A stretch of DNA of 64,000 nucleotides, from the NCBI RefSeq assembly GCF_032854445.1, contig NC_088295.1, positions 3,038,501 to 3,102,500 on the forward strand, written 5' to 3'. Numbering within the stretch: the first letter of the stretch is position 1; each line of letters begins with the position of its first letter. This stretch comes from Liolophura sinensis. Taxonomy: Eukaryota; Mollusca; Polyplacophora; Chitonida; Chitonidae. The translations under genes and the position numbers were made by a program. The notes below the pieces were generated by a model, which made no database searches, had not been told where the DNA came from, and saw nothing but the letters and a program-made list of their open reading frames with translations. Positions 1 through 64,000 of this stretch are shown in pieces.

Positions 1-8
1 TCAACTAG

Positions 9-3000
9 ATGCGTTGTGGTCCATTGCTTTGCCTGGCCCTCTTTCTTGCTGGAGTTGCACTGTCGGACAGCAGGAGGTTACGACGACAAGGTACGAGACC
101 ATCTTTACCTTCTTTCATCATAATCTGTATATTAGTGAATAACGCAGGCGTAGTGTTCGTGTAGCTTTCAAAAGTGATCGATGACAACTTAGTTGAATGT
201 CCGTGAAAATGTACCTTCAAAGAATTTGTAGAAAAGGTTATTTCTGGAAAATGACACAAACGAAGTAGTGAAGATAATTCGTCCAGTTTTATTTTGTTTT
301 GTACATTTGGGAACGGGCTAGTGTAAATTATGAACGTTTCAAACGTCATTTTTTGCAGCTGATTAGAGCAGACTTTAGGCCCGTCTATTATGAGCCTCAT
401 ATCAGTATGGTCCAGTACTGTATGATAAGTCAGTGGATCCATCGATAGATTAGTTGAGCGTTTTATTTCAAATGCTTTGATGAATATTCACTACAAAGTT
501 AATTTTCATACAGCGGAGTTACACCATACCAAACGTGTAATAAAACGAGTTTAAACTGAAAGAAAACAGCGGGAAAGTATGGCAAGTATATTATCACTTA
601 GTTCCTGGCTGACGTTCATATTCATCTATTCTTCTTTCCTTGTAAAATTAAGAAAATTACAGAAGAACATACAGGTGCGATATGCATATGTGAATGGCGT
701 TGTGGTTTGCACAGTCCTCTTCGCAGGTGATCGCTGTATGTTTACGTAATCAGACAAATGTTGTTCAGGAAGAATTGTTATGTTGTTATGGTAGTCTGAA
801 ACCAGTTAAACGGAGACGTAAATCTTCTTCTGTCACATGGCAGAATTTGATCCTTAGCTGACCAGAAGACCATAGGAGCTTTACGGATTGTTATACATGT
901 TGTTTATTCATGGCGATTCTGGTCATTAGCACCCTAGGCTATCTAACATGAAGACAATGGAACATGTGTTAAGGCTATATGCGATGTTACTGATCAGCTT
1001 ATAAAAGCTAACTGATATTAAGCGCCAAGTAAATCATATATGATCCCAATGTACACGTGGGCTAATAACCCGTGTTCAGTGGTCCGTACACGTTCCGTGT
1101 AGATTTGAGAACTCGTGTAGTCATTATCCTATGTCTTAAGCAGCCTCGGTGATCTAACAGATATGTCAACAGGTGGTCATACACAAGATGAGTTTTCATA
1201 AACTAGATTAATTAACTTTTGCTCGCTAATTGTACAAAGGTGAGTAAATAGTTGGTATACATGAACAAAGTTAATGTATCGGATGTTTACAAAATTACAT
1301 TAGCATATTGATACACCAAACAAAGTTTCAAGCGGATGGCGTAAAGTTGCATGGTTAGTCTGGCAATTGCCTTATAACGGCTGATTAGTCTAAACCTCCC
1401 CAACGTGTGAGGGAGTGTTTTTCTCTAATTAGAGAGCCTACAGCCGCCTACCCTCTTCCACAGATGTTGTATGTACACTCTCAGGATTCTCTTAGGGCTT
1501 CACATATAACAAGATGAAGGTCATGCTTCTGTTACCGTTCCGTCAGCCATTAGGGCATGAAGAAAGCTAAGCGTGTAAATAATCGTTTGAAACGTATGGT
1601 GATGTATATACTAATTTATATAGTAGACCGCTATAGTTTCAGTTTTTGCCCGTCGCCCAACAATTTAATATTGCTTGATTGCAGTAAATGGCAACCCGGC
1701 ATTTTTCTGCTACTATGCGACATGGGCGAAATACGGCCGTCTCCGCCCGGAAGCCATTGACCCGTTCATCTGTACTCATATCGTCGTGGCCTTCGCTGAG
1801 GTCAAGGTCAACTCTGTGACGGCCGATATCCAAGCTTTCGATCAAACAGATGAGAACGACGTGTAAGTATTAAAAATGACAATACGTGGGTAGAAAAAAG
1901 GAATAATTTGCGCTTATAAATGGCCACAGTACGTATCTATAATTGATGACAATGCGTGAGCTAGTGTAAACCGTGATGGTGTAAATAGAAGTGCTGATGT
2001 ACCATTATTAGAGAGCAATAACAGTTTGGAATTAATTAAAAATCCTGTTCCATAAAAACTGTTTTCTTCAAATGACGTCGGTCTCCATCCCCAGTGCATT
2101 ACCTTTTCGTATCAGTCATTTAGTCTGATTATAAAAGTTATTCAGACAAAACTGAATTCGACCTATTTGTTTGGTCCGTATATTTAATTGGTAGTGGTTT
2201 CATTTTGGGCTTAGATTTCCCGCCATGAGTGGCCTGAAGACCCGGAACCCGAATCTGAAGATGATTCTGGCGGTGGGAGGATGGAACCACGGTACCAACC
2301 GCTTCATCAGGGTGGCTGACAACCCAGCCTTGCTAAACAGCTTTGTCAAGAACACCGTCAACTATCTAAAGAGGTTCCAGTTTGACGGCTTAGACGTTGA
2401 CTGGGAATTCCCCACATCCAAGAGCCAATTCTCCCGATTTATCAGAGTGAGTACGCGATGTGCTTGTATAAACTGGCCATGATTGCCTCCCTTTAAGTGT
2501 CCGGCATACGGAGTACTTACGTCAATGTTCCTATCAGGCTTAACGTGTTCAGTATAACATCGTATTATCTGCGTGAAAATATAGTATAAATTATACAACA
2601 ATAACAGTCCTACTTGACTGGTTTCTGTACCCAGGCGTTACGGACGGAATTCAACCAACCGGGGAATTCTCACTTGATCTTGACATCGGCCATGTCTGCT
2701 GGTGAGGCGGCGATCATCAGTGGCTATGACATTCCGGACCTGGCCATGTGAGTACCGTGGCTGCCACAGCTACACACGACTTCCGGACAACACTTTACCT
2801 CACATATACATACTGATTTATGTCCCCACACAGTCTTGATAACGGGATATAGCAACTTCATAAAAATAAAAACTGCATATGACTCTTTGATTTAGCTTAA
2901 AAATCAAACGAACTTACCTCAGAAATTTATGCATATGTATACCCAGTGAATCGATGTGAGAAGGTAATTTTGCTTTGCACCCATAGTTAGTCCTTATTTT

Positions 3001-4893
3001 TCTCTTCTGCGCCTCCGCGGCCTTCGTGGCTTCCTTGATTAACGTGACCAAGGAACCCCTCACCAATGCGGTCTCAAGTAGGGACTCACGCTGGCTTCCT
3101 CTCCGGCCGTACGTGGGAAGATCTGTCAGCAACCTGAGGATGATTGTGGGTTTACCCCGGGCTCTGCTATGTTTTCTCCCGCCCTTCTGCTGGCCACCAG
3201 CGTATAGTTGAACTATTCTTGGCTACGGAGTAGTAGAACAGCAATCAAAGAAATAAATAAATTAATTAATTAAATCATTTGTTCTGGCTGTTTGTTTCGC
3301 CAGTACGCTGGACTACGTGCTGTTGATGAGCTATGACCTGCACGGAGGCTGGGAGGGTAAGACTGGACACAACAGCCCGCTGTTTGCGCGCTCGACAGAG
3401 GTGTCCTGGAGAGCACGATTAAACACAGTTAGTATATTGGCCATAAGCCTGTATCTGCTCCTCAAACAAAATGCTCCGTATTCGAATTCACAAATGCGTT
3501 GGTTAAAGAGAGTGTACCGCAGACTTTTGGCAAAAGGTTGGATATCACAAATTCAGTCGAATATATGCTATTATTTAATTACTGATAATTACCATTCACA
3601 GAATATCAGTCTCGTCAACATAACGTAACATTTGTAAAGCGTTTGGCATTGTAACTTTTTTTAAAAACTTTAGAATAATGTAAATATTACAGATACGAGA
3701 CTGATATTTGTTGAAAGGCACTAATTTAGAACTATTGGTAAATAGAGAAAATCTCAGGTATAGCCCTGTAATCCAATTCAGTAATTCAACCGCAGCCATG
3801 AGAAACACAACTAGAAATTGTTTGAATACTATTTACCTGCGAACTTTATTTATTTTAGAAGATTTGTGTTCTGATGGTGATTTGTACCTGATGGTAGATC
3901 ACACTTTACTACTGACTGGGTTAGAGTGAGCAGTTGGTAGTGGTATGTGATAGTGGAGCTTGTAACAGGAGGATGTATCTATATTACAGGCATGGGCTGC
4001 TAACGAATGGTTCCGTAAGGGAATGCCCCGCAGTAAGATAATCATCGGTATGACCACATACGCCCGCCGTTTTACCTTGAGAGACCCGGCTGTTCATGGT
4101 GTCGAAGCTCCGGCTGAATGGTGGAACGTTATACTGAACTATGCCGAGGTAAGTACATGTGTTATTATATTGTTTAGAAATGATGTGCTATATTACATTT
4201 TAGTGTTGCAATGGAATCGGATTCCATGTACATATATGTTCAAAATTCATCACATGTGCGAAAGTTCTATCATATTATCTATCATATCCACCAAATATGT
4301 CCAAATGCTCTTCACTGATAGAATGTACCTGATGCCTCGCGTACAATAAAGGAAAAATCTTGTAGCACCTCTCCCCTCCCACTGTATGTTGTTACCCATT
4401 TCGAGTCTCCTTGTTTTCCAGTCTCCTGGTTTCCTTTGTCCTTGTTTCCAGCTTCCTAATTTCCGATCTTCACATTTCCACTCTCTTTGTTTCAACTGTT
4501 TGTGTTTCCATTCACCATGTTTCCAGTCTCATTGTTTCCACTCTTCGTGTAACCACTCTTCGTGTTACCACTCTATTTGTCTTGATTGTGACGATTTCCT
4601 CTTTCCCTTTACAGGTATGCTCGGAATTCTTGCCTGGAAGTACCATTGTATGGGACGCTGAAAGCCAGGCGCACTACGCCTATAAAGGAAAATTATGGCT
4701 GAGTTTCGATAGTGTGGATTCTATACGAGCTAAGGTAAAATATACAGATAGAACTTGTGTTATTTATTTATCATATCGGCGTCCAAACTCGTCAGATGCG
4801 GAGATATAGATCAGATATGTTCGCTTTGATTGCTTTTCGGTAGATATGTTAGGGATGTTGGCTAAAGGCATCATTATTTATACCACCATTTCT

Positions 4894-4970
<77 letters not shown>

Positions 4971-4990
4971 CTAAACTTTCATATATAAAC

Positions 4991-5068
<78 letters not shown>

Positions 5069-8000
5069 GTTTAGCAACTATTATTCCCTGTGAGATGCAG
5101 TAATAGGCTTTTGCTGGTAATAACTATAACAGAGACTAACATAACCCGAATTTTCTTGAATTATCGTACACTTATCGTGACAAAGAAATGAAAAACGCCG
5201 TCTTTTAAATTACTTATTAATTTAAACACTTTAGATTTTAAGAGATAGTGTAAATATAACCAAATGAAGCGTTATTTTTGTCCAATTATTCAGACGAAAT
5301 GGCTGATGCAGAACAGATTTGGTGGGGCTATGGTGTGGACCATGGATCAGGACGACTACTCTGACAAGTGTGGCCAAGGCTTCAACCCGCTTCTCAGCAC
5401 TATTAAACAGGAACTCTTTGGTGACAATGGGTAAGGCAAGCTGGGACAACAACCATCAGATATGTTACATGTCAAAATTATCCTCATTGTATTGTCGTGA
5501 GCCAGGAACCCGGGATCAAAATAGCCAAAGATTGTAAAATTGACAACCGTGGCACCTCCTTTATCGACACTCAGAATTAGAGCCTGGCCCCTCCACTCTG
5601 TATTCTGAATAGTGTCCACATTTTATATTTCCTTGAGGCAGCACTACTCTGAATACTGTCCACAATGCATGTTTCCTTGAGATAGCACCACTCTGAATGG
5701 TGTCCACATTTTATATTTCCTTGAGGCAGCACTACTCTGAATGGTGTCCATAATGCATGTTTTATTGAGGCAGCACCGTTCTGAATGGTGTACTTTCTTG
5801 ACTCTAAGAATGAGGGCATTTCCCCAAGTATTGGATAATCCGATCTGTATTCTGACTGGTGTCCCCGTGTCATGTTTTAGCTATCCAGCGCTCTGTACAT
5901 GTGAATAGCCCATATATTAATATAAATAAGTCTCCATCATGATAAGACCTGAATAAGAATAAAGATAACATTAAGTCAAAATTAGACACACAAAATACAA
6001 TATACCCTGCACTGTCATATTTTCAGTTCGGTTAAAAATGAATTGGTTCGCAGAGCGAGCGAATTTTTAATCCGATGTAAACCTTTACTTCCCTTGCTAT
6101 AAGATAACTTTTATGGTATCAGTGTAACAGTGTCGCCGTTCCCTGGCCAGTTGTCAACTGTCACAGCCAACCCCGGCGGAGGCACCCCACCCACTACCAG
6201 ACCGACTAGTACAACAACAACAAGAAGGATTATCACACAAGGTATGTTCTTAAGCTCTCCCCTTATGTCGGACCTAAAGCTCTCCCTATGCCAGACCTAA
6301 AGCTTTCGTGTATACTGGGCCTAAAGCTCTCGTGTATACCCGGTCTAAAGCTCTCGTGTGTGCGGAGCCTAAAGCTCTCGTTTATGCCGAGCCTAAAGCT
6401 CTCGTGTATGCCGAGCCTAAAGCTCTCGTGTATGCCGAGCCTAAAGCTCTCGTTTATGCTGAGCTTAACGTCTTGTGTATGCCGGGCCTAAAGCTCTCCT
6501 GTATGCCTAGCCTAAAGCTCTCGTGCATGTCAAACATAAAGCTCTCCTGTATGCCAAGGCTTAAGCTCTCCAGTATGCCGGACCTAAAGCTCTCCTGTAT
6601 GCCGAGCTCAAAGCTGAGGTGTATGCCAGGCCTAAAGCTTTCGTGTATACTCTCCTTTATGCCAGGCCCTCGTGTGCGCCGGGCCTAAAGCTCTCGTGTA
6701 TGCCGGGCCTAAATCTTTCGTGTATGCAGAGACTAAAGCTCTCGTGTGTGTCGCTCCTAAAGCTCTCGTGTATGCCTGGCCTAAAGCTCTCGTGTATGCC
6801 AAGGCTTAAGCTCTCCTGTATGCCGGACCTAAAGCTCTCCTGTATGCCTAGCCTAAAGCTCTCGTGCATGTCAAACATAAAGCTCTCCTGTATGCCGGAC
6901 CTAAAGCTCTCCTGTATGCCGAGCTCAAAGCTGAGGTGTATGCTGAGCCTAACCTCCATGAAGTTTCGTCTGAAGTCATAGCCACACTAACCAATTTGCA
7001 AACATTCATGTTAAGACACAAACAGTAATCAGTGATTCAAGGCTAATCATTATGAAGGGCGTGATATCAATTTCAAGAAAGTGCCTGTAAACTATATGTA
7101 TGGTTACTGTCTGTTAACAGGTTCTGTCGACTGTTCAGTAGACCCTCCAGGCGATTACCCCATCACTGGAGAGTGTTCTGCCTTCATCAAGTGTGCCAAT
7201 GGACAGGAGTTCATTTTCCTCTGCCAAGACACATTGTTTTACGATCCGGAACTTTCCCGATGTGATTTTGAGAAGAATGTCAAACCCAAAAGATCAGACT
7301 GTCCTTGGTAAGATCTGCCCGTCCCTGTGCGGACCTGTGTCTTCTGTCCTCTGTGATCCGTCAGACAATTGACGTCTACGTCTTCCTCTCCTCTGGATTT
7401 TCACCTCATCATCTTTTTTGTCCCTATTCTCGTTATCGTGTTATTCCGCTCTCTGCCCATTCAACAATGATCAAGAACTGTTGAAATCTCCCATTGCCTG
7501 GTCACAAATGTGCTCTTATGTGTCAATCACGTTAATACTGGCTGGAACAATGTAGGCGTACTAGTATGTGCTTGTAATGCTTGTCGATAATGTTAATTGC
7601 CGTCGTATAAGTGAAATATTCTTGAGTATGGCGTAAAAACCAATCAATACTTGTACGATCAATATACTCCTATTTGCCAATCATGATGTTATCGAAATGA
7701 ACTTCATCGAACAAGTCATGTTAATGTGAGCAGGGTTAATGCGCTCTAATATGGAAGTGATGTAAATACCTAAAGGAACAACGCATATTCTAGTATCAAA
7801 CGTCATAGTCATATGTGTTATTTATGTAAATGCTGACATTTACAAGATAGAAAGTTAATGCTGACAGTCATGCGTAATGCGTACCGGTAGTCCTATTTTA
7901 ATAAAAACATTGAACATAACAAATTTTACCATTAATACAACCCGAGACGTATCCACTGTTTTGTAGAATGATTATGTCTGACAGGGATTTAACTTAAAGG

Positions 8001-11000
8001 AGGCGATTTAGTATTTAATAGTTTTTAAGCTGTTTTCAGATTGTTGATTATTAGGAAACTATTTTTTTTGTGACTATAATCCGTGTTAATGTATCCACCG
8101 TCTTTATGTACAAGCAGTCCTTCAATTGTTTATATCAAACGTCTTTGTTTTATACATTTATTCATCATCGTTGCATAAAGAATTTACCTAATGAAGTTAT
8201 TTTTTCCACATTATCAAAAGGTGGATAGAAATTGCATGCGACTTCTGATACATAAATAGTGACTCAGGCCTACATCCATTTTCTTAAATACTGAGCATCT
8301 AATCAAAACGGACTAGATTTATTGTGAAGATTAGCATTAATGTATAAACTCCTTGCACGATTTGGTATTTATATTAGGCCTATGCAATATCTGAATGAAT
8401 CATGTGTTTAATCTAAACAGTGAATATCGAGTATAGCTGTGCAGTATAAGTGTTTCATTCCTCAGTTTTAGCTCATGAACGACTGAATAGGTGTGAAAAT
8501 AGTTGAAGATTAATAAAGTAAACAAGTAAAAAAGAAAATCATCGTTCGACGGTCTTTTGTATGGAAAACAGCATCATTTTGTTAAGTATGACCAGGAAAT
8601 ACTGCCAATATGCTGTTAAACATTCGCTGATATTCACTGAGTAATCATTCACTGATTGCGTAACAGTGGTACATTGCCATCTTAAGCTCAGTTCACACGG
8701 GGTGATTCTTCGAATAGACTTGTCCAATTCTACATGTCGAAAGAAAATAGGAGCACGGCGTAAAACACCAGTCAAACAAATAAATAATCCATTTCATTCT
8801 CCCGCTGTCACACCATGCGATTTATTCACTGTTACAACCGCAAAACATAGCGCATGTCTAGGATGTGTCGGATTGGATTTACCCGGCATTTCAGGTTATC
8901 AGGGACGTTATTGAGTGTTTCCTCTTGTTCTTATCAAACCAGACAAGTACCACACAAATTCTGCATTTGCAGGCTGTTGTATCTGTCATACTGACTACGG
9001 TGTGTTTTGAACAAAATCCGGACCTGCCCTGTGTTTCTACCTGTTTGACTACCATGTGGCACCTCTCGCACTGCAGTTTGTTACCATCACCTCCCATGTT
9101 CCCAATTTTCTAACCATCTGCTACCGTACCATAATATTACGCCCACTTCCTCCTGTAACATGATTTTCGGACAACCGTTTATCCGGCGTAAACCAGTAAC
9201 ACACGTTTGTGCTCCTCAGCTGGCCTACCGTACCACAACTGTTTATGTCCACCGCCTGCCCTACCATACCCACAACTTTATATATGTCCACCGCCTGCCC
9301 TACCATATCCACAAGTTTATATATCACCTGCCAATCACCTGCCTTACGGTACCACAACTGTATATATGGACATCACCTGCCTTACGGTACCACAAATTCA
9401 TATATACCAATCACCTGTTTTACCGTACCACAACTGTATATATGGACATCAGCTGCCTTACCGTACCACAAATTCATATATACCAATCACCTTTCTTACT
9501 GTGCCACAACTCTATATATGGACATCACTTGCCTTACCGAACCACAAATTCATATATAGCAATCACCTTTCTTACCGTACCACAAATTCATATATACCAA
9601 TCACCTTTCTTACTGTGCCACAACTCTATATATGGACATCACTTACCTTACCGTACCACAAATTCATATATACCAATCACCTGTTTTACCGTACCACAAC
9701 TGCATATATGGACATCACCTGTCTTACTATACCACAAATTCATATATACCAATTACCTGCCTTTCCATAACCACAAATTCATATATACCAATCACCTGCC
9801 TTACCGTACCACAGCTTTATATATGGACATCACCTGCCTTACTGTACCACAAATTCATATATACCAATCACCTTTCTTACTGTGCCACAACTGTATATAT
9901 GGACATCAGCTGCCTTACGGTACCACAAATTCATATATACCAATCACCTGTTTTACCGTACCACAAATTCATATATACCAATCACCTGTTTTACCGTACC
10001 ACAACTGTATATATGGACATCACCTACCTTACCGTACCACGAATTCATATATACCAATCACCTGTCTTACTGTACCACAAATTTATATATACCCATCACC
10101 TGCCTTACCGTACCACAAATTTATATATACCAATCACCTGTCTTACCGTACCACAAATTTATATATACCCATCACCTGCTTTACCGCTCAACTTTATATG
10201 TGGGCATATATACAAGTTCTAGGCGTCACTGCTCTAGAATTACTCGACATGCTGTGTTGACGCCTTCCTCGGCCATACGTGTACTTGGACAGGCGCATAC
10301 CCACTGTTATTACATGCATCCAGGAAATGAATCCTTGATGGTAAAGTTATTTTGAGGCTAAAGTGCTTACTGTCTTGTTTCGTTGTCATTTAAGGTCGAG
10401 TTCAGCCAGAACGGCAACAACAACTACGCAATCGCCAAGAGCCACTACCAGACGGAATCGCGCGAATACAACCACATTACGGCCAAGAACCACTGCCAGA
10501 CAGGACCGTGTAACTACAACCACGCGGAGAGCAACAACAACAACACTAGCTGGTGAGCAAGTTATAGGCTTCGATATTTATTTTTTAAATACTTTATAGT
10601 TTGTTGCAAATATACTTCTGACTGTATACTCTATCCACGACAGACCATTAGAATATGCCAATTCTATGCTCTGTCAAATGATATCTGGTTTTCTGGTACG
10701 AGTGAAAAGTGATGTAATCCATATTAGCACGATAAATACCTTGTTGGTTGAAGTTGTTGGAGTGGAGGTCTGTCTTAATAACTTACAAATATGCAGGGTG
10801 ACTACCGAGTTCCAGCGAAATTAAAATCATTTCCGCAAAACCTGCCTTGACCGAACGTTCACCTGATCTCCCATGGACGATTTAATTCAAATACAGCACT
10901 ACTTTATTATGGTGCTATGTGCTTCTGTTGAAGGCATCCAGCGTGCTAATGTTTAAGTAACAATCACAATTGCACATAACAATATGTCTGCGTTTTTAGG

Positions 11001-11591
11001 AACAACCATCATATCATAATGGAATGTAGGGGTTTAATATCACGTTGTATATGCACACAATATATATGTCATAGATCCCTAATGGACCGATTGTTAAATC
11101 CTCAGTTAAGATTGAGGAAGTTTTGGTCATTTTACATACATTTGGGTTAAGAATTGGCTGTACAATGTCTACAGGTGGCTTCCGCCGACAAGCTGAAGAC
11201 ATGTACAGTAGTCTCGTTGCCTCTCTGCAGTACGCGGCCTCTAGTTGGCGCCATTTGTGCTACAGATATTTGTGCAACATTTGTGCTCCCGGATATTGTA
11301 CTTGCAGTTGTCGCGAGCATACTTGCAAAACGACAATAAAGCTTATCACAGCTGCAATCTGTTTTCGAAAGCAGATGTTAACAGGATAGCGTTTTATTTG
11401 CAGGTCAAGTTGACTGCTCCGTTGTTTCACCTGGCAACCACATTTTCAGGGGAGACTGCACCAGGTTCTTCCAGTGTGCGAATGGTTTTCTCTTCGTAAA
11501 CGTCTGTCCACCCGGTCTGCTGTACGACTCCATCTCTGACCGCTGTGACTGGCCATTCCTCGTCAAAGAGAAGAGATCAGACTGCGTGTAG
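9..11591 (+). CDS. Gene A: secreted GH18 chitinase with one or two CBM14 domains
   Basis: Family-18 glycoside hydrolase predicted to cut beta-1,4-GlcNAc chains outside the cell. Phase-consistent exons: 9-90, 1685-1862, 2215-2446, 2635-2747, 3304-3427, 3990-4148, 4615-4734, 5294-5430, 6123-6241, 7121-7307, 10395-10552, 11404-11591; joined they give 1797 nt, 598 aa. Residues 1-19 form a signal peptide, followed by a basic RRLRR stretch. The GH18 barrel spans about 30-382, with catalytic DGLDVDWE (acid E151), MSYD in exon 5 and GGAMVW in exon 8. A Thr/Pro linker leads to CBM14 no. 1 (Cys 426, 440, 446, 456, 469, 482), then a Thr/Arg linker and CBM14 no. 2 (Cys 541, 555, 561, 571, 584, 597). If the donor at 7308 is unused the protein stops at 7311 (484 aa). 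Compared with genes B and C, exons 3, 4 and 6 are 7, 4 and 9 codons shorter. The start is the only ATG ahead of a signal peptide; the promoter lies outside the window. Family assignment is firm; isoform use is inferred. Confidence 0.88.
91..1684. other. Gene A intron 1
   Basis: Intron between the signal-peptide exon and the first barrel exon (donor GTACGA, acceptor TGCAG). I see no coding segment, array or recognisable mobile element in it. The minus-strand open frame at 5-442 overlaps exon 1 on the other strand and has no support. Confidence 0.6.
1863..2214. other. Gene A intron 2
   Basis: Donor GTAAGT, acceptor TTAG. Unique AT-rich sequence; nothing recognised inside. Confidence 0.6.
3010..3275 (+). 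mobile_element. Degenerate SINE copy in gene A intron 4
   Basis: Matches, with many changes, the better copies at 22657 and 46991: the CTCACCAATGCGGT segment, the GGCTTCCTCTCCGGCCGTACG core, the CAGCAACCTG motif, and a tail with CAATCAAAGAAATAAATAAA. The tRNA-like head is eroded. Confidence 0.75.
3428..3989. other. Gene A intron 5
   Basis: Donor GTTAGT, a weaker variant but required by alignment with genes B and C (LNT joined to AWAANEW). AT-rich; nothing else recognised. Confidence 0.6.
4390..4612 (+). repeat. Pyrimidine-rich imperfect repeat of about 15 bp before exon 7
   Basis: Degenerate tandem copies of a motif like GTTTCCACTCTTCGT run up to the exon 7 acceptor at 4613-4614. On the sense strand it forms a very long pyrimidine-rich tract, so it may strengthen 3' splice-site recognition. 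The short open frames here are artefacts of the repeat. Confidence 0.7.
4897..5077. repeat. (AT)n tract bounded by an inverted repeat
   Basis: Two long AT dinucleotide runs in gene A intron 7. TTGCTAAACTTTCAT begins at 4968-4969 and its exact reverse complement ATGAAAGTTTAGCAA ends at 5077, with AT repeat between. The stretch can fold into a long hairpin or cruciform. Confidence 0.9.
5585..5800. repeat. 44-bp tandem repeat, about 5 copies, in gene A intron 8
   Basis: Unit resembles CTCTGAATGGTGTCCACATT followed by a TTTCCTTGAGGCAGCACTA part, with two alternating variants. The minus-strand open frame across it is a repeat artefact. Confidence 0.75.
6242..6960 (+). repeat. 24-bp minisatellite, about 29 copies, filling gene A intron 9
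   Basis: The unit is close to CCTAAAGCTCTCGTGTATGC plus four bases. The first recognisable unit begins at the donor itself (GTATGTTCTTAAGCTCTCC at 6242). The unit is a multiple of three, so both strands stay open for over 100 codons (LKLSCMPG-type repeats); this is not evidence of coding because it lies between a clear donor and acceptor. Confidence 0.85.
7121..7311 (+). CDS. Gene A exon 10: CBM14 module, with terminal reading if unspliced
   Basis: Encodes a complete six-cysteine peritrophin-A (CBM14) chitin-binding domain with Cys spacing 13-5-9-12-12, ending KRSDCPW and then TAA. The acceptor is CTGTTAACAG at 7111-7120, phase 1 and in frame with the linker exon 6123-6241. The last codon TGG and the stop TAA overlap a good donor (G then GTAAGA, GT at 7308-7309). 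Splicing there to 10395 keeps the Trp codon and removes the stop. The exon can therefore be terminal (484 aa protein) or internal (598 aa protein). Confidence 0.85.
7598..7648 (+). mobile_element. SINE 3' tail fragment
   Basis: Only the conserved tail is present (GCCGTCGTATAAGTGAAATA, TTCTTGAGTA, GGCGTAAAA, CCAATCAAT), as at the ends of the copies at 22657, 46991 and 55648. It lies just downstream of exon 10. Confidence 0.8.
7900..7905 (+). promoter_or_regulatory. Candidate poly(A) signal for short gene A transcript
   Basis: AATAAA about 590 nt after the stop at 7309-7311. It could serve transcripts in which exon 10 is terminal. No strong GT-rich element follows at once, so it looks weaker than the site at 12618. 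Confidence 0.4.
9220..10190 (+). repeat. 38-bp minisatellite, about 25 copies
   Basis: Units start ATCACCTGCCTTACCGTACC and end in one of two variants, ACAAATTCATATATACCA or ACAACTGTATATATGGAC, often alternating. Because 38 is not a multiple of three and the unit lacks stops, all three forward frames remain open for hundreds of codons; none has a plausible protein. The array ends about 200 bp before exon 10395. Confidence 0.9.
10395..11591 (+). CDS. Gene A second linker plus CBM14 cassette (exons 10395-10552 and 11404-11591)
   Basis: Exon 10395-10552 encodes a Thr/Arg-rich linker rich in TTTT and TTRR stretches. It enters in phase 2 and leaves in phase 1, exactly like linker exon 6123-6241. 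Exon 11404-11591 encodes a CBM14 domain ending KRSDCV and TAG; it is clearly paralogous to exon 7121-7311 (shared VDCSV, CANG and KRSDC). There are no GH18 exons between 7312 and 10394, so this is not a separate chitinase. Phase allows joining from exon 10 (donor 7308), or directly from exon 8 (ends 5430, phase 2) to give a 496 aa single-CBM14 form. A strong poly(A) site follows at 12618. Confidence 0.85.
10553..11403. other. Gene A intron before the last exon
   Basis: Donor GTGAGC, acceptor TTTGCAG. Unique sequence; nothing recognised. Confidence 0.6.
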
Positions 11592-12214
11592 ACAACGACA
11601 ACAACCGCAGGCTGTTTAGCTAATTGTACTGATTTAAAACCGTTTGTGTGAGGAAGACTAGTATAACATGATTACAGAGGGAAACGTATACCGTGTATTC
11701 TCCCTTAGTGTATAGTTACTAATACTGACTCTTCGGGAATCCTTCGTCATAGGCCGGTGAGTAGTCACACTGTTGCTGGGCCAAACATCTAACCCTTAAT
11801 TGATCATCTTCAGGAATTCTTAACAGGTAAAACTGTGATCTAGTCGAAGACTGGAGAACACGCATAGATAAGAAAGCTTATCCACTCTTAACACTGAGTT
11901 ATACACTCTTTGTGCCCAGTTCTACCCCGTCAGCTATACCCATTGATGGTTCGTTACTGTGATGGAACATCACTTTTAGGCTGATTTTTCGATGAAATAG
12001 TAATATAGTAAAAGGGTGAAAATTACATTTTGTGTTCTTTGTAGTTGGTCTTAACAGGGAAGACATACACAGCTCTCTGTCTTGTCTGCAGACTTTAAAC
12101 CATAACAGTCGTAGGTTTGTTATCTAGATTCTTGTATTGCATGGTTTGTACATATGCGATATTTATTTATTCGAGTCATTGTAAATATTGCCATGCTTTA
12201 GTAGTTTTGTCGAC

Positions 12215-12510
12215 GTAGATGTATTCTATGCCTGTCCAATGAAGTAACGGAATTTTGTGCCTGTCTCTCAGACATGCAAATGTAGACATTAAGTCGTTGT
12301 CAGTGTAGATGTTTTTATGTCTCTCCAGCAAAGAAGAGGAATTTTGTGCCTGTCTCTCAGACATACAAAGGTAGACATTAACTGGTTATCAACGTAGATG
12401 TATTCTATGTCTCTCCAGTAAAGAAGCGGAAGTTTGTGCCTGTCTCTCAGACATACAAAGGTAGACATTAGCTCGTTGTCAGTGTAGATGTATTCTATGT
12501 TTTTATTGTT
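12215..12510. repeat. 90-bp tandem repeat, about 3.3 copies, in gene A 3' UTR
   Basis: GTAGATGT recurs at 12215, 12305, 12394 and 12484, each followed by a segment with TTTTGTGCCTGTCTCTCAGA and GTAGACATTA. It lies between the distal stop codon and the poly(A) signal at 12618. Confidence 0.85.
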
Positions 12511-12617
12511 GCTGAGGCAGAGACAGTCTGAGCACTATTCGTCTGGCACTACCACTTAACATGTGTATCCATCCTAGTTTTTAGATTCTAATATCAGAAT
12601 CATCTTGGCATTATTAA

Positions 12618-12623
12618 AATAAA
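12618..12623 (+). promoter_or_regulatory. Poly(A) signal for full-length gene A
   Basis: AATAAA, followed 21 nt later by a GT-rich stretch (TGTGTTTGTGTG at 12645-12656), the usual layout of a metazoan cleavage site. It implies a 3' UTR of about 1 kb after the TAG at 11589-11591. Confidence 0.65.
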
Positions 12624-13189
12624 CTACTGATCAATACATGCATCTGTGTTTGTGTGATCTGGAGAGCTGAACTGACAACGTACGAGCTGTGGGAAGACTG
12701 TGTGACGGGTACATTCTGTTATCACTATTCATCTGATTGGTGTTCAACGATGGCTCTGGGATGGTTGTGAGAGTGTGAATTGGAAAGGAGTATTAGTGCG
12801 AGACGTGAGTTTAAGCACGTGTGATGAATTCCACGTGACGGGTGCTACATTCAGAATGTGTTTTTATTCATTCAGTTATCAAATGAGCTGTTAAAACTAT
12901 AAGGAAACACAGTAAGAAATGGCCATCCAAGGGAATATATCAAGAGAGGAAAAGTTATTACGAGACGTCAACCAATCATAATAGAGGCTAGTTTGCAAAG
13001 TGACGGGTGCTACAGACAAAAGTGACTGATACCGTCTTCAATGATCCCTGTGATTTGTGGTAAGATTGGTCCTTAATTTTAGGCTTGAAGATTAGTTGAG
13101 TGAATAATGTTTGTAAATCAATATCGGCTTAGAGATATAGTATTGTCCCTGTGTAATCAAAGCCATCAGCATGACTAGTGCTTCCGGTA

Positions 13190-13313
13190 TTGTGACGGGT
13201 GCTTCCGGTCTTGTGACGGGTGCTACAGGTCTTGTGACGGGTGCTACAGGTCTTGTGACGGGTGCTACAGGTCTTGTGACGGGTGCTACAGGTCCTGTGG
13301 CGAGTGCTACATG
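13190..13313. repeat. 21-bp minisatellite, 6 copies
   Basis: Unit GTGACGGGTGCTACAGGTCTT. Single copies of the core GTGACGGGTGCTAC also occur upstream near 12834 and 12999, and a variant lies near 18611. Confidence 0.9.
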
Positions 13314-13480
13314 CTTCAAATTGTGCCGTCGAAATTTATTTTAAATGCGAAAGAAGACAACCATGCGGAGAGCACATTTACAGATGAAATTAACTTCTTT
13401 CAATACATCTAACTTATTTTCAGATAATAAGTTCTCTAACAATTTTCAGTCTGAGTGATCATGCTGTTTGCTTGAACTTT

Positions 13481-13845
13481 TGTATCATTACAGTCTGCCA
13501 CTGTGTTTTGCCCACCCCTGTGAGTGTTTGTTGTGCTATAACATATGCACCTGAGCGTCGTCTCACAATTACAGTGTATCTATACGGTCATTCTTGTATC
13601 ATTACAGCCTGCCACTGTGTCTTGCCCACCCTGTGTGTAAACGTTTGTTGTACACCCACACCTCATACATGCACCTGAGTGTCGTCTCACAATTACAGTA
13701 TATCTATACAGTCATCCTTGTACCATTACAGTCTGTCATTGTGTCTTGTCCAGCCTGTGTGTGAGTGTTTGTTGTGCCATAACATATGTACCTGAGTGTG
13801 TACCTATACAGTTATAGTTGTATCATTACAGTCTGCCACTGTGTC
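13481..13845. repeat. Repeat of about 115 bp, left block
   Basis: Imperfect units contain TGTATCATTACAGTCTGCCA, GAGTGTTTGTTGTGCTATAA and TGTCGTCTCACAATTACAGT. Spacing between the first two TGTATCATTA motifs is 114 bp. The array resumes in the same phase at 16663 after a 2.8-kb insertion. Confidence 0.85.
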
Positions 13846-16662
13846 GAAAGGTGATCTGAGCGTGAAGGTCACAACGACAAACAATTCTTCAGGAGTACAA
13901 CCTTTAATAAGTAGACAACACAATTCAAAAAATCAACCCACTACACGTGGCCACACTATACACATGACATATCGCATATCACATGCACAATTACAGTCCT
14001 TGATACACAGTCCACTGTACACAGTTCAAGAAGGATTCAACCACCACAGTTGGCTCGTTAAGATGAGCCTCGCCACGTCCGGGCTTGTGATGCCGCACCA
14101 CGCTTCAAAACCGCTTTCCTCACTTCAGGCTGTAATGCGAGAGACACACTGGCATACCACACCGTACCTCCGGGCATACGGGGTCTCAGAACTGTAATCA
14201 GACGGACACACTGGCCATACGGGATCTCACAACTGTAATCAGACGGACACACTGGCCATACGGGATCTCAGAACTGTAATCAGATGGACACACTGGCCAT
14301 ACGGGATCTCAGAACTGTAATCAGACGGACACACCGGCCATACGGGATCTCAGAACTGTAATCAGACGGACACACTGGCCATACGGGATCTCAGAACTGT
14401 AATCATACGGACACACTGGCCATACGGGATCTCAGAACTGTAATCATACGGACACACCGGCCATACGGGATCTCACAACTGTAATCAGGCGGACATAACG
14501 GACACACTGGCCATACGGGGTCTCAGAACTGTAATCACACGGACACACGGGCCATACTGGGCCTCAGAACTGTAATCAGACGGACACACCGGCCATACGG
14601 GATCTCAGAACTGTAATCAGACGGACACACTGGCCATACGGGATCTCAGAACTGTAATCAGATGGACACACCGGCCATACGGGATCTCAGAACTGTAATC
14701 ATACGGACACACTGGCCATACGGGATCTCAGAACTGTAATCATACGGACACACCGACCATACGGGATCTCACAACTGTAATCAGGCGAACATACCGGACA
14801 CACTGGCCATACGGGATCTCAGAACTGTAATTGTACGGACACACTGGACATACGGGGTCTCAGAACTGTAATCAGACGGACACACTGGCCATACGGGGTC
14901 TCAGAACTGTAATCAGACGGACACACTGGCCATACGGGATCTCAGAGCTATAATCAGACGGACACACCGGCCATACTTGGTCTCAGAACTGTAATCAGAC
15001 GGACACACTGGCCATACGGGATCTCAGAACTGTAATCATACGGACACACTGGCCATACGGGATCTCAGAACTGTAATCATACGGACACACTGGCCATACG
15101 GGATCTCAGAACTGTAATCATACGGACACACTGGCCATACGGGATCTCAGAACTGTAATCATACGGACACACTGGCCATACGGGGTCTCAGAACTGTAAT
15201 CAGACGGACACACTGGCCATACGGGATCTCAGAACTGTAATCAGACGGACACACTGGCCATACGGGGTCTCAGAACTGTAACCATACGGACACACTGGCC
15301 ATACGGGATCTCACAACTGTAATCAGATGGACACACCGGCCATACGGGATCTCAGAACTGAAATCAGATGGACACACCGGCCATACGGGATCTCAGAACT
15401 GTAATCAGATGGACACACCGGCCATACGGGATTTCATAACTGTAATCATACGGACACACTGGCCATACGGGATCTCAGAACTGTAATCAGACGAACACAC
15501 TGGCCATACTGGGTCTCAGAACTGTAATCAGACGGACACACTGACCATACGGGATCTCAGAACTGTAATCAGACGGACACACTGGCCATACGGGATCTCA
15601 GAACTGTAATCGTACGGACACACTGGCCATACGGGATCTCAGAATTGTAATCAGACGGACACACCGGCCATACGGGGTCTCAGAACTGTAATCGTACGGA
15701 CACACTGGCCATACGGGATTTCAGAACTGTAATCAGACGGACACACTGGCCATACGGGGTCTCAGAACTGTAATCGTACGGACACACTGGCCATACGGGA
15801 TCTCAGAACTGTAATCATACGGACACACTGGCCATACGGGATCTCCGATTTGTAATCAGATGGACACACCGGCCATACGGGATTTCAGAACTGTAATCAG
15901 ACGGACACACTGGCCATACGGGATCTGTGCAAGAATCATTGAAAACAAGAAGTAGGTCTACTTTGTCACTTACACGTACTCCATACATTACGTACATTAC
16001 ATTGCACTGTGGCTAATTGCGACCAGTACACCTTTATTGCTATTTTATAGCTTACATAGGTTATACTACACCGTGGATATATGTAACAAACTACTACACG
16101 TACACCGCGGTCAAATACAGCTACTTACTACATGCACTGGAATACACAGGGAATATGTTACTATATTCCAAACACTACATAACTTTAACACTACCTCCAT
16201 TTATACAAGAATACAAGACGTTAGGTAGTGCCTATGTTCAACAATAGTGTACAGTACTCCTATATCAATACAATTGGAACTGCTGAAGTCAGTCCAAAAC
16301 AAAATATACACACAACCCACCTCAGACGCAACCGGTTCCCAGTGTAATACCGCCAGGTCTTCCAACCACGCCTTTACTCAGGACAAGACCACATGGACCA
16401 CACCTGCCTGCAAGAACCTGGCCAGCGCTGGACCAGTCCACCAACCCGTCCAGCTGAGGATACCGATGGTGCGACACACCACTGACTATACCGGGTCAGG
16501 TAAAGAGATGCACGATGTCACCCTCATAAACCACTTGAAGCTCACTCACCACATTTGCATCACAGTGACACTTGTCCCCAAGCTGACCACAACACAAGGA
16601 GGGTTACTACTGGGTACCTCACACCATACAATCGCCATACAAATACAAAGTTTAGTGTAACA
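13846..16662. mobile_element. 2.8-kb insertion with internal satellite, flanked by 9-bp direct repeat
   Basis: Splits the array of about 115 bp: similarity to the array stops after CACTGTGTC (13837-13845) and resumes at a second CACTGTGTC (16663-16671). This looks like a 9-bp target-site duplication. The insert has about 300 bp of unique sequence, a 41-bp satellite, then about 700 bp of unique sequence. I see no terminal inverted repeats and no transposase, so it would be a non-autonomous element of unknown class. Confidence 0.5.
14150..15930. repeat. 41-bp satellite, about 43 copies
   Basis: The unit reads GAACTGTAATCAGACGGACA followed by CACTGGCCATACGGGATCTCA. Common variants are CATACGG or CGTACGG for CAGACGG, GGGGTCTCA for GGGATCTCA and CACCGG for CACTGG. 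Units are contiguous without spacers, so it is not a CRISPR array. Confidence 0.95.
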
Positions 16663-17360
16663 CACTGTGTCCTTTCCCACACCTGTGTGTGAGAGTTTGT
16701 TGTGCCATAACATATTCACTCAAGTGTCGCCTGACAATTACAGTGAGCCCTATACAGACGTCCTTGTATCATTTACAGCCTACCACTGTGTCCTTTCCCA
16801 CACTTGTGTGTGAGTGTTTGTTGTGCTATAACATATGCACCTGAGTGTCGTCTCACAATTAACAATATGCCTTTACAGACATCCTTGTATCATTACAGCC
16901 TGCCACTGTCGTCTTTCCCGCACCTGTGTGTGAGTGTTTGTTGTGCCATAACATATTCACTCAAGTGTCGCCTGACAATTACGTGAGCCTATACAGACGT
17001 CCTTGTATCATTACAGCCTACCACTGTTGTCTTTCCCACACTTGAGTGTGAGTGTTTGTTGTGCTATAACATATGCACCCTGAGTGTCGTCTTCACAATT
17101 ACAGTGTACCTATACAGTCCATCCTTGTATCATTACAGTCTGTCTTGCCCATCCTGTGAGTTGTGTTTGTTGTGCCATAATGTACGCCCCTGAGTGTCGT
17201 CTCACAATTACAGTGTATCTATAATATAAAGTCATCCGTGTGTCATTACAGTCTGTCACTGGGTCTTTCCCACCGTGTGTGTGAGTGTTTGTTGTGCCGT
17301 AATATATGCCCTTAAGTGTCGTCTCACAATTACAGTGTACCTGTACCGTTATCCTTGAAA
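16663..17360. repeat. Repeat of about 115 bp, right block
   Basis: Continuation of the array at 13481-13845 with the same motifs (GTGAGTGTTTGTTGTGC, TGTCGTCTCACAATTACAGT). Later units are more diverged. A single stray piece of the unit (GCAGTCTGCCACTGTGTCTT) lies near 17893. Confidence 0.85.
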
Positions 17361-18959
17361 ATTTTTTGTTCGGCTTAACACAGCCTTGGCACAAAAAGAG
17401 GGTCAACTGGTAGGGTTTTTAATGGTCCTATTTTGGAGATAAGATTGGATATTTGTTATTGCAATTGGCCATTTAGACGACATAAAGTATGCAATCTGAA
17501 CATTTAGTCAGATTAGACAAGATCGTCAGTGCAGTATTGTACTGAAATGGTTGTCCTAGTTCTCAACTCAAAGAGGAATTCATGATTTGCTTTCTACATA
17601 TAGGCTGTCTTAACTGATTTAGACAGAAAGGCTGTAAATAAATAAAACTGCCATTCATTAGTTCGAAATTTAAATGCATAGAAGACATTGAAGAAAATTT
17701 CTGAAAATATTTTTTAAGTAATGTTGGTAATGTGTAGTCGATCAGATTTAAAGATACCGGCTTATGAAAACAACAGACTATCTAATTGTACATATATGCA
17801 AATCTGACAGCGACAAATACATGTACAGCTTTCTTAGAAAACTGGTGAGATCTACAGGATTTTGCAAGCTGGGGCAGCAGACTGTGGAAAGGCAGTCTGC
17901 CACTGTGTCTTTCCCACCCAATGGCAACAGACTGCGGAGAGGCATGTTGCTTTACATGCACACGGAATATTCCGGTGTAATGAAGGCCTAGCTGTGCTGA
18001 ATTCTTATTACCTGATATTGCGATATTATGCATCCGCTTTCCTTTCATCTGTTTTTAGCTAGTGAAGCAATGTCTTGTTAAGAATGAATATGATCAATAA
18101 TCAAATTCATGCTAATATAGTGTAAAGTGCCCCTACTCGTTAAATCGTTGTGTTTTGCGAAATTTCAGCCAGTCGAACTCCATTATTTAGAGTCAAGGAC
18201 TAAAAAATTCACACAAGCTTAGATGTAAGCACCCTAGCCATTCATTAGTTATAGGGACAGCTAGGTCATTATAAAGATATATTAACTACATCAAAACTGC
18301 ACTGAAAAGCATGAAATGTTCAGATTGTATGCTTTATGTCTTCTAAATGGTCATTAGCAACAACAAATATTTACTGTTAATGTTTACAATAAATTGGAAG
18401 TTGCTCCTTATGCCAATGAGCAGACTGAATGGGACACGCCATGTGTTCTGTGTAGCATCCATCACGCTAATTAGCCATTCTGAGTCACAAAAATTAGAAA
18501 AATAACTCCGCATTGTAAATGTTTTCTTCAAGTTGACATAAGAAAACAAAGAGAGAGACATTTTTGTGTATGTATAATTTTTAGGAAATTAAAAAAAATT
18601 ATCCAAATTGTGATGGGTGCTACATAATAATTTAGACATTTTTATCATAACATTTTTAAAAAATACAACAACTAAAAGTTTATTCAAGTTTTATGTGTTT
18701 TTTTTTTCAAAACACTTGGCCAAGAAGTCTAAAGACAAAAAGACCAATGTTAAAATATACCTATAGCTGTCAAATATTTGGTGCTGGAATTTCAGTGAAT
18801 TTCTTGAAATCAGCACTCCCAATATCAGTCCTCACAGATGGCACCACTGTGTTGTCAAAATTATTTTTTTGAACATTCTTGGATCAGTTTAGCGAACTTT
18901 AAACATGGTGACAATGATGATGGTGATGGTGAAGATTTGTTTAAGTGGTTAGATTACTT
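17361..18959. other. Intergenic sequence between arrays
   Basis: AT-rich and unique apart from one fragment of the 115-bp unit near 17893 and one GTGATGGGTGCTAC near 18611. No gene recognised. Confidence 0.5.
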
Positions 18960-20460
18960 ATTCAACAAGCTACATGTAACCTATCTGTCTGAATCTGTTC
19001 TTTGTACAGACACAAGGTGTGTCAGCAAGCCACATGTAACTGAACTGTCTGAATCTGTTCTTAGTACAGACACAAAGAGTGTCAGCAAGCCACGTGTAAC
19101 TGAACTGTCTGAATCTGTTCTTTGTACAGACACAAAGAGTGTTAGCAAGCCACATGTAACTGAACTGTCTGAATCTGTTTCTTAGTACAGACGCAAGGAG
19201 TTTCAGCAAGCCACGTGTAACTGAACTGTCTGAATCTGTTCTTTGTACAGACACAAGGAGTGTCAGCAAGCCACATGTAACTGAACTGTCTGAATCTGTT
19301 CTTTGTACAGACACAAGGAGTGTTAGCAAGCCACATGTAACTGAACTGTCTGAATCTGTTCTTAGTACAGACACAAGGGGTTTCAGCAAGCCACATGTAA
19401 CTGAATTGTCTGAATCTGTTCTTTGTACAGACACAAGGAGTGTCAGCAAACCACATTTAACTGAACTGTCTGAATCTGTTCTTTGTACAGACACAAAGAG
19501 TGTTAGCAAGCCACATGTAACTGAACTGTCTGAATCTGTTCTTAGTACAGACGCAAGGAGTTTCAGCAAGCCACGTGTAACTGAACTGTCTGAATCTGTT
19601 CTTTGTACAGACACAAGGAGTGTCAGCAAGCCACATGTAACTGAACTGTCTGAATCTGTTCTTTGTACAGACACAAGGAGTGACAGCAAGCCACATGTAA
19701 CTGAACTGTCTGAATCTGTTCTTAGTACAGACACAAGGGGTTTCAGCAAGCCACATGTAACTGAATTGTCTGAATCTGTTCTTTGTACAGACACAAGGAG
19801 TGTCAGCAAACCACATTTAACTGAACTGTCTGAATCTGTTCTTTGTACAGACACAAGGAGTGTTAGCAAGCCACGTGTAACTGAACTGTCTGAATCTGTT
19901 CTAAGTGCAGACACAAGGAGTGTCAGCAAGCCACATGTAACTGAACTGTCTGAATCTGTTCTTTGTACAGACACAAGGAGTGTCAGCAAGCCACATATAA
20001 CTGAACTGTCTGAATCTGTTCTTAGTACAGACACAAGGAGTGTCAGCAAGCCACATGTAACTGAACTGTCTGAATCTGTTCTTTGTACAGACACAAGGAG
20101 TGTCAGCAAGCCACATGTAACTGAACTGTCTGAATCTGTTCTTTGTACAGACACAAGGAGTGACAGCAAGCCACATGTAACTGAACTGTCTGAATCTGTT
20201 CTTTGTACAGACACAAGGAGTGTCAGCAAGCCACATGTAACTGAACTGTCTGAATCTGTTCTTAGTACAGACACAAGGAGTGTCAGCAAGCCACATGTAA
20301 CTGAACTGTCTGAATCTGTTCTTTGTACAGACACAAGGAGTGTCAGCAAGCCACATGTAACTGAACTGTCTGAATCTGTTCTTTGTACAGACACAAGGAG
20401 TGACAGCAAGCCACATGTAACTGAACTGTCTGAATCTGTTCTTAGTACAGACACAAGGGG
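18960..20460. repeat. 60-bp satellite, about 25 copies, with higher-order periodicity
   Basis: The unit contains TGTCAGCAAGCCACATGTAA, CTGAACTGTCTGAATCTGTT and CTTTGTACAGACACAAGGAG. Variant CTTAGT for CTTTGT recurs about every third unit, and marked units (AACTGAATTG; CAAACCACATTTAAC) recur 360 bp apart (19381 and 19741; 19441 and 19801), so dimers of trimers were amplified together. Both strands are open for over 1 kb because the unit is 20 codons without stops; I do not call a protein. Confidence 0.95.
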
Positions 20461-21960
20461 TTACCGGACTTATGACAGCTACAGTAGTCAGGGGCGTCGA
20501 AATAGAGCGCACTAAAGTGGAACATTGGAATTTGGATAAATATTAGATTTTTGTTTTGAAATGCCCATGTCTTTCATAAGTTTTATGCTGCGCCTACCAT
20601 TGCAAATTTGCTGGATGTAAATTTATCCACACTTTTTGCACTGCTTTTCTAGTTGATAAACATTCACAAATGTTTCTAGAGTATAAAGAAATGTTTCAGA
20701 TCACAAAAATAGCATGTACTTTGTAGTTAGTCGTCGGAGGCTAGAGAGAAAAACTGCCGCCTTGTTTAATTGAAAATTACCCGTTTGACAGCTGTCTAAA
20801 GTGTAATATGAATTCATATGTCCCCTTTGATTAGCCAATCAAAATGCAGGGTTGGCAGAGAAACTTGTTTGTGGGTTCATAAATATATAATGTTGTTGTT
20901 TACTATTACACTCGAATTTTCCACTTGTATGATGGCGTTCACTTTGTTTGGTGGAGGGCTAAACCACTCAAATGATTGACAAACTGTCCGTGTGATGTAG
21001 ACACTTGCGCGCCGTATTAGTGTAAGATACTTGGTCTTCAACTTTAGACTACGCCAACTGTCCCAAAGCGATCTCGACCAAACGCCCCATAAACAAAGAG
21101 ACTGGAGGAATTTTGATTAAATATGATAGCCTACAAAGCCCGAATGAGTTTGCCAAAGACTTGAACTTGTACAAATGGGTATGCAAATAACAGGAGTGTC
21201 TGAAGTTTTGCGTGTTCCCGTGGTGTGGGTAAGCCAGAGACAAATGTATAATCATTTGTACGAAGTCATATAAGCTTGTACGTGGTCAAGCGGACCTTGT
21301 CACCTCGATGCCACAAAACAGCCGCAAACACAAAAATCGTCCTTTCTGGACCAGTTTATTCGTTGACGATTCGATTTCAGTGTCATCACCCAGTTAGGAC
21401 GACTGCTTCTGGCACATTCGCCCGAATAATTCAATGTCAATGTGATCGAAATCCTCCGAGGTGTCACACTGAAAGGCGCGCGTGTTTGCCAAGAGGCAGC
21501 TATACGGTTATTTGATCTCAAAGGCTGTTAGAATCAGGTATATAGGTCGGGCTTAGTCCAACCAACAGATATTTCACACCTTCTTTCTTCCAGGCAATCT
21601 CTTTTAATCGCCTACGTGGCACATCACCGTAACTATGCAACTGTAGCTAATTATATAAAGAATTTTTGGCAAAATCTGTGAATTCCCTATGGTAATGTTC
21701 TGAGTCCATTCTTTGACGTGTCTTTACAGGCTATGAATTAAAGTCTTTGCGACGACTGGCCCGGGTATCCCTATATATTGAGGCTTTTCGAGCAAGGTTG
21801 AGTCTCTCATAGTCCCATCAACACTCTCTACCCTGTCAACTTGTCTTGAATTGCCCGAGTTTCAGGAGAGTTTGGGAATACGTTCCTAGCTCGCTGATTT
21901 TCTCGACAGTCAGACATTTGTCAGTGAGTGACTAAAGGTCATATTACCTGGGTAACATCA
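20461..21960. other. Upstream region of gene B
   Basis: Unique sequence between the 60-bp satellite and the gene B core promoter. No coding segment or element recognised. Confidence 0.5.
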
Positions 21961-21966
21961 GGTGTT

Positions 21967-22004
21967 AGATAACCCGGCGGACTGATAAGACTGGTGTATA
22001 TAAA
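21967..22004 (+). promoter_or_regulatory. Gene B core promoter: TATA box with GATA motifs
   Basis: TATATAAA at 21997-22004 lies 48 nt upstream of the ATG at 22052, leaving room for a transcription start near 22028-22035 and a very short 5' UTR. Two WGATAR motifs lie directly upstream (AGATAA 21967-21972, TGATAA 21983-21988). GATA factors drive many gut genes in animals, so digestive expression is plausible, but this is inference. Confidence 0.6.
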
Positions 22005-22051
22005 CAGCTGTCAGGAACACGGGAATCCCAGATACAAGGCTGACCGGCAAT

Positions 22052-25000
22052 ATGAAGGTAAGACGACTCTACTTTTAAATCTGTTGGAATCCGAAGTGGT
22101 AAGCTCCCCTTTCACATTCCATGTAAATTTGTTGCGATGTGATTAGATGAACTAACGTTTCGCAAGGATAAGTAAAACAGAACCGATGTTCCGACATGCG
22201 CAAACTTAACTGAGGAGTGACAATGTAGATCTTTAGAAAATCGCTCCATCATTAATACAGTCGGCATTACTTCTTAATAGATGTTTTTTACACTATAACA
22301 AGGCCAATTCAAAATCTGTTCGTTTTCTTACCCCTTCATCAAACCAACATATTATGCAAGACTTGCACAATGTTATTATGGATGAGAATTCAATGTAAAC
22401 CCTATATTTTTTATATTTGGAAAATGTTTGTTCATTTGATTTCCTCTTTTCACTTCTCTTCATTTGTTCTAGAAAACTATTCTTGGATACTTCGATCGAC
22501 GTACACGTGCCAAATGAAAACTTGTCGACATATCTTCTGACTTGGTGGTTATCTTGATTATGTGTCAGTCGAAGCTAAATTCCACTTGTTAACCACCAAG
22601 TCATATATTCTGTAAAAATGTGTCGGTAATCTTTGGATGTTATCTCTTTTTGTGAAATGGAGCCTCCGTGGCTCAGTCGGTTAGCGCGCTAGCGCAGCGT
22701 AGTGACCCAGAAGCCTCTCACCAATGCGGTCGCTGTGAGTTCAAGACCAGCTCATGCTGGCTTCCTCTCCGGCCGTACGTGGGAAGGTCTGCCAGCAACC
22801 TGCGGATGGTCGTGGGTTTCCACCGGGCTCTGCCCGGTTTCCACCCACCATAATGCTGGCCGCCGTCGTATAAGTGAAATATTCTGAGTACGGCGTAAAA
22901 CACCAATCAAAAAAAAAAAAAAAAAAAATCTTTTTGTGAACCAGCCGATTAAAACAGGTGCGTCCACAAAGACCTTCGAGTATTTCAGAGTTCACCAAGA
23001 AAATATCCTTTCGATAACCCTCAGGAGTAATCTATGTCATTATATTATATTTTGTATGTTCTGCGACGAGGGAACCGCCCTTGTACGATGAGAAACCGTC
23101 AAGGAATCATGTATAACTATCTGTTTAATTTTCATTTTCTTTCTTTGACAGTTGAATGCCACTTTACTTGGCTTTTAGTGAACACAATTCTATTGGTATC
23201 TTCCCAAAGGTAAGGTGCCGGGATAATCACTACAAGAAGATGTATATATGAACTGTAGCTAGAACTGTCTTCTCATTTCAGGTCCTGCTGTTTCTGGCGG
23301 TGTGTCTGTGGTCGGCAGGTAACCAATGTATATTTGTTTATTTATCTCATTGGTGTTTTACACCATACTCAAAAATATTTCACTCATACGACTAGTATTG
23401 TGATGGGAGGAAACCGTGCAGAGCCCGGAAGAAAACCACGACCATCCGCAGGTTGGTGGCAGACCTCCCCGCAGGCGAGGAAAGCAGCATAATCTAGACT
23501 TGAACTCACAGCGACCGCATTGGTGAGAGATTCCTGGGTCATTGCGCCGCGTTGGTGTGATAAACCGCTCGGCCACGGTGGCCCTTCAGTATTTATACTT
23601 TTTACCGGGTAGCATTTCACTAAAACGATTGAAAACAACACTCTCAAAACCAGTTTTATTCATTAAAATGGTTTTCATGATCATAAGAAGTAATTAACTT
23701 GATCATACTTTTTCTTCTTTTTACACTTCTATACCTATTGAAAACAAGTGCCCTAAAACTATTTATTTACCCCAAATGGTGTTCATTATGATATCAGGTA
23801 TCCATTTTAGTACCATTTAGCTACTGAAGCGAAATTTGTAAAAGCTTCCATTTTTTTTCCATGTTAACTGTTAATGTTGTGACACTGAGTCATGCAGTCC
23901 ACAGATTTATACAGCATCTGTTGCCATCAACTGCAGAGGAAACTACGCGGTGACTTAGTACCAGGATGTAAGAGTCACCAACTATTAACTTTTAAAGAAA
24001 AGTTCAAACGGAAAAAATTTGTTTGTTCCAAAAACAGTACCTTACTTTTGAAAATAAATGTGAAGAAAATATAGTCGTGGATTTGGTTATTTGTGGATTT
24101 TATTATGTTTCTGTCACATATTTATTGTTGTAGATGCTGCACTCCGACGCGTGTGTTACCATACCAACTGGTCTCAGTACCGATCTTCTCCCGCCAAATT
24201 CAAGCCCGCCAATATCGACCCTCATCTCTGTACACACGTGATATACGCGTTCGCCACACTCAATGGAAACAACCTGAAGCCTTTTGAATGGAACGACGAT
24301 TCGACAAGCTGGCAAAAAGGGCTGTAAGTAGTCCGCTATGCTCCTAAGTGTTTCTCACAGCTGTATAATCCAATCTGCCAGCACAGCTAAGCAATTCCCA
24401 CAGCTGTATAATCCACGCTGGCTACAGGGCTAAGCGATTCCCACCGCTAAGTAGTCCGATCTGTCGTCAGCGTTAAACAACTCTCACCGCTATGGGGCCC
24501 GCTCTGCAAACAGGACTAAGTGATTCTCAGCGCTACGTGCTCCGCTCTGTTGTCAGTGCTATGCGATTGTCACAGCTATGAAGTTCGCTCGGCCAACAGG
24601 GTTAAGCGATTTCTATAGCTCTGTATTCCGCTCTGCTAACCCGGCTAAGCCACCCTCACAGATATGAGATCCTCTCTGTCGTCGGGGCTAAGGGATTCTC
24701 ACAGCTAGGTGATCCTTTCTGTCGTCAGAGCTAAGCCATTCCCACAGCTATGTGGTCCGATCTGCCGACAGGGCTAAGTCATTCTCATGGCTTGGTCGTC
24801 ATCTGTCGTTGGGGCTGAGCGATTCTCACAGCTATGTGACCCGCTCTGTCAACATGGCTAAGTGATTCTCATAGCTATGTGGTCCTCTCTCTCGTCAGGC
24901 CTAAGCGAATCTCACAGCTATGTGGTCTTCTCTGTCGCCAGGGCTAAGCGATTTTGCAGCTAAGGGATTCGCTCTGTCGTTATATCTAAACCATTCTCAC

Positions 25001-28000
25001 AGCTACGTGATCCTCTCTGTGGTCAGAGCTAAGCGATTCTCACAGCTATTTGACCCGCTCTGCTAACAGGGCAAAGTGACTCTCACAACTATGTGATCAA
25101 CTCTGTCGTCAGGACTAAGCAATTGTCACAGCTTTGTGGTTTCTCTCTGTCGTCGGGGCTAAGCGGTTCTCACAGCCATGTGATCCTATCTGTCGTCAGG
25201 CCTAAGTGATTCTCACAATCATGTTGCCCGTTGTGTCGTCATGGCTAAGCGATTTCACAGCTATGTGGCCTGCTCAGCCGTCGGAGCGAAGCGATTTCAC
25301 AGCAAAAAGGCCCGTTCTGTCGTCAGGCCCAAGCGAATCCCACAGCTGTGTGTTCCGCTCTGTCGCCAGGGCTAAGGGATTCTCACAGCTGTGACTAGGT
25401 CAGTGGTAAGGGTTAAATGGACTTTGCACGTGGCTTTGAACTACGATATCTCAGGCATGCAACATCACCGGTACGAAAAGGTACGCTTTTTATACTAAAT
25501 GGGATCCTTTATCGATGCTTACATATATTTAGTCTAGTGTTTTCTTTAATTTTAACTGCTTGCTCAGTGTACCTGCCCTGCCCTAGGTAACGGGGTTTGA
25601 ATCCAGCCACGGTTCTAAGTGAGGATGTTTACCCAATACTTGAGGAAGGTCCATGGTTTACTCCGGCTTCTTCTACCAGTAAATTGGGTCATGTAAGTGA
25701 AAGATTGCTAAGCACGATATTAGACCTCAATAACAAATAAATAAAGAAGTAAATAAATAAAAAATATACTGTGATTATTGCAAACCTGTTGTCCAGGTAC
25801 GAGGACTTCACGGACCTAAAGAAAGTAAACCCTGCCTTGAAGACTTTACTGGCTGTTGGCGGTTGGAACATGGGCTCTGCCAAATTCACGGCCATGGTGA
25901 ACTCGGACGCCAGTCGCAGGGAGTTCGTCACTTCTACCATCCAGTACCTGAGAAAGAGGAACTTTGACGGCATCGACCTTGACTGGGAATATCCCGGTTC
26001 TAGGGGAAGTCCGGCAGGCGACAAGCAGCGATTTGTAACCTTACTGAGGGTAAGAAATAGACTGGAAGACTTCCAACCCAGTCGCACTTTCCTTGTCATT
26101 AGACTCCTCATAGAGCATTAGCTTGTTTACTTGTGAAACTTGTAGGCCAAATTGCACTGGCTTTATCATTTAACTAGGCCTATATAGGCTCATCTTGAAA
26201 ATACTTTATTGTTTACCGTTCATAAAGTAGACCATTTGCCCCCAAAATGTAAACTTTGCCATCTTTTTATCAGGAACTTCATGAAGCATTTGTTCAGGAG
26301 GCAGCCACTTCCGGTAAACCTCGTCTGATGCTCTCTGCCGCAGTTCCAGCAGGAAAGGATAAGATAGAGAACGGCTATGACATTCCTCAGATCTCCAAGT
26401 AAGTTATTGTGACGATATTCCACATGTCCCCAAGAAAGTCATTGTGACGCGTGTAGATGGAGAGCGATTACTATATTCCTTATGTCTCCAGGTAAGTTAT
26501 TGTGACACGTGTAGATAGAAAGCGCTTACAGCATTCTTTAGGTCCCCAAGTAAGATATTGTGACATGTGTATAGAGAAATGCTTATGATATTCTCCATGT
26601 CCCCAAGTAAGTTATTGTGACACGTGTAGATAGAGAGCGGTTATGACATTCTTTAGGTCCCCGAGTCAGTTACTGTGTAGACAGAAAGCGCTTACATTAT
26701 TCTCCATGTCCCCAAGTAAGTTACTGTGATATGTGTAGATAGAAAGCGCTTACAACATTCTTTAGGTCCCCAAGTAAGATATTGTGACATGTGTATAGAG
26801 AAATGCTTATGATATTCTCCATGTCCCCAAGTAAGTTACTGTGATATGTGTAGATAGAAAGCGCTTACAGCATCCTTTAGGTCCCCAAGTAAGATACTGT
26901 GACATGTGTATAGAGAAATGCTTATGATATTCTCCATGTCCCCAAGTAAGATACTGTGACATGTGTATAGAGAAATGCTTATGATATTCTCCATGTCCCC
27001 AAGTAAGATACTGTGACATGTGTATAGAGAAATGCTTATGATATTCTCCATGTCCCCAAGTAAGATACTGTGATATGTGTAGATAGAAAGCGCTTACAGC
27101 ATTCTTTAGGTCCCCAAGTAAGATATTGTGATATGTGTATAGAGAAATGCTTATGATATTCTCCATGTCCCCAAGAAAGTTACTGTGACGCGTGTAGATG
27201 GAGAGCGGTTACTATATTCCTTATGTCCCCAAGTAAGTTATTGTGACACGTGTAGATAGAAAGCGCATACAGCATTCTTTAGGTCCCCGAGTAAGATACT
27301 GTGATATGTGTATAGAGAAATGCTTATGATATTCTCCATGTCCCCAAGTAAGTTACTGTGATATGTGTAGATAGAAAGCGCTTACAGCATTCCTCCGGTC
27401 TCCAAGTAAGATATTGTGACATGTGTATAGAGAAATGCTTATGATATTCTCCATGTCCCCAAGTAAGTTACTGTGACGCGTGTAGATGGAGAGCGGTTAC
27501 TATATTCCTTATGTCCCCAAGTAAGTTATTGTGACACGTGTAGATAGAAAGCGCTTACAGCATTCTTTAGGTCCCCGAGTAAGATATTGTGACATGTGTA
27601 TAGAGAAATGCTTATGATATTCTCCATGTCCCCAAGTAAGTTACTGTGACACGTGTAGATAGAAAGCGCTTACAGCATTCTTTAGGTCCCCAAGTAAGAT
27701 ACTGTGATATGTGTAGATAGAAAGCGCTTACAGCATTCCTCCGGTCGCCAAGTAAGATATTGTGACATGTGTATAGAGAAATGCTTATGATATGTCCCCA
27801 AGAAAGTTACAGTGACGCGTGTAGATGGAGAGCGGTTACTATATTCCTTATGTCCCCAAGTAAGTTATTGTGACACGTGTAGATAGAAAGCGCTTACAGC
27901 ATTCTTTAGGTCCCCGAGTAAGATATTGTGACATGTGTATAGAGAAATGCTTATGATATTCTCCATGTCCCCAAGTAAGTTACTGTGATATGTGTAGATA

Positions 28001-31000
28001 GGAAGCGCTTACAGCATTCTTTAGGTCCCCAAGTAAGATACTGTGACATGTGTAGATAGAAAGCGCTTACAGCATTCTTTAGGTCAACAAAGTAAGATAC
28101 TGTGACATGTGTATAGAGAAATGCTTATGATATTCCCCATGTCCCACGTAAGTTACTATGACGCGTGTAGATGAAGAGCGGTTATGACATTCTTTAGGTC
28201 CCCGAGTCAGTTACTGTGTAGACAGAAAGCGCTTACATTATTCTCCATGTCCCCAAGTAAGTTACTGTGATATGTGTAGATAGAAAGCGCTTACAGCATT
28301 CTTCAGGTCCCCGAGTAAGATACTGTGACATGTGTAGATAGAAAGCGTCGCGAAGATAGCGGTTATGGCATTCTTTAGGTCTACAGGAAAGTTGCTGTGA
28401 CACGTGTAGATAGAGAGCGGTTAAGGCATTCCTTAGGTCTACAAGTAAGTTACTGTGACACGTGTAGACAAGGAACGGCTATGGCAATTTTCAGGTCTAC
28501 ACGTGAGTTACTGTGTCACTTGTAGGTGGCTATAGCATTTCTCAGATCTCGCAGTAAGTTATTGTGTGACGTGTAGATGTGGTATATAGGGTACGTTTTT
28601 GTGTGACGTGTAAATGTGGTATATAGGGTACGTTATTGTGTGACGTGTAGATGTGGTATATAGGGTACGTAGATATGGTATATAGGGTATGTAGATGTGG
28701 TATATAGGGTACGTTTTTTGTGTCACGTGTAAATGTGGTATATAGGGTACGTTATTGTGTGACGTGTAGATGTGGTATATAGGGTACGTAGATATGGTAT
28801 ATAGGGTATGTAGATGTGGTATATAGGGTACGCAGCTGTTGCATTCCACAATATTCCAATTATTCATATATGGATTCTGAAAACTGTTCCACACGCTACT
28901 GCAGGCATTCTGAAATATTAGCACAAAGCCGAGGATTGTTTTTCTGGAACTTGGACCAAACGTTTTCACAACTCAGATGTAGGCGTAAATGGCATTGTCT
29001 GTATGTTCTAGCTTCACAATTAGGCGTTTATACCAAGTAAGATACGAAACACTGACATAGAAATTCGTATCTTATGACAGAGCCTTCCTTGTGCTCTGGT
29101 TGAGAACACATTTACCATTATGACTTGTAGTTACAGCCGTATATACAACAGATAATTTAACAGTGGTTCTGGCATTTCCAGGTACCTTGACTTGATCAAT
29201 CTGATGACTTACGACCTGCACGGCACGTGGGAGGACCACACGGGTCTGAACAGTCCGATGTTCAGACGTAAAGACGAGACGGGTGATGATGTCTACCTCA
29301 ATGTTGTGCGTTTATATTTCTAATATCGATTCTTATTTGGAGGCTGAGAAAGGTTATGATGTTGCAATCGCACCATGTTTTTGTACATCACTATTGTCGT
29401 TCCATTGTTCTATATGTGCCATGTGGAAAATATACGACATCCTTGTGAAACTGGCCCGTGGAGTGGGCCATCGTTCTGAAGAGTGGTAGCATCGCTTGGC
29501 AGCAATGTCAAGCGATCCTGCAGTGATAAATGATCCATCAAATGCATAAGGGGCTTTCATAGTTCTGGAATTCCTTACCTGTATGGTGTACAGCAGATAA
29601 CGTCCAGATTAATCAAATTCTATGCAAACTACGCCTAATGTGGTACGGGCATATCGCTGATTGAGTGGTATAAAGTGCTGCATGTCGGGCAATGCTCTAG
29701 AGCGATCCACTGTCAAACTTTATTAAATATATACTTACAGATTTAATTTGACAAAAACCAACGTAACAGTAAAAATCAAAATGGAATGTATGCTGATGTA
29801 CGAAAATAATTGCATTTAATTCATTAGAACCTTTGGAAATTAGATGGCGGTTTTGCATAAAAACAGTATCACTGACTTGTTCGGATATTAATGCTATATG
29901 TGTCTGTGTGACCCCTCAGGACTGGGCGGCTCGTTACTGGGCCTCTCATGGTGCACCTAAGGACAAGCTAAACATCGGGATGCCGCTTTACGGTCATGCA
30001 TTTACTCTGCAAGACACATCCGCCGTCGCCCCCGGGCAAGGGAAGGCCACCAAAGGACAGGCTGGCCAATATACCAGGGAGGCTGGGTTTTTGGCCTATT
30101 ACGAGGTATAGCATCTGCAAGAAAGAAAACAGATAAGGATCTTAAATGTGCACTTAGATGCATGTATACAAATCTTCACCAGCTACATGTACGCTCCAGG
30201 TATTTATCCCCAAAAAGATTTCCTAAACAACGTTCACTTCAATCCTAAAGAAGCCAAAATGATTGCAGTGTTGCAGATGCAGATCTAGTAAAGATGTACA
30301 CGGAATCATTAAAATCATTTATGAGATTAAATGTATTCATTTCGTTCAAATGACTAGTAGAAATCTAATTGTTGCTGGTCATAGGTTCATTCAAGCTAGG
30401 TAACCCAGAAGAGCTACGCCGGTGTGATGACTGGTATCTGGTTGTATATGGAGTTCGGTCAGCAAATATTGTTTACATCAGTCAAAGTGTTATTCTGACT
30501 GTGGATGTACATGTTTAGCGGTTACCTTAATACATAGCACAAATATACCATTGTTTTTGCTCAGATTTGCCAGATGCTGAAAACCGGTGGGAAGAGGTAC
30601 TGGGACAACGAACAGCTGTCCCCATACCTGGTTAAGGGCAATCAGTGGGTTGGTTATGACGATCCACAGAGTCTGAAGATCAAGGTAACTGGCAGTTAAA
30701 CATAAATTATCCTCAGTATTTAAGCGTACATTGTTGTAAACAAAAGCAAAATTTATATGTCTCAAAATTTCATTCACCTCAGTGTAGCAGTTAAGGTGAC
30801 TTTTATTTAAGTTTTGGTGAAAAGTAAAACCTTCTCTTGTATTGTGCCAGGTGGACTACGTAAAGAAGAACAATTTTGGTGGGATTATGGTTTGGGCGCT
30901 ACCTTTGGATGATTTTGGCGGCTTGTGTGACGGCCACACAAAGTACCCCTTGATGAAATCTATCATCACCGCCCTCGGAAGCAGCTCACCCATCGTCCTG

Positions 31001-32538
31001 TGAGATAATACATTTGCTACACTCTAGCCGAAATATATCAGCGAATATACATAAAGCTGCATTTGTTTATTTGCTTTATTGTTGTTGAACCCCACAGAGT
31101 GCTGTAAAGCTTAAAGGATGGTAGTTCCCTTCATAAGCTCATGTGGATTTATGTCCTACAAACTGTTAACATTTATTGTCCTCAGTAAATGAAGATTTTT
31201 TCTCTTTTGTGATATTTTTTGCGTTGTTTATGTTAAACCACTTTGACTCATCCAAGAGACCTCAGCTCAGCTCACACTCGTTCGTTGATGTTTCAGACCA
31301 ACTCAGGCCCCACTGCCCACCCAGAGGCCAACACGTAAGAAACACTAGTATACCCACTATAAGTACCAACTGCTTTAGTTTCCCTCTCGACTTATGTAAC
31401 CTGCATAAGCGTACATTGTTTAGAGCAACATACATTTTGCAGACATGGATATTTCAGCAGTCCATTTGACATTTCTCATATTTATAGTCATAGACACGAG
31501 TTTTTTTATTTATCAAATTTGTTTATTAATTAACTAGTTCGTGTGTTCGTTAATTGATTTGAAGTTAAAGAGTACATAAAGTCTGATAGCGCTGAAAGCA
31601 TCACGTGATAATTAGCTGTCACGTCAGAAAACGTATTACCACTCGACCGTCAATGTGGTTTCTTACAGTGGATGGACAGATATCGATGCCATAAATTGGA
31701 TTTAAGAAGTGCACGAGTCAATGTGCCACAAGCTTTCTATAATGCGGATTAGTTAGATACATGCACTTCTTTATTGCAGAGCCCTCAGGTTCAGGGGCGA
31801 TAACTCCTAGTCAACCAAGCACTTCCACCTTTACATGCACTGGACGACAGAATGGATTTTACATAGATCAGAGGAGTTGCAGTGCTTACTTCATCTGTGC
31901 ATCCGGTTTGAAATTCGCCATGCAGTGCAAGAACGGACTTCTGTTTAACCCTGACAGACAGACTTGTGTGTACAGTCATCTGGTCCAGTGTGGAGGTCGA
32001 CCTATAGGGAATGTAATAGAGAGCAGCACCCCTGTGCCGACCCACGGGTCATGGACACCAGCCCCCACCAGGGCTCCCACGCACACGAACAACGGTACAC
32101 TTTTTACTTACTGCATTGCATCGTTTGATTAACTCAAGCGTCTTAAAATATAAAAATAGTAGCCTATACATGTGCTACTGACCCATCAGCTTTTGCCATT
32201 TGTCCCACTAAGTAACAACGATGTAGTCCAAACGTTTTAAAAACTGTCACATTTCAGATTATCACTCAACAGCCAAATCATATCACACATGTCGCTTTAT
32301 CACAGGTCCACTGGTCGTGTGTACCCCTTACTACATGTAGCCTATGTGTGCATCTTTGTCTACAGGATCCGGGTTCTGCTCTGACAAGGCTAACGGACTC
32401 TTCGGCGATCCACAGAATTGTCTTCGCTTCTACAACTGTGCCGAGCGCCTGACCTTCCACGAGAAGTGTCCACCAGGGACAGCCTGGGACTCTACCATGA
32501 AGGCGTGTAACTTCAGATATAAGGTTCCCAACTGCTAA
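22052..32538 (+). CDS. Gene B: secreted GH18 chitinase with two CBM14 domains
   Basis: Complete 12-exon chitinase: 22052-22057, 23282-23318, 24134-24323, 25797-26049, 26274-26398, 29182-29305, 29920-30105, 30565-30684, 30851-30999, 31297-31334, 31780-32094, 32366-32538; 1716 nt, 571 aa, all GT-AG and phase-consistent. Met-Lys are alone on exon 1; a hydrophobic signal peptide (to about residue 15) follows. The GH18 barrel spans about 18-392, with CYHTNW near its start, catalytic DGIDLDWE (acid E142), MTYD and a MVW strand. The usual A-[IL]-D-x-DDF after that Trp reads ALPLDDF. A Pro/Thr linker leads to CBM14 no. 1 (Cys 429, 443, 449, 459, 472, 480), a second Thr/Pro linker and CBM14 no. 2 (Cys 519, 533, 539, 549, 562, 571). 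Substrate is chitin outside the cell. Introns 3 and 5 are filled by arrays that start at their own donors. Confidence 0.93.
22657..22928 (+). mobile_element. Full-length tRNA-derived SINE in gene B intron 1
   Basis: The tRNA-like head has an A box (TGGCTCAGTCGG) and B box (GAGTTCAAGACC). Then come a conserved body (CTCTCCGGCCGTACGTGGGA), the tail with GCCGTCGTATAAGTGAAATA, and a poly(A) run. A 12-bp target-site duplication TCTTTTTGTGAA flanks it exactly (22645-22656 and 22929-22940). Its open frames are not genes. Similar sequence is widespread in mollusc genomes, from memory. Confidence 0.92.
23332..23585 (-). mobile_element. SINE copy, inverted, in gene B intron 2
   Basis: Reverse complement of the same SINE: TTGGTGTTTTACACC-type tail at the left, CAGAGCCCGG and ATCCGCAGGTT in the body, and GGCCACGGTGGCC head at the right. 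Faces the copy at 22657 across exon 2. Confidence 0.88.
23586..24133. other. Remainder of gene B intron 2
   Basis: AT-rich unique sequence up to acceptor TTGTTGTAG; nothing recognised. Confidence 0.55.
24321..25400 (+). repeat. 43-bp minisatellite starting at the exon 3 donor, about 25 copies
   Basis: Unit resembles GCTATGTGGTCCGCTCTGTC, GTCAGGGCTAAGCGATTCTCACA. The first unit starts with the last three exon bases GCT plus the donor (GCTGTAAGTAGTCCGCTATG at 24321), and a later unit reads GCTAAGTAGTCCG. It occupies most of gene B intron 3. Confidence 0.85.
25566..25755 (+). mobile_element. SINE of a second type, gene B intron 3
   Basis: B-box-like GGGGTTTGAATCC, a body with GGATGTTTACCC and ATGGTTTACTCC, a tail CATGTAAGTGAAAGATTGCT and a run of AAATAAATAA. 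Resembles the fragment at 32755 more than the main SINE family. Confidence 0.6.
26365..28560 (+). repeat. 57/58-bp minisatellite copied from the exon 5 / donor junction, about 38 copies
   Basis: Units read TCCCCAAGTAAGTTATTGTG, then ACACGTGTAGATAGAAAGCG, then CTTACAGCATTCTTTAGG. A shorter alternating subtype has GTATAGAGAAATGCTTATGA and TATTCTCCATG. The real exon end has the same order: GATAGAGAACGGCTATGACATTC, TCCAA, then GTAAGTTATTGTGAC. The unit at 26629-26651 keeps the exon part almost unchanged. The array fills gene B intron 5 and repeats a donor-like site every 57-58 bp. Confidence 0.92.
28556..28835. repeat. Derived subrepeat at the end of the intron 5 array
   Basis: Short units with GTGTAGATGTGGTATATAGG and GTACGTTATTGTGTGAC, apparently a remodelled part of the 58-bp unit that lost its exon-like half. 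Confidence 0.8.
28836..29181. other. End of gene B intron 5
   Basis: Unique sequence up to acceptor GGCATTTCCAG; nothing recognised. Confidence 0.55.
29306..30564. other. Gene B introns 6 and 7 (either side of exon 29920-30105)
   Basis: Intron 6 uses donor GTGCGT, intron 7 donor GTATAG. Both are unique AT-rich sequence with no recognisable element. Confidence 0.55.
31335..31779. other. Gene B intron 10
   Basis: Donor GTAAGA, acceptor TTATTGCAG. AT-rich; nothing recognised. Confidence 0.55.
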
Positions 32539-32575
32539 TGCCTGATAACCACAGCACAGTGTGTTTACTAATATC

Positions 32576-32581
32576 AATAAA
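32576..32581 (+). promoter_or_regulatory. Gene B poly(A) signal
   Basis: AATAAA 38 nt after the TAA stop (32536-32538), followed by a T-rich stretch (TCCTTTTTTGCG). The 3' UTR would be only about 60 nt. Confidence 0.8.
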
Positions 32582-32754
32582 CCTATTAGGGACTGCATTT
32601 CAGTCCTTTTTTGCGTTCTTTTCCACGTTTAAATGTTTAAGAAAATTACAATCTTCCGGAATGCAATAGTTTTTTATATCTGATATTTTATATGGTAGCA
32701 TTTGCACAAAATGAATCAAAATGGTATGGATCTTACAAACATACTTCAATCAAC

Positions 32755-32945
32755 CAGGTTCGAATCTAATTCCCGCCGCCCGGTTTGATAGGTTGCGGCT
32801 TTAAATTAGGATGTTTGCCAGGTGCCTGGTACCGTGCGATGGTTTCCTCGGGGTGTTTGCCAAGTGCCCGGTAGCGTGCGATGGTTTTTCTCGGGATCTC
32901 CAATTTGGTATACTGTTTTACCAAATGTAATATTTTCTTTAACAC
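32755..32945 (+). mobile_element. Fragment of second SINE type downstream of gene B
   Basis: B-box-like GGTTCGAATC, then GGATGTTTGCCAGGTGC and GTGCGATGGTTTCCTC. The latter segment is present twice in tandem (about 32810 and 32855). Body resembles 25566-25755. Confidence 0.5.
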
Positions 32946-33179
32946 ACTGGAATGTCATAAAGAGGAGAAAAGTTTAAACTGACGTCTTCCTTACGAATTA
33001 TATTTCTAGAGAAAAGTATATATAAATTCACATATGTATAGATATCACGTAATTCTTCATCTCAAATAGCCCAAGCACCACGCCGCGATGGGTTTCATTT
33101 CCAGCCTAGGTGACATATCCAATATATTTATCTACTTACACGATTGAAGTTCAACACGGAACGCAAGGAAATTTCAGGT

Positions 33180-34600
33180 TATACAAATGGCATATGACTT
33201 ACCCAATACAAATGGCACATGATTTATCACATGCAAATGGTGTATGGTTTTCCCGGTACCAATGGCACATGACTTATCCCATACGCATGGTGTATGACTT
33301 ATCCGATACAAATGGTAGATGACGTGTCCGACACAAAGAGCACAAGACATCCGGTACAAATGGTATATGACTTACCCGATACAAAAGGCACATGACTTAT
33401 CCGGTACAAAGGTATATAACTCATCCGATACAAATGGCACATGACTTATCCAATACAACTGGTATATGGCTTAACCGATACAAATGGTATATGGCTTATC
33501 CAATACAAATGGTATATGGCTTATCCAATACAAATGGTATATGGCTTATCCAATACAAATGGTATATGGCTTAACCGATACAAATGGTATATGGCTTATC
33601 GAATACAACTGGTATATGACTTATTCAACAGCCTGGGACTCGACCATGATGGCGTGTAACTTCGGATAAAGTTCCCATTCCCAGAATGGTGTATGACTTA
33701 TGCGACAAAAATGGTTTATGACTTTTAAGATACAAATGCTATACGCTTTATCAAATAGAAATGGTGTATGACTTATTCGGTACAAATGTTACATAACTTA
33801 TCCAATACAAATGGAACATGACTTCTCCGGCACAAATGGTACGTGACTTATCCGGTAAAAATGGTACATGACTTATCTGGTACACATGGTGTATGACTTC
33901 TCCGACACGAATGGCACATGACTTATCCGACACAACTGGCACATGACTATCCGACATAAATGGCACATGACTTATACAGTACAAATGGTGTACGAGTTAT
34001 CTGATACAAATGGCATATGACTTATGCGGTAAAAATGGCACATTACTTATCCGACACAAATGGCACATGACTTATCCGATACAAATGCCACCTGACTTAC
34101 TCGGTACAAATGACACATGGTTTCGCCGGTACAAATGGGATATAAATTATCCGGTACAAATGGTGTATAACTTATCCGACACAAATGGCACATAACTTAT
34201 CCGGAACAAAGGGCACATGACTTATCCGGTACAAATGCTATATCACTTGTTCGGTACAAATGGTGTATGACTTATCCGACATAAATAACTGGACTTATTC
34301 AACACAAATGCCACTTGACTTATCGGGTACAAATGGCACATGACTTCTCCGGTATAAATGACACATGAATCTTCCGGTACAAATGGTATTAGACTCATCT
34401 GGTACAAATGGCACATGACTTATCCAACACAAATGGTATATGACTTATCCGGTACAAGGGGCACATGACTTATCCGGTACAAATAGTATATAACTTATCC
34501 GGTAAAAATAGTGTGACTTTTCCGATACAAATGGCAAATGACTTATCCTGTAAAAATGACTCATGACTTATCCAACACAAATGGTATAAGACTTATACAG
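33180..34600. repeat. 25-bp minisatellite, left block
   Basis: Unit is close to CACATGACTTATCCGGTACA followed by AATGG, with variants GTATATGAC and GACACAAA. About 55 copies, interrupted by a fragment of gene B exon 12 (33628-33681), then by the reverse-transcriptase element. Short open frames here are repeat artefacts. Confidence 0.92.
33628..33681 (+). pseudogene. Captured fragment of gene B exon 12 inside the 25-bp array
   Basis: ACAGCCTGGGACTCGACCAT, then GATGGCGTGTAACTTCGG and AAGTTCCC, matches 32479-32536 (end of CBM14 no. 2) with a few substitutions and a small deletion. It starts and ends directly in array units and cannot encode a domain on its own. Confidence 0.88.
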
Positions 34601-37600
34601 TGCAAACTGGGACCATTTCAGCATTCAAATAATGGAATCGGTTTATCCATCAACAAATGAGACAGATGTCGAATTCGAACGTAAAATCCGTGACCGTGAG
34701 CTTTTCAGGATGATAGAGATTGGTTCAGTCTTCCCATATGGGTTGAATGATAACGTTATGAGAATGGGCAATGTAACATCCAGCCAACCACATGACTCCA
34801 TCATAACAAATTTATTCAAATACCATAAACATAGACCTCGCAGTCATGGTAGGAGGAAGTTCAACAGAAACATGATTTACAAACACGTTACAGTTAGCTA
34901 TTTAGTAGGATTGTCGTTTGACACCAATAGCATGCATGCTTTCCGCACAGTATTATATGCACTGCCATTGAACTTGCTAAAACAGGTAGCTCAAGACGTA
35001 TCCAATAACATACACAATTTTAATGTTCCACCTCACCTTGTACGTCTGTGTCAAGACATATCGTATTTTCGATTGTATCGCCCTGTAACTACAATTGAAA
35101 CTCAACACGATCGGCTCATTCTGAAGATAAAGTATTTAGACAGTGGCCTTGATTTAATTAACCCACCACGCATCTTTAATCAACCTGATGTTCGTAGTGC
35201 TGTGCCTAATTATTTTAATATCCAAGAGCTATCTTGCATATCCTATGAGTATATAAAGCCTATCACTTCCAAAATTTTCAATTATTCCCAGGCCATCAAG
35301 GAGTTCTATTTGGCGACGTATACTTCTGGCGACTATAACTGTCATTGTGAATCCTCAGTTTTTACCTACGACAAATGTAAACATGTCCTGACTGGTGACC
35401 TTAATATTGTTAAGAATCATGATCTAAGGAATCTCTTTGTGAGAGGTCCTAAGTATATAGAAAAGAGAAATGTCAACATTCGATCTAACAAAAAAATATC
35501 AATCGGCGCTTGAGGAATATGTTAAAAAATGGTCAAAACGGGAGAAAGTGGATTCTTTGGTACTTAACGATTGGCTTGAGATTGTCAAAAAGAAGGTTAG
35601 TTTAGCTATACACTGTATAGACATTGATGCTCTACTTAAAGTTAAACAGGTTCCCACTGTTCACGAAACACTCGCTGGCTTTCATGGTAAATTTGTCATC
35701 ACTGTAGCAGACAAGGCTCCTAATAATGTCATCTTTATTTGCAAGAACTATTATCAAATTCTTGTTCAAGAGCTATGTACATCTACAACAACATCCACGT
35801 ATTCTGCTACTACATGTACTCTGGAGGAACTATTTAACGAACACAAAACCTTTCTAAAGAAAGACGCATAAATATATCTACCCGTCATACAGAAATACCA
35901 CAACTTCACTGGATTCCTAACATGCATAAATCCCCATACAAAGCTCGATTTATTGCGGGTTCAAGAAGTTGTACCGCCAAACTCTTGCCAACCCTAATTA
36001 CGAGAGCGTTACAAGGAGTAAAGTCATTTTGGAATAAGTGCTGTTGTGCAATTACAAAAAATTCAGGTGTCAACTGCATGTGTATTCTTAACAATTCTAA
36101 ACGTTTTACAGAAAAACTTGATGCTGATATGCATATACCGTACAAAGACTTATCCACATGGAATTTCTCTACTCTCTATACTACGATTCCTCACAAAGAC
36201 CTTCTTGAAAGAATATCGTCGTTAATTGTCTCGGTATTTACTAAAACAGGTCACCGTTACATTAACGTCAGAAGCAATAAGGATTTCTTTAGTTCTACTA
36301 TTTATAAAGCTAATCACTCATGGGATGTTACATTATTTATTGAATTACTTGAATTTCTCATTAATAACATCTATGTGAAATTCGGGGATACTATTTACCA
36401 ACAGTGCATAGGTATTCCAATGGGTATCAATGGTGCGCCTCGTTTGGCAGACCTATACCTGTTTTCATATTAATACGACTATATGCAGAAATGACTTAAA
36501 AGTAATATCTTTAAAACTCGATCCTTTTCATTTACCAAGCTGTATATGGATGATCTACTGGCGTTAAATAAACCCCATATTGCTGAAGCGGTGAAGAAAA
36601 TCTATTCCCCTCCATTGGATTTAAAGGAGACAACAGATAGTCCTGATGGTCCTGATTGGATCTATATCTGTACAAAGACGAACAAGGTCTCCTTTCACGC
36701 CGCCTTTACGACAAAAGGGATAATTTCAATTTTGATATTGTAAATTATCCTTATTTGGATAGCAATATACCAAAGGGTCCTGCATATGGCGTATACATAT
36801 CTCGCCTTGTAGCATTTGTCACATCTTGCGTTAATTGTGATGAATTTAATCTGCACCACAAGTTGCTATTTCAACAACTAGTTTGTCAAGGTTACTCCAT
36901 CAAACGCCTTCATTCTAAGTTTCTCAAATTTTACACTGAGTACAACACTCTCGTTGGCAGGTAGGGACAGAGCATTCAGAATCTCTGGCGATCCTCATTG
37001 TGATCAACCACATAGACGGCGCTGTTATCCCTATGTACATATCTATCCCGTACAAGGTATTTAACAACATAGATGGCGCTGGTTGCCGAGTGTAACCGTC
37101 TATCTTGCAGACAGCTTTTATACAGACCAGCATGTCCTGTGTAACATCATAGATGGCGCCTGTTGTAGTATGAGATCCTTACATATTAACGGGAAAGACG
37201 TAATCGTCCGTTACTTTTGAATCACAATCTGATCGGTTAAGGTCTGTAACGCTCGTCATTTTCGAACTGTATCTAATAACGCTTAACCTGGGGCTAGGGG
37301 CCGTAAAGGCAGCCATGCGCATTACATCTGCATGATGCGTTTATGGACAGTTGCAATCAAAGCGCGACTGAGATACTTGTTTAATTTTTATTTGACCTGA
37401 AACTCATTCGTGGACTACGAATTTGAATTTTGATATGGAATTCATGCCTGGAATATCCACTGTGTGCCCTGCATCATTGAAAACTGATGGCCGCTTCTCT
37501 CTTGTGTGTTACCGGCTTTATTTCTTATTTGTATAATTTCTTACATACCTTTGTCTTTGGGAGCTAGTGTTCAACGTTGTTTTGGAAATGGATCTTGCGA

Positions 37601-37640
37601 TTATCGACTGTGAATGTCGGACATAACGTTTATATTTATA
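34600..37640 (+). mobile_element. Retroelement insertion splitting the 25-bp array
   Basis: Array units stop near 34600 and resume near 37640; the reverse-transcriptase relic lies between. After the last coding piece, about 670 bp of probable 3' UTR contains CATAGAYGGCGC three times (37011, 37068, 37148). No clear target-site duplication could be picked out because both flanks are repeats. Confidence 0.65.
34632..36964 (+). pseudogene. Decayed Penelope-type reverse transcriptase
   Basis: A frame of 293 codons (34632-35513) continues in a shifted frame (35470-35871), returns to the first frame (about 35874-36473), hits stops, resumes at 36546 with YMDD in MDDLL context, and shifts again (36656-36964). 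Reverse-transcriptase motifs are visible: FSTLYTTIPHKDL, GIPMGINGAPRLADLYLFSY, the YMDD catalytic box, and a late YDKRDNFNF segment comparable to the YRKPT region of Penelope-like elements. The family, common in marine invertebrates and fish, is recognised from memory. At least three frame changes and several stops make it inactive. I saw no GIY-YIG endonuclease. Confidence 0.75.
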
Positions 37641-38228
37641 AGGCACAAATGGTGCATGACTTAACATACACAAGTGGTGCATGACTTATCTGGTACAAAT
37701 GGAACCAATGCAACATGAATTCTCCGGTACAAATAGTACGTGACTTATCCGGTACAAATAGCTTATTACTTAACCGATTCAAGTAGCACATGATTTATCA
37801 GATACAGATGGTGTATGATTTATCCGGTACCAGTGGCACATGACTTATCCCGTACACATGGTATATGACTTATCCGGTACAAATTATATATGACGTATCC
37901 GACACAAATAACACAAGACATCCGGTAAAAAATGGTATAAGACTTATTCGATACAAAAGGCACATGTCTTATCTGGTACAAATGGTGTATAACTTGTTCC
38001 ATACAAATGGCATATGACATATAAGAAACAAATGGTGTATGACTTATCCGGTTAAAATGGTATATGACTTATCCGGTACACATGGCACATGACTTATCCG
38101 ACACAAATGGCACATGACAAAACATACAAATGGTATGTGACTTATCCAGTAAAAATGGTGTATGACTTATTCAATACAAATGGTTTATGACTTATCCAAT
38201 GAACACGGTATATGACTTATCCAATACA

Positions 38229-38230
<2 letters not shown>
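37641..38230. repeat. 25-bp minisatellite, right block
   Basis: Same unit as 33180-34600 (ATGACTTATCCGGTACAAATGG), about 23 diverged copies. Confidence 0.9.

Positions 38231-38237
<7 letters not shown>

Positions 38238-38292
<55 letters not shown>
38238..38292. repeat. (GT)n microsatellite
   Basis: About 27 GT dinucleotides directly after a short AT run, at the junction between the 25-bp array and an inverted SINE fragment. Confidence 0.97.
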
Positions 38293-38294
<2 letters not shown>

Positions 38295-38450
38295 ATTTAT
38301 TTGATCTGATTGGTGTTTCACGCCGTACTTAAGAAGAACTTAAGAACCGGAAAAAGCCCGGAGGAAACACACGACGATCCTCAGGTTGCTGACAGAGCTT
38401 TCAGTGTACGGCCGCAGAGGAAGCTCCAGATGCTGTTTTCAAGCAAACCT
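38291..38450 (-). mobile_element. Degenerate inverted SINE fragment
   Basis: TTTGATCTGATTGGTGTTTCACGCCGTACTTAAG-type tail reading leftward, then AGCCCGGAGGAAAC, CCTCAGGTTGC and TACGGCCGCAGAGGAAGC, matching the body of the main SINE in reverse. Confidence 0.75.
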
Positions 38451-41426
38451 AACAGATTTAGCGAATCGTTGACTGCGTTGTCAATTACGTCTGCGCGATA
38501 CAGTTGCTGTTGGTAATCTTATAGCTTAAGCAGCTCTGTGGATGGGTCCTCGGATAACACATAACATCAGACAAGCGGCAAAGTAACAAGATGTGGTTTC
38601 TCTTTGTTGTAATTGTGTCAAATAAACCCAGTGTTTGTCGTCAAACTGTCATGTCCTGTACCGTGGACCAAGCGTTCTACATGCTTGCCTGACCAGGAGT
38701 GTTATACCTTTGGTGACCTGGCAAGGTCAGGGTTATTATCCACAATCAAACACTGAGTGACTGCTAGATTGGACCGGATGAGGTGGAGTGACTACCACAA
38801 GCGAGTTGTCGCGATGCAGAAACGACTGGGTTAGTGATAGAATTCGTTATCTAGCTGAGGTACATGGTAGGGCAAATAGAAAACTTTCAGTGAGAAGTAA
38901 AGGTAAACAGTATAACAAAAGTACCCGGTAAATCAGATCAAAAGACTTATGTAGGACAAGCAACATTAAACCGGATCAGACCATAAAGAGACGATATAAC
39001 AGGAAAAACTATAGACAAGTTATATATACTGTGGACTTGCTGAATCTAAGCGTTAAGTCTGATCTTCGTGCACCACTCCTAAACCACAGGACCCATTTCG
39101 ACAACACAAAACATCAGTTCTCAAAGGAAGATAAAGGAAATAATGTAGTTTTTTTATTCTCAAAGGAACATAAAGAAATAGTTTGTTTATTGGATTGGTG
39201 TTTTACACCATACTAAAGAATGTTTCACTTATAAAAAGATAGTCAACATATTGTGGGCAGAGTGAAAATCAGAAACAAGCCTATGAGGTAAATAGTATAT
39301 GAAGCTGGTAACTTCTAAGAGAAGTCTAGCTTGGACAGATTTCGGGATGTTTCAACCTGTTAAGCTACCGGGCCAGTTTAGAGAATGTTTCTAACGTAGG
39401 ATATGAGATGGTGGTCTCAGTTTTATACAAAAACGTAGGTTGAAAAAAGAGAGGTGTTAAGATATGCCGACAATAAAGCATTCCGTTAGTAAATATCCAT
39501 TCTACACACAAGCATGTTTTCGTTGTCATGGATACTAGTGTATGTTGTTCAGGACCTCGGTCAGGTCCGGAGTAACGCTGAAAGTTCAGTTTCATGACTT
39601 ATCGCTAAATTTACCCAGGTTGAGATTTGATATGCGGCCTGGCGAACACTTCATGAAGAAAAACGGCCACGAGCTCACGCTGCAGCTATTAGGCCTATTG
39701 TGTCAGAAAACTACTCATTCGCGTGGTATCGGTCAAGAAATATAACATCGATGGCATTTCATTTCGCCCAGGTTTCAAAATTTAAAATCAAGTAATTCAT
39801 TGTCGTTATTTAAGAAAAATATAAAACAATAATACTGGACCGTGACAGTCCCTGTTAATGCTCTGTGGTATTGGTATTGTTATCACTACTGTTAGTGGTA
39901 TTTACAAACGTCTTATTCCCGTTGTAGTTGTGTTTATTGTATATTTTCCCGTAAAGTCATTATCGTTGTCTTTTATTTCCGCAGCCAATTATTAATTATT
40001 TTTCACCACTCTGTTAATAAATAAATTAATATTATATCTGGAGGGATGAAACAAGAGCACTGGGGTTTGATTTCTGCCGTCTCATGCAATGTTATAAAAC
40101 TTAAAATTTGTTCGGTGAATAAATAAAGAAATAAATGTATAAATAAAAAAACAAATATTAACAAGAATAAAGGAAAACTATGTATGGGAGTATACACTTG
40201 CGTTATTTGTGGGGGATACAATTTCTGAAGGAAAATCAGGTAAATAATAAGTCGATTTATCCAACATTTCCTCGTCACGGAAATCAATGGTTTTCAGCAA
40301 TGGGGATAGGAAATAACTCAAACTATAGATAACTAGGTTAGATCATGACTTGTCTTGTTTGATATGAATGACTGTATACAAGTATTAAATCATAATGAGT
40401 AAGCCGTGACATCGCGCACGGAACTTTACATGAACAGTGACATTGTGTCTGCCTGACTACACACAGGCCCCCGAATCTGTCACGGCCTCATCGGGGAGGT
40501 GGTTTACAATGTGACAACAGCCATGTGTATTACTGTAATGCGCTTTTATGCAGTGAAGAATCTTAACGTGTGACAGGTAGTAAAGTTACGGATTCCACTT
40601 CATTTGTTTGTGATATGAGTGCTACTGATGCTTGGTCTATCCAATCGCATGACACATACGTCATACGTGGTTTGTAATAGAGGGTATAAACTCGAACCGA
40701 GAACAATGAACAGTAGGTATTGTTATATAAACCCGCTATAATCACACGCGATGGCACCCATGTGATGGTATCTGGCCCTTCCCTCTCCTCATTGTATAAG
40801 CCTGAATATAAGTGATTTTAGGTAGATTTAGAACCCTCTGTGACACCCACAGGTACTGGTACCGGGTGCAGGTATTTGTATTATCCTATGCCGATTGTCT
40901 TAACAACACCATTCAGACTGGTATGGGTGTGTATTTATAATAAAACCTTGTCATTTGCTGGCTTTGAAATTGACGCGATTATGAAGAATAGGAATCATAC
41001 CGCGCATAAGCTCTTTGACATCGACGATAGCAGTGTAAGTTAAGCTTGTCGTACTGTTAGAGATGCGCGTGAGAGTATTTGTGCGAGCCATTTCATGGTA
41101 ATGCCATTCCGCTTCAAAAGAGGTGTGCTCGTACGTCTCTTTGGTGTGTTTCTATCCTTGTTTGACTTCTTTTGTACGGGGTAAGCAGTATGTAATCGCT
41201 AGGCTTCGTCATACTGATTTGTCATAGCATTTAATTAAGGTCGGTAAAGCATTCGCCGGCAGAGTTGTCGCTGTAACAACCAGGATCAGACTGGGAGTAG
41301 GCTCGAACAGACGGCAAACTTCGCAGCCTTCAGCAGAACGCGGCTTGTCTTAGCCTTACAGAATCTTCTGGTGCTCTACATAAACCCAAGCTGTTCTTAG
41401 CCTTCCCTCACTCTGCTGGCGACGAC
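38451..41426. other. Intergenic region between genes B and C
   Basis: Mostly unique AT-rich sequence. An eroded inverted SINE lies at 39180-39290. A weak TATA-like TACATAAA (41377-41384) lies about 45 nt before the gene C start codon. No gene recognised. Confidence 0.5.
39180..39290 (-). mobile_element. Eroded inverted SINE fragment
   Basis: GTTTATTGGATTGGTGTTTT, ACACCATACTAAAGAATGTT and TCACTTATA match the SINE tail in reverse; the body is barely recognisable. Confidence 0.65.
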
Positions 41427-44400
41427 ATGGCGAATCGAATGGTCTGCTTACTTCTGCTACTGGTGGTTAACATCAGCATAGGTTTGTCTCCTCTTCGCTT
41501 TGAGTTTTTCTCTCAGGTGAAGGTATAGATGTCAATGTACATGTCTCTTACAGAAGAACGTTTCACATCCAATTGCATTAAATATTGCCAACTGCTGCGA
41601 AACGTGTTGGCATGTTTATAATACTAACATTTTATTTTTATGGACCGCTCAGTTTTAAACTTTCAAAACTGTTCCCGATGTCATTGCTGCAGTCTGATTG
41701 GGAAATTTTTTTTAACTGGTGCCAAGACAGGGGATTTATACCGAAAGCTTCTAAATGTTTCTTAATTAACTTCCCTCTCAAAAAGACTGGCCAGCTTTTT
41801 CAGCGTAGTCTAGGATCAAACATTCTACATTACATCTTTGTTTGTATCTGACTGATCAACCATGCTTCTCGGCGAATGTTAACAAGATTTTAAAGAAAGC
41901 CTTCAGATTCCTCGGATTTTTAAAACACAATAGCAAATCTCTTGAAAGCTTAGAAGCTATAAAATCAATATATAAGCTTAGTTAGAAGCCATTTGTAATA
42001 TAGTTATGTGTTCTGGAACCTCTACCCAAACTGTTTATCAGAAAGAATTGAAAATGTAAAAAAGAAATTTCATTAAGTATTTGTGCCATCGATGGAATAT
42101 AGCACAGATCTTACTGATTATACGATTGTGCAAACGATTTATTCTTCCAGCTTGCACTCGACAAAAGATGCAAATAGTTTGAACTTGTGGCTTTACATAG
42201 ATGTACATAGATGTTTAAATAGTTCTTCTAGCTGTATATATGTTAACAAGTAGAAGATTTTAAAGAGCACCTGTTCGGGGAATCCCGCTCAAAATCCCCG
42301 TTTTACTCTCCACCTAGTCATTTTTTGTGGAAGAACCATGTTTAATAAGTTTCCAGGATCTTTTCAACAAACTATCCTCCAGATCGGACATTGACAGTTT
42401 TAACGATTTACAACATTTTAAAACTAAATACATAGACATGTTGTTCTGATATGTTTTTATTAAGCTTTTTGTGTCTTTTACATTACATTTGTGGCTATTA
42501 ATATGTAAACTCATCTATCTGTTAAGTTATGCATGTACAATTCGTCAGATTTTGCTAATCATCCAGATCTGTTCTTATTCAGTTTGTTATCGTCTCTGTA
42601 AACGGACATAACAGCGGTCTGTATGAGAACGAGTAAATAAACTAAGCTAAGTAAAGCTACAGCAGAGATACATGTATGCGGAATTTAAATCCGCCATTTT
42701 GCAGTTTGATCTGTGTTTTAGACAAACCTACCAAGCATACCTTCCTGGCTAGGAGGTTACATATTAGTTCAGGTCTATTAGACTTGAGGGCATCCGTTTC
42801 ATACATAAATATATGTAGATAAATGATGGATAGAATAATATCCAAACAGAATCCAGTTTGTATAAGAGAGAGCTATAGAATGTCTATTGTCCACGCTCAC
42901 CATCGGCTTTGTTTTCAGTGTTTGGGCGCCATGTTGTGTGCTACTATTCGAACTGGGCACAGCATCGGAGAGGAACTGGCACATTTGTCCCAGAAAACAT
43001 TGATCCAAAACTCTGCACACATATCATTTTCGCTTTCGCTGGTTTAGTTGGAAACAAACTATCGCCGACGGAATGGAATGACGCCACGCCAGGCGGAATG
43101 TGAGTACATTTCCAGATAAGTGACAGCCAGTTCACATTCAACATTTGAAGATTTGAAAATATATACGAATACACCGGTAGGTTCTAAGACTTTAGATAAC
43201 ATATTGATTGTATTTGGAATGTTAATCTTTATACATTCATCACCACATTCCCGAAGGATTCTATGAGGATATACTATCACGATGCCATACTTGGCTGAAA
43301 TGTCATCATTCTGCATAAAACAGGTATTCAAGGATTAACGATTTAAAGAAAATCAACCCGAATCTGAAAACGCTGCTGGCTGTGGGAGGCTGGGGCCTGG
43401 GCGTGTCTGTTTTCACACAGATGGTCGCCTCCTCATCATCCAGAGCGACTTTCGTAGCCGACACAATCACCTACCTTAGGAGGTTCAACTTTGACGGTTT
43501 AGACCTGGATTGGGAGTACCCCGCGGCGAGAGGAAGCCCTTCCGTGGATAAGAAGAGATTCACACAACTCGTCATGGCAAGTACTTTCTGGCATTTTCCG
43601 TCATTTTCAGCCCTAGAATTTGTGCTAAAGTTTTAATGTGTCAACCCAAATAAGAATGAAATGAAGAAAACTGACAGTCTCTGATGATCTAACAAATCTG
43701 GTCAACTTAAATATGAGCCAATAAACTGAAAAAGGGGAATATTTTGCAGGAACTCAGGAAAGCTTTTCGGAGTGAATCTCTTAGAACAAGGCAGAACGAA
43801 TTGTTGTTAACTGCGGCCGTACCGGCCAGCAAATCCATCGTGGATCAAGGCTACGAGGTGCGGGAGATTTCGAGGTATGGGCAGCACTAACATCAGTGGT
43901 GGGCTCTTAGCGATTGCCTTACACATATATTTGTATACATACTTTCTCATGATCATTTACTAGAGTACTGTATTGGGTCATGCTCAGAAGTATTCCACTT
44001 ATACCCCTGCAGAGGAAAATGTACCTCTACAGGTATTTGAAAAATCCACAGGCTGTAATGTCGTAAACGGGTCCGTAGTAGCTGGGTTCGAGTCCGCAGC
44101 CTCTGTGTTATAGATACGCTGGTCTGGAAAGAGGAAATCTGTGCTTTTTTATCATTCAGATATTAGAACGCTTGATAGCCGTCAGTTTCTGTACTATATA
44201 TTTTATTTGGCAGAGACCTGGATTTTATCAACTTAATGAGTTATGATCTGCATGGATCATGGGAAGTGACCACAGGCCACAACAGCCCACTGTACCCCAG
44301 GAGTAGTGAATTCGGGGCTAATCGTCAGCTAAATGTGGTAAGTAAACCAATCAGGGAAGCGCTAGAGGTGGTAAATAAACTACTCAGTGGTCATTAAAAT

Positions 44401-47400
44401 TTGGCAAGGTCGTATGTAAACTAATCAGTGGTCAGTAAAATGTTGCAAGTAAACCAATCAGTAATCTGCTAAAGAGCGTAAGTAAACTAGTCAACGATCA
44501 GCTAAATGTGACAAGGAAACCAGTCAGTGATCTGTTAAAGGTGTAGGTAAACTATTCAATGACCAGTAAAATGTTGTATGTAGACCAATCAACGGTGAGC
44601 TAAATGTGCCACGGAAACCAATTAGTGTTCTGCTAAAGTTGGTCAGTAAACCAATGAGTGATGAACTGACTTTGACAAGGATGCCAGTCAGTGATCAGCT
44701 AAATGTGAGAAGGAAACAAATCAGTGATCTGTTAAACGTGGTAAGTTAACTATTCACTAATCAGTGAATTGTTGTAAATAAACCAATCGATGCAGAGATC
44801 AGCTATGCGTGTTAAAAAAAAAACATTGGTCTGCTATAGACGGGAAGTAAACCAATCGATGATCAGCAGCTCTTTGCTGTGTGCAAGACAAAATGAAAGG
44901 TAGCAGACAATGTACAGTATAGTGAGGAAAGAAATGTCATTTTTTTTTTTCAGAAATAAAATGCATTCGTGTTTATTTTTCATAACACATTAAATAAGTC
45001 ATTTGGTATGGTTCTTTCGTCAGCAATGGGCAGCAAACAACTGGGTGGCCTTGGGTACTCCTCGGTCAAAGTTAGTGGTGGGAATGGGCATGTACGGTCG
45101 AGGCTTCCGACTAGCCTCGGCCTCCAATAACGGTATGGGTGCCCCAGCAGTGGGAGCCGGGAGTCCCGGTCCCTTGACACAGTCAGCCGGATTCATGGCT
45201 TACTACGAGGTACCGTATACAACAGCACCATAAGCTGTATATAGTGTAATCACAGAGAATTGAAAATGACGAGTTTGACTGTTAAGACAACGGTTTCATC
45301 TTCTCTAACATGTTAATCTACATTTTGTTCACATGCATACTTCGTAGTCAGCATTTGTTTGTACACAAAACTTGAAGATAGCACAACATTCTTTATACCA
45401 CTACAAATGTGTCTCAAATATATTTCACATCATGTATCATACTTTTTTCATTTCTCTGTATTCAACTTCATATGGATACCTGTCTGAAATCATTATTATT
45501 ACTACAATAGCCTGAAGAAATTAGTTGAAAATGCATTTGGGGTATACCCATGAAATTGTTCAGGGGTAGTTTGGAAAGTAGAAAGTTTAACTAGTCGGAA
45601 TTCAGTTATAATACTCCCTGGGGCTTTAATGTTATGTTTGAGTACTAAACATCTCTGTTCTTCCACTCTGCCCAGGTGTGCAGCTTCCTTCGTAACGGCT
45701 GGACACGCTACTGGCATAACGAACACAAAGTTCCCTATGCTGTTCAGGGCAGGGAATGGGTAGGGTACGACGACGTGGAGAGTATAACTATCAAGGTAAC
45801 ATGAGCTTCCTGAACGACAGCCTTTGTATTGCTCACAGCTGTCATATTGCTCGAAACAATTCACACTGATTTCTGAAATTTTCAAAATCATTTTCTAAGC
45901 TGTATGAATTGTATCTCTCTTGAACTGTGTGGTAACATTATTTCATAAGTCTTGACCACAGAGTTTCTTAATTATCAATTTAATCATCTTTTCCTATCAC
46001 GATAAGGAGTAATTTTAAGATGACTGTTTTAATATTTCTTAATAATGAAGCGCTTATCTCACCCTGAACGATATCCCGTACAAACGAACGGCAGTTTCAA
46101 CGATTACGCTGTATTACTCTGACACTAATAGTGCGTAACATGTTAAAGCCTTAATAAATACACCATAGTCAAAACTTTAAAAATCTGTGAGGATGGTTTT
46201 GAAATAATTAAATGATTTCTCATCCTTTGAAAATAATTTCCAAAGTTAAAAATAGAACTGAAAAATCTTACAGATGAACAAAAGTAATTAATAGCACTCT
46301 AGCGCTTCATATTTTTGTATATATACTACAGCATGATGATCATAGCATGATGATTAATGCATGGTAATTAAAGCATTATGATTAAAGCATGGTGATTAAA
46401 GCGGATGTTTTCATCTGAGGATTTTTATTCTTTTCTTGCCCCTTTTTACAGACTCAGTGGATCAAGAGTCAAGGTTTTGCTGGTGGGATGATCTGGGCTA
46501 TTGATGAAGACGATTTTAGTAATGAGTGTGGTGGCGGGAGGTACCCTCTGCTGACCACCATCAACCGCCAGTTGAACACGTACACGCCCCCACGGCCACC
46601 ACCCACCACTACCGCCAGGTAACGGCTAACATAAAGCACATACTTCCGTTCTGTTCACATAGCGACATTCTAAGAAAATTAAAACCTCATCTTGGAACTT
46701 AAATGACATTCTTATATAACGGAGGCCACGATTACATGGCTGTAGAAATATAAACTTTGTTTTATATAAATTTTTCCTATGTGTTTTTTTTTTTTTTTCA
46801 TTTTTTATAAATATTTGATATTTATATATTTATTTGATTGGTGTTTAAGAACGTCATGAAGAATTGTCCACTTATACAACGGGCGACAGGATTATGGCTG
46901 AAGGAAACCGGAGTTAGTAGAGTAAACCAAATCCGTTTTCATACAAGGGCCAATGTTGGCTTTTTTGTCATGTATTAATCGTCGTTATAATCTGGGGGCT
47001 CCGTGGCTCACTCGGTTAGCGCGCTAGCGCAGCGTACTGACCCAGGAGCCTCTCGCCAATGCGGTCGCTGTGAGTTCAAGACCAGCCTATGCTGGCTTCC
47101 TCTCCGGCCGTACGTGGGAAAGTCTTCAGCAACCTGCGGGTGGTCGTGGGTTTCCCCCGGGTTCTGCCCGGTTTCCACCCACCATAATGCTGACGGCCGT
47201 CGTATAAGTGAAATATTCTTGAGTACGGCGTAAAACAACAATCAAAAAAGAAAAAAAATCGTTATAAACTTAACCGAATTCTTACATTTTATGTTAAACG
47301 ACCATTGATGCAGTCAGACACATTACATATTGAAAATGACACTACAGATGCCATCAAATATATTGTAGATTACTTGATTCAAACAATTCTGTTACTTGAA

Positions 47401-48795
47401 GAAAATAATTTCATTTTACCAGGTAGGAAATGAAAATACAAAGAGTAATTTACTAATCAGGCTTGTAGGGTTTTGTTTGAGATACCTCGGACAATGCCCT
47501 CTGACACATCTACTAGGCTGGCGCTTCAACACTTATGTGAACGTGTGGACAACAAAACACATTATCGTGGTTACAACAGAAACATAGGAGTTGGTTTGAT
47601 TTTATTACAGAACTACGACCGTAGCCAAAGTGACGCCTAGGAGGTGTATGTGGTGGTGCTCCAAGAGCACAGTGGCGCGAACCACACGTCCCACGACTCG
47701 CCCCACCACCCGCCGTGTAGTCAACCCAACTAAGCGGCCCACAAGCGGTAAGTCAAACAGAGCATCAGTATAGTATAGTGTCTGGGATAACAACAACAGC
47801 CCATTTTCATCACCGGCATTGAAAAGTAAATCACCTGATTTTTGTATTTTCTAACAGGTCTATTATAATGGCAAGACTGGGTATACCGCAAGGCCGGCTA
47901 GGCCTAAATTACGCACAGTTTTTGATTTGTGTAATTATTTATTTATTTGATTGGTGTTTTACGCTGTAGGCCTACTCAAGCATATGTCATTTATATGACG
48001 GCGGCCAGTATTACGTTGGGAGGAAACGGGGCAGAGCCCGGTGAAACTCACGTCTATCCGCAGGTTACTGAGAGACCTTTAAACGTACCCCCAGGAAGAA
48101 AACCAGCATGAGCTAGACTTAAACTCACAGTGATTGCATTAGAGATAGGCGTTTAGGTCATTGTGTTGCTCTACCACGCTAACCACCAGGTCACGGAGGC
48201 CCTTCATGATACATGTAACAATCATTCATCATTCTGAATATACTTGTTATTCAGATGGGACTTGATACCGAACACTTGCAGAAAGACTGCACTCCCTTAC
48301 ATCTCTTAATCAATCTATTAAATGAAAACATCATAAAATCCCCGAATGAAAGACACAGAGCGTCTGACGTAACAAATATCAAACTTATGTTGAATGACAC
48401 GTATTACTTTGGTTGGTGTGGGTCTCAAATCCAGGAATCTAATCGTGTGGATTATTGATATTCCGGATAAGTAATATACATACAATAACAATACTTGTTA
48501 ATAATAATTAATAACATATAAATGTAAAACACTTCATAATGTACTCATGCACAACATGCCATACATTAATACTGCCAACAATTAGTCTCTTGCACACTGT
48601 GTGATGACGTCATCATATGTTTCAGTGGCGTTCCGGTGCCCACGCGCCATCAATGGTCAGTATCCGGACCCGAATGACTGCTCCGTGTTCCATATCTGCG
48701 TCAATGGTCGCGACTTCCGGCTCAGCTGTGCCAATCGGTTGTTGTACAATCCCAGCTTGAAGGTGTGTGACTATCCTAACAAAGTGAACTGCTAG
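41427..48795 (+). CDS. Gene C: secreted GH18 chitinase with one CBM14 domain
   Basis: Complete 10-exon chitinase: 41427-41481, 42919-43099, 43324-43576, 43750-43874, 44214-44337, 45024-45209, 45676-45795, 46452-46618, 47611-47747, 48626-48795; 1518 nt, 505 aa. Exons of 253, 125, 124, 186 and 120 nt equal those of gene B, confirming paralogy. Signal peptide about 1-20; GH18 barrel about 22-398 with CYYSNW near the start, catalytic DGLDLDWE (acid E143), MSYD, and GGMIWAIDEDDF near the end. A Pro/Thr/Arg linker includes an unusual CMWWC pair. The C-terminal CBM14 has Cys 454, 468, 474, 484, 497 and 505. Intron 3 is GC-AG (exon end ATG, then GCAAGT at 43577). Acts on extracellular chitin. Intron 1 holds a LINE relic; intron 5 holds an array seeded at its donor. 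Confidence 0.93.
41640..42640 (+). mobile_element. Degraded LINE (Jockey/CR1-like) 3' part in gene C intron 1
   Basis: Reading across frames gives typical LINE reverse-transcriptase end motifs: LQSDWEIFFNWCQ...KASKC (from about 41689), ILKKAFRFLGFLKHNSKSLE (41887 onward), LVRSHL with a stop, then YVFWNLY, and KKFIKYLCHRW. These match the thumb-region signature of Jockey/CR1-type elements. Stops and frameshifts throughout show it is dead. The end, with GAGTAAATAAACTAAG near 42635, resembles a LINE 3' terminus. Same orientation as gene C. Confidence 0.8.
43875..44213. other. Gene C intron 4, with a tRNA-like fragment
   Basis: Contains a short segment (44050-44102) whose ends AGGCTG and CAGCCT pair and which includes GGTTCGAGTCC, a good B-box match. 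It is too short and poorly folded for a functional tRNA; more likely a SINE head relic. Confidence 0.4.
44326..44890 (+). repeat. 33-bp minisatellite copied from the exon 5 / donor junction, about 17 copies
   Basis: The exon ends CAGCTAAATGTG (44326-44337) and the intron begins GTAAGTAAACCAATCAG. The array repeats both parts: CAGCTAAATGTG is exact at 44499-44510 and 44696-44707, and AAGTAAACCAATCA recurs many times. Copies are diverged and lie in gene C intron 5. Confidence 0.88.
45210..45675. other. Gene C intron 6
   Basis: Donor GTACCG, acceptor CTGCCCAG. Unique AT-rich sequence; nothing recognised. Confidence 0.55.
45796..46451. other. Gene C intron 7, with a short 15-bp repeat
   Basis: AT-rich. 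Near the 3' end (46331-46402) about five copies of an ATGATTAAAGCATGG-like 15-bp unit precede acceptor CCTTTTTACAG. Nothing else recognised. Confidence 0.6.
46826..46925 (-). mobile_element. Eroded inverted SINE fragment, gene C intron 8
   Basis: TTATTTGATTGGTGTTTAAG tail in reverse, then CCACTTATACAACGG and GGCTGAAGGAAACCGGAG. A decayed copy of the main SINE family. Confidence 0.6.
46991..47258 (+). mobile_element. Full-length tRNA-derived SINE in gene C intron 8
   Basis: Head with TGGCTCACTCGG (A box) and GAGTTCAAGACC (B box), the conserved CTCTCCGGCCGTACGTGGGA body, GCCGTCGTATAAGTGAAATA tail and A-rich end. A 9-bp target-site duplication TCGTTATAA flanks it (46982-46990, 47259-47267). Nearly identical to the copy at 22657. 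Confidence 0.92.
47934..48203 (-). mobile_element. SINE copy, inverted, in gene C intron 9
   Basis: Tail (TTTATTTGATTGGTGTTTTA) at the left, then TATGACGGCGGCCAGTATTA, GCAGAGCCCGG and TCCGCAGGTTACTG, and head GGTCACGGAGGCCC at the right. Faces the copy at 46991 across exon 9. Confidence 0.88.
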
Positions 48796-48996
48796 CCTAC
48801 TACCTAAGGAGGACTTAAGCTGGAGACTTTTGGGCGGAGCTGGTTGAAAAAAGGACTTTGCCGTCTGACATTTAGTTGGCGGTACAAATCAACCCAGTGA
48901 TGATATACGCTTATATCAGGAGAAACAAGTGCCAGGATAATCGCATTGGTTTCCAAACACGTTTCTGCGATTTGGGTCTATACTGTGTATGGGTAA

Positions 48997-49002
48997 AATA
49001 AA
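48997..49002 (+). promoter_or_regulatory. Gene C poly(A) signal
   Basis: AATAAA about 200 nt after the TAG stop (48793-48795), followed by a GT-rich stretch (GGCGAGTGTCTCC, GAGTGTC). Confidence 0.75.
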
Positions 49003-50084
49003 TGGCGAGTGTCTCCAGATCGAGTGTCAAAGCGTCTTTGGTGAAACCATATGGATGGTTAACTTGTCTTTTGTTGCAACAGGTTTTCTATTACAATAAG
49101 TATTAAGCTATTCCATAGTATTTTGTTATGATTCTACAGGTAAGCGTTTGGCATGGTGGCATGTTTATTTTTTATTACCTGCCACAAAAACGAAGATACC
49201 CTGAATAAATATCTCACGCCCAGAAACTTCACTAACACTAGCTTATCAGCAGTGATGACACAGTTACATAACGGTTGATTTGTCGACATGCTGGGTTCCA
49301 GTTTAATATCAAGAAAGACTACAGTGTTAGGTAAGCTATTACACCCAGGTCACGGAGACGCTAAGCCTACACACCCTGGTGTTAATAGGGAAGGCACACA
49401 CGCACAATGTAGAGTCTACGTCACTGTTCTTTCTCTTTACCCACCCAATTTTACATTCCACTAAACTGGAGCACGAAAAAAAAATTGAAGAGTTGGAACA
49501 GGTGTAGGTTAATGTGCTAACGGCATTATCGGATAGGACATAATCAAATTGATAATGCGCAGTTAAAATAGCCCATCTAAAATAGGCTTGCGCAAAACCT
49601 AGATCAAAGAGCCGCCTTGCTTTGCGATGGTTTACGGTGCTAATTCTATCTGTTTGTTCCGGGATAGATGGCTATTTAAGTAACTTCTTCAATTAAAATT
49701 GTGCAAGGCACGACGACGGATCCTACCTCAGTCCAACACAAACGGGGTGTCCGTGGAATACTAATGAAATGAAGCAGGCTATAAGAGAGGACTGTGTCAA
49801 CAAAGCTTGTATGTTATATTGGTACCATATGTTAACACTCCCTATCTACGTGACTGATGAAGTTAGGGGCGACATGAGACAGGCATCTGGGTCTGCACTC
49901 TGGGCATGGACTACACAGTCACACCAGGATATCGTAAAGATATCGCAGGTACAGGCCATAAATACCGTTGACAATACCAAGGAATTAAAAAAAATCTTGA
50001 GAAATTATAACATAATTAGAAAACTAAATAAGCGGGAGCTAGTCGTGCCATCTGGCGCAAACTAAGACGATTGAGAGGAGCGTA
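49003..50084. other. Sequence after gene C
   Basis: Unique sequence. It holds a 98-codon open frame (49769-50065) with no recognisable domain, signal peptide or splice context; I do not call it a gene. Confidence 0.45.
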
Positions 50085-51010
50085 ACAATTTGACACCAAC
50101 AGTAGAGAGAAGCGACGCTAGGCTAAGTGATGTCATCTGACACCATCCCTAACAGTAGAGAGAAGCGGCGCTAGGCTAAGTGATGCTGTCTGACACCATC
50201 CCTAACAGTAGAGAGAAGCGGCGCTAGGCTAAGTGATGCTGTCTGACACCATCCCTAACAGTAGAGAGAAGCGGCGCTAGGCTAAGGTGATGCTGTCTGA
50301 CACCATCCCTAACAGTAGAGAGAAGCGACGCTAGGCTAAGGTGATGCTGTCTGACACCATCCCTAACAGTAGAGAGAAGCGACGCTAAACTAAGCGATGT
50401 CATTGGGTGAAAACCCTATCAGTAGACAGAAGCGACGTCACGCTGAAGTGATGTTATCGGACACCAACCCTAACAGTAGATAAAAGCGACGTTAGGCTCA
50501 ATGATGTTATCTGGCTGTTGATTGTTGATTTTCTAAGATGTTGTTTTCTGACACCAACCCTAAAAATCTGACACAAACCAATAGACAGAACCGACGCTAG
50601 GATAAAAAGATGTTATTTGACATCATAACAATATACAGAGGCGACGCTGGGCTAAAGTGATGTTATCTGACACCAAACATAACAATAAACAGAAGTGACA
50701 CGAGGCTAAGGAAATGCTATTTGACCCCATCGCTAACAGTAGACAGAAGCGAGGCTAGGCTAAAGCAATGTCATCTGACACCAACCCTAATAATTGAAAA
50801 AGTCACGCTAGGCACCAAAACCCTAAAGGTAAACAAAATCGACGTTAGCATGATATGATGTTATCTGACACCAACCAGAACGGTAGACACAAGTGGCGCT
50901 AGGTTAAGTGATGTCATCTGGCATCAACTATAACGGTGGACAGAAGCCACTGTAGATCAAAGCGATGTCATCTGACACCAGTTCTATCAGTATACAGAAG
51001 CGATGCTACG
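50085..51010. repeat. 53-bp tandem repeat, about 17 copies
   Basis: Unit CAGTAGAGAGAAGCGGCGCT, AGGCTAAGTGATGCTGTCTG, ACACCATCCCTAA. The first five or six units are nearly identical; later ones decay progressively. Confidence 0.92.
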
Positions 51011-51189
51011 TTAAAGCCACAATATGACACCGGCCCAACCAACTATAACCTCTCCGTTTTCAGTGCCAAGCTAGGCACCAACAGGTACCATTTTAAAAAG
51101 TCTTTGGTACGTCAGGACCCCGGTTTAGTCCCAGGTCTCCTAACTTCAAATCGGTCGCTCTAGCAAATAGGCTATTTAAGTGGTAGATC

Positions 51190-53560
51190 ATTAATGACAA
51201 GAAAAATCTAATAAAGTGACCATTCATGACAAGGATTATAATCTCACACAGTGACCATTCATGACAAGGATTATAATCTCACACAGTGACCATTCATCAC
51301 AAGGATTATAATCACACACAGTGACCATTCATAACAAGGATTATGATCTTACACAGTAACCATTCATTACAAAGATTATAATCTTACACAGTGACCATTC
51401 ATGACAAGGATTATAATACTACACAGTGACCATTCATGACAAGGATTATAATCACACACAGTGACCATTCATGACAAGGATTATAATACTACACAGTGAC
51501 CATTCATGACAAGGATTATAATCTTACACAGTGACCATTCATGACAAGGATTATAATCACACACAGTGACCATTCATGACAAGGATTATAATACTACACA
51601 GTGACCATTCATGACAAGGATTATTATCTTACACAGTAACCATTCATGACAAGGATTATAATCTTACACAGTGACCATTCATGACAAGGATTATAATCTT
51701 ACACAGTGACCATTCATGACAAGGGTTATAATCCTACACAGTGACCATTAATCACAAGGATTATGATCTTACACAGTGACCATTCATGACAAGGATTATA
51801 ATCTTACACAGTCACCATTCATGACAAGGATTATAATACTACACAGTGACCATTGATAACACGGCTGAAAATCGTACAGTGACCATTCATGACAAGGATT
51901 GAAATCTTACACAGTGATCATTGATGACAAGGATCGAAATCTTAAAGAGTGACCATTCATGACAAGGCTTAAAATCTTACACAATGGCCTAGAAGATTTT
52001 CCATAGTGACCATTCATGAAAAGAATTATCATCTTACACAGTGACCATTCAAGACAAGAATTAAAACCTTCAATAGTGACCATCCATGACAAGGATTATG
52101 ATCTTACACGGTGACCATTCATGACAAGGATTATAATCTTACACAGTGACCATTCATGACAAGGATTATAATCCTACACAGTAACCATTCATGACAAGGA
52201 TTATAATCTTACACAGTCACCATTCATCACAAGGATTATAATCACACACAGTGACCATTCATCACAAGGATTATAATCTTACACAGTCACCATTCATGAC
52301 AAGGATTATAATCTTACACAGTAACCATTCATGACAAGGATTATAATCACACACAGTGACCAATGATGACAAGGATTATAATCACACACAGTGACCATTC
52401 ATGACAAGGATTATAATCTTACACAGTCACCATTCATGACAAGGATTATAATCTTACACAGTGACCATTCATGACAAGGATTATAATCTTACACAGTGAC
52501 CATTCATGACAAGGATTATAATCTTACACAGTGACCATTCATGACAAGGATTATAATCTTACACAGTGACCATTCATGACAAGGATTATAATCTTACACA
52601 GTGACCATTCATGACAAGGATTATAATCACACACAGTGACCAATGATGACAAGGATTATAATCTTACACAGTGACCATTCATGACAATTATTATAATCTT
52701 ACACAGTGACCATTCATGACAAGGATTATAATCTTACACAGTGACCATTCATGACAAGGATTATAATCACACACAGTGACCATTCATGACAAGGATTATA
52801 ATCTTCCACAGTGACCATTCATCACAAGGATTATAATCTTATACAGTGACCATTCATGACAAGGATTATAATCACACACAGTGACCATTCATGACAAGGA
52901 TTATAATCACACACAGTGACCATTCATGACAAGGATTATAATCTTCCACAGTGACCATTCATGACAAGGATTATAATCTTACACAGTGACCATTCATGAC
53001 AAGGATTATAATCCTACACAGTGACCATTCATGACAAGGATTATAATCTTCCACAGTGACCATTCATGACAAGGATTATAATCTTACACAGTGACCATTC
53101 ATGACAAGGATTATAATCACACACAGTGACCATTCATGACAAGGATTATAATCTTACACAGTGACCATTCATGACAAGGATTATAATCCTACACAGTGAC
53201 CATTCATGACAAGGATTATAATCTTATACAGTGACCATTGATAACAAGGCTTAAAATCGCACAGTGATCATTGATGACAAGGATTGAAATCTTATAGAGT
53301 TACCATTCATGACAAGGCTTAAAATCTTACACACTGACCATTCATGCCAAGGTTTAAAATCTTACACAATGACCATTCATGACAAGGCCTAGAATCTTAC
53401 ACAGTAACCATTCTTGACAAGGCCCAAAATCTCACACAGTGACCTTTTATGCCAAGGTTTAAAATCTCACACAGTGACCATTCATGACAAGGTTTAATTC
53501 TTTACAGTGACCATTCAAGGTACGGCCTAAAATTCCTAACATTGACCATTTAGACAAGCC
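51190..53560. repeat. 35-bp satellite, about 67 copies
   Basis: Unit GTGACCATTCATGACAAGGA, TTATAATCTTACACA. Core units are almost identical, with CTTACACA, CACACACA and ACTACACA variants shuffled along the array. Both ends are diverged (from about 51860 to 52080 there is also a decayed stretch). Contiguous units, so not CRISPR. Confidence 0.96.
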
Positions 53561-53589
53561 TTAAATCGTCCACACAAAGCCAAGTTTAT

Positions 53590-56500
53590 GACAATAAAAT
53601 GGGGGTCTTCCTGTTTGTAAAGACCCAAAAATAACCCAGATATATATGGAAACATTAACGTCTAATGCAGAGGCCTAAAAGAAAATGGCACCAGAGACAA
53701 AACCGCCATTTTTGCCGCTCTAGAAAGACATTGTGTAGCCGAAAGGTTGAATAAATCAACGATCTATCCAGTTTTAACTGGCTTAATATGGGTCTTCACG
53801 TTCTTTAGGACCCTCAGTTAAGGTCACCCGTCTTGATCGCCCTATCAATCAATACCTCTGGAGAAATAGATTTGGAACCACATTAGTTTCTTTGTGCCGC
53901 TCTAATGTGCTATTAAATCTCTCAAATGGTCCTCTGTAGTGCACGCCAGTTCGAGAGTAAGTCAGTAAATTGGACTGTTGTCTAAATAGGCCCCAAATGA
54001 CGCAGACTGACCCATACTGTAAAACAATAACTTGTAATATGTACAATTTGAATGGTTCTGGTGTCAAAACCGCTATTTGTGGCGCTCTAGAGCCAACTAA
54101 GTTTCTGTCGTGCACACCTGTCCAACTTCAGGGTAATAAAATGACCCACATTTACAACACAAAATTGAGTGTAATATGCACAATTTAAAAGGTTTTGGTG
54201 ACTAAACCGCCATTTGTGCCGCTCTAGAAAGACATTGTGTACCAAAAATATTCAATATATGAAAGATCCATCCAGCTTTTATTGGGTAAATATGGGGTTT
54301 TCCTGTTCTCAACGACCCTTGATTAGGGCCACTCACCTTTATGGTTCTACGAATACCTCTGAAGAAATGAGTTTGGAGTCACATTAGTGTCTTTTGTAGC
54401 CCTCTAGAGTGCTGTCAGATCTCTTCAAATGTCATTCCTGGTGCACGTCAGTTCCAGTTTACGTCAGTAAACGGGTGCTTTCCTGTCTGTACAGACCCCA
54501 AAATAATCCCGGTGTACAGTAAAAATTCACGTCTATTATGTAAATGGTTCTGGTTACAAAAGCGCCATTTGTGCCACCTTAGAAAGACAACGTGCCGCAC
54601 GAAAGAAATTAATGTAATTCCATAGCCATTTCTTCACAGGGATGGATAGGTCGATCATTATGGGTTTCCCTAATAAGGGTCATAGAGAACATGAAGACCA
54701 AATTTACCCTATGAAAACTGTATAAAACTTCCACATATTGAATCTGCTAAGTGCACAGGGTCTTACTAGAGCGGCACAAATGGCGGTTTTGTCACAAAAA
54801 CCATTTACATTATACATATTAGACGTTATCCTTTTGATGTATATCTGGGTCACTTCTGGATCTTCACAGATAGGAAGATCCCATTTTATTGGCATCTATT
54901 TGGTCCTGTGTGCACGACAGAGGAACTTTAAACACATTTAATAGCCATTTGACATGAAGGCCCCATATTTATCCAATGAAAATTTGATGGAGCGTTCATA
55001 TATTGAAACTTCGAAATGCACAATGTCTTTCCAAAGCGACACAACAGGCGGTTTTGTCACCAGAATCAGTTACATTACACGTATTAGACGTTTTCGGTTT
55101 AATGCATATCTGAGTCATTTTGGCGTCTATACAAACAGGGGGGCCCCATTTTATTGACCCCCACCTTGGTCTTGTATACAGAGGGCCTTTGAACGGATTT
55201 GATTACTATTTAGAGCAACACAAAAGAAACTAATATGATTCGATGGCCACTTCTTCACAGGTAAGTATAGGGCGATCAAGGTGCATGGCCCTGATTAGGG
55301 GCCATAAAGATCGGCACAAATGGCGGTTTTGTCACCGGAACCATTTAAACTGTACATATTAGGGTTCACTTTGTTTGTTACTGTGGGTCATTTTGGGGTC
55401 TACACAGACAGGAAAATCCCATTTTATTGACCTAAACTTGAATTTGTATGCACAACACAGGAACATTGAACAAATTTAATCGCCATTTAGACCAGCAGAA
55501 AAGAGAGTAATGCGATTCCATAGCCATTTCGTCACAGGCATGGATAGGGCGATCAAGATGTGTGGCCCAAAATGCAGATCAATGGGAATACGAACATCCC
55601 ATATTTACCCACAAAAATTGGATGGAACGTTCATATATTTAATCTATCAGGGCATATTGACCCAGGAGCCTCTCACCAATGCCGTCGCTGTGAGTTCAAG
55701 TCCAGCTCATGCTGGCTTCCTCTCCGGCCGTAAGTGGGAAGGTCTGCCAGCAACCTGCGGATGGTCGTGGGTTTCCTCCGGGCTCTGCCCGGTTTCCACC
55801 CACCATAATGCTGGCCGCCGTCGTATAAGTGAAATATTCTTGAGTACGGCGTAAAACACCAATCAAATAAATAAAAAATAACTCTAAGTCTACAATATCG
55901 TCCTAGAGCGGCACAAATGGCGCTTTTGTCACCAGAACCATTTAACTTGTACGTATTAGAATTTTTGTTGTAGATGTATGTTATTTGGGGTCTATATTGA
56001 CAGGAAAAACGCGTTTTATTGATCTTAAATTAGACTGCTCTTCACGACAGCGAACCTTTGAACAAATTTAATAGACATTTAGAGCGGCACAAAAGAATTT
56101 AATGCGATTACACAGCCATTTCTCCACAGGTATGGATAAGACGATAAAGGTGGGTGGCCGTAATTAAGGATCTTAGAGAACATGAAGACCCCATTTTTAA
56201 CCAATGAAAATTCAATGTAACGTTTATTATTGAATCCTTCTGGTACACGCAATATCTTTTTAGGGTGGCACAAATGGAGGTTTTGTCACCAGAGCCATTT
56301 CCATTATACATATTAGACGATGATGTTTTACTGCATATCCCGGTCATTTGGTGATCTATATAGTCAGGAAGAACCCATTTTATTGACTTTAAGTTTCGCT
56401 GGTGTGGAAGACAGATGACTTTTCAACAGGTTTAACCATTTTGTCCCCACTTACACTGTGATCTTCTGACATTCTCTGTATATGAGGGTGTTATCAGGGG

Positions 56501-56700
56501 CTGTATGGACAGAATTTATTAATTTACTCAAGAATATTTCACTCATAGGACGATGACCAGCATTAGCCTACCGTGGGAGAAAAAAAATTCTTTTCTAAGG
56601 TAGCGCTGACATATTGAAAGCCCCAAGTGCAAAATGTCTTTTGAAAGCTTGGGAAAATGTAATTTTGTCACCAGAACTATTTGCACTCTGCACATTAGAT
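53590..56700. repeat. Composite inverted repeat with a recurring CCGCCATTTGTGCCGCTCTAG motif
   Basis: The motif AAACCGCCATTTGTGCCGCT lies in forward orientation near 53700, 54070 (diverged), 54207 and 54558, then in reverse (GAGCGGCACAAATGGCGGTT) near 54770, 55035, 55312, 55905 and 56265. Neighbouring segments such as ATTAGACGTT, GACAGGAAAATCCCATTTTA and the TTCTTCACAGG...GGATAGG box recur with it, giving blocks of about 280-560 bp that reverse near 54640-54740. No coding capacity is seen. Confidence 0.75.
55648..55878 (+). mobile_element. 5'-truncated SINE inside the inverted repeat region
   Basis: Starts at GACCCAGGAGCCTCTCACC, contains the GTGAGTTCAAGTCCAGC B box, the CTCTCCGGCCGTAAGTGGGA body, the usual tail and AATAAATAAAAAATAA. 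It interrupts the composite repeat and so is younger than it. Confidence 0.88.
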
Positions 56701-57287
56701 CTCCGGATTAAGCTATATTTTTGGATGTATTTCGCAATCATTAGTGAAACTAATTGACTGGTGTAATTGGTGGTCAATAATGTATATTTAACTTCCCTTT
56801 TATGAAAAGATGGCCAGAAAAATCGGCTATCAAATGGAAATAAGCTGACGCTTTTAACTGTTAAATCAGCGATGGTCGACATGAGAGTTCATATCCTGGA
56901 GCCTCTCCTATTTTAGATTAAAGAACCGGGAATAAGTAACTAGTCGCTAACTTCCGCTGGATGTGTGTTTCAACCTCACAATTACAGCGCATGAGTTAAT
57001 GCAAGGGGGGCAACTCTTTTCGAACTGGCACAGATAGTTACCGTACACAAACATCTTGATCCATTGCCTTATTTACACTTGGCTTCTCGCTGCGCAAGGA
57101 TTAATCATAACAGAACTGGTGACCTATTACGCAAGTTCCTTTGTTGAGTATATTTTTATAATTCGATAACGATAAGCTGAAGATACACACGAGTGCGCTC
57201 AGACTGCCGTCCGAGGTATGACGATATAGAGGCGAACACTGCGCTTAGTTCCTACCTTTGCAGGTAGCTGTCACTCCAACCGCTCAC
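56701..57287. other. Unassigned sequence
   Basis: Unique sequence between the inverted repeat region and a SINE copy; no gene or element recognised. Confidence 0.45.
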
Positions 57288-57508
57288 CAGTTTATTTACT
57301 TATCTATTTGATTTGTGTTTGATACTGTAGAATATTTCGCTTATACGACCGAGGCCAGCATTGTGGTCGAAGGAAATTGGGCAGAGCCCGGGGTGCGAGT
57401 GAAGAGGAATGAGCATGAGCTGGACTTTAACTGACAGCGACGGTACGGCTGAGGGGCTCAGGAGTCGTCGTGCTGCGCAAGCGCTTTACAAACCACCAGA
57501 GGCCAGAG
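57288..57508 (-). mobile_element. Diverged inverted SINE copy
   Basis: TTGATTTGTGTTTGATACTG tail, then TACGACCGAGGCCAGCATTG, GGGCAGAGCCCGGGG, and a head ending ACCACCAGAGGCC. Confidence 0.75.
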
Positions 57509-57540
57509 AATGTATCTTCAACACTAGTGTATGTAATTGA

Positions 57541-57690
57541 CTGACGAATACAGCTCACAATGAGACTGAATCAAGAAATATTGTGATGTAAAAAACTAAT
57601 GCATCGTATGACGTCATCTGGAGGGGTGACAGTCTGCTGCCGTTTCCTTGCCCTTTTAATAGCCCAACAAAAAAAAATTTCTTTACCAAT
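57541..57690. repeat. Dispersed repeat, copy 1
   Basis: CTCACAATGAGACTGAATCA, TATTGTGATGTA, ATGACGTCATCTGGAGGGG, TTTCCTTGCCC and AATAGCCCAACAAAAAAA. Copy 2 is at 58395-58560 in the same orientation. Confidence 0.88.
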
Positions 57691-58394
57691 ATGTCGCTAG
57701 CATGTGTCGTTGAAAGACATGTCTAAAAGATGAAAATGTGTGTATATATGGAGCAGTTTGTGACAAACATTGGCATTTAGAAATGAAAGAGAATAGGAAG
57801 AGAAGTATTGTCTATATAGCAGTTCAGAACACTGCCAGCGGAGAAGAAAGCAGCGCTGTCTCTCTCCTACCCTAACCCCCCCCCCCCCCCCCTCAGAACC
57901 TGTACCCCATTCCCTCTTCCGTGAGATCAATGTAGCTGACAGCAGGCTAAACAAGTTTGTCTGCCTATTTTGGCTAAAGTGAACAAATGTCTAAGGATAT
58001 GTTTTAATCATTCCACAATGAGTATATTTCGTCAAAACATGTTCCTTAAATCTGAGGGATTGATAAGGTCAGGTGATCCTAGCAAAGGCCCAGAGTTCAA
58101 GTCAGGCATGACTCACTCCTGCTCCACAGCTTTCATCTTTCAAACATTTTGAATCCAAAAATAAACACCATGAATAATTTATTTCACAACAATCTCTGAC
58201 TGAAGTGAATTGAGCCCAGACACACAGTTAAAATTTGTGCTAGTCATTCCAAATCTAGTGTTCAAAACCACTTCCCTTTTCCACAGAGACGGCGTGTCAT
58301 TGTAATAACGACACGACAAACGTGAAGTGTTCATGACCAAACACAAAGCCAGCACATGTACGCCTCAGTGAGCATTTTGCATTTCAGTGGCTAA
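57691..58394. other. Sequence between the two direct repeats
   Basis: Contains a run of C (about 57878-57891) and an isolated B-box-like AGAGTTCAAGTC near 58091. No gene recognised. Confidence 0.5.
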
Positions 58395-58452
58395 GACACG
58401 AATGCGGCTCACAATGAGACTGAATCAAGAGATATTGTGATGTAGAAAACTA

Positions 58453-58488
<36 letters not shown>

Positions 58489-58560
58489 CGTCATCAAGAG
58501 GGGTAAAAGTCTGCTGCAGTTTCCTTGCCTTTTTAATAGCCTAACAAAAAAAATTTCACC
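58395..58560. repeat. Dispersed repeat, copy 2, with (AT)n expansion
   Basis: Same sequence as 57541-57690, but where copy 1 has GCATCG this copy carries about 16 AT dinucleotides (58454-58486), followed by the shared ATGACGTCATC. Confidence 0.88.
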
Positions 58561-59756
58561 ATGGAATGGTGGTTGAAAACCCAGCCTTGGACTGTGAACT
58601 TCCTGGAGCCTGGGTGATATTAAACCATACCACCAGGTATTTGTGGCATAGTTTGTCATGGTTTTCAAAACTGTACGCTACAAATACAAAGTTTCTTTTA
58701 ATCCTGAAGCTATTCTGATAACTTTTTTCCGATCAAGCTGATTGCGACCAGCAACGTGAGTGAAAAGATAACCCCGTGAAACATTTGGATTAAAACCAAG
58801 AGGAAATACACCCTTATTAATGTGCCGTGAAATGTGTTTCAGAGACGTAACTAATACGCCTCTTCTGAATTACCTCCCTTGTCAGTCAGCATGATATTTT
58901 TTTGTGGTGTAAAACTTGGAGGAGTGGAATATCACATTATGCAGGTTATATCGCTGTGAATTATTTTCTAGTAAGAGAATATAGAAAAAGACTTGACGTC
59001 ATGCTTTGGGAGTTGCAGGAATATCGAGACAATGAAGTCGATACTATTTTAGTTTAGGTGAAATACCACGGCTTACCCCTAAAATATGGCATTTAAATGG
59101 GAGAGTGCACAGGGCAGGTAAATCGGTGCTTCCCTATAATTGTTTTAATAATGAACAGAAGCAACATAATAACACACACTGTAAAAACTAAGATGATATT
59201 ACTTCTAGGAAGAGCTGACGTGTCCTTTGTCTCGAGATCTGAAAATGGTAGTCAGCGAAGTTTGGTCGAATGATGGCAAGTGAATGCGTCGGTTAATTTT
59301 GTGTTAATTTAGACGGTATATCAATTACTATTCACGGATAATGATGTGTTATTAATTCCAGTTAATCCACTTAACATAACGGGTGATCCATTTTTATGAG
59401 CGTTCAGCCTTGAGTTCCAGGTTCCAGTTGCCAGGCGAATGAAACGCAACTGACCTAAAGGCTATCGAATACTGCGCTGTCGAGCGAGGCAAGCAGCATG
59501 TCTAGTTAGCCAAAAACCTTGTCTCCTCCACTGCTGATTGCATTCTAACCTCTGAGGCTGGTGGCTTACTGCGCATATTGTGGTATCCTCGATCCATACA
59601 ACCATAACCATGACCGCCTCTGTATAAATCAACGTACACTGTATTCAGTAAATGGAATGAACTAACTCAATGTTCCCGCTTTCCAGATCATTCACGCTCT
59701 AGGATACTCCAATGATTTACATTGGGAGGGCAGCTCTCATTTTCTCTTATCTTCTG
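58561..59756. other. Unassigned sequence
   Basis: Unique sequence; no coding or repeat structure recognised. Confidence 0.45.
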
Positions 59757-59985
59757 CTTATTTAATCGATATGTGTTTGACATCGCCCTCATGAGTATTT
59801 CACTTATACAACGGCGGCCAGCATTATGGTGGGAGGAAATCGCCAACGGCTGGCAGACTTTCCCGCGTATATTATAGAAAGGACGCGAGAATGAGGATTT
59901 GAACTCCCATCAGTTGCATTTGTGAGAGGTTCCTGGGTCGTGGAGCTGCGCTAGAAGTCTACCCACTCGGGCACGAAGGCCCCTT
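59757..59985 (-). mobile_element. Diverged inverted SINE copy
   Basis: CTTATACAACGGCGGCCAGC, ATTATGGTGGGAGGAAATCG and CCTGGGTCGTGGAGCTGCGC match the reverse complement of the main SINE; the head ends CACGAAGGCCCC. Confidence 0.8.
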
Positions 59986-60889
59986 CGTTAACTTCTTTTA
60001 TGAAACTATGCTGTAGGAAATTTTCACTGGTATCGAAGTTGTTTCCCGCTCCACCAGTCAACACACACTAGCAACTTTGTGGTATCGGATGTAGTCACGC
60101 AGGCAGACTTTTCAATGACCACCTTTTATCACCTGTGAATGGTATCTGAACAGTACCCCTCAGGTTATATCCTGGTTAGATTTTAAAGTCGCCCAGTGTC
60201 TTTGTTTTCTTTGCTTAAACTGCGATTGAATCCTTATTCGGGACAATTATTCTAGCTCAGAGATGAAAATGCGCAAAACCAGTCCGGCTGGTCATATGAC
60301 ATTAAATTTAGATTAACTACACCGAGAATATTTCAAAAACTGTTTTGTGTCACACCATTCCAGAAGTTCTGAGGCCAAACTCCAGCTAGTTCAGATCCTA
60401 GATGTGAATATCTGTGGTAAAACTTGAGGTTTAAGTAGCATAACAGCCCCAACCGCTTTGTGGGCAATTAAGCTAACTCCTTAGCAAAGGTCTTTAGAAC
60501 TTGGTAAATATTGTAGGCTAACAAATGTTCAGATATCGGTAATGCTATTTAGATTCTGAATGTAGGCCCCTACATATATATCTCCTGAATGGTGTGTGTG
60601 TCCTGACTCCGGGGACCTGTGTATCCCTTTGCTTTTCATCAACCACTGTGAGTGCGTATGTCAATAACTGTTTTGTAGTTACATACCAAAGAGAAAAGTT
60701 GTGGTTTCGTTTGCACAATCAAAGTGCAGAGTAGAACAAATTGAATGTGAATTTTGTTCAGGGTAAAACACACCATCACATTTCTTTGCGCATATCACAG
60801 TAGAGCGACGGGAAATACAGAAAGTTTCGTGGATTAAAACACGTATAATAAAGCAGGTGTGTCTGGTCCCAACACATGGTGACACAAGC
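59986..60889. other. Unassigned sequence
   Basis: Unique sequence; nothing recognised. Confidence 0.45.
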
Positions 60890-61460
60890 TCCAGTTTCCA
60901 GATTGTGTGGTATCAGCGCAAGTTTCTAGATTGTGTGGTACCAGCACCAGTTTCTAGATAGTGTTATCAGCACAAGGTTTCCAGATTGTGTGGTATCAGC
61001 ACAAGTCTCTAGATTTTGTGGTATCAGCACAAGTTTCCAGTATGTATGGTATCAGTACAAGTTTCCAGTATGTATGGTATCAGCACAAGTTTCCAGTATG
61101 TATGGTATCAGCACAAGTTTCCAGACTGTATGGTATTAGCACAAGCTTCCACAATGAATGGTATCGGCACAAGTTTCCAGACTGTATGGTATCAGCACAA
61201 GTTTCCACATTGTATGGTATCGGCACCAAGTTTCCAGACTGTATGGTATCAGCACAAGTTTCCACATTGTATGGTATCAGCACAATTTTCCAGATTGTAT
61301 GGCATCAGCACAAGTTTCCACATTGTATGGTATCAGCACAAGTTTCCAGGTTGTGTTATCAGCACAAGTTTCCACATTGTATGGTGTCAGCACAAGTTTC
61401 CAGGTTGTGTGGTAACAGTACAGGTTTCTAAAATGTGTGATATCAGCAGTTTCTAGACCG
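60890..61460. repeat. 28-bp minisatellite, about 20 copies
   Basis: Unit GTATCAGCACAAGTTTCCAC, ATTGTATG, with variants CAGACTGTATG and CAGTATGTATG. Absence of stops in the unit leaves several frames open; no protein is inferred. Confidence 0.93.
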
Positions 61461-62769
61461 CGTGGTATATCAGCACAAGCTGCTATATTTCAAGTTTTTT
61501 CAGCCTATAAAAAGCACAGCAAGGCAAACATTATTGGGTATTAACCATGTAAATTTCTGCTTCCTCATCTCCCGGTGTATTCCTATTTCATCTCAATATT
61601 TGTAAAATATTTTCGCTTCTCCATTAACTAATATATTGAATCAAAAGTATAACATTAATAGTGAAAATATTTATAAAAATGTGCATTGTCCACCATAATG
61701 GAAGAAACGGAGTTTTCGTAATTACGGGCTCAAAGACGTCCATGAAATATAAGCCAACTGTGTCTCATTAGTTATCTGACTTTTCGCTACCTCGTCTTGT
61801 GTTACAAAGGCCGAGGTAGAAATGTTGCTAGATGATGTAACGCAGCTTCTTTCCATAGCCGCTTTTCTTCTCCACTGCCTCGCCCGGTGTAACAAAGATC
61901 GTGAAAGCGATGCAGCGAGGAAGGGGGAAGCGAGGAATCGAGGTAGAGGTCTTTCTCTTGGATACCTGACGACAAGTGCCTCGTCTAATATTACGAGGGT
62001 CAAGGTAGCCAAAGCTCCTTTATCGGCTTCCATACCATGCAGGCCCATTTAGAGAAACCGGGCAATGTTGTAACTAAACCGTAGGATCGAGTAACACAGC
62101 TCGAAAACGACTCTGAAGTACTACATGTAGTTTGGGATTTTTCTACCGAATTAAAGGCGAATTGTCTCACCCTGTTCAGTTTATGAGACAATGGCGTCCA
62201 TCATACAGAGAAAAAAACAAGCACTTGATTAGATATAGTCACGTACATGTATGATCATCACCGCGCCACAACATTTCACAGACACTTAACGAATTGTCCT
62301 GTTAAGTAAACGTTTTCTATCATTGCTCTCTATTTGCTCTTACTTGACCGAGTTGAACGAACAAATAGTATGCAGTATTGATGGACGCCGGTCTCGCTTA
62401 ATGGTAACGAGCCGTATAGTGTATAGTCTACTACCTCTTGGTTCTCACGGTATACCACTGAACTGTCCCCCGCTCTCAGTCGCACTATGGTGTTCTTAGG
62501 GCCAGGGAATGGCCTGAATTTGACGCATAAAGACACTATAAAACGTCATAACGGAGGATAGAATGTCATATATATTAGATTAAGGGGGGAAATAACGTGT
62601 GTATATAATGCCACCCTTCCCACAGCCTACGCACCTCTCACATTGCACAGCTCCAGGGTCGACCATTGCATGCTCCATGCTCTTGCTCCATGCTCTTGCT
62701 CCATGCCCTTGTTCCATAACTAGGGATCAAACTATTTGTTAGAACCAATCAAGTGGGTATATACTGTAT
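61461..62769. other. Unassigned sequence with two small repeats
   Basis: Contains a short hairpin (CTACCTCG at 61787-61794 and CGAGGTAG at 61812-61819) and three to four copies of a CTCCATGCTCTTG unit (about 62667-62717). Open frames in this stretch lack recognisable domains. Confidence 0.5.
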
Positions 62770-64000
62770 ATTTTACCTTGGTCCGTATATACTATATATT
62801 TCAGTCTGACATCTAAGGCTGATATATTTCAGCCAGACCTGTATATACTGTGTATTTCAGCTGGCCTTGTATATATTGTATATTTCAGACTGGCCTTTAT
62901 AGATGATATATTTCAGCCTGACCTAAATATACTGTGTATTTCAGCTTGCCTATTACATAGTGTATATTTCAGGCTGACTTCTATGGATAACATATTTCAG
63001 ACTGACTTCTATGGATAATATATTTCAGCCTGACCTGTGTATTCTATGTATTTCAGCTTGCCTTGTATATACTGTATATTTCAGACTGGCCTTTATAGAT
63101 AAAATTTCAGCCTGACCTAAATATACTGTGTATTTCAGTTTGGCTTCTATATACCGTATATTTCAGGCTGACTTCTATGGATGATATATTTCAACCTGAC
63201 TGTTTATTTCAGCTTGCCTTGTATATACTGTATACTTCAGACTGACGTCTATGGACGATGTATTACAGCCTGACTTATATATACTTTATATTTCAGCCTG
63301 ACCCGTATATACTGAGTATTTCAGGCTGCTTTGTATGTATGATATATTTCAGCCTGACCTGTACTTACTGTGTATTTCAGTTTGCCCTTTATATACTGTA
63401 TATTTTAGACTGACTTCTGTGGATGATATATTTTAGCCTGACCTGGATATGCTGTGAATTTTAGTTTGCCTTGTATATACCGTATTTAAGGCATATATTT
63501 CAGCCTGACTGCGCATTTTAGCTTGCTTTGTATATAATGTATATTTCGGAATGAATTCTATTGACGATATATTACAACTTGACCTGTATATACTGTATAT
63601 TTTAGCCTGACCCTTATAAACTGTGTATTTCAGGCCGTTTTCTATGGATGATATATTTCAGCCTGATCTGGATATACTGTGTATTTAAGCTTGCCTTGTA
63701 AATACTGTGTATTTCAGACTGACTTCTATGGATGATATCTTTCTGGCTGACCTGTACGTACTGTGTATTTCAGTTTGCCTTGTATGTACTGTATATTTCA
63801 GGCTGGTTTCTATACATAATATATTTCAGCCTGACCTATATGTACTGTATATTTCAGCTTGCCTTGTAAATACTGTGTATTTCAGACTGACTTCTATGGA
63901 TAATATCTTTCTGGCTGACCTGTACGTACTGTGTATTTCAGCTTGAATTGTATATACTGTATATTTCAGGCTGGCTTCTACGGGATGATATACCTCACCT
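62770..64000. repeat. 28-bp repeat organised as 84-bp trimers, running off the window
   Basis: Three related units alternate: TATTTCAGCTTGCCTTGTATATACTGTA, TATTTCAGACTGACTTCTATGGATGATA and TATTTCAGCCTGACCTGTATATACTGTG (each shown here as one 28-bp unit class beginning TATTTCAG). About 43 units in the window; the array continues beyond position 64000. Confidence 0.92.

Follow-up and report, generated by a model that had tools for sequence, protein, structure and literature searches.

Chitinase genes and features of the locus

The window, by which we mean the whole 64,000-base stretch analysed here, contains three chitinase genes (A, B, and C), all on the + strand, and tandem arrays with a period of 10 or more occupy 17,647 of its bases. 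The joined exons of gene B encode a complete GH18 domain (Pfam GH18, E 2.2e-104), and the closest PDB entry is acidic mammalian chitinase (E 1.3e-133). Intron 5 of this gene extends from 26399 to 29181, with the GT of the true donor at 26399; the junction between exons 5 and 6 is in phase 2 (AA/GTAAGT...CAG/G TAC), and the reading frame remains open into exon 6. The end of exon 5 aligns with GYEIPELSKYLD of acidic mammalian chitinase, which is conserved chitinase coding sequence, and a 63-mer across the exon 5 junction has one match in the one assembly. Behind the true donor lies a minisatellite, followed by a second array, and a smaller array of the same type was found in gene C (Table 1). 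Elsewhere in the window, long open frames at 34590–36961 resemble a Penelope-like reverse transcriptase by eye, and for two of them Pfam returned nothing at an E cut-off of 0.01.

The genome carries the molluscan haemocyanin domain PF14830 as eight tandem matches on one contig, compared with none in 14 control genomes. The mitochondrial gene order, read by eye from translations and ARAGORN output, is one that we take to be molluscan and chiton-like. A lancelet origin of the genome, suspected at first from the literature on such repeats, was rejected on the strength of the haemocyanin domains and the mitochondrial order; the GFP family PF01353 also went unmatched, although the control was equally silent. 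Seven copies of cox1 lie ~15.5 kb apart on one contig (G000:C99), i.e. the mitochondrial genome has been assembled head to tail.

Table 1. Positions in the window of the gene B exons, the junction arrays, and neighbouring features
Feature	Position	Strand	Basis
Exon 5, GH18 chitinase gene B	26274..26398	+	Reading frame of joined exons, Pfam, PDB
True 5′ splice site CAA/GTAAGT and first ~20 nt of intron 5	26399..26418	+	
Junction minisatellite, 38 units, donor positions 26434 to 28554	26419..28573	+	
Second array, 37-bp and 119-bp periods, begins in last unit	28554..28839	+	Tandem Repeats Finder
Exon 6, gene B, joined to exon 5 via outermost donor	29182..29305	+	
Junction array at the donor of intron 6 in chitinase gene C (intron from 44338)	44323..44856	+	

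Structure of the array in gene B intron 5

The initial annotation placed about 38 donor-bearing units behind exon 5, and exactly 38 were found. Each unit comprises ~38 nt resembling the end of exon 5 followed by ~20 nt resembling the start of intron 5, and the donor positions are mostly 57 or 58 bp apart. The donor was said to be mirrored in the units; this holds for 34 of the 38, which keep GT at the donor position, but not for the remaining four, which carry GA instead. GTAAG is present in 31 units and the exact 9-mer of the true donor, CAAGTAAGT, in 12, and 32 of the 67 GTAAG words in the window fall inside 26399–28560. An acceptor-like piece had also been ascribed to every unit, but TTCTTTAG occurs just 12 times in this interval and thus belongs to a minority of units. 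The microexons envisaged on this basis are improbable, as only ~8 nt separate TTTAG from the next donor and the TTTAG piece is itself confined to that minority.

We used the last 40 nt of the exon together with the first 25 nt of the intron as a local alignment query against the remaining intron, with 40 shuffles for comparison, and applied the same procedure to all 21 introns of the three genes. The junction of gene B intron 5 scored 72 against 23.2 ± 2.8 for the shuffles (17 SD), with a score of 27 for the best of the other 20 junctions, and the exon part alone scored 46 against 19.7 ± 2.1 (12.5 SD), with 26 for the best other junction. Over the 36 exon nucleotides that precede the GT, ungapped identity averages 63% across the 38 units, and 21 of them beat the top random placement (23/36) among 19,127 placements elsewhere in the window, so the similarity is well above chance. 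In addition, a 230-bp stretch of the array gave 13 genome matches (609 Mb; repeat counts in this search are lower bounds, very common words being skipped), all of which lie within the gene B array and none at an unrelated locus. These alignments bear out the proposal that the units are copies of the real exon 5 junction. Since the end of exon 5 encodes a conserved part of chitinase, the exon is the older partner and seeded the array.

Along the array, the exon letters TCAGATCTC are retained in the last unit and altered in the inner units of the alignment, which fits weaker homogenisation at array edges; in the accessible text on lancelet globin genes, comparable repeats likewise show less homogenisation toward the array edges (PMC3087553). 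The second array has GTTATTGTGTGACGTGTAGATGTGG in common with the last junction unit by eye, as if the intron half of that unit had expanded again.

Similar arrays in other introns and gene families

Across the 21 introns of the window, a second donor junction stood out. Gene C intron 6 holds 11 copies of the exon end CGTCAGCTAAATGTG plus donor with a 33-bp period, six of them with GT; the junction scored 47 against 21.1 ± 3.5 for shuffles (z 7.5) and the exon part 26 against 17.3 ± 2.2 (z 3.9). The gene C unit has no match in window positions 1–24000. Apart from these two introns, no donor junction in the 21 exceeded z 2.7, and weak scores were obtained for the exon start at gene C intron 3 (z 3.4) and the acceptor of gene A intron 6 (z 2.8). 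Arrays can also start close to a donor: the one in gene B intron 3 (window 24344–25390) starts 20 bp past the donor (junction z 1.5, exon z 1.0) and the one in gene A intron 9 (window 6273–6952) 31 bp past it (junction z 2.3, exon z −0.4), and in neither was a convincing exon part found. Among 20 intronic arrays, 10 lie within 60 bp of a splice site compared with 4.7 expected (uncorrected P 0.0045), with uncorrected P values of 0.20 for 20 bp and 0.29 for 35 bp; the closeness of intronic arrays to splice sites is thus only weakly non-random.

Outside the window, exon 5 has 12 matches in the genome, from which nine loci were retrieved and introns examined in eight (the ninth, L010, has exon 5 alone), giving 35 tested introns. 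In one paralog (L004), the start of exon 6 is preceded by four further copies of itself, three of them with CAG; this acceptor array scored 98 (z 26.5). Another (L003) shows an array on the acceptor side that includes little of the exon (z 7.8), and a third (L006) has one additional donor copy (z 6.5). In the oriented copy of L003, a 30-bp pyrimidine-rich array almost fills the intron (2331–5810), with ~81 copies of a unit containing CACCTCAG and many acceptor-like sites.

Two other gene families were surveyed. Among SLC6-type loci (the best 30 of 109 matches, and therefore biased to long exons), L063 has a donor array (z 22.4) with eight aligned copies downstream, some with ~40 nt of exon; on its acceptor side, the score of z 9.5 comes from an intronic repeat that lies apart from the exon. 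The locus L056/L072 has an acceptor array of 37 copies with AG in 23 and a mean identity of 87%, which ends at the real exon, and that exon matches PF00209; a tRNA-like, SINE-like insert between L056 and L072 seemingly interrupts the array by eye. Single degenerate copies account for the donor scores of L055 (z 7.9) and L065 (z 4.2). In cytochrome P450 genes, none of 30 exon loci has an exon-containing junction array (the best 30 of 99 matches, so biased to long exons and intronless genes), from which we conclude that junction arrays are not everywhere. Five P450 loci (L014, L016, L019, L032, and L038) passed z 3.5 on one side, and on inspection none proved to be an exon-containing array; L038 (acceptor z 4.4), for instance, has an intronic array only. 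Tandem arrays make up 4.8% of the P450 loci, 6.5% of the SLC6 loci, and 12.9% of the chitinase-paralog loci, compared with the 17,647 of 64,000 bases in the window.

Origin of the array and alternative explanations

The age of the array relative to its intron can be judged from the paralogs. Ten paralogous introns 5 (A4 and C5 in the window and those of the eight loci elsewhere) have no array at the donor (z between −1.9 and 1.3 on that side), so the intron predates the array. We consider it very probable that the array is a splice-junction minisatellite, or ‘mirage’, which is neutral and has survived since splicing takes the outermost junction. A tandem duplication of ~58 bp across the boundary of exon 5 and intron 5 would have placed a second exon-end-plus-donor inside the intron, and unequal exchange or slippage may then have lifted the copy number to 38. 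The outermost copy, 5′-most at donors and 3′-most at acceptors, would be the one spliced, which would leave the mRNA unchanged and the array presumably neutral and without function. Use of the outermost junction is what the reading frames suggest, and in the five clear cases (gene B, gene C, L004, L063, and L056/L072) the coding copy is indeed outermost. If the outermost junction is spliced, junction-spanning repeats would be the sole class of exon-containing repeat able to grow without altering the protein.

The units could instead be remnants of a tandem duplication of the whole of exon 5, i.e. alternative exons, as exon sequence is present in them. However, a period of 57/58 bp has room for only ~38 of the exon's 125 nt, and the piece preceding the exon part in each unit aligns with the start of the intron rather than with upstream exon, which makes this origin very unlikely. 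An intronic minisatellite of the ordinary kind, with GTAAG in it by chance and resembling the junction by coincidence or shared splice-signal composition, might be expected in a window so rich in tandem arrays, but the exon part without the donor is itself 12.5 SD over shuffles and 20 points over any other junction, and we give this reading practically no weight. The same holds for the suggestion of the initial annotation that the array acts as a buffer should the true donor be lost: the true donor's 9-mer is available in the 12 units noted above, yet skipping the true donor reads ...QIS-K-stop (AAG TAA), which ends the frame at once, roughly midway along the GH18 domain, so that all decoy products would be truncated and decoys cannot restore the protein. 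A role of U1 in shielding the transcript from early polyadenylation was rejected, as intron 5 is without AATAAA or ATTAAA and there is nothing obvious to protect; the remaining 20 introns of the three genes hold 12 AATAAA in 11,356 bases.

The initial annotation also proposed that the donors might mislead or titrate U1 snRNP. In a multivalent decoy, U1 bound to the unit donors would compete with the true donor or stall its pairing with exon 6; intron 5 would then be detained and chitinase output lowered or regulated. The frequency of GTAAG in the units is in its favour, and by duplex energy 17 of the 38 units (one without GT) equal or exceed the true donor in pairing with U1, so that decoy weakness does not explain their being ignored. 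There is also a precedent in the sites of human decoy exons, which according to the accessible text are bound yet seldom used and cause intron retention (PMC12017769). As regards RNA structure that might hide the decoys, their predicted accessibility (median 0.029) is above that of the surrounding stretch (median 0.015) and somewhat below that of the true donor (0.075). The donor columns, moreover, are not specially conserved across units: they rank 11th among 51 windows of nine columns. Selection on the decoys, in either direction, is thus not indicated, and the conservation of decoy sites among copies expected of decoy exons is not seen. Loss of GT in four of the 38 units and in five of the 11 gene C copies is as expected from drift, the 10 paralogous introns tested lack the array at the donor, and lancelet mirages are reported, in the text available, as leaving splicing undisturbed (PMC3087553). 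Taken together, we regard a decoy function as improbable. Only a little more room, and still a slim chance, is left for a broader scheme in which U1 along intron 5 would delay its removal, changes of copy number between individuals would tune chitinase output, and junctions would be a recurrent birthplace of minisatellites in this mollusc.

Comparison with known systems

The neutral junction minisatellite that we favour has its nearest counterpart in lancelets, where such repeats are named ‘mirages’ and, in the accessible parts of two papers, are described in Adh3, the globins BflGb6 and BflGb9, troponin C, and PGBD5 (PMC3087553, PMC3902484). Like the gene B array, these are minisatellite-like tandem duplications across an exon–intron boundary, either 5′ or 3′ (PMC3087553, PMC3902484), and in both systems, as far as that text describes them, the splice signal is kept in many but not all copies (GT in 34 of 38 for gene B and six of 11 for gene C). 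Lancelet RT-PCR, as presented there, suggests that mirages leave regular splicing intact (PMC3087553). The systems differ in host, a mollusc here and a lancelet for the mirages so described, and in copy number, with 38 and 37 copies here compared with six and three units in two BflGb6 haplotypes. They also differ in the relation to the intron, which here is shared by paralogs and thus preceded the array, in contrast to the idea of intron gain put forward in that literature for lancelet globin genes. Intron gain through duplication of an AG/GT proto-splice site, as outlined in the same source (PMC3087553), also involves tandem-duplicated splice signals, but no new intron has arisen here, the intron 5 position being present in 10 of the 10 paralogs tested.

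Human decoy exons (OGT, SF3B1, and ARGLU1) are similar to the units in being intronic splice sites that need no use, but the available description is of a single element of ~150 bp that has weak sites and was selected for a regulatory role (PMC12017769), whereas gene B has tens of copies of its true donor. One unit (window 26489–26497, GT at 26492) reads CAG/GTAAGT, a perfect match to U1 right behind an acceptor-like CAG and with a pyrimidine-rich lead. This unit, one of 38, resembles a recursive splice site and is a candidate for one. Reports of junction-spanning repeats outside lancelets were not found among the titles and abstract openings listed, most subscription papers being beyond reach.

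Implications

Most likely, the gene B array is a further case of the lancelet type of mirage, here in a mollusc genome, and the range of mirages is thus not limited to lancelets. In the literature that we found, junction minisatellites have so far been described as a lancelet oddity; clear cases in two unrelated mollusc gene families, at donors as well as acceptors, suggest a wider class of repeat. As the rule for the survival of such repeats, we propose that the coding copy remains outermost. Junction arrays would then offer natural tests of how the spliceosome chooses among many equal sites, and may represent a standing source of cryptic splice sites.
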